Shown here: piece by piece, positions 1 through 30,000 of the stretch
How positions within the stretch are numbered: the stretch's first letter is position 1
Layout: every line of letters begins with the position of its first letter
Program-made: the position numbers and the translations under genes
Notes under the pieces: generated by a model
Seen by the model: only the letters and a program-made list of their open reading frames with translations
Database searches by the model: none
Told to the model about the DNA's origin: nothing
IMG/VR virus record: IMGVR_UViG_3300034061_001183
Span: 1 to 30,000 of that record
Source of the DNA: a virus
Length of the DNA stretch: 30,000 nt
Direction: 5' to 3' (one strand)

Positions 1-146
1 AATTCTTCCATCTTGGCTTCCAATGAATGTTCTTTCTTAATCTTCATTGGTTTCAACGATTCTTTAATGATGTTACGAATAGCCTTTTCTAACTTAACTT
101 CGGCTACACATTCACTGATAATTTTCTTTAGTTCTTTATTGGTCAT
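1..146 (-). CDS. Partial hypothetical protein (N-terminus only)
   Basis: This reading frame starts at an ATG (144-146) and stays open to the left edge of the window, so only the first 48 residues are visible. The visible part is lysine- and glutamate-rich and looks like one or two amphipathic helices (begins MTNKELKKIISECVAEV). It lies just after the mom-like gene on the same strand, separated by 30 AT-rich bases. No Shine-Dalgarno sequence is evident. No function can be assigned from this fragment. The alternative plus-strand frame over the same bases is a shadow without support. Confidence 0.6.
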   Translation of the reverse strand, partial: MTNKELKKIISECVAEVKLEKAIRNIIKESLKPMKIKKEHSLEAKMEE

Positions 147-176
147 ATATATGAAAATGGTTATATATAAATATTG

Positions 177-959
177 TCAAAAAAATGAATTATCATTCTT
201 ATTTTCAACTACAATTTCCATTATTTCTTCTTTATAAGTATTGGTTTTTGGAGCGGACAACACTTTATGTTTCAATGATTTAGACAGTTTTTTGTTTTCT
301 ATCTTATTACTGATGAATTTTATATAACGATGTTTACCGCTTTCCTTTTTCCTCCAGAATGTATGACCAATCTTCTTCTTTAATACATCTACACTATGAC
401 TGCCCCAATTAGCATATACAGTTCTACTATGTATCCATTCGTAATCAGGCGGACCTTTTAAACTTACACTATAATTAGGCATAATAGCCACATCGACATA
501 ATTATCCCCTTGATATAAAAACCCAGTAGCTTGATAGATTTTACCGAGATGTCCTACTTCACTATCTGCATAACTCAATATGCACTTGATAATGGGAAAA
601 TCACGGTTTAATTGTCTGAATGACTCCGCAATACAATAACTCTCTATATTCTTACCATACCCATCAGCAATCCATAAACGGGTCAATTCTAACACATTAT
701 TATTAACTAATAGAGGACTTATACTAGTGCTAGCATTTCTACCTACTGCCTGTCCATATACTAATACACCAATTAATTTACTATTATAACCACCAAAAAA
801 AGTGCTTTCTATATATTCTTTATAGTAAACACCATATGCAACTCTACAAACCGTCCATTTATGAGTATAATGGTTTTTTACAATAATATCCTTAGCCAAA
901 TTCTTTTGAATGGGTCTAAGGTAAATTAATGATGTATCACAATAATGCGTCTCGGACAT
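177..959 (-). CDS. mom: Mom-like DNA modification protein (GNAT-like fold)
   Basis: This 260-residue protein resembles the Mom family of phage Mu, which converts adenine in phage DNA to a carbamoylmethyl-type derivative and so blocks many restriction enzymes. Visible signatures in order are: N29-H30-Y31 near the N-terminus; a beta strand (IGVLVYGQ, 63-70); the ELTRLW block (91-96) followed by a Gly-rich turn and helix (GYGKNIES, 100-107); SYAD (129-132); and GKIYQATGF (139-147). This is the layout of a GNAT-type acyltransferase core, and the YQATGF/NFxY end is typical of Mom. A basic C-terminal tail (residues 195-230) could contact DNA. The gene is the penultimate one visible on the left, downstream of nrdAB. 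There is no Shine-Dalgarno sequence, and a perfect hairpin ends three bases before the ATG. Family membership is inferred from motifs; the exact modified base and substrate cannot be told. Confidence 0.72.
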   Translation of the reverse strand: MSETHYCDTSLIYLRPIQKNLAKDIIVKNHYTHKWTVCRVAYGVYYKEYIESTFFGGYNSKLIGVLVYGQAVGRNASTSISPLLVNNNVLELTRLWIADGYGKNIESYCIAESFRQLNRDFPIIKCILSYADSEVGHLGKIYQATGFLYQGDNYVDVAIMPNYSVSLKGPPDYEWIHSRTVYANWGSHSVDVLKKKIGHTFWRKKESGKHRYIKFISNKIENKKLSKSLKHKVLSAPKTNTYKEEIMEIVVENKNDNSFF

Positions 960-962
960 AAC

Positions 963-986
963 AATTCTAATATCACTATTAGAATT
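963..986 (-). promoter_or_regulatory. RNA hairpin with GNRA loop abutting the mom-like start codon
   Basis: The transcript strand reads AATTCTAATA-GTGA-TATTAGAATT: a perfect 10-bp stem closed by a GTGA (GNRA-class) tetraloop. Three bases (GTT) separate it from the ATG at 957-959. There is no T-tract after it, so it does not look like an intrinsic terminator for the gene upstream. It occupies the position where a ribosome binding site should be. In phage Mu, mom translation is controlled by an mRNA structure that the Com protein opens; a comparable role here is inference. Confidence 0.6.
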
Positions 987-989
987 ATA

Positions 990-1379
990 TTACACCAGTT
1001 TCAATTTTTCAACTTTTTTTTTATTAACTTTTCCACTATTTAATAAAGTCTTTATAACCTCATTCGACGCATCAAGTTTGATTTCAAGTTCGTTTAACTC
1101 AGCTTGTAATCGTTTATTTTCGTCTTTATATTCCCTCAACTCTTTCTTTATACTTTCATTTTCTTTTTTATACGCATTCATTTCTTGTCTAATCGCATCT
1201 CTATCGGTTCTACATTCATCCAAGTCTTTCTTAAGTTCTTTTCGCAACTTTTCATTGGATTCATTTATTAATTTCACCAAATCAAGTCTTGATTTTTTAG
1301 ACGCTATCGCATATGCAACTACAGATGAAAATATAGCCGGTATAATTGCAATTAAAGAAGTAGAAATTGTATCATTCAT
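990..1379 (-). CDS. Membrane-anchored coiled-coil protein of unknown function
   Basis: This is a 129-residue protein. Residues 5-26 (TSLIAIIPAIFSSVVAYAIA) form one hydrophobic segment, followed by a short basic stretch (SKKSR). From about residue 38 to 113 there is a continuous charged heptad pattern with many Glu, Lys and Leu residues, indicating a long coiled coil. The most likely topology is an N-terminal membrane anchor with the coiled coil on one face of the membrane. The shape recalls small phage membrane proteins such as spanin inner-membrane subunits (Rz-like), but no proline-rich region or neighbouring lysis gene supports that name. It lies between nrdB and the mom-like gene, 30 bases before the latter, and probably shares their transcript. 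Function is unknown. Confidence 0.6.
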   Translation of the reverse strand: MNDTISTSLIAIIPAIFSSVVAYAIASKKSRLDLVKLINESNEKLRKELKKDLDECRTDRDAIRQEMNAYKKENESIKKELREYKDENKRLQAELNELEIKLDASNEVIKTLLNSGKVNKKKVEKLKLV

Positions 1380-1435
1380 ATTATAAAAACATACTTAAAT
1401 AAATATAGTTATTATAAAATAAATTATAAAAATTT

Positions 1436-2494
1436 TTACAATTTGAAATCGTCAAATGCACTATCGTTAATAGTATTATCTACACCTTTTACATAACTAC
1501 TCAATTCGGTTTCTTGAGGGGCTACTTGTAGTTTCTTACTATCATAGTAACTATCCAACCACCCAGCCAATGGATTGGTTTTAGCAGCTGGATACAACTT
1601 CTTATATCCAAGACTTGTTAATCTATTATTGGCCAACCACTCAATATAATGCTTTAAACTCTCAGCAGTCAATCCAATCAAACTACCCTTACTGAATAGA
1701 TAGTCTGCCCAGTCTTTTTCTGCATTAACCGCCATTTCATAAGCAGCATAGATCTTCTCTTCATTTTTCTTAACAATATCTTGGAATCCTTCATCTGGGT
1801 TGTTGATCCAGTTCTTCATGATGTTCTGAGTAATAGCTACGTGTAGATTTTCATCACGGCTAATAAACTTAATAATCTTACTATTACCCTCCATCTTTCC
1901 ACGATAGCCAAAGTAGAAACTACAAGCAAAACTCACATAGAAAATCAATCCTTCAGTGATCTGCGTAGCAAGAACAGCATCAAACAATTGTTGTTTAACA
2001 TCATCTGATGGCTTTAGTAGTTCATCATACTTCTTACTGATTGCAGTAGCTCTCTTAACAATTTCTTCATCATTCAAAATACTATCAAAAAACTTGGTAG
2101 CATCTGGATAAACATTGTTTAGAATGTATGTATAACTGTTACTGTGAATAGTTTCAAAGAAACTCCATGTGTTCATGCAAATCTCCAATTCACTATTGGT
2201 AACATGCTTCATAAGTTCATGAATACTACGACTCAACATACTATCAGTCATAGTCTGAAACTTTAGATTGCTATCAAATACAAAACGTTCTTCAGGTGAA
2301 AGATTCTTATAATCACTAATGTCCTTCACCAAAGAAACTTCTTGTGGTCTCCAAAAGAAATTCAATTGTTGATCGTATAGGTCATAGAACTTAGGATACT
2401 TGATCAAATCATATCGTTGTAGTGATAGATCTTCTCCCAAGAACATTGGATTTCTTAATTGGTCTATGTTTCTTTTATTTAATACAGTTTTCAT
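1436..2494 (-). CDS. nrdB: Ribonucleotide reductase class Ia, beta subunit
   Basis: NrdB (352 residues) houses the diiron centre and tyrosyl radical that start ribonucleotide reduction in the NrdA partner. All expected ligands are present by comparison with the E. coli enzyme: D84 (LKFQTMTD), E114 and H117 (FFETIHS), E181 (ITEGLIFY), E215 and H218 (RDENLH). The radical tyrosine is Y121 (HSNSY). This marks the protein as a tyrosyl-radical class Ia enzyme rather than a metal-only variant. Its length is slightly short of the E. coli protein. It follows nrdA by 12 bases and has the strongest Shine-Dalgarno in this part of the window (AGGAGG at 2500-2505, five bases before the ATG), suggesting strong independent translation within an nrdA-nrdB operon. 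Confidence 0.97.
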   Translation of the reverse strand: MKTVLNKRNIDQLRNPMFLGEDLSLQRYDLIKYPKFYDLYDQQLNFFWRPQEVSLVKDISDYKNLSPEERFVFDSNLKFQTMTDSMLSRSIHELMKHVTNSELEICMNTWSFFETIHSNSYTYILNNVYPDATKFFDSILNDEEIVKRATAISKKYDELLKPSDDVKQQLFDAVLATQITEGLIFYVSFACSFYFGYRGKMEGNSKIIKFISRDENLHVAITQNIMKNWINNPDEGFQDIVKKNEEKIYAAYEMAVNAEKDWADYLFSKGSLIGLTAESLKHYIEWLANNRLTSLGYKKLYPAAKTNPLAGWLDSYYDSKKLQVAPQETELSSYVKGVDNTINDSAFDDFKL

Positions 2495-2499
2495 CTTAT

Positions 2500-2505
2500 C
2501 CTCCT
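2500..2505 (-). promoter_or_regulatory. Consensus Shine-Dalgarno of nrdB
   Basis: The minus strand reads AGGAGG five bases before the nrdB ATG. It overlaps the nrdA-nrdB intergenic gap and sets the nrdB start without ambiguity. Most neighbouring genes lack so good a site. Confidence 0.85.
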
Positions 2506-2506
2506 A

Positions 2507-4795
2507 TTATAGAGCACACGCTCCGCTAGCACAACCACTTTCTTCTATAACCACTTTCTTTGTCTCCAAAGTCTTTTGTTCCATTGCGGTTTGTTTATCA
2601 CCGTCATCGGTATTAGCATAATATAAATTCTTAATACCATACTTATAAGCCGTCAAAATATCCTTAATAACTTCCTGAACAGGAACTTTATTATTTGGAT
2701 AACGTGAAGGAATGTAATAAGTGTTGGTGCTAATGCTCATATCAGTAAACTTCTGAATGGCAGCAGCCACTTTTAAATATCCTTCATTACTTGGCATATC
2801 AAAAGCAAAGGTATAATTTTCTTTATACTTGTCAATACCAGGAACAACTACAGGCAAAATGTTACTCTTGCTACCCTTGAAACTAATAGCACTACGAGGA
2901 GGTTCAATACCATTCGTAGAACTTTGAATTACACTACTAGATTCTACAGGCATACAAGCAGTTAATGTTGAATGACGCATTCCATACTTCTTAATATCTT
3001 CACGTAGGCTTTCCCAGTCACAATGAAGTTTCTCAGTTATGAATTCGTCAATGTCTCTCTTATAAGTATCAATTGGAAGGACTCCCTGACTAAATTTTGT
3101 GCGATCAAATTTTTCACACTTACCTACTTCTTTAGCCATCTCAACACTAGCTTTAATCAAATAATAACTAGTCTTTTCCATCCACTTAGCAACAAAGTTA
3201 GGAGCATCCTTGTCCCAATACTTCAATCCTTCTTTAGCCAACAAAGCAGCCAAGTTACTTACACCAACACCAAGGCTACGTCGTTTCTTAGCGAAGTTTT
3301 CAGCTGCTGGAACGAAATAATCTTGATGGTCAATCAATGAATCCAACATTCTGACAATAATGTCACAAACACTTTCCATTTCATCATCATCCTTGATTTC
3401 CAACCAATTCAATGCGGCCAGAATACATACACCAATTTCACCGTCTTTATCATTAACGTCACTGATAGGAATCAATGGGTGGTTAACCTCAAGACATAGA
3501 TTGCTTGTATCAACTTGATCTAACCAACTACCATGTTCATTGGCGTGATCGACGTGCATTGTATAAATACGTCCAGTTTCAAGACGTTCCTTAGCCAATA
3601 GACCCATCAATTCACGAGCGTTAATCTTCTTCTTGAACTTAATGTTCTTATTAGCTTCAGCCTTTTCATACTTCTCCTTGAATCCTTCCATGCCGAAAGT
3701 ATTCCACAATGAAGGACATTCGTGATAACTAAACAATGTAACATCTTGATTCTTGAGGAATCGTTCAAATATAACTTTATCTAATCCAACACAATAATCC
3801 AACTTACGAACACGATTATCATCAGTTCCCGCATTGTTCTTCAATACAAGAATATCCATGATATCATAATGAAACCAAGCAAAGTTTACAGTTGCACTTC
3901 CGCCACGAATACCATTTTGATGACAACTCTTCACTGTGGATTCAAATGCCTTACTAAAAGGAATTGGTCCGGTATGAATAACTTCACCATTACGAATAGG
4001 AGCATTAGTAGCACGTAATCTGGATAGATTCAATCCAATACCATAACGGCTTGCGGTGGCAAATCCTACAGCACTATTATTTGCAAAGATACTCTTGAGT
4101 GTATCGTCTACAGTAAACAAACTACAAGAAGCATAACTCTTCATTACAGTTCTTACACCGGCCATAATAGGGGTGGGAAGATTAATCTTATGCTTACTAA
4201 AGTAGTTATACGCCTTCTTTACATATTCCAATCTATTTTCTTTATAGTTCTTAAAGAAGGTCATTGCGATTAGAATATATGCAAACTGAGGAGTCTCATA
4301 TATCTTCTTGGTTGATCTGTTCTGGACCAAATACTTATCACACAACTGTTTAATTCCAGCGTATGTGAAATTAAAATCTCTATCGTGTTTAAGAAACTCG
4401 TCAATCTTGTCAAATTCTTGTTTAGTATACCATTGAAGAATTTCTTCATCATATACTAGATTAGAAACGTTGTCTTTGACAAGATCATACAATTTAGGTG
4501 GATTCTTACCACCCCAAACTTCTTTACGAAGTTGGTAATTAAGCAATCTACTTGCAACAAATTGGTAATTGGGTTTATCTTCGCTAATTAGATTAGCAGA
4601 AGATTCGATAAGAAGTTTATGTATATCTGCGCTTGACATTCCATCAAAGAATGACAAATGTGCATTCATACCAACTTCTTCAAAACTAACTCCTTTTATA
4701 TCCTCCGTAGCCCACTGCAACACTTTGTTTATTTTGTCTGCATTAAACTTCTCGGTTTTTCCGCTACGCTTTTTAATAAAAATATCTTTGTTCAT
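2507..4795 (-). CDS. nrdA: Ribonucleotide reductase class Ia, alpha subunit
   Basis: NrdA (762 residues) reduces ribonucleoside diphosphates to deoxy forms for phage DNA synthesis. An N-terminal ATP-cone (about residues 5-92, KKRSGKTEKFNADKI onward) indicates allosteric control by ATP/dATP. Catalytic residues match the E. coli enzyme: C224 and C457 form the redox pair, and NLCLE carries N432, C434 (thiyl radical site) and E436. The radical-transfer tyrosine pair is in NLYYANT, and the mobile C-terminal tail ends GCASGAC with C755 and C760, the shuttle cysteines. The protein is complete, with no intein or intron. It is the first gene of an nrdA-nrdB pair directly downstream of the gp41 helicase. 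No Shine-Dalgarno is seen before its ATG. Confidence 0.97.
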   Translation of the reverse strand: MNKDIFIKKRSGKTEKFNADKINKVLQWATEDIKGVSFEEVGMNAHLSFFDGMSSADIHKLLIESSANLISEDKPNYQFVASRLLNYQLRKEVWGGKNPPKLYDLVKDNVSNLVYDEEILQWYTKQEFDKIDEFLKHDRDFNFTYAGIKQLCDKYLVQNRSTKKIYETPQFAYILIAMTFFKNYKENRLEYVKKAYNYFSKHKINLPTPIMAGVRTVMKSYASCSLFTVDDTLKSIFANNSAVGFATASRYGIGLNLSRLRATNAPIRNGEVIHTGPIPFSKAFESTVKSCHQNGIRGGSATVNFAWFHYDIMDILVLKNNAGTDDNRVRKLDYCVGLDKVIFERFLKNQDVTLFSYHECPSLWNTFGMEGFKEKYEKAEANKNIKFKKKINARELMGLLAKERLETGRIYTMHVDHANEHGSWLDQVDTSNLCLEVNHPLIPISDVNDKDGEIGVCILAALNWLEIKDDDEMESVCDIIVRMLDSLIDHQDYFVPAAENFAKKRRSLGVGVSNLAALLAKEGLKYWDKDAPNFVAKWMEKTSYYLIKASVEMAKEVGKCEKFDRTKFSQGVLPIDTYKRDIDEFITEKLHCDWESLREDIKKYGMRHSTLTACMPVESSSVIQSSTNGIEPPRSAISFKGSKSNILPVVVPGIDKYKENYTFAFDMPSNEGYLKVAAAIQKFTDMSISTNTYYIPSRYPNNKVPVQEVIKDILTAYKYGIKNLYYANTDDGDKQTAMEQKTLETKKVVIEESGCASGACAL

Positions 4796-4840
4796 AAAAC
4801 TTTAAAATAGGTAATAAATAATTATCATGTTCTAAAAAAT

Positions 4841-4866
4841 AATTTTCAAATTTATTTTTGAAAATT
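4841..4866 (-). terminator. AT-rich hairpin, possible terminator after gp41
   Basis: A perfect 10-bp inverted repeat (AATTTTCAAA / TTTGAAAATT, loop of six) lies in the gp41-nrdA gap. On the minus strand it is followed by a T-rich run (ATTTTTTAG). The stem is nearly all A-T, so termination would be weak; partial read-through into nrdA is plausible. Confidence 0.4.
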
Positions 4867-4908
4867 TTCTACTTTTTGAACTTTTTGTTAATCATCTTGA
4901 TATGAGAA

Positions 4909-6294
4909 TTACTCTGAATCCTCTTCGCTCATATGAGCATTCCATTTACCAGACATCATCTTCTTGACAAGATTTTCGCCTTGGTTCATTTCATTGATGA
5001 TTCCCATACCTTCCCTACTGTTTTCAGCAAAGATTTGAATATCACCACAACCCGCGTTCATTCGACTTGGGAATGTAATACCGTCTGGTCCAAATCGATT
5101 CTTAATAATATGGAATCGTGCGGTGTTACTAACTTTATCGTTAACTTTACGACTGAGTGACATAACAAAATCAGCCGTCATGATTTTACGATAACTGTCT
5201 GAAATATTATTTGCTTGAATAATATCTTCATCCATAGCAGCACGATTGCTTTGACTTGCAGTCCAAACTGGAACCTGAAGTTCACCGGCAATACCACGAA
5301 GTTCTTCATAGATACCACCCGCCTCACTATAACTGTTACTATTACGTTCACTTTGGGATGGACGTAGAATATCAGCATAGTCAACGATAATCATATCTAC
5401 TTTTGTCCCCAGAGTTTGGATACGTTCTGCATGAAGCTTCAAACTGTGAGCGGACACAGTTTTGATGGGGAAATACTTAATGATAAGTTTGCCGGGAACT
5501 TCAGAAATTTTCTTCTTTACAACATCAACGTTATTACGAATGTTCTGGAAATCAATACCAGTGAAACACGCATCGTAACGTAGTCCAACGTAGTTTTCAT
5601 TCAACTCAAGAGTATAATGTAACACATTCTTACCCTGCTTCATTGCCTCGGCACCAATCTTGGCAAGAACCCAACTCTTACCACTACCAGCACAAGCAGT
5701 AATAACACCCATTTCACCGCCAGCCAATCCACCGTCCATAACAGTGTCAACTTCTGTCCAATTGGTCTTGACGGTCTTACGAGCCATCATACTCATACGT
5801 TTTTCCACATCGACTTCGTATTCATGACCGATATTTCTTTCCATACCAGCCTTCATAGCAACGTCAACAACATGCTTGATCTTGTCATATTGACCATTCT
5901 TCAGATGATCAACACTCTCCATGATCGCATTCTTCAACTTTTGATTCTTACAAAATTCAAGGAATTGTTCCTTAATAAATTTCAAATCACTGTCAGTGAT
6001 CTTTTGATAAACCAATCTCAATTGGTCAACAACAGTCTTCTTCAACAATTCATTGTCAATACTATCAACCTTGACTTTGAATACCGCCAATGTAGGCAGT
6101 TCTTTATATTGTAGGAAATAACTAACGGTTTCCTTTACAATAAACTGATGTGCATCAGTCTCAAACGATTGCGGTTCCAAAATATCGCTAATGCGTTCAA
6201 TAAATGATTTATCACTCACAAGTGCAGAGATGCACTTGGTTTGAAACTCAGTTCCAAACTTCTTTAGATTATCTATAATGTATGTTTCGCTCAT
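4909..6294 (-). CDS. 41: Replicative DNA helicase, T4 gp41 type (DnaB-like)
   Basis: This 461-residue protein matches the T4 gp41 5'-3' replicative helicase in length and layout. An N-terminal helical domain (about 1-150) corresponds to the primase-interacting part. The RecA-like motor follows, with Walker A at 199-207 (ACAGSGKSW), the DnaB-type Glu in YTLELNE (230), Walker B around D305 (MIIVDYADIL), and WTASQSNRA (344-352) as the motif 3 region. It would form a hexamer that encircles the lagging strand and recruit the primase, which is not in this window. It lies downstream of the RNase H gene with a gap of 63 bases. A possible weak Shine-Dalgarno (AAGGAT) is 16 bases upstream, so the start at the ATG rests mainly on frame and homology. 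Confidence 0.93.
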   Translation of the reverse strand: MSETYIIDNLKKFGTEFQTKCISALVSDKSFIERISDILEPQSFETDAHQFIVKETVSYFLQYKELPTLAVFKVKVDSIDNELLKKTVVDQLRLVYQKITDSDLKFIKEQFLEFCKNQKLKNAIMESVDHLKNGQYDKIKHVVDVAMKAGMERNIGHEYEVDVEKRMSMMARKTVKTNWTEVDTVMDGGLAGGEMGVITACAGSGKSWVLAKIGAEAMKQGKNVLHYTLELNENYVGLRYDACFTGIDFQNIRNNVDVVKKKISEVPGKLIIKYFPIKTVSAHSLKLHAERIQTLGTKVDMIIVDYADILRPSQSERNSNSYSEAGGIYEELRGIAGELQVPVWTASQSNRAAMDEDIIQANNISDSYRKIMTADFVMSLSRKVNDKVSNTARFHIIKNRFGPDGITFPSRMNAGCGDIQIFAENSREGMGIINEMNQGENLVKKMMSGKWNAHMSEEDSE

Positions 6295-6357
6295 AATTTA
6301 ATAACGTATCCTTGTGAGTATAATACTATACCCACTTCTCTTTTTTTAAAAGATTTT

Positions 6358-7425
6358 TTAAGCCACAAATGAATTCACTTTCCCAAACACCTCTTGTAGC
6401 CAGATTATGCTGTTGGGGAAATTGTTTTGCATATTGTCTTCTAACAACAATTTGCTAAACTTATATCTGTCAAGTTTAATCAGTGGTTTCTCAAGAATTT
6501 CATTGATTCTGAGTTGACTAAATGACTGTATCTGCGTTTCATGTAATTGCATTAATTGCCAATTACGTTCTATAATATTCTTATTATCCAAGATGGTATT
6601 ATACAATTTATACTTTCCCTTGTGGGTATCACTATAATTGTATATTTCTTGTAATGAATATCGTTTTTCGTCAGTAAATATAGGAAAACATTTGATGATG
6701 GTCTTCAATCCCGCACCATTTATACCATCAATGTTATCACTATCGTCACCTTCCATTATACGATAATTTATAAAGTTACTACAAGTTACACCATACTCTT
6801 GTAGAATTTCAGCACATCCATACAACTTCTTCTTAGTTGGACTCCAGATTTTAACTCTGTCATTTGCCAACTGCAAAAAGTCTTTGTCTGCACTCATAAT
6901 AGTTACATTACTATTTTTAAAATAGTCTGTAGCTAAATATGCAATTGTGTCATCCGCTTCAATATGATCAATTGCCATAGTTGTAACAGGCAATGTATCC
7001 AAATATCTTACAGTCTTAATCAACTGTATTTTAAGATTCTTTTCTTCTGAATCTGGATTGCTCAGATCCTCATATGTTCTATTGAGACGGATCTTTGTTT
7101 TTCTACCAGCCTTATAATCAGGATAAATTTTTCTGCGTTTCATTGAACCACCATTACCATCAGACACAATTACGATTCTGGTGGGATTCAACAATTTAAC
7201 CGCATATCCAATACTTTTTAAACATCCAGCAATACCACCCGTATGATTTCCATTAGAATTCAATGCGGGACTTGCCATGAATGCTCTAATAAAAGTATTC
7301 ATAAAGTCGATTATAAGGACATCAGAGTTGAGGGTCCGATTAAGACCCTCACTCTGCGGGGTTGTTTTTATTTGATCAAACAAACTAAACAACCTCTTTT
7401 TTTCACTGTCAGTTAGATTGCTCAT
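6358..7425 (-). CDS. rnh: RNase H / 5'-3' exonuclease, T4 Rnh-like (FEN family)
   Basis: This 355-residue enzyme belongs to the flap endonuclease/5'-exonuclease family that removes RNA primers and adjacent DNA from Okazaki fragments. The metal-binding acids appear in order: D40 (LIIDFMN), D89 (IVSDGNGG, followed by the basic RRKIYPDYKAGRK clamp region), E156-D158-D159 (IEADDT), D180 and D182 (SADKDF), and D227 with D230 (GDDSDNIDG, the start of the helix-hairpin-helix GINGAG). It is about 50 residues longer than T4 Rnh, with an N-terminal extension of some 30 residues before the first strand. Its start codon overlaps the uvsX stop as ATGA, indicating translational coupling. Confidence 0.92.
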   Translation of the reverse strand: MSNLTDSEKKRLFSLFDQIKTTPQSEGLNRTLNSDVLIIDFMNTFIRAFMASPALNSNGNHTGGIAGCLKSIGYAVKLLNPTRIVIVSDGNGGSMKRRKIYPDYKAGRKTKIRLNRTYEDLSNPDSEEKNLKIQLIKTVRYLDTLPVTTMAIDHIEADDTIAYLATDYFKNSNVTIMSADKDFLQLANDRVKIWSPTKKKLYGCAEILQEYGVTCSNFINYRIMEGDDSDNIDGINGAGLKTIIKCFPIFTDEKRYSLQEIYNYSDTHKGKYKLYNTILDNKNIIERNWQLMQLHETQIQSFSQLRINEILEKPLIKLDRYKFSKLLLEDNMQNNFPNSIIWLQEVFGKVNSFVA

Positions 7426-8570
7426 TCTTCACTACCAGCAGATTCTTCATCAGTATCCACAACAGCGTCATCAACAATCTGACTATTAGGATCTTTATAT
7501 TTCATAATAACAGACTCACAAATCTTCAAATAAACTTCTTCTTTCAAAGATTGATCAGTCTGCATTGCGGATACAAAGTCCTTGGATTGGAACTTCCATT
7601 CACTGCCATCATCCTTCTTATAGGTATAATAAGCACCACCTTGTTTGATAATGTTATTCTCCTTCAATACTTTGATCCAACTGCTATAGTCGGCAATACC
7701 ACTATCGAAGTAAATATCAAAATTAGCTTGACGTTGTGGTGGACCCATTCTGTTCTTAACAACAACTGCCTTACACTCATTACCGATGATTTCTTCACCC
7801 TTTTTGAGTTTACCAGTGTTGTTCAAACGAACACGGACACTACAATGATAAGCCAAAGCCTTACCACCACTCACCACATACTTGTCACCAAATGCCATAG
7901 CATTTAGATTCTGACGTAATTGATTTGTGAATACAGTAAGAACCTTCTGACGGCCAATCATGTTGGTGATCTTTCTCATGGCCTTACTAATGATAATACT
8001 CTTACCAGTAGCAAATCCATCTTTACCGTGATCACTCTCTAACTCTGCCTTTGTAGAAGCAGCAGCAACAGAGTCAATAATAAGTGTCAAAATACGATCT
8101 TTACTGCTCTTACGAACAATTCCAATCATCTGTTCCATCTTTTCAAAAATATCCTCTACAGTATCCGTTTGGACATATAGAAGATTCTTTAGATCTACGC
8201 CCAAACTCTTCCAGAATTCTGGAGCAGCGGCGTTTTCAGTGTCCAATACTACTGCGACACCACCTTTACGTTGTGTCTCTGCACAAATATGCGCAGACAC
8301 CAAACTCTTTCCGGTTCCTTCCAATCCGTTAAGTTCAACCATCTTTCCAACTGGCAATCCGCCATGTGGACGATTACTAATGGCCAAATCTAACATTGAT
8401 GATCCGGTGCTAATCCAATCACTAATATCGGCGGGGTTTTCTTGTTCATCCAAGAAATAAGCAATTTTACCACCGTCTTTATTTGCTTTATTTAATTCAT
8501 TTGCCAACAACTCAACCAATTCGTCTCGTTGTGGTGATTCATTCTGCGTAACATGTGATTTCTTTTTCAT
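7422..8570 (-). CDS. uvsX: UvsX RecA-like recombinase
   Basis: This 382-residue protein is close in length to T4 UvsX (391). The RecA core has Walker A at 82-89 (GLEGTGKS), a Walker B Asp at D166 (LTLIIDSVAA), and the DNA-binding loop region FTNQLRQNLNAMAFGDKYVVSGGKALAYH (about 214-242), where the GG-KALAYH segment is typical of the family. It would polymerise on gp32-coated ssDNA to drive strand invasion and recombination-dependent replication. The C-terminus is acidic (DTDEESAGSEE), as in many RecA relatives. The gene lies after a hairpin terminator that separates it from gp32, so it may have its own promoter. No clear Shine-Dalgarno is visible. Confidence 0.95.
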   Translation of the reverse strand: MKKKSHVTQNESPQRDELVELLANELNKANKDGGKIAYFLDEQENPADISDWISTGSSMLDLAISNRPHGGLPVGKMVELNGLEGTGKSLVSAHICAETQRKGGVAVVLDTENAAAPEFWKSLGVDLKNLLYVQTDTVEDIFEKMEQMIGIVRKSSKDRILTLIIDSVAAASTKAELESDHGKDGFATGKSIIISKAMRKITNMIGRQKVLTVFTNQLRQNLNAMAFGDKYVVSGGKALAYHCSVRVRLNNTGKLKKGEEIIGNECKAVVVKNRMGPPQRQANFDIYFDSGIADYSSWIKVLKENNIIKQGGAYYTYKKDDGSEWKFQSKDFVSAMQTDQSLKEEVYLKICESVIMKYKDPNSQIVDDAVVDTDEESAGSEE

Positions 8571-8587
8571 AAAACTTATAAGTTAAA

Positions 8588-8616
8588 GGGGTGATAGTAA
8601 TATATACCATCACCCC
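8588..8616 (-). terminator. Hairpin terminator downstream of gene 32
   Basis: An inverted repeat GGGGTGAT...ATCACCCC (8 bp, with inner pairs GTA/TAC) lies 18 bases after the gp32 stop and before uvsX. On the minus strand it is followed by TTTAACTTATAAGTTTT, a poor U-tract. It likely limits read-through from the heavily expressed gp32 gene or protects the 3' end of its mRNA. Confidence 0.6.
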
Positions 8617-8633
8617 AATCTAAACCAGTTATT

Positions 8634-9455
8634 TTAACTGTTGAACAAATTATCAAAAGCCTTGGTCAAGTCTTCTGTATTTGTCTTGCTAGCAGAGGCG
8701 GACGGTGACGAAGCCTTTGCCTTTGGTGCCGGGGTTGGTGCGGACGGAGCTGCCTCCATCTCAGGATCATCATCCACAACTGCATTCACAGTTGGTTCGC
8801 TTCCATTTTCAGGATTTAACCAAGCATCCATGACACCCTTCAACTGTTCGTAACTCAACTCAGGGAACAAATCCAAAATATTGGTTTGCTTACCGAGCAA
8901 TTCCTTCTGGGAAGGATCAATCGCAACTGAAGTGTTTGGCTTTGGACGAATGGTAGTTTCTGGGAAACTCTTACCACACTCTTCTGCGGTTCTAAACTCT
9001 ACAACAATATCACGTCCATTAACTGGATCGGTAATATCACCATAGTCAGCGTCACTGATAATAGAAAGAAGTTCTTGATAAACGTTCTTTCCGAATCCCC
9101 AGAAACGAACACCCTGATCCTCTTCTCCACGGACCAAAACAGGAACATAGGTTCGGAGCTTCGGTTCCATCTTACGGCCCAACTGCCAATCTTCCTTGTT
9201 GCCGGTCTTCTTCATACGATTTGACCATTCAACAATAGGATCAGGACGGTTAAAACTATCAGGAGATAGATAAGTCTTGTTGTTGATATTGTAGTGGAAC
9301 TTGAGTTCGATAAACGGATTCTCAGGATTATACTTGTAGGGAACGATACGAACTACTTGCTTTCCGGGGTTTGGTTTCCAAATCAAATTTGTCTTTTGAT
9401 TTGCGTTTGAGAGAGAATTCAAACGATTCTTAATTTTAGATAGATCTAATGCCAT
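8634..9455 (-). CDS. 32: Single-stranded DNA binding protein, gp32-like (zinc-less)
   Basis: This 273-residue protein is the gp32 counterpart. The N-terminal basic region (1-22) would mediate cooperativity. The core begins LIWKPNPGKQVVRIVPYKYNPENPF (24-48) and includes PIVEW, LGRKMEPKLRTYVPVLVRG and VRFWGFGKNVYQELL (about 73-130), rich in the aromatic and basic residues expected of the ssDNA cleft. The C-terminus is a Pro/Ala/Ser linker with acidic residues (DDDPEME, then EDLTKAFDNLFNS), the usual protein-docking tail. The T4 zinc ligands (one His and three Cys) are absent; the only cysteine is C160. It follows a 109-base AU-rich leader and precedes a hairpin terminator. Confidence 0.9.
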   Translation of the reverse strand: MALDLSKIKNRLNSLSNANQKTNLIWKPNPGKQVVRIVPYKYNPENPFIELKFHYNINNKTYLSPDSFNRPDPIVEWSNRMKKTGNKEDWQLGRKMEPKLRTYVPVLVRGEEDQGVRFWGFGKNVYQELLSIISDADYGDITDPVNGRDIVVEFRTAEECGKSFPETTIRPKPNTSVAIDPSQKELLGKQTNILDLFPELSYEQLKGVMDAWLNPENGSEPTVNAVVDDDPEMEAAPSAPTPAPKAKASSPSASASKTNTEDLTKAFDNLFNS

Positions 9456-9564
9456 AATTGTTTATTATATTAATTGTTAAGTGTTAATTAATTATTCGAT
9501 AAATCCACACGGACTTAATTCATAACTAATACACGTATAACTATAAACAAGAATGACAAATCTT
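9456..9564 (-). promoter_or_regulatory. AU-rich leader of gene 32, possible autogenous operator
   Basis: The 109 bases before gp32 are very AT-rich, and the last 40 on the minus strand are runs such as TTAATTAACACTTAACAATTAATATAATAAAC with no stable hairpin or Shine-Dalgarno. In T4, gp32 represses its own translation by coating an unstructured A/U-rich leader. The composition here fits such an operator, but this is inference. Confidence 0.35.
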
Positions 9565-9957
9565 TCAACTTATTATATCAAAAAGTTTTATGGGAATTAT
9601 TCTAACAGAAACCTCGCCGGTTAAAATAAGGCAATTGTTGTAAAGTTCCCAATTTAATTGGAATTTGTTATCAAATACACCATTATTTTCCTCAGTTATT
9701 AATTTATTCATGGCATTCAACGTATACAAAGTGTTTGTTTGTTTTTTACGGTGAAGACCAATTGTATTTGGAAACTTTGGAAATTGGTTGGATTCATTTA
9801 TATCTATATTGTAAGTGATATAAACGTTTCGTGGAGCTTTTGTTCCACTAAACAAAAAAAGTTTATTTCCATTTACGGAATAAAAACTCCTAATTTTTTC
9901 AATTAGTTCTTTGTATTCATCGATATTTGAAAATGTGCAAAGTAGTTGTTTTTTCAT
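9565..9957 (-). CDS. Hypothetical protein, 130 residues
   Basis: I do not recognise this protein. It begins MKKQLLCTFSNIDEYKELIEKIRSF and appears to alternate strands and helices: a first strand, a helix (13-25), strands around LFLFSGT and VYITYNI, a basic segment GLHRKKQTNTLYTLNAMNKLI (about 88-108), and a C-terminal strand pair (NCLILTGEVSVRIIPIKLF). No membrane segment or catalytic motif is visible. Its start overlaps the stop of the 209-residue gene as ATGA, and the gene lies 109 bases before gp32. Position suggests a replication or late-transcription accessory role comparable with the small genes near T4 gene 32 (59, 33), but no sequence resemblance was seen. Confidence 0.6.
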   Translation of the reverse strand: MKKQLLCTFSNIDEYKELIEKIRSFYSVNGNKLFLFSGTKAPRNVYITYNIDINESNQFPKFPNTIGLHRKKQTNTLYTLNAMNKLITEENNGVFDNKFQLNWELYNNCLILTGEVSVRIIPIKLFDIIS

Positions 9958-10583
9958 TTTTTAGGACGGATCATTATTTTGCCTATGTCTTCGACATATC
10001 TGGCAATTCCTACTTCAGAACCTTCTTCCGTATACCAAGTAGATCCTTTATTATAGAAACCGTTTGCTTTGGCTTCTTCTAAAGAGTATTCGGTTGTTAA
10101 AATAGTTTGAACGGTCTGAGCATCAGCTTGTTTTTCTTGCGGAGTTCTCAAGTCAGGTTCTTCTTTATCCTTTTCCGCAGGAGTTTCTGGTTGTTGCGGT
10201 TCTGGTGCAGATGGTTGACTTGGTTCTTGTGGTTGTGTAGCAGGTGGTTCAGAAGATTGTGGTTCTGGTGCAAAAATATTTGCGCCTGCGGCTTTCTTGG
10301 GATTTTCTTCAAAGTGAGTTCCACGAGAAATTGCTCTTTGTTTATATTCCGGTGTGGGGAATGTTACGAGAAGACCCGCAGCATTATAAGCTTGTCGTTC
10401 AGGATATTTACCCTCAACCATCGCATTTCTTATTTCGGCAGATGATGACTCATCCAAATTCAAAGTGGTTTCCAAATATTCTTGTAGAATATTCAAATGG
10501 TCATTATTTTCCATCGAAAAAATGCCGTCTTTTATGCGTGAGTCAAGACAAATGTTCTCTATTATATAAGATAGTATGTTCAT
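9954..10583 (-). CDS. Hypothetical protein with Pro/Gln/Glu-rich linker, 209 residues
   Basis: Three parts are visible. An N-terminal helical region (1-50) is followed by a short conserved-looking block, YNAAGLLVTFPTPEYKQRAISRGTHF (66-91). A low-complexity Pro/Gln/Glu/Ser linker spans about 103-140. A C-terminal part (about 145-209) contains TEYSLEEAKANGFYNKGSTWYTEEG and ends in a basic tail. The linker implies two tethered domains, perhaps a structural or scaffold-type protein. The gene starts one base after the stop of the PD-(D/E)XK-like gene and ends in an ATGA overlap with the next, so the three are translationally coupled. I cannot name a family. Confidence 0.6.
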   Translation of the reverse strand: MNILSYIIENICLDSRIKDGIFSMENNDHLNILQEYLETTLNLDESSSAEIRNAMVEGKYPERQAYNAAGLLVTFPTPEYKQRAISRGTHFEENPKKAAGANIFAPEPQSSEPPATQPQEPSQPSAPEPQQPETPAEKDKEEPDLRTPQEKQADAQTVQTILTTEYSLEEAKANGFYNKGSTWYTEEGSEVGIARYVEDIGKIMIRPKK

Positions 10584-10584
10584 A

Positions 10585-11736
10585 TTAACCTAATGTTACT
10601 TGCGGTCTTACAAATTGGTTTATTGCATTAAATTTAAAGTTCGGAGGATTAATCAAGAATTCATTCTTTTCATTGATTATCATTATTTCAACACCTGCGT
10701 TTCTATACTTTTCGTTCAATTGAACAACCATTTGTGTTTGAAATATTTCTGATTTAGGATACTTCTTCAAGAATACACTTAACAAAGAATTGACATCTTC
10801 AGCAAATGACGTTAATTCTTCAGTGTCTTGAGTATCTTCTGTTTTTTCAATAGTGGTTTGGTGTTTTCCCGATTGAAGCGCTTTCTTCAAATCATCAAAC
10901 GAAATCTTAAAGAATACATCTTTATCTATATCATTTGCTTTGAATACGAAACTTTTACCGGCAGTTTTTTCTGATGACAAACTCTTTTGTGATTTTTCGT
11001 AAACTACATAGTTACGAAGTTGTTCGATGAAATCATAAAAAGCATTTAATTTTTTAAGAGTAACAGATGCTTCTGATCCGTCCATTAATGCATCATATGC
11101 ATTTGACATCTCTTGAATCTTTTCACCGTCTTTATATTCTTTGGATGTAAATAACTTTTTAAGACCGAATGTTACGTATCTAAAAGAGTTGATAGTGTCT
11201 AAGTCAATATTAGTTCCAAATCGAATTGTATCTTTTGCCTTCTTAATCTTTTTGATTTCGTATTTCTTTTCACCGATTTGAATATCACCTTTATCGCCGA
11301 TAATCTTTTTGGAATCAGGCAATAATAAATAAAAAGCAAACTCACCCTGACCTATCTGATTCTTTTCATACACAATCAGAGACGGATTTTCTCTCAAGAA
11401 TTGAAACGTAGCATCTATCGTTTGATTTGTTTTTCTAAACTCTCTGACATAATTAACCAAAAGTTCCAAATCTTGAGCAGATGGTTGAGTCTTAAAGAAA
11501 GACATGTATCTTTTCTTTACATAGTTTACGATTTCTTCTGTAGTATCAGGAACAACTGACCCCTCCGCTTCAAAAAGTTCATTTAATCTTTTTCTATCAA
11601 ACAAAGAAATGTATTTATTTTTAATCAAAAAAGATTCGAAGTGAAATAAATCTTCGGAATTTTTTATATTAAACTTCAGTCCTCCATCTTTTCTTGATAT
11701 AAAGTATTCTTGTAGGATATCATCAATTGTTAACAT
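10585..11736 (-). CDS. PD-(D/E)XK nuclease-like protein
   Basis: This 383-residue protein has no family I can name firmly, but residues 128-163 read like a restriction-endonuclease fold active site: E132 in IGQGEFAFYLLLP, D151 in DKGDIQIG, and the E160-x-K162 doublet in YEIKK. The order Glu-helix, Asp on a strand, then ExK is the PD-(D/E)XK pattern. An N-terminal helical region (1-125) and a long C-terminal helical region (190-320, with an acidic TEDTQDTEE stretch) flank it. It lies directly downstream of the PolA-like gene (gap about 40 bases) and one base upstream of the 209-residue gene. A DNA-processing role is inferred. The N-terminus MLTIDDILQE is discussed as a possible targeting signal. 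Confidence 0.55.
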   Translation of the reverse strand: MLTIDDILQEYFISRKDGGLKFNIKNSEDLFHFESFLIKNKYISLFDRKRLNELFEAEGSVVPDTTEEIVNYVKKRYMSFFKTQPSAQDLELLVNYVREFRKTNQTIDATFQFLRENPSLIVYEKNQIGQGEFAFYLLLPDSKKIIGDKGDIQIGEKKYEIKKIKKAKDTIRFGTNIDLDTINSFRYVTFGLKKLFTSKEYKDGEKIQEMSNAYDALMDGSEASVTLKKLNAFYDFIEQLRNYVVYEKSQKSLSSEKTAGKSFVFKANDIDKDVFFKISFDDLKKALQSGKHQTTIEKTEDTQDTEELTSFAEDVNSLLSVFLKKYPKSEIFQTQMVVQLNEKYRNAGVEIMIINEKNEFLINPPNFKFNAINQFVRPQVTLG

Positions 11737-11777
11737 ATAGTATAAATATATAAATATTTATTGAAATTTTGAATTTC

Positions 11778-13127
11778 TTATATATCAACAAGTTTCATGT
11801 CATTATAATTAACACCCATATAACTTTTGGTAGGAAACTTTCCATTTTCCATCAAAGTCTTTATTTGACCAAAACATTCTTTTTCTTCCAAACAAACGTC
11901 AAACAAAATACTATCATACGTATACAATATAGCTTTTGTTTGTTTATTGTTTAGATATTGATTTACACTAGCTAATGATTGTATACCAAACTCAGTTTCA
12001 CTTGCTTGTAGAATATAGTTAAATAACTTATTTGGGTTGGGTTCGTATATATGATTTGTGGTGATCTGTCTCTTAAAGATCGGAGTTTCTACATATTGGT
12101 ATCTATTAAAGAAATCCCATCTATGATCAATATATTCATTCATCTTTTTATAATAAGGAATCTCCAACAATTCGTCTGGTATGTTACCATACATACACTG
12201 AAAAGTAACATTCTTAGCTGTTTTAATCTCCTCAGATGTTAATTGTTCTTTTCCGTAATAATACCGTCCAAGATATTCGTAAGCATTTGACGGTAGATTA
12301 TAATTAATTAACTTTGCTACCAAATGTGGATGATACGCACTATAATCAATCATAAATAGAATACCGTCCTTTCCGAATCTACTTATGAAACTACTACGAC
12401 ACCCATTCTCCTTGTTTAAGGCGCTATAGTTTACATTTCCAAACCGATTGCTAGGTCTACCCGTGGATGTATACATATTATACTGTGTATACACAAATTC
12501 ATTTATTACCTTAACGTTCTTATCTCCAAAGTGAGTATTGAAAATGTCTTCGTTAACTTTTAATCCATTCTTTTCTAGAATCTGTAGATTATCCGTTATA
12601 ATTCCGTTTAAATCATTAAAACTACTGTCTAGCCTTACATTTCTAACTCGTTTCAATGATTCCACACACATTTGTTCAAATTTCTCCAAATGTTTTGTAA
12701 TAGGAATAACTTTGTTTATATCACTATAGTTAGAAAACTTCTGTTTATAGAAATTATGAGATGCGGTATCGTATTCACTATAATCATCTACTTTACCATC
12801 AGAGATAAAGAATATGATATTGATGTCAAACAGATTTTGAATAGGAAGAATATGACTAAATTTCTTTTTATCAAACACCCACTTTTTACCACTCAGTCGG
12901 TTTAAATCATACTTTAACTGTTCAACATCAAGTTTAAATGATGAATCGTTGTGATTTATGGAAATGACGTTAGTTTTTTGCTTGTGAATATTATACGAGA
13001 AAAATAAAGAAGGAATTGATACGCATGGATGAAAACGATCATCTACTTGAATTACATCGCAGATTAAATCGTCGTCTCTATTTTCTTTTAGAAAAAGTTT
13101 GTATTCGTCACTCGACCGTATGACCAT
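11778..13127 (-). CDS. Compact family A DNA polymerase-like protein
   Basis: This 449-residue protein has the palm motifs of DNA polymerase I. Thumb/palm entry LQILEKNGLKVNEDIF (181-196) matches the usual MExxGVxxD block. STGRPSNRFGNVNYSALN (221-238) matches TGRLSSxxPNLQNIP. Motif A is FMIDYSAYHPHLV with D261; motif B is AKNVTFQCMYG with K305, F309, Y313 and G314; motif C is YTYDSILFD with D405. The Glu that usually follows the motif C Asp is Ser here, and the first Arg of motif B is missing. Residues 1-130 may be a decayed 3'-5' exonuclease: Y116xxxD120 resembles exo III, but the DxE of exo I is absent. It is much smaller than Klenow-type enzymes. Whether it is the main polymerase or an accessory one is unknown. 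Confidence 0.8.
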   Translation of the reverse strand: MVIRSSDEYKLFLKENRDDDLICDVIQVDDRFHPCVSIPSLFFSYNIHKQKTNVISINHNDSSFKLDVEQLKYDLNRLSGKKWVFDKKKFSHILPIQNLFDINIIFFISDGKVDDYSEYDTASHNFYKQKFSNYSDINKVIPITKHLEKFEQMCVESLKRVRNVRLDSSFNDLNGIITDNLQILEKNGLKVNEDIFNTHFGDKNVKVINEFVYTQYNMYTSTGRPSNRFGNVNYSALNKENGCRSSFISRFGKDGILFMIDYSAYHPHLVAKLINYNLPSNAYEYLGRYYYGKEQLTSEEIKTAKNVTFQCMYGNIPDELLEIPYYKKMNEYIDHRWDFFNRYQYVETPIFKRQITTNHIYEPNPNKLFNYILQASETEFGIQSLASVNQYLNNKQTKAILYTYDSILFDVCLEEKECFGQIKTLMENGKFPTKSYMGVNYNDMKLVDI

Positions 13128-13133
13128 TATAAT

Positions 13134-13162
13134 AATCTACAACAGAAACTTTGTTTTGTCAA
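13134..13162 (-). promoter_or_regulatory. Possible sigma70-type promoter of the PolA-like gene
   Basis: The minus strand has TTGACA (13157-13162), a 17-base spacer and TAGATT (13134-13139, 4 of 6 to TATAAT). Transcription would begin about at the ATG (13127), giving a leaderless or nearly leaderless mRNA; no Shine-Dalgarno is present. The -35 overlaps the end of the upstream gene. Confidence 0.4.
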
Positions 13163-13163
13163 C

Positions 13164-13544
13164 TTAACTTGGTTTCCAGTATTCCAGAGGATTTTTTAGA
13201 GTAGATTCGATTTCAGGAATATATTTTTTATGAATATTGATTTGATTCCGATTATATTCATATACACCTTCTTCAATTTTTATTTTATCTTTAAAAACAT
13301 CATTTCTCTTTCCTGTCAATTTCCAGTTTATTGCAATTTTTATATATATATTTGTTGATATATCGGTATAATTATCACTTGCAACTTCATAAACAATTTT
13401 ATCGTTTGCTCTTTTTACAAAATATCTAGTGAAAAAACCACCGTCATAATCGCTTTCCGTTGGTATTACTTTATCATAAACAGGATAACTTGTAATAATC
13501 CCGTCATAACTAATATCTCTAGTATTATCTGGATATTCAATCAT
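13164..13544 (-). CDS. Hypothetical protein, 126 residues, probably virion-associated
   Basis: I do not recognise this protein. It is rich in Tyr, Asp, Ile and Lys and reads as a beta-rich domain (ITSYPVYDKVIP, FFTRYFVKRANDKIVYEVA, NIYIKIAINWKLTG), with YIPEIESTLKNPLEYW near the C-terminus. No membrane span or signal peptide is seen. It begins five bases after the end of the 847-residue hub-like protein and is the last gene of the tail module, so a small baseplate or tail component is the likeliest role. This rests on position only. Confidence 0.55.
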   Translation of the reverse strand: MIEYPDNTRDISYDGIITSYPVYDKVIPTESDYDGGFFTRYFVKRANDKIVYEVASDNYTDISTNIYIKIAINWKLTGKRNDVFKDKIKIEEGVYEYNRNQINIHKKYIPEIESTLKNPLEYWKPS

Positions 13545-13549
13545 TTTAT

Positions 13550-16093
13550 TTAGGGAGTGTTTAATTGAAATTGTGAATTCATTGTTGATTGCGTAGTTTG
13601 TTGACCTCTTTGAAGATTATAAGACGGTCTCAAAGACGCTTTTATTCTGGTTTCCCATCCATTTTCATCAAGTGTATGATTTACATCTCTAACTTGAAAA
13701 ACAACTACATCGTCTGTAAATGGAGGTGGAAGATTTTGTATTTTAAAGTATTCAAATACACGTATGCCAGCAATCCCCATCAATGTAATTTCAATTTCAA
13801 CATTTCTAATAGGTGCGCAGTATACGCCTGGATTTCCAGATTTATCGTTGTCATTTAACATATACACTAAGGCTTCTTTTTCAGGTATATATAAATCCAC
13901 AATATTGTATTTTGTTCTGTCGATGGTGGTTTGCATTGTAGTTCCTCTACCACCAGCTCTTTCAGTTTTTGTAGGAAATACCTGCACTCTCATTAATACA
14001 TAATCTGGATTTCCCGGGTCAAATTTAACATATTTTTGCATTATGTTTAAAAAAGTCAACGTTGTCTCTGAATTACGTGGTTGATTTTTATCCTTATTTA
14101 TTGGACCCTTTATTTTATCATAATATTGATTTTGATTTGAAAAATCAATTAAATTGTTCATTGAAAGAGATTTTTGTCCAAACGATCTATACAATATTTG
14201 ATTTGCCATTGCATTCGTAAGTGATGTTGTAAAACTCATCTTTTTTATTATAGATGTATTACTTCCGTATGAAAAAACAAAAACGTTATCCGCATTTTGT
14301 TTGTTGGTAGGCAATTTCTGATCAACTATTTGTAATCTATTGTATGGCGTAGAAAGATTTGGATCTGTCGTTCTTATTTCCGCAACCTCAAGATTCCAAT
14401 AATCACATACAGACTCATTCATTTCTTTTAAAATTAAATCGTATACTTCTTTCATATCAATTGCATCATCATTGATTACAATCGAATCATTTATAAAACT
14501 TACATTTATGTATACATTTTTTATTAAACCTTCACTATCAAATGAAGTTTTTCCACGTTTATTACTTGTAGATTTTCTACCATAAGCATTTAAAACACCA
14601 TCTAAATTATTTCTATATACATCAGAATTATAAGTGCCTAATAAAGCCAGTGTATTATTAGCATTTGGAGGCAACTCATTAATATTATTAAGAGATATAA
14701 AATTTCTCCCCGTCGATTCCGATTTCATATACACAGAATCATTTAACCATTGTCCAGTTTTTCGTCTTTGTGTAGGATCTTCAGGAATCTCTTCGTCAAA
14801 AAACCGGGTCACGTCATCTGCATTTTGGTTATAATTTAAAGAACCTTTACCATTAAATTTTGGAGCATCTGGGTTTGGTATCAATATAGTTCGATTGGTA
14901 GAAATTAAATTTTTATGATATCCTGCCTTTGCATTCATTACATCCATCTCAAAGAAATTTTTGAGAAAAGAATTTTCTTTATTTTGATTTTTCAATGAAT
15001 TCATTATATCCACAAATAATTCAAGTGTAATATAATAATCTTTCATTGCGGCTGACTGATCGTTGCCGTTTTGAGATGTCGAATCAGAAGTCTTTTTTGA
15101 TGGAAACTTGTATATATAAGAAGACAAATTTTCTAAATTTTTGCCATATTTGATACTTAAACCACCGAGCAATGTTTTGATATTATCCACCGGTTCATTT
15201 ACATTTCCAGATCTTCCTTGTAACTGTTGTTGCGAAGGTAAAAATGGTTCGGCGTCGTTGGGCGTAAAATTCTTTTTCGTCAATGACACAAATATTTGTT
15301 GACATTGTGTTTTAAATGGCATTGCAGGACTTTCCCTTCCTGATTGTTCTGTTACTGTATTTACAGTCTTTTCGCCACGAACATTGAATCCACTATACAA
15401 CATCTGTCTAGATTTTATTTCAGTAAAACCTTTTATGATATTATCTTCAAAACTATATTCAAAGTTAGTTACATCACCTACCATAAATTCATAGTTACCC
15501 TTTGAAAGAGGAACTTTGTTTTCATATTGATAATAGTGATTTTCTACTATAGTTTTTAATTCGTTTATATCTGTATAGTTAATTAAAGATTGAGGATTAA
15601 AATTGTCCCACCCCCATTCTACAAATACAGTAATAAGAGGAGTTAACAAATAAGGCGTTATCGCTTTCAACTGATCAATAGAATGACACGTCCAGTTTAA
15701 TTTGGCAGTTATAAAAAAGTTTTTCTGAACATCAGCGGTAAACGATGTAATGCCAGGCTCAGGCACATTTATTCTATATTGTGGATTTTTTATTTGTTTT
15801 GGCGAATCATCATTTGAATATCCATATATTTGAGAATTAGATGATATTCCATATTTATCTTCAAATGTTGATGCCGATTTTAAAATTAACCCCCAACTGT
15901 TTGTATCTTGTGCGGAGTTTACACCATTTGAAAATGCACGAATCCAATGTCTTCTTGGGCCAGATAAATAATTTATACTAGTAGTTGATGGGAGTTGGCG
16001 AATACCATTAGATAAGTAATTAACTCGATTATTTAATTCTTGGACTACCCAAGGCTGAAATGGACCGGATTCCCATGGACGTTCAGATGACAT
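13550..16093 (-). CDS. Large tail protein, probably baseplate hub-like
   Basis: This 847-residue protein lies in the tail module and has no transmembrane segments. An early region (about 110-165) contains FFITAKLNWTCHSIDQLKAITPYLL and TVFVEWGWDN. A middle region is rich in Asn/Ser with many short loops. The C-terminal 100 residues contain RNVEIEITLMGIAGIRVFEYFKI, then VVVFQVRDVNHTLDENGWETRIKASLRP. The pattern F-V-x-x-V-x-H-x-l-x-x-x-G-W-x-T-x-I is common at the end of gp27/gpD-type baseplate hub proteins, which form the ring below the tail tube. Hub identity is inferred from that pattern and from its position near the gp53-like gene and tape measure; it could instead be a large wedge protein. 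Confidence 0.55.
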   Translation of the reverse strand: MSSERPWESGPFQPWVVQELNNRVNYLSNGIRQLPSTTSINYLSGPRRHWIRAFSNGVNSAQDTNSWGLILKSASTFEDKYGISSNSQIYGYSNDDSPKQIKNPQYRINVPEPGITSFTADVQKNFFITAKLNWTCHSIDQLKAITPYLLTPLITVFVEWGWDNFNPQSLINYTDINELKTIVENHYYQYENKVPLSKGNYEFMVGDVTNFEYSFEDNIIKGFTEIKSRQMLYSGFNVRGEKTVNTVTEQSGRESPAMPFKTQCQQIFVSLTKKNFTPNDAEPFLPSQQQLQGRSGNVNEPVDNIKTLLGGLSIKYGKNLENLSSYIYKFPSKKTSDSTSQNGNDQSAAMKDYYITLELFVDIMNSLKNQNKENSFLKNFFEMDVMNAKAGYHKNLISTNRTILIPNPDAPKFNGKGSLNYNQNADDVTRFFDEEIPEDPTQRRKTGQWLNDSVYMKSESTGRNFISLNNINELPPNANNTLALLGTYNSDVYRNNLDGVLNAYGRKSTSNKRGKTSFDSEGLIKNVYINVSFINDSIVINDDAIDMKEVYDLILKEMNESVCDYWNLEVAEIRTTDPNLSTPYNRLQIVDQKLPTNKQNADNVFVFSYGSNTSIIKKMSFTTSLTNAMANQILYRSFGQKSLSMNNLIDFSNQNQYYDKIKGPINKDKNQPRNSETTLTFLNIMQKYVKFDPGNPDYVLMRVQVFPTKTERAGGRGTTMQTTIDRTKYNIVDLYIPEKEALVYMLNDNDKSGNPGVYCAPIRNVEIEITLMGIAGIRVFEYFKIQNLPPPFTDDVVVFQVRDVNHTLDENGWETRIKASLRPSYNLQRGQQTTQSTMNSQFQLNTP

Positions 16094-16095
16094 AA

Positions 16096-16392
16096 TTATG
16101 AATTTGCTAATTTAAAACTTTGTAATATTGATGTTATATTTGTAGGAATTCTAAGTTGTTTTGTTACATCCAAACTCAATTTTCCTTTGCCTAGATTATT
16201 TGCAACCGCAATAATCCACCATAAGCTAGTATCTTTGTAATATTGGTATGCCAATGCATCCAAGTAATCATTATCTGATACAGTGATATATATATCAGAA
16301 TCAGATTCTGGAATAACAGGATATATCAATGTTCTATAAACATTTTTTCCGTCCCATCTTTTACCTACAGTTGTATAATCATATCTGTTCAT
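16096..16392 (-). CDS. gp53-like baseplate wedge protein with LysM-type domain
   Basis: This is a 98-residue protein. Residues about 35-84 read as a LysM-like fold: ITVSDNDYLDALAYQYYKDTSLWWIIAVANNL, ending LRIPTN. The pattern of a long helix with YYxDxxLWWxIAxAN, then a basic-Leu-Arg-Ile-Pro strand, is typical of phage baseplate LysM proteins, including T4 gp53, which joins wedges around the hub. The N-terminus contains FxxVGKRWDGKxVYRTLIYP-like text seen in such proteins. It lies two bases from each neighbour in the tail operon. T4 gp53 is larger, so this may be a short form or another LysM tail protein. Confidence 0.65.
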   Translation of the reverse strand: MNRYDYTTVGKRWDGKNVYRTLIYPVIPESDSDIYITVSDNDYLDALAYQYYKDTSLWWIIAVANNLGKGKLSLDVTKQLRIPTNITSILQSFKLANS

Positions 16393-16394
16393 AA

Positions 16395-18677
16395 TTAAGC
16401 GGTCGTTAAATTATTTTCATTTATATTAACATCATTCGCAAATTGTTTTGTCGTTATCTTCTCCCATCCAAAATTATTCATCTCCCCAACTTGAGGTTTT
16501 TTAGTTTCTAATAAATTACAATCTATTGTTATGTCAGCTTCCATAGGCATTTGAGCAAATGAATCATCAGTTAACAGAGTTCCATTTTTCAAATTATACT
16601 TGCCTTTATAATCAGCCGGAAGTGTTTCCCATGTTGCATTATCAGGTATAGCTAATCCCATATTAGTAATAACCACAGGTTGGTTAACATACATATCGCC
16701 AATAGTTATTTTAATCAATGGTGGAACGATAAACTGATTATTAAAATATTTAGCAGGTTTAGATAAACCAAGCAAATAATTTATTCGTGTCCACATTGGT
16801 TGTAATTCTTTAATACTCATACAAACAACCGAAAACGAAAAAGACAATGATCGTGTAAATCCTTTATAATTATATACTTTATCAGCATTTCCAATATACT
16901 GGAAATTGTCCCAGTCACTAGTATATCTTTCATTCATTACTTTCATTGTTGCTCTAAATGGTATATACTTGCTATTAGCAATATCATAAAACCAGAATCT
17001 TATTAGATCCCTATCTTTTAAATCGGTTATATCGTTTATAACATCTGATGTATTTATCGGATCAGCTATTGACGTGTCCAATTTTTTCCCATCTTTTGAT
17101 GATAATAGTTGTTCTTTTATATCTTTAAATCGTTTTATATAAGTAGAATCTGTAAATTCTTCATCAGTTATAATTGAATCAGATGATTGTGGAGAAAGTC
17201 CGTCTTTTCCCGCCGTTGTTTTTTGATTTTTTAATCTTTGCCACGAATTACTTGGTAGGTTAGAAACTCCAGAAGGGTCCGATTGAACATCCATTAATTG
17301 AACCTGAGGATCATTTCTATTATCTAATTTCGTTGGATATGCACCTATACCACTTGGATTTGTGCCACGGATATTATTTATGTATTTATCATAATTTGCT
17401 AAAATTTCTGATTGTTCTTGCGTTACGGAAGTGTAATATCCTGATCCTTCTTCTCCCAAATCGCCGAATGAACTTTTTTGATTGGACGGTGATTGAACAA
17501 TTCCATTATACTTATAAAAACTTGTAACTTCTTTTTTTTGTGATGGTAATAGATTTCCATCTTGATCAACGTTTGAATATTCGTAAGCGATTTTACTCTT
17601 TCCGCCATTATCAACTTTTACATAGTTAGACCATTTTTGTCTCAATCCATATTGTTGATTACCATCTTTATCTACCCAAACAAATCTAGGAATTTTAGGA
17701 GAACTTCCAAGGAAAAAACTTTTAATTCTGCCAAATAGCCCAGGTGATGTATATTTGTCTCTTATAACTCCATTTTTAATCATTAAGTCATAAGAATTTT
17801 CATCCGCTTTATATATTGTCCCTGATGGTTGTCCTACAGGTAACAAAGATCCCAACAACGTATTAGCACGGATGTAATTTCCAATATCTAAAAATCTGCC
17901 CAATAATCCTTTATTTCTAGGTGCCCAATAATCAGTAAACTTCTTGTAAGCTTCAGTTGCAGTAGCACCTCTCGTCAAACCTTTACCGCCGTCTTGGTGG
18001 TTTATTGGTAATGCACCAGGAAGTCTTGAACTAAATGGATTTATCGAATTTAAAAAATTAGCAGGTTGACCCGTCGCTGTTCCGGCAGGTGGGGTTGGGT
18101 TGCCACCGCCAATCAAAGATGATATTGCAGACAATCCAACTGCACCCAAAAGTCCTCCCAACGTAGGTTCAATAAATCTGGTTGGTCTTGACGACAATCC
18201 TAAAGTTCCCGGTCTGGTTACTGCAATTATAGGAGATAGAGGATTGTATATTTTAGTTTCGTTGAATTTTTGAAATCCTTGTAATAACGTTTGTTTTACA
18301 ATAAAACGAGTTCCTTCACTAGATCTTAAAAATTTTCTAATTCTTATGATATCTTCGTCTGTGGATGCTATAGGAAAATTTCTATCGTCATTTATTTTTC
18401 TGGCATTTATTCTCGTAAAAGAACGCAAAGGGCCAACTTCTTCATTGTTAGGATTGACAGCAAAGAATGGTTGTTGTGTTACAGATCCTCTGCCTGAACC
18501 AGCAGCTTCATAATACCCAAATTTTGTATATAGTGTAGCACTGTTAGCATCAAATAAAGAAAGTATTCTATTTGGAGACGGCGTAGAACTGTATGATCTA
18601 GGAAATACTAGACCATTTGCCGGAATTTGTGGATTGTTTGTCGTGATCAATCCATCTATGTTATTTTCATTTGCCAT
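16395..18677 (-). CDS. Large baseplate/tail structural protein (760 residues)
   Basis: I cannot name a family with certainty. The N-terminal part (1-150) contains RFIVKQTLLQGFQKFNETKIYNPLSPI, followed by a Gly/Pro/Ala-rich stretch (about 170-205), including GGLLGAVGLSAISSLIGGG, that could be a flexible or weakly hydrophobic linker. The C-terminal 210 residues look like a compact beta domain: IRFWFYDIANSKYIPFRATM, YTSDWDNFQYIG, YNYKGFTRSLSFSFSVV, PLIKITIGDMYVNQPVVITNMG and ADITIDCNLLE. Such a tube-like domain would suit a tube-initiating or cap protein (the role of T4 gp48/gp54). It is tightly packed between the tape measure gene (three-base gap) and the gp53-like gene, so a baseplate role is likely. 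Confidence 0.55.
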   Translation of the reverse strand: MANENNIDGLITTNNPQIPANGLVFPRSYSSTPSPNRILSLFDANSATLYTKFGYYEAAGSGRGSVTQQPFFAVNPNNEEVGPLRSFTRINARKINDDRNFPIASTDEDIIRIRKFLRSSEGTRFIVKQTLLQGFQKFNETKIYNPLSPIIAVTRPGTLGLSSRPTRFIEPTLGGLLGAVGLSAISSLIGGGNPTPPAGTATGQPANFLNSINPFSSRLPGALPINHQDGGKGLTRGATATEAYKKFTDYWAPRNKGLLGRFLDIGNYIRANTLLGSLLPVGQPSGTIYKADENSYDLMIKNGVIRDKYTSPGLFGRIKSFFLGSSPKIPRFVWVDKDGNQQYGLRQKWSNYVKVDNGGKSKIAYEYSNVDQDGNLLPSQKKEVTSFYKYNGIVQSPSNQKSSFGDLGEEGSGYYTSVTQEQSEILANYDKYINNIRGTNPSGIGAYPTKLDNRNDPQVQLMDVQSDPSGVSNLPSNSWQRLKNQKTTAGKDGLSPQSSDSIITDEEFTDSTYIKRFKDIKEQLLSSKDGKKLDTSIADPINTSDVINDITDLKDRDLIRFWFYDIANSKYIPFRATMKVMNERYTSDWDNFQYIGNADKVYNYKGFTRSLSFSFSVVCMSIKELQPMWTRINYLLGLSKPAKYFNNQFIVPPLIKITIGDMYVNQPVVITNMGLAIPDNATWETLPADYKGKYNLKNGTLLTDDSFAQMPMEADITIDCNLLETKKPQVGEMNNFGWEKITTKQFANDVNINENNLTTA

Positions 18678-18680
18678 ATG

Positions 18681-21206
18681 TTATTTGAAAGCTCCTTGTT
18701 TTGTTCCGATTGTATATGCACTTGCAGGTTCATTAAAAGAAAGTGCCGATGCAATTCCAGTGCCAACAACTTTGCCGTCCATAGAAATACTAATCTTGAC
18801 TTGTCTCATTCCTTCCACAACCGCACTTTTGATGGTTTCAGCCATAGCAGTATTAGCAGATTCTTTACTCTTAACTTCCCCACCTTCTATTCCAGCGGAA
18901 ATATTTGTTTTTAAATTTCCCAATGCTTCTAATACTTTAACATCTTTAGATTTAAATTCTCCTAAACTTTCACGAATTTCCTTTAATTTTTTAACATCTA
19001 CAGATTGAACAGATTGAACAAACCTTGAAAATGAATCCGCAAGTAACGTCATACTTGTAGCGAGCGGAGGAACAATTTTATTTAATGCGTATAATTGAAC
19101 TAAAAATCCCGCTTGTCCAGCCGCCCCAAATATACTTCCGATACCAAAACCACCTAAAGCTGTGCCTACTCTATGAATTGCATAAACAAATTCTCCAACC
19201 TTACTAAAATCTAATGCGGTTGCTTGTGAAAAAGATTCAACTAATATTTTTAATGCTTCGGCAGCAAGTTTAGCGGAATATGCAAATCCGATGAAAACAA
19301 GTGCTAGACCGCCTAGTATTGCCAATCCCAAACCAAGTTCAGGTGCAGCTGCTCCCAATGCGCCAAGTGGCACCGAAATTGCTGCTATTGCACCGGCAAT
19401 TGCAGTAGATACGGCGGTAATTGATGCACTTATTGCAGTTCCTATTGCGGTTATTATTGATGATATTGATACTGATGCAGTTGTTCCCAATGCAGTAAAT
19501 GCGCCTGTCAATTTTGCAATAACAAAAATAACCGCACCAATTCCAACTACCCAGTTTCGAATAGATGGTGGAATCTTGTGTATGTATTCAAAAATAGTTC
19601 TCATTCCAGTTATGACCGGCATTAATATTTCACCCAACGCAGAAAGCATTTGGTTTATCTCTGCCTGCAATTGTTTTTGAATTGCAAGATTACTAATTTC
19701 TTTTAATCTGGCCGCAGCTCTGTCAGCTTCTGTTTTCATTCCATCTTCAGAAATGCGGTTCATTTCTTCATATTCTGCTACCATTTTTCTTTGTTCTTCG
19801 GTTCCGTTATATCTTAAAAGATTCAAATCTTTCTGTATTTGTATAGATTCTTGTAAGCTCGCAACCGATAGTCCAGATGCTTCTGCAATCGATTTTAATG
19901 TAAAGTAATCTACTTTATGTAAATCCACTGTTTTCTTTAATGTTTCCAATACACTTTTTGTAGCACCCAACATATCACCTCTATATGACAACACTCTAGC
20001 ATCATTGAAGGATATGTTTTTACCCAACATTACACTTGCTTCTATTTCAGCATTAATTGATTCTTGAAAGTTTAAAAGTTTTTCCGCAGATGAAGCAACA
20101 TCGTTTATAGTCAATCCCAATCTTCTTGCTTCAACTGTTTGTTTTACCAATTGAGAAGAAGATCCTCTAAATATAAGTCTTACACTCTCAGATAAACTTG
20201 CAAGATCTTTCATTACATCAGACAAAGGAACTTTTGCTGCATTAGATAAAGACTTTGCAAATAACATTGCGGATTTTTGAGAAGATAGACTACTTTGTGT
20301 GATTCCCGCAAATGATTTTGAAATTTTACCGGATTCTTCGCCAGATATACCTAAACTGGTGCTCATCAACGTAAATTCCTCCATCATATCTTTTGTTAAA
20401 AGATTAGATGACCCCAATGCTTTTGCGAAACCAATTTGTGTTTTGTAAACATCTTCCGCAGTTACACCAAGACTTGCATATTTAGAAAGAATATCAGCCG
20501 TTGACTTTTGGAAAAATGATCCCTCAGATCCTAATAGACCCATTTCTTTTCTGAATGATTCTGCAGCGGTTTCAATCGCCGTCATTTGTTTTGCGACCCC
20601 TAACATTATATCCAAGAGATTAAATGATTTGAACTCTATTCCGGTCAATTCTTTTCCAATTGCCTGCCACTGACGTTTTGTATTTTCAACCGCTTCTTTT
20701 TGTTTTCGTAGATGTTCTTCCAATTCTCTAGATTCAATCAATCTTTTTTTAATCTCATCTGTAATTGCTTGGTTAACGATCAAATCCGATCCTGAAGTTA
20801 CTAAAATATCCCCGGTAATACCCAAAGTATTTCGCAAAATTTCGGATTGAGCTCTATATTGTAAATACTGTTGATTTAAAGCATCTTGAATTTCTTTAGA
20901 TGCACCTGTGCTAACGGCCGTTGCCGCAGCTCTGTGTAATGCTTCAGTTTGACTTGCTAAAGCCCCCAATGCGTTTAAATCAGAAACTCTTTTTGCAGCA
21001 ATTTCTTGTAATTCTTGTAAAGCAACAGTTCTCGCCGTCTCTGTTTTAAGTTGTTTGGCTTTATCTACGATAGCATCGTATTGATTTATAAGACCTGATT
21101 GAACACCCTTCAAAGCATCTGCTTCAATAACAATCTTTTTAAATGCTTTAGATATTTCTTCTACGGTTGTTAAACTTGACGGATCTATTGTAGGTGTTAC
21201 TGCCAT
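18681..21206 (-). CDS. Tail tape measure protein
   Basis: This 841-residue protein fits a tape measure, which sets tail length and passes through the tube. It is almost entirely alpha-helical by composition. The N-terminal 220 residues are coiled-coil-like with many Ala, Glu, Lys and Gln. Residues 221-530 contain repeated helical blocks with Ser/Leu/Ala. Hydrophobic segments lie at about 551-575, 578-620 and 625-645, the last separated by APELG; such membrane-active segments are common in tape measures and may help DNA entry. It is positioned between gp26 and baseplate genes, as T4 gene 29 is. It is longer than T4 gp29 (590), implying a longer tail. Confidence 0.82.
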   Translation of the reverse strand: MAVTPTIDPSSLTTVEEISKAFKKIVIEADALKGVQSGLINQYDAIVDKAKQLKTETARTVALQELQEIAAKRVSDLNALGALASQTEALHRAAATAVSTGASKEIQDALNQQYLQYRAQSEILRNTLGITGDILVTSGSDLIVNQAITDEIKKRLIESRELEEHLRKQKEAVENTKRQWQAIGKELTGIEFKSFNLLDIMLGVAKQMTAIETAAESFRKEMGLLGSEGSFFQKSTADILSKYASLGVTAEDVYKTQIGFAKALGSSNLLTKDMMEEFTLMSTSLGISGEESGKISKSFAGITQSSLSSQKSAMLFAKSLSNAAKVPLSDVMKDLASLSESVRLIFRGSSSQLVKQTVEARRLGLTINDVASSAEKLLNFQESINAEIEASVMLGKNISFNDARVLSYRGDMLGATKSVLETLKKTVDLHKVDYFTLKSIAEASGLSVASLQESIQIQKDLNLLRYNGTEEQRKMVAEYEEMNRISEDGMKTEADRAAARLKEISNLAIQKQLQAEINQMLSALGEILMPVITGMRTIFEYIHKIPPSIRNWVVGIGAVIFVIAKLTGAFTALGTTASVSISSIITAIGTAISASITAVSTAIAGAIAAISVPLGALGAAAPELGLGLAILGGLALVFIGFAYSAKLAAEALKILVESFSQATALDFSKVGEFVYAIHRVGTALGGFGIGSIFGAAGQAGFLVQLYALNKIVPPLATSMTLLADSFSRFVQSVQSVDVKKLKEIRESLGEFKSKDVKVLEALGNLKTNISAGIEGGEVKSKESANTAMAETIKSAVVEGMRQVKISISMDGKVVGTGIASALSFNEPASAYTIGTKQGAFK

Positions 21207-21234
21207 ATATTATACAATATAAATATATGGATAA

Positions 21235-21531
21235 TTATCTTTTTGACCTTATTTTAGATGATGGGCCAGATGATGATTTGTTTATCTGTTCTTGTTCTTT
21301 TTCTTTTGTTTTGAGCAAAAGATTTAAATAAAACATTCTTAAGTGAACGGGTAAATTATACACAATATCTTGCGTAAATGCACCCTCACTATAATAAGCT
21401 AAGCTGAATATTTCTTCGTGGAGTTGGACTTTATACTGTGGAGTTAGGCCAAAAAAAGGATACCGTAATCGGTATACCCATCCTTTCTTCAGCACCACAG
21501 TGTTCACAAACAAAATTGAAACTAGAATCAA
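21235..21531 (-). CDS. Frameshifted C-terminal extension of gp26-like protein
   Basis: This 98-codon frame overlaps the gp26-like gene by 101 bases in the +1 frame and has only a TTG as a candidate start (21529-21531), with no good Shine-Dalgarno. Its first 27 codons lie inside the gp26-like gene; the conserved-looking part begins just where the two frames meet at a run of seven T (transcript strand). That part reads GLTPQYKVQLHEEIFSLAYY, then YNLPVHLRMFYLNLLLK and a basic, hydrophilic tail. Joined at the T-run it would give a protein of about 346 residues. Likely it is the 3' half of a tail/baseplate assembly protein made by ribosomal frameshifting. A separate small protein or a sequencing error at the homopolymer are the alternatives. 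Confidence 0.6.
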   Translation of the reverse strand: MILVSILFVNTVVLKKGWVYRLRYPFFGLTPQYKVQLHEEIFSLAYYSEGAFTQDIVYNLPVHLRMFYLNLLLKTKEKEQEQINKSSSGPSSKIRSKR

Positions 21532-22276
21532 CTTCGGGAGATATTTCCTTAATATAAGTGCGAAGTGACAGGCTGTCTCTAGATGTCAATTCGTTTTCTA
21601 CAAATTTTCTAATTTCGGCCTTGTCTTCGTTTCCGTCAACAGAAGTGATAATATATTTAAGTCTTGTGGTAAGTTCAACAGATCCGTTATTTTTATACAA
21701 TTTAGCCGATGTTTTTAACTCACCATCAATCAATTTGTCATCATTGTGAGTTAATAACTTGAAAGTAATTGTTTTTTTACTGTATGGTAAGGTATATTCG
21801 AATTTGTTTTCTCCATTTGGAAACTTTGATAAATCCAAATCTTTAATCTTGATTTCTGCAAGATTTATAGTAGGTTGGTTAGTTTCACCACACTTTTGGC
21901 ATTTAACTTCTACAGGTCCATAACTATCACCGTATGCCAATCTTCTGGCAGCGATATACAAAGCATTTTTATCACACAATAGAATATCGTCAATCTTAAT
22001 TGATTTATCTACAATTAGATTCTCAATCAATTTATCCAAAACAATACCTTTTTTGATAAGGTTTTGGTTCATCAAAATATCTTCTTCTTTAGCGGTCATT
22101 AACTTCATTTCTATATTACCGGAACTTAATGGATGTCCGGTTGGATAGAAATGACCGCCGCTTGGAAGGTCAATAATTTCAGTTGGATATGTAGTTGACT
22201 CCTTCTTTGATTGTGGAGGAGGTGTATTTGACTGATTAGATTGTCTTGAGATAGGAACTATGAAATTGTCATCCAT
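21431..22276 (-). CDS. 26: gp26-like baseplate hub/assembly protein
   Basis: This 281-residue protein matches the T4-like baseplate protein family represented by gp26. Diagnostic blocks are YPTEIIDLPSGGHFYP (30-45), PLSSGNIEMKLMTAKEEDILMN (49-70), a second helix LIKKGIVLDKLIENLIVD, and NALYIAARRLAYGDSYGPVEV. It then carries two CxxC knuckles, C126/C129 and C257/C260, that probably bind one zinc across an inserted beta domain. The C-terminus ends SFFWPNSTV in this frame. It is followed, in the +1 frame, by a conserved extension. Role: assembly of the central hub or chaperoning of the tape measure, whose gene lies directly downstream. A -10-like TATAATAA lies 19 bases before the ATG. Confidence 0.82.
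   Translation of the reverse strand: MDDNFIVPISRQSNQSNTPPPQSKKESTTYPTEIIDLPSGGHFYPTGHPLSSGNIEMKLMTAKEEDILMNQNLIKKGIVLDKLIENLIVDKSIKIDDILLCDKNALYIAARRLAYGDSYGPVEVKCQKCGETNQPTINLAEIKIKDLDLSKFPNGENKFEYTLPYSKKTITFKLLTHNDDKLIDGELKTSAKLYKNNGSVELTTRLKYIITSVDGNEDKAEIRKFVENELTSRDSLSLRTYIKEISPEVDSSFNFVCEHCGAEERMGIPITVSFFWPNSTV
21451..21457 (-). other. Slippery T7 run, candidate frameshift site
   Basis: The transcript strand reads TCC-TTT-TTT-TGG in the gp26 frame. A +1 (or -2) slip on the Phe codons changes the reading to TTT-TTT-GGC and enters the open extension frame, replacing WPNSTV by GLTPQYKV. A -1 slip instead meets a stop after two codons. Tail assembly genes of many phages use programmed frameshifts; Mu-type phages use -2. 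Confidence 0.5.
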
Positions 22277-22300
22277 AACATTAAAAATAACTGATTATTA

Positions 22301-22344
22301 TAACAATATATATTACCGCTATAAAATTTTTAGTTATTTTATTT
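22301..22344 (-). repeat. Upstream element, copy A (before gp26)
   Basis: This AT-rich stretch shares its layout with 26829-26875. The exact 17-mer AAATAAAATAACTAAAA lies at 22328-22344 on the minus strand, then a short variable part, then TAATATATATT followed by TTGTTATAA. In both places it lies 20-30 bases upstream of a minus-strand start codon. A shared promoter or regulator site is the simplest reading. Confidence 0.5.
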
Positions 22345-22637
22345 TAGAAATAGGTCGTTTTTGCGGCCTTCAAATTACCATCCGCCTCTTTTTTCTTTTT
22401 CTCTGCATCTTGCACTTTTAGTTCTGCATTTTTCTTTTCTTCCGGTTTTTTAGACGCATCGGCGATTGATTTTTGTTTCTTTGTATCCGTAAGTTCTTTA
22501 TCAGCGAGTGTTTTTTGTTTTGTTCTAAGTTTTAACAAAGCTTGTTGAACCTTAGTAGCTTCGGCGTCTGCACCATCTTTTTCTTGAAGCATTTTTAAGA
22601 TTCTTCTGACAAACAATCGTGTTGGTTCTTTTTCCAT
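22344..22637 (-). CDS. Lys-rich coiled-coil protein of unknown function, 97 residues
   Basis: This protein is about one quarter lysine. The N-terminus (EPTRLFVRRILKMLQEKDG, 4-22) is an amphipathic basic helix; the rest is a long charged coiled coil of Ala/Lys/Glu/Gln with no hydrophobic core or cysteine. It would be a soluble helical rod that could bind nucleic acid or act as a scaffold. It sits between the tail tube terminator and the gp26 promoter region, so it seems to be a separate short transcript. The start is the ATG at 22635-22637; no clear Shine-Dalgarno is present. Function unknown; small assembly chaperone is one possibility. Confidence 0.55.
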   Translation of the reverse strand: MEKEPTRLFVRRILKMLQEKDGADAEATKVQQALLKLRTKQKTLADKELTDTKKQKSIADASKKPEEKKNAELKVQDAEKKKKEADGNLKAAKTTYF

Positions 22638-22660
22638 ATACTATAAATATAGTTAAAAAC

Positions 22661-22690
22661 AAAAAACCCCACCGTTTTATTGGTGGGGTT
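22661..22690 (-). terminator. Intrinsic terminator after the tail tube gene
   Basis: The minus strand has a perfect 9-bp stem AACCCCACC / GGTGGGGTT around an 8-base loop, followed by TTTTGTTTTT. It is GC-rich against an AT-rich background and lies 19 bases after the tail tube stop. This is a classical rho-independent terminator and would isolate the strongly expressed tube gene from the next. Confidence 0.88.
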
Positions 22691-22709
22691 AAATAAGGAA
22701 TATATAATA

Positions 22710-23201
22710 TTAATATTGGAGAATACAATAGTCAACACTCAAAGTAACGCCAATTACAAGAGGTTCACCACTGTCTGTCCAATCACCTTCACCGAAATCA
22801 GCTTGGGTAATAAATGCACCCTTTAGTGTCCATTCTTCTACCTTGTCACCGACAGGTCCAAGAACGTTGATAGTCAAATCTTTCTTATAGAAATCGCTAT
22901 ATCCATCACGTCCGGTTACAGATTCGTGACTTAAACGAACCCATTCCATTACTGCTTGAGCACCAGAAGGAACGATTGGATCATAAAGTTCCATCGTAAT
23001 ATCGTCCCAAGTGGTTTTTCCCTTGTAGTAACGTTGAATATTGATGTGGTCAAGAGTTTTCTTTTCGCTTTTTACTGTTGGTCTCTTTACCTTTCTTACA
23101 AGAAAGCTTGGGATACCATCACAATATAAAATAAAACGATTCTTTGTTTTTGTCTCGAAATTCGTGAAGAATATTTCGTTGCTATTTAGTATATCTGCCA
23201 T
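22710..23201 (-). CDS. 19: Tail tube protein gp19
   Basis: At 163 residues it equals the length of T4 gp19, which stacks in hexameric rings to form the inner tail tube. The sequence has the family pattern: an N-terminal arm leading into NRFILYCDGIPSFLVRKVKRPTVKSEK (21-47), the loop HINIQRYYKGKTTWDDITMELYDPI (52-76), the helix AQAVMEWVRLSHE (80-92), and the ending DWTDSGEPLVIGVTLSVDYCILQY. It has its own strong Shine-Dalgarno, a late-promoter-like TATAAATA and a terminator, so it appears to be an independently expressed, high-level late gene. Confidence 0.93.
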   Translation of the reverse strand: MADILNSNEIFFTNFETKTKNRFILYCDGIPSFLVRKVKRPTVKSEKKTLDHINIQRYYKGKTTWDDITMELYDPIVPSGAQAVMEWVRLSHESVTGRDGYSDFYKKDLTINVLGPVGDKVEEWTLKGAFITQADFGEGDWTDSGEPLVIGVTLSVDYCILQY

Positions 23202-23207
23202 ATTGTT

Positions 23208-23222
23208 GTCTCCTTATTTATA
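23208..23222 (-). promoter_or_regulatory. 19: Strong Shine-Dalgarno and T4-late-like TATAAATA before gp19
   Basis: The minus strand reads TATAAATA (23215-23222) running into AAGGAGAC, with AGGAGA seven bases before the ATG. TATAAATA is the exact T4 late promoter consensus. However, a start about seven bases downstream would fall at the Shine-Dalgarno, so the true late promoter may lie further upstream, and the ribosome site is the surer half of this call. Confidence 0.5.
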
Positions 23223-23280
23223 TTAATAAAATCAATACAAGATTGTTTTCATATATAAATATTTTATAATTTAAAAATAT

Positions 23281-23308
23281 TTGACATTTATGTAAAAATT
23301 AATAATAA
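23281..23308 (+). promoter_or_regulatory. Possible promoter of the EDxHD endonuclease gene
   Basis: The plus strand has TTGACA (23281-23286), a 16-base spacer and TAATAA (23303-23308). A start near 23315 would leave a leader of about 23 bases containing AAGGAT (23328-23333) just before the ATG at 23338. The gene therefore appears to have its own expression signals, as freestanding homing endonucleases often do. Confidence 0.4.
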
Positions 23309-23337
23309 TTATACAGTGTTTAACACTAAGGATAATT

Positions 23338-24846
23338 ATGCCTAGAAAAAAAGATAACACCAGATGGCTTTCTATAGAATGTAAAGTTTGTAAAACTATA
23401 TTTGATTGTAGGGTGTCAAGGCCTAGGACTTATTGTAGTAAGAAGTGTTCAACTAATGATATAGATCTAAATACAATTAGAATCAACAAAACCAAACAGA
23501 CTTGTATTGAGAAGTATGGTGGTCATCCTATGACCACAGAGAAAACCAAAGATGCATTAAAGAAATCTTTGTTAGAAAAATATGGAGTGGATCATTATAG
23601 TAAGCATAATGATTATAATAAAAAAGTCAAATCGACCAAGTTATTGAAATATGGAAATGAAAAATATACAAATGTTGATAAGATAAAGTCTACGCTTCTT
23701 GAGAAATATGGTGTTGATAATTCACAAAAAATAAAAAGCGTAAAAGAAAAAACGTCAAATACAAAAAAAGAGAACCACTATGAATTTTTGAAAAATCATT
23801 TTGATGGTTCAAATTTAATTTGGTTATGTGAACAAAAAGATTATGTTGGTTATCATTTTTCTAATGTTTATAATTTTAAATGCAAGGTTTGTGAGAAAAA
23901 CTTTGAAAGCACTGTTTATAATTTAAATAATGTTTTTTGTGATTACTGTCATCCAGAGAAAGTTACTACCGTTGAAAATGAAATTTATCAATTTCTGATT
24001 GAGATTCTTAAAAAAGAAGAAATTATAAATAGAAACGATAGGACAGTCTTGAATGGTAAAGAACTTGATTTTTATGTTCCGTCAAAAAACTTTGCGATTG
24101 AAATCAATGGATTATATTGGCACAGTGAAAATGCAGGTGGGATAAATAAAAATTATCATTTGAATAAAACTAAAAGTTGTATGACATATGGTATTCATCT
24201 GATTCACATTTTTGAAAATGAGTGGATTAATAAAAAAGAAATTGTTAAATCTATAATCAGAAACTTTACGAATTGCAATAACGATTTAATTAAAATAAAT
24301 GGAAGAGAATGTGAAATCAAAGAAATAGACGAACCTCTTAAAAACGCTTTCTTGAATGAAAACCATCTTCAAGGAGAAGATAAGTCTACGGTTAAAATTG
24401 GATTATTTCACGATAATGAACTTGTGAGTGTTATGACTTTTAGAAAATCTTCTCGTTTTGACAAAACAAGTGAATGGGAACTTGTTCGTTTTTGTAATAA
24501 ATTAAATACACTAATAAATGGGGGTGCCAGTAAATTGTTTAGTTATTTTATTAAAAACTATAATCCAAAGAATATTGTTTCTTATAGTGATCGTCGTTAT
24601 TTTAGTGGAAAGATATACGAAAAGTTAGGTTTTAGTTTCGTAGATTTTACACCGGTAAATTACTACTATATTATAAATAAATATAAAGATTTACGACACC
24701 GTATGAGTTTCCAGAAACATAAGTTATCTAAATTGTTGAAAGTATATGACCCGAATTTAAGTGAGTGGGAAAATATGAAAAACAATGGATACGATAGAAT
24801 ATGGGATTGTGGCAATTCCAAATATTTTATATCATTCACACACTAA
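23338..24846 (+). CDS. EDxHD (Vsr-like) homing-type endonuclease with Mom-like C-terminal domain
   Basis: This 502-residue protein is on the strand opposite its neighbours. An N-terminal zinc finger (C15, C18, C33, C37) is followed by tandem EKYG-type repeats (about 58-130: EKYGGH, EKYGVDH, LKYGNE, EKYGVDN), a probable DNA-binding array. A second zinc knuckle uses C182/C185/C201/C204. Residues 211-300 are a Vsr-like nuclease: E213/E215, D244 (GKELDFY), E255 in FAIEINGLYWHSE with H262, and HLIHIFENEW (287-296). This matches the EDxHD homing endonucleases found in phages. Residues about 325-500 form a separate domain with ELVRF, GGASKLF, SYSD and GKIYEKLGF, parallel to Mom. Its stop overlaps the convergent nucleotidyltransferase gene by 11 bases. 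Mobility is inferred. Confidence 0.85.
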   Translation: MPRKKDNTRWLSIECKVCKTIFDCRVSRPRTYCSKKCSTNDIDLNTIRINKTKQTCIEKYGGHPMTTEKTKDALKKSLLEKYGVDHYSKHNDYNKKVKSTKLLKYGNEKYTNVDKIKSTLLEKYGVDNSQKIKSVKEKTSNTKKENHYEFLKNHFDGSNLIWLCEQKDYVGYHFSNVYNFKCKVCEKNFESTVYNLNNVFCDYCHPEKVTTVENEIYQFLIEILKKEEIINRNDRTVLNGKELDFYVPSKNFAIEINGLYWHSENAGGINKNYHLNKTKSCMTYGIHLIHIFENEWINKKEIVKSIIRNFTNCNNDLIKINGRECEIKEIDEPLKNAFLNENHLQGEDKSTVKIGLFHDNELVSVMTFRKSSRFDKTSEWELVRFCNKLNTLINGGASKLFSYFIKNYNPKNIVSYSDRRYFSGKIYEKLGFSFVDFTPVNYYYIINKYKDLRHRMSFQKHKLSKLLKVYDPNLSEWENMKNNGYDRIWDCGNSKYFISFTH

Positions 24847-25510
24847 CTTGTTTATCGTATACAACGTTGATTGCGTCTTTAAGTCTATCTAAGTGACCTC
24901 TGTTTCTTAATAATTTAAATACTATATTTTCATTGCTAAGTTCACCGCCAGTGTCCAACCCAGACTGACGCATATCATATACATCCTTTAACGTGTTTTT
25001 TAATAACTCAAGGTTAGACTCCTTGATTGCACTGTTTATTTTATATACAGCGTCATTATATTTGTTTTGAACCAATTCTACATCAACGGTAAAATTTTCG
25101 TATTTTGGTTTGGATACCCAGTTATTAGCTACCAATGAATAAACACCGCTGGATCTATTCTTTTTACTGATATCTTGTATAAATACCTCAACATTGTATC
25201 CATTGATATGAATATTGTGATTTTTATTCCACGCAGCTTTTAATTGAGTTACATATTTCTCAACAAGTTCTACATTAGGGTCAACGTTTTTAAAGTTTAT
25301 TACCAGATGTAAATCAAAATCGCTGAACTTAGACCAATTATAATTTGCCAAGCTCCCCACGAATAAAATATCAACAATTGGAGCGGTTAACTCAGTATCT
25401 TTATAGAAATCATTGGCAACTTGAATAAGTTTCTCTTTGATCTCTTTATTCAAAACCAATCCATTCCAAACATCAGGATTGAGTTGGGTATTATAAATTC
25501 TATACTTCAT
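24836..25510 (-). CDS. Nucleotidyltransferase-fold protein
   Basis: This 224-residue protein has the pol-beta-type nucleotidyltransferase signature: G52-S53 in LFVGSLANYNW, then D64-x-D66 in FSDFDLHLV, and a probable third acid E108 in NGYNVEVFIQD. The rest is helical. Such minimal enzymes transfer NMP to a protein, RNA or small molecule; the substrate cannot be read from sequence, and nothing indicates an antitoxin or kinase partner. Its start overlaps the stop of the HAD gene upstream as ATGA, so the two are translated together and may act in one pathway. Its 3' end overlaps the convergent endonuclease gene. Confidence 0.75.
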   Translation of the reverse strand: MKYRIYNTQLNPDVWNGLVLNKEIKEKLIQVANDFYKDTELTAPIVDILFVGSLANYNWSKFSDFDLHLVINFKNVDPNVELVEKYVTQLKAAWNKNHNIHINGYNVEVFIQDISKKNRSSGVYSLVANNWVSKPKYENFTVDVELVQNKYNDAVYKINSAIKESNLELLKNTLKDVYDMRQSGLDTGGELSNENIVFKLLRNRGHLDRLKDAINVVYDKQVSV

Positions 25511-26139
25511 ATATTAGACCAGCTATATCCGCAGGTTTCTTTAATTACACCAATTGAGGTATTTATATCTTTCATAGCTTGATTGCCATTTCTATATACA
25601 ATACCTTCTCCGCCAGCAGCAATAAATTGTTCTATATTCTTATATAGGTCATCTATTAATATTGATGATTTAGTTGCCCATCTTGATTTATCTGTTCCTG
25701 AAACCGCATAGTTAATTTTTGTTCCTGGTAGATATTTTTGAATCCACTCAGCTTTTCCTTTTTCTATCTCACCAACAAATTTAGTTGCATCTTGAGGAAA
25801 ATTAACACCAATTTGTTCAGCACTTGTGCTTGTTAAAATTTCAACTCTTACTTTTGGATTGCTTTTTAATTTTAAGATATATTCTCTAAAAATATGAAAG
25901 TCAGGCATTGGTTGCATTTCACTCCAAAATTTAGAACCTTCATTGAAAATAGCACTCCACATTTGTTTCGTTCCTTTTTTTCTTTCAAATACAGAAGGCG
26001 GTTCGTTTGTTAAATTTTCGAATTGTAAATCAAAATCAGCAAGAACACCATCCATATCAAGATACAATGTGATAATTTGTTCTTGTTCTAATAAATTAGC
26101 ATCTGCCACTTCTTCTAACAAACTTTGAAGCTTAATCAT
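25507..26139 (-). CDS. HAD-superfamily phosphatase, 5'-nucleotidase-like
   Basis: This 210-residue enzyme has the HAD motifs in order: motif I LYLDMDGVLADFD with nucleophile D28 and acid/base D30; motif II ILTSTS (T103/S104); a motif III Lys at K151 or K157 in DKSRWATKSS; and motif IV ILIDD with D163-D164. The small cap after motif I (residues 40-85) and the order resemble 5'(3')-deoxyribonucleotidases, so nucleotide salvage or pool control is plausible. About 22 extra residues precede the catalytic strand (MIKLQSLLEE...). It is coupled to the nucleotidyltransferase by an ATGA overlap. Confidence 0.8.
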   Translation of the reverse strand: MIKLQSLLEEVADANLLEQEQIITLYLDMDGVLADFDLQFENLTNEPPSVFERKKGTKQMWSAIFNEGSKFWSEMQPMPDFHIFREYILKLKSNPKVRVEILTSTSAEQIGVNFPQDATKFVGEIEKGKAEWIQKYLPGTKINYAVSGTDKSRWATKSSILIDDLYKNIEQFIAAGGEGIVYRNGNQAMKDINTSIGVIKETCGYSWSNI

Positions 26140-26168
26140 ATATAATAAATAGTAAGATTTTATTTAAC

Positions 26169-26197
26169 TTGACAAAGAATTATAATAAGCATAATAT
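26169..26197 (+). promoter_or_regulatory. Sigma70-type promoter pointing right in an intergenic gap
   Basis: The plus strand has TTGACA (26169-26174), exactly 17 bases, then TAATAT (26192-26197). It lies in the 172-base gap upstream of the HAD gene but points away from it. The first plus-strand gene on that side is the glycosyltransferase 680 bases away, with two minus-strand genes in between. It may drive a short RNA that stops at the hairpin 26267-26296. Confidence 0.45.
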
Positions 26198-26266
26198 AAA
26201 AGCACATCAAGCGCTTCATTAATATAGTTCTTAGTTTTTAATTTTCTATTCTAATCTATATAAAAA

Positions 26267-26296
26267 AACCGCAGCATATAATATAATGCTGCGGTT
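26267..26296 (-). terminator. Intrinsic terminator after the small coiled-coil operon
   Basis: A perfect 10-bp stem AACCGCAGCA / TGCTGCGGTT with a 10-base loop is followed on the minus strand by TTTTTTT-like sequence (the A-run at 26262-26268). It begins 16 bases after the stop of the 93-residue gene. On the plus strand the hairpin is followed by TAATTTTATTTTT further on, so some two-way function is possible. Confidence 0.85.
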
Positions 26297-26311
26297 AGTG
26301 TAATTTTATTT

Positions 26312-26593
26312 TTAAGCTTTAGAATTTGGTGTAAAAGTTCCATCTGCAAGAGACAGATTTCCATCACCATAACTCTCGGCAATTTTATTCACCCAATCCT
26401 GTTCTTCTTTTTGAACAGACAAATACTCATCACGAGCTTTGGTTTCCGCTTCGGAAAGTTGTTTAATCTTTTCATCCAAAGCAACCCTCTCAAGGTAGAA
26501 CTGACCAAAAAGGTAAATCTTTTCTTGATACTTAGATTGAATTTTTCTAAGACTGTCAAGTTCTTCTTGTTTTAACTTAATTGGTTCAGCCAT
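26312..26593 (-). CDS. Small coiled-coil protein, 93 residues
   Basis: This is a predominantly helical, charged protein: EELDSLRKIQSKYQEKIYLFGQFYLERVALDEKIKQLSEAETKARDEYLSVQ (about 10-62) forms two helices likely to pack as a hairpin, then a Gly/Asp/Asn-rich end (YGDGNLSLADGTFTP). No cysteine, membrane span or catalytic motif is visible. It begins two bases after the 69-residue gene stops, so the pair form a two-gene operon closed by a terminator. I do not recognise a function; small virion or assembly proteins of this kind are common in T4-like phages. Confidence 0.6.
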   Translation of the reverse strand: MAEPIKLKQEELDSLRKIQSKYQEKIYLFGQFYLERVALDEKIKQLSEAETKARDEYLSVQKEEQDWVNKIAESYGDGNLSLADGTFTPNSKA

Positions 26594-26595
26594 AA

Positions 26596-26805
26596 TTAAA
26601 CGGTTGGAGGATTAAAGTCTGCTTGAGTGACAACAGGTTGACTTCCGTCGCTGTTGGTCAATCCACCTTGGGGTGGTTGAAGTCTATTTCGTAGTTCTTG
26701 GTTTAGAATACGAATATTAGCTTGAGCTTGTTCAGACTTGGCCAATTCATCATAAACCAAAGCCTTAAGTTCTGTGACACTAAATTTAGATAACTGATTT
26801 TCCAT
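26596..26805 (-). CDS. Small hypothetical protein, 69 residues
   Basis: The first 47 residues are helical (VTELKALVYDELAKSEQAQANIRILNQELRNRL, about 10-42) and the rest is a Pro/Gly/Gln-rich tail (QPPQGGLTNSDGSQPVV). It starts at an ATG with AAGGAT about nine bases upstream. It is the first gene of a two-gene unit with the 93-residue coiled-coil protein, and its upstream region carries the second copy of an element also present before gp26. No family is recognised. Confidence 0.55.
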   Translation of the reverse strand: MENQLSKFSVTELKALVYDELAKSEQAQANIRILNQELRNRLQPPQGGLTNSDGSQPVVTQADFNPPTV

Positions 26806-26828
26806 ATTATAATATCCTTTCTAGGTTG

Positions 26829-26875
26829 TAACAATAATATATATTATTGAATAGAAAATTTTAGTTATTTTATTT
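26829..26875 (-). repeat. Upstream element, copy B, with central 18-bp palindrome
   Basis: On the minus strand it reads AAATAAAATAACTAAAA (26859-26875), a variable link, then TAATATATATTATTGTTA. It matches the region before gp26 (22301-22344). It contains a perfect palindrome CAATAATATATATTATTG (26832-26849). The gap is divergent, so it may serve both the minus-strand small-gene operon and the plus-strand glycosyltransferase. Confidence 0.5.
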
Positions 26876-27535
26876 ATGAAAATTTTGTTTTGTTTACCCG
26901 GTAGAGAATTCAGCGGAAACTTCTTACAATCATGGACAAATCTAGTATCATATTGTAATTACAAGGGATATCAATTGATTTATAATCAGAAATACAGTTG
27001 CAACATTTACTATGCTCGCAATATGTGTTTAGGAGGAAATATCCTTGCCGGTGAAAACCAAAAACCTTTTGGTGGTAAAGTAGACTATGATTATATGATG
27101 TGGATTGACAGTGATGTTGTATTTACACCCAGACAATTTCAACAATTATTAGATCATAAAGAAGACATCGTAAGTGGTGTTTATAAAATGGACGGCGGCA
27201 CACATTATGCAACTGTTCCCTGTTGGGATGAAGATTACTTTCAACAAAATGGTAATTTTCAGTTTATGGATGACGAAACTCTAAAGAGTTACAAAAGTAA
27301 ATACAGTAAATTTCCAGTTGTTTATACAGGATTTGGTTTTATGTTAATTAAATATGGAGTATTTGAAAGTATGAAATATCCGTGGTTTAGACCTGAATTT
27401 GTTAATATTAGAGGATCAAAAGATTTTACCATGGAAGATGTTGCATGGTGTAGAGAAGCAAATCGACTTGAATACAAAGTAATGGTTGATCCAAACGTTG
27501 TTGTCGGCCATGAAAAATTAAAAATCTACACCTAA
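26876..27535 (+). CDS. GT-A type glycosyltransferase
   Basis: This 219-residue protein has the elements of a GT-A (GT2-like) glycosyltransferase. The first strand MKILFCLPGREFSGNF is followed by YARNMCLGGN (46-55). The metal-binding DxD is D78-S-D80 in MMWIDSDVVF, then SGVYKMDGG (100-108). A later acidic site FTMEDVAWCREA and GHEKL near the C-terminus fit a catalytic base and closing helix. It is one of only two clear plus-strand genes. Its 3' end overlaps the convergent GT4 gene by 18 bases. Together with GT4 it probably builds a sugar on phage DNA, a virion protein or a host surface; the target is unknown. Confidence 0.78.
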   Translation: MKILFCLPGREFSGNFLQSWTNLVSYCNYKGYQLIYNQKYSCNIYYARNMCLGGNILAGENQKPFGGKVDYDYMMWIDSDVVFTPRQFQQLLDHKEDIVSGVYKMDGGTHYATVPCWDEDYFQQNGNFQFMDDETLKSYKSKYSKFPVVYTGFGFMLIKYGVFESMKYPWFRPEFVNIRGSKDFTMEDVAWCREANRLEYKVMVDPNVVVGHEKLKIYT

Positions 27536-28543
27536 ACAAGTCAATAAATTTTCAATAAATTTTTCTTTGGTCAACTTGCAAGCGTCAATACTTGCAAGTT
27601 TTCCTTTTTGTTTGACTTCATCTCTATTATTATAACAATATCTCATTGTTTCAATCATATGTTCCTCATCATATTTTGACCATTTTGCACCTGGATATTC
27701 CCAGAATCCAGTAGAATCTACTTCTGTATGACGCAAACAAAAACTATTCTCTAGAGTTACAAATTCTTTCAATCCGCCATATCTAGGAACAATTACGGGT
27801 CTTCCACATGCCATACTTTCATGTTGCATTAACCCCCAACCCTCTGCACTTACAGCAGATACAAAAACATCATTTGAACAATACCAATCTTTTAACTCCT
27901 GCTTATTTAAATTTTTAGTGTTATAAACAATTTTATTATCAAGAAACTTACGATTTTCATTGTCCGAAATTTTAATTGACAATTTAACATCTTTTTCTTT
28001 AGGAAATGCTTTATTAAAACACCTTATAACATCGGGTAATCTTTTTCGTGGATCATTATTTCCAGTTCCAAAAACAAAAAAATCGGAATTGTTTGGTTCG
28101 GTGTAGTTAAAAATATTTGTATTTATACCAAGATTTACCACTGAAATTTTACTTGTGCATCCTTGTTGTTCAAATGATTCTTTATTCCAATTATTAGGAA
28201 CTATAATTTGATCAAACATGTTGATTTTATCAATGTAGAAATCACCAATTCTAGTAGCTTCCCACATTGTAAATAATGATTTATTTTTTCCATTAAAAAT
28301 ATGCAATAATGGATGACCATCATCCGGATATACAAACGGTGGAAATAATAAAAGTTCTTTTTCAAGTCCATTTCTAGATGGATATGATTCAAAAAAAGAA
28401 GAAAATTCTATTTCTGGTTTATGGTAATATTTTGGTATTATCACCACATTTCTTTTAATAGATTCTTCTAATATAGTTGAAAGTAATGTATTATAACCAG
28501 ATTTAAAATTGTATTCGCTCGTAACCAATAATCTATTTGACAT
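27518..28543 (-). CDS. GT4-family (GT-B) glycosyltransferase
   Basis: This is a retaining glycosyltransferase of the GT4 type. With the ATG start at 28541-28543 it has 341 residues. The N-terminal Rossmann domain begins RLLVTSEYNF, and the C-terminal domain begins near FFVFGTGNNDPRKRLPDVI. The donor-binding block SAEGWGLMQHESMACGRPVIVPRYGGLKEF has the E-x7-E pair (E234 and E242 in this numbering). A TTG start 30 bases further upstream would overlap the preceding gene and is less likely. It follows a 91-residue protein and the tail fibre gene, so modification of the fibre or virion is one hypothesis. Confidence 0.88.
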   Translation of the reverse strand: MSNRLLVTSEYNFKSGYNTLLSTILEESIKRNVVIIPKYYHKPEIEFSSFFESYPSRNGLEKELLLFPPFVYPDDGHPLLHIFNGKNKSLFTMWEATRIGDFYIDKINMFDQIIVPNNWNKESFEQQGCTSKISVVNLGINTNIFNYTEPNNSDFFVFGTGNNDPRKRLPDVIRCFNKAFPKEKDVKLSIKISDNENRKFLDNKIVYNTKNLNKQELKDWYCSNDVFVSAVSAEGWGLMQHESMACGRPVIVPRYGGLKEFVTLENSFCLRHTEVDSTGFWEYPGAKWSKYDEEHMIETMRYCYNNRDEVKQKGKLASIDACKLTKEKFIENLLTCLGVDF

Positions 28544-28544
28544 T

Positions 28545-28820
28545 TTATGTATTTGGTATAAAGATAGAACCAACTACCGAATTTCTTTTTAATTGAAAAA
28601 AATCAATTAATTTTTGGTTTTCGGATGATAATTCGGAAAACGCTAAGTTGCAAACTTCACTTTGCGTTTTTCCGTTCGTATCAATCAGAGGAACAACCTT
28701 TTCCATTGTTCCTGTATTCCCAGTTGTTAAATCCTTCACCAAAAATCCAACTGCAATACTAGTCGGAAAATCGGGAGGATAGAGTTCATATCTACATATT
28801 GTATATTCTATATTGTCCAT
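28545..28820 (-). CDS. Hypothetical protein next to tail fibre, 91 residues
   Basis: This protein is beta-rich (YTICRYELYPPDFPTSIAVGFLVKDLTTG) with a C-terminal helix (EVCNLAFSELSSENQKLIDFF, about 55-75). No membrane span or motif is recognised. It begins 18 bases after the tail fibre stop and ends one base before the GT4 start. Position suggests a fibre-associated or assembly protein, but nothing in the sequence proves it. Confidence 0.55.
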   Translation of the reverse strand: MDNIEYTICRYELYPPDFPTSIAVGFLVKDLTTGNTGTMEKVVPLIDTNGKTQSEVCNLAFSELSSENQKLIDFFQLKRNSVVGSIFIPNT

Positions 28821-28838
28821 ATATATTAATTATTAAAA

Positions 28839-30000
28839 TTAGTTAAAAAGTCTTATCCATCTTGTATTTCCACCAATAGATATAGGCAACCAACCAAAAA
28901 AACTTCTATTTCCTGATGTAGTAGTCGTATCTATTGCTCCATTATCAACACGAATTGCAGGATTGGTTCCGTCGCCGTTAACATGTAATCTGTTTGACGG
29001 AGCAGTGTTAATACCAAAATTTGTAACTCCGCTTCCGTTTCTTGTTGGTACATCCAAAACAGTTCTAAAATTTGCAGGGGTATAATATCTAATATAACCA
29101 TCATTAGAGGCATATACTCTGTCAATAGCTGTGGTTCCATTATTACCAGAAATTGTGTTTATCCATCCTGCCAAGATATAACCATTACCATCTGTTCTTA
29201 CTATTTTATTTGCATCATAATTTGTTCCGGATTGAACCGCCAAACCTCCAGCAGTAGTAGCATTAGTTGCCGAACCAGCGCTTGTTGCATAATTTACATT
29301 GAAATTGGATGGGTTCCAAACATATATATTTGTTCCGTCATTTGAACCCCATAACCAAGTTGGTTGTCCACTTTGACCTGACCAGTTAAATGTCATACCC
29401 GTTCCAGTACCACCTCCTTGTGATAATGTGCTTGCTTTTGTTGCTAATGTAGCAGTAGCAGCATTACCAGAACAACTTGTAGAACTACCATTAATGTTCA
29501 TGGTTTGACCACTTAACATTGTAGCTACTGTTGCAACCGATAAAGCAGCAGGAGTAGCAGCAGAACTAGCATTACTATTACCTAAAATTGTATATGCAGT
29601 AATGTTTTCAATTTTTGCTAATGTAACACTGCCATTTGCAATGGTAACATTTGTTGCAGTTGTAGCTGTAGCAGCATTACCAGTAATATTTATAGCCCAT
29701 GTACCGCTTGCACCTGTACCAGTTAATGTTGGCGAATAAGAATTATAATTAGCAGAATTTAAATAATATACCCAACCGCCAAATGAATTTCCGGTTATAT
29801 TTCTAGTTGCCAATCTATTAGCATTATCTTCCCATCCCCAAGCTATTTGAGTTCCCCAATAATTACTACTATTAGAGTGTCTATAATTATCGTAAAACCA
29901 CCAAGTTCCACCAGGAGAATTTGTTAAATTTGCATCGTCACCATTATGTCTTACGCTTCCAGCAGGTGTATTTTGAAAATCAGTATTTGCATTTCCGCTG
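28839..30000 (-). CDS. Tail fibre protein, 5' end outside the window
   Basis: The frame is open from the right edge down to a stop at 28839, so the visible 386 residues are the C-terminal part of a longer protein; the TTG at 29811-29813 is internal, since the frame continues upstream (WGWEDNANRLATRN). The text is Gly/Asn/Thr/Ser/Ala-rich with repeated ITGNAATAT-type motifs (at least three), then blocks such as NKIVRTDGNGYILAGWINT and IDRVYASNDGYIRYYTPANF, which occur in long trimeric phage fibres, and FGINTAPSNRLHVNGDG near the end. It closes with GGNTRWIRLFN, without an obvious autochaperone domain. It likely contacts the host receptor. Confidence 0.85.
   Translation of the reverse strand, partial: SGNANTDFQNTPAGSVRHNGDDANLTNSPGGTWWFYDNYRHSNSSNYWGTQIAWGWEDNANRLATRNITGNSFGGWVYYLNSANYNSYSPTLTGTGASGTWAINITGNAATATTATNVTIANGSVTLAKIENITAYTILGNSNASSAATPAALSVATVATMLSGQTMNINGSSTSCSGNAATATLATKASTLSQGGGTGTGMTFNWSGQSGQPTWLWGSNDGTNIYVWNPSNFNVNYATSAGSATNATTAGGLAVQSGTNYDANKIVRTDGNGYILAGWINTISGNNGTTAIDRVYASNDGYIRYYTPANFRTVLDVPTRNGSGVTNFGINTAPSNRLHVNGDGTNPAIRVDNGAIDTTTTSGNRSFFGWLPISIGGNTRWIRLFN

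Follow-up and report, generated by a model that had tools for sequence, protein, structure and literature searches.

What would an acyltransferase-like domain do at the end of a homing endonuclease? This question is raised by a 502-residue protein encoded in the window, by which is meant the whole 30-kb stretch of a viral record with T4-like genes that was analysed here. An earlier note on the same DNA had proposed that residues about 325–500 of this EDxHD protein parallel a mom-like protein encoded in the window, so that a nuclease would be fused to a domain able to modify or recognise DNA. The features concerned are collected in Table 1. As a separate observation on the gene content, the window also encodes a 449-aa protein resembling family A DNA polymerases (11778–13127, minus strand; PF00476, E 2e-7, below the cut-off and covering the C-terminal part only), whereas a polymerase of family B would be the expectation for a T4-like genome.

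Table 1. Coordinates of the Hef gene, its domains, its flanks and the comparison gene in the window.
Feature	Position	Strand	Basis
Hef-like free-standing homing endonuclease gene, 502 aa	23338..24846	+	phrog_3339, phrog_559 and PADLOC HEase matches
N-terminal Cys cluster C15-x2-C18...C33-x3-C37, zinc-knuckle-like	23380..23448	+	near-invariant in 41 relatives; function predicted
DUF7487 repeat region, aa 35-116	23440..23685	+	PF24308, E 5e-13
Second Cys cluster C182/C185/C201/C204	23881..23949	+	near-invariant in 41 relatives
EDxHD nuclease domain, aa ~221-310	23998..24267	+	match to I-Bth0305I 3R3P, E 0.0027
Mom-like GNAT-fold domain, aa ~319-501	24292..24840	+	profile, alignment and predicted-structure evidence
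Tail tube (gp19-like) gene, adjoined by Hef in occupied genomes	22710..23201	-	occupied and empty sites in relatives
224-aa gene, other flank of Hef	24836..25510	-	occupied and empty sites in relatives
TATTTATA element in the interval separating the start codons of Hef and tube	23254..23261	-	found in occupied and empty sites
Stand-alone Mom-family protein, 260 aa, outside the element and used for comparison	177..959	-	PF25680, E 1e-41; PDB 8BV8, E 1.6e-11

The protein as a whole matches the homing endonuclease family phrog_3339 (E 1e-117) from residue 13 to 497, phrog_559 (E 2e-100) and the PADLOC HEase model (E 8e-7), and its reading frame lies on the strand opposite to both immediate neighbours. 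The DUF7487 region is, from its sequence, probably DNA-binding. Within the nuclease domain, D244, E255, H262, H274 and K277 are all present and are conserved in relatives, D244, H262 and K277 being invariant among 41 of them. These catalytic-type residues are shared with the EDxHD endonuclease I-Bth0305I (3R3P), the match being confined to the nuclease domain; I-Bth0305I is intron-encoded, unlike the free-standing Hef. The family matches, the 3R3P match and the intact nuclease residues bear out the description of the EDxHD protein as a homing endonuclease, and it is close to certain that it is a Hef endonuclease carrying a Mom-homologous domain.

The relationship of the C-terminal domain (CTD) to Mom was established at the level of profiles. 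The C-terminal 177 residues match the Pfam Mom family PF25680 with E 8e-5 to 1e-4 and 22.4–22.8 bits, which falls below the curated cut-off of 27.1 bits, and match the 'Mom-like' phrog_1384 with E 1.3e-6; NCBIfam contains no model. Among 32 diverse CTDs, PF25680 is matched by 11 (best E 5e-8) and other GNAT models by one, which makes a generic non-Mom GNAT less likely. In the profile-profile comparison that the earlier note had called for, an alignment of 49 CTDs matched an alignment of 15 Moms with hhalign Prob 98.0 and E 2.3e-13, and the global alignment extended as far as the last strand. Chance resemblance is excluded by the controls, since Prob was 0.3 for a reversed Mom profile and reached no more than 5.1 in 100 column shuffles. 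The depth of the Mom alignment matters: against 12 closely related Moms instead of the 15 diverse ones, the CTD gave a weak match (Prob 29, E 6e-4). An HMM of the CTD run against PDB sequences did not reach Mu Mom (8BV8), its best match being another GNAT at E 0.07, and no relative was detected in bacterial genomes, at the sensitivity used, with the window CTD as query. At the residue level, the parallel between the two window proteins proved sound, with closely agreeing domain limits: the pairs N342-H343/N29-H30, ELVRF/ELTRL, SYSD/SYAD and GKIYEKLGF/GKIYQATGF are real and in register, and in the Gly-rich loop GGASK is aligned in register with NIESY, placing S398 opposite S107.

The predicted fold is consistent with this assignment. 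An AlphaFold2 model of Hef, built from an alignment of 41 relatives, has a mean pLDDT of 91 and shows the CTD in the beta-alpha-beta arrangement of GNATs. Superposition of the predicted folds of both window proteins had been suggested; the Hef half of this held, the CTD model superposing on solved Mu Mom, while folding of the window's own Mom from 12 close relatives yielded pLDDT 34, and the structural comparison therefore rests on 8BV8. Phage Mu Mom ranked first in a Foldseek search of the PDB (E 1.1e-6), and a second structural comparison aligned 166 residues of model positions 321–502 with it (Z 12.2, rmsd 4.0), the longest superposition in the match list. Ordinary GNATs reached Z 12–13 over about 130 residues, similar to or above the value for Mom, so that Z-scores alone do not separate the two in this model; the fold is that of a GNAT, and the sequence evidence specifically favours Mom.

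Conservation of the active site bears directly on function. Numbered as in the 241-aa Mu annotation, the conserved columns of Moms include H58, Y59, E108, R111, N121, S124, D149 and Y159. Six of these, namely H58, E108, R111, S124, D149 and Y159, correspond to Hef H343, E381, R384, S398, D418 and Y427, and all six are present in the window Hef. A GNAT fold and the H, E, R, S, D, Y set are common to Hef and the Mom family at about 16–20% identity. The Hef CTD differs from Mom in being fused to a nuclease, in scoring under the Pfam cut-off and in lacking four Mom-invariant residues: Tyr59, replaced by Leu, Ile or Pro in all Hefs (L344 in the window), and G81, D116 and N121, the last in the column of the Gly-rich loop. 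Across 32 CTDs with identities to the window CTD down to 28%, H343, R384, G395 and Y427 are invariant and E381, D418 and K399 almost so; Y427 and the following GF are also generic GNAT features. The PDB title of 8BV8 is 'inactive mutant S124A', and since S124 aligns with S398, the residue lost in that mutant corresponds to Hef S398. Among 50 relatives the S398 column holds Ser in 41, Gly in four and Glu in three. The Glu variants (GGAEK or GGLEK) occur in the Hef genes of L069, L175 and L204, where the other active-site residues are kept. In addition, D418 is replaced by Asn in the T-even Hef located between nrdA and nrdB.

Selection on the CTD is as strong as on the remainder of the protein. 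Median dN/dS is 0.071 for the N-terminal part, 0.065 for the nuclease and 0.059 for the CTD (40 closest pairs, which are not independent), so that purifying selection is strong and equal across all three parts. Furthermore, two relatives, L225 (2904–4433, 510 aa) and L069 (2969–4525, 519 aa), one of them located at the tail-tube site, have a damaged nuclease motif, PDEDSHYRKEE and EDDDSHYHKEE respectively replacing EDEGWHYHKEE, and almost all of their CTD motif residues are kept. This pattern hints that the CTD is useful in its own right, recent decay of the nuclease being a possible alternative.

Altogether, a nuclease is fused here to a Mom-related acyltransferase-fold domain that retains most of the conserved Mom active-site residues, as had been suspected. 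A modifying role for this domain is supported by Mom homology in profile and fold, the conserved residues with the S398/S124 match, the low dN/dS of the CTD and its persistence in nuclease-damaged relatives. Counted against it are the four absent Mom-invariant residues, the Gly, Glu and Asn substitutions at S398 and D418, and the generic nature of Y427/GF. In the strongest rival explanation, the Mom-like domain would be catalytically inert and serve as a DNA-recognition or structural module, its conserved residues holding the fold or contacting bases. Phage free-standing homing endonucleases normally have extra DNA-binding modules (PMC3943268), in seven of the 50 relatives Glu or Gly stands in place of the Ser equivalent to S124 of Mom, the other residues being kept, Tyr59 is missing throughout, and no complete stand-alone gene for a Hef-type CTD was confirmed. 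Nevertheless, five residues of the Mom set (H, E, R, D and Y) are almost invariant across very divergent proteins, whereas a contact surface would be expected to be the most variable part if differing targets were recognised. An inert module is accordingly a serious possibility, if a doubtful one.

The distribution of the gene indicates mobility. In the close relatives L162–L165 and L175, Hef is flanked by the 224-aa gene on one side and the tail tube gene on the other and is antisense to both, and in the further relatives L177, L178, L204 and L225 it adjoins the tube gene. In eight relatives (L166–L168, L170, L172–L174 and L180) the 224-aa and tube genes are 70–80 bp apart with no insert. Hef is hence a free-standing gene with both occupied and empty sites, as is characteristic of a homing endonuclease. 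Along the locus, neither L162 nor L163 shows a clear tract of recent co-conversion in its nucleotide identity, and in L165 a peak around Hef and tube is suggestive only. The element TATTTATA at this locus occurs 14 times in the window, compared with 5.9 occurrences expected by shuffling, a few of these copies lying immediately upstream of start codons; it is possibly a promoter element.

Relatives with the same architecture are widespread. Campylobacter phages carry 9–12 Hef copies each, adjoining topoisomerase, gp32, gp18, gp23 and gp19 genes; phage PA5oct has five Hef-type places by CTD search, annotated as putative homing endonuclease; and the T-even phages FL23 and ESh36 encode a homologue with the same CTD between nrdA and nrdB. 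A second, divergent Hef gene of opposite orientation lies about 1 kb from the first in many loci (L010, L011, L045, L054, L062, L067 and L069; around 400–2300, minus strand). The Hef of U5, Hef15–Hef85 of Campylobacter phage NCTC12673 and F-LimX of LIMEstone1 belong to the same phrog_3339 and phrog_559 families, share the CTD of the window Hef and are likewise free-standing beside conserved genes; some NCTC12673 copies are annotated 'similar to Hef [Bacteriophage U5] at C-terminus'. The window protein has less than 60% identity to any annotated phage record. Its gene adjoins the tail tube gene, as does a Hef-like gene in LIMEstone1 (PMC3296691), whereas U5 hef is reported to be located between nrdA and nrdB and to encode a product with endonuclease activity and cut sites near its own gene (PMC3322345, PMC2988022). 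Homing is therefore supported by the occupied and empty sites, the multiple copies, the nrdA/nrdB relatives and the reported cutting by U5 Hef.

The earlier note's remark that it knew of no described function for this domain calls for correction: Hef has been studied experimentally in phage U5, and fusions of Mom domains to nucleases of the REase fold, reported from jumbo phages, have been interpreted as restriction-modification, with five 'momylating enzymes' counted in PA5oct (Iyer et al., 2021; PMC7824862). Two Acinetobacter phage records also label the protein 'putative nuclease/acetyltransferase'; the fusion itself is not new. The REase-fold fusions very probably belong to the same protein family as Hef, both counts for PA5oct being five; the window copy differs in residing in a T4-like phage fragment of 30 kb and in behaving as a mobile gene. 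A restriction-modification-like weapon, in which the Mom domain would mark the whole phage genome and the nuclease would destroy unmarked host or competitor DNA, has thus been predicted in print for the same fusion, requires the same catalytic CTD and overlaps with the idea of self-protecting homing. It appears unlikely here, because presence or absence at one intergenic site, orientation opposite to the neighbours, the many copies beside different conserved genes and the reported U5 Hef cutting near its own gene all fit homing better, and the main text of Iyer et al. (2021) mentions neither Hef nor homing. The link between the homing and 'momylating' views may be under-appreciated, as far as an incomplete literature search can indicate. 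A GNAT that is active on protein, such as the transcription or translation machinery of the host, and plays no part in homing is very improbable: protein N-acetyltransferases match the fold equally by Z-score (Z 12–13), yet the sequence profiles indicate Mom, almost no other GNAT model was matched and the domain is joined to the nuclease in every intact relative examined.

The preferred reading, put forward tentatively, is a homing endonuclease whose CTD would modify DNA so as to protect donor sites. As a homing endonuclease gene, Hef is a selfish gene, which would cut homologous DNA that lacks it near the tail-tube gene and be copied in by repair. The N-terminal zinc-knuckle and DUF7487 repeats would likely recognise the target and the EDxHD domain would perform the nuclease step, while the Mom-family GNAT domain would take a small group from a donor of CoA type or a related one and attach it to a base, presumably adenine as for Mom, at or near the target. 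A genome carrying the gene would thereby resist its own nuclease. Hef is reportedly able, in the 2005 paper describing it, to cut its own phage's DNA as well, which is why a protective modification would be useful. It is conceivable, if slightly more doubtful, that Hefs are self-immunising in the full sense, with one polypeptide cutting the empty allele and writing a Mom-type base mark that shields the occupied one. Such a scheme would account for the way in which a free-standing endonuclease with a target uninterrupted by its own gene spares its carrier. Since the same phage has a stand-alone Mom-family gene, near the nrdB gene, a Mom-made mark could influence cutting by Hef as well.

Few genes are repeated as often in Campylobacter phages as those for Hef, which also occur across T4-like and jumbo phages. 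Given the conserved residues and the solved Mom structure, the role of the CTD is open to direct test. An inert domain would be a clean example of an acyltransferase fold taken over for recognising DNA. If it modifies DNA, immunity would be built into free-standing homing, and the literatures on homing endonucleases and on 'momylating' fusions of jumbo phages would be describing the same proteins.
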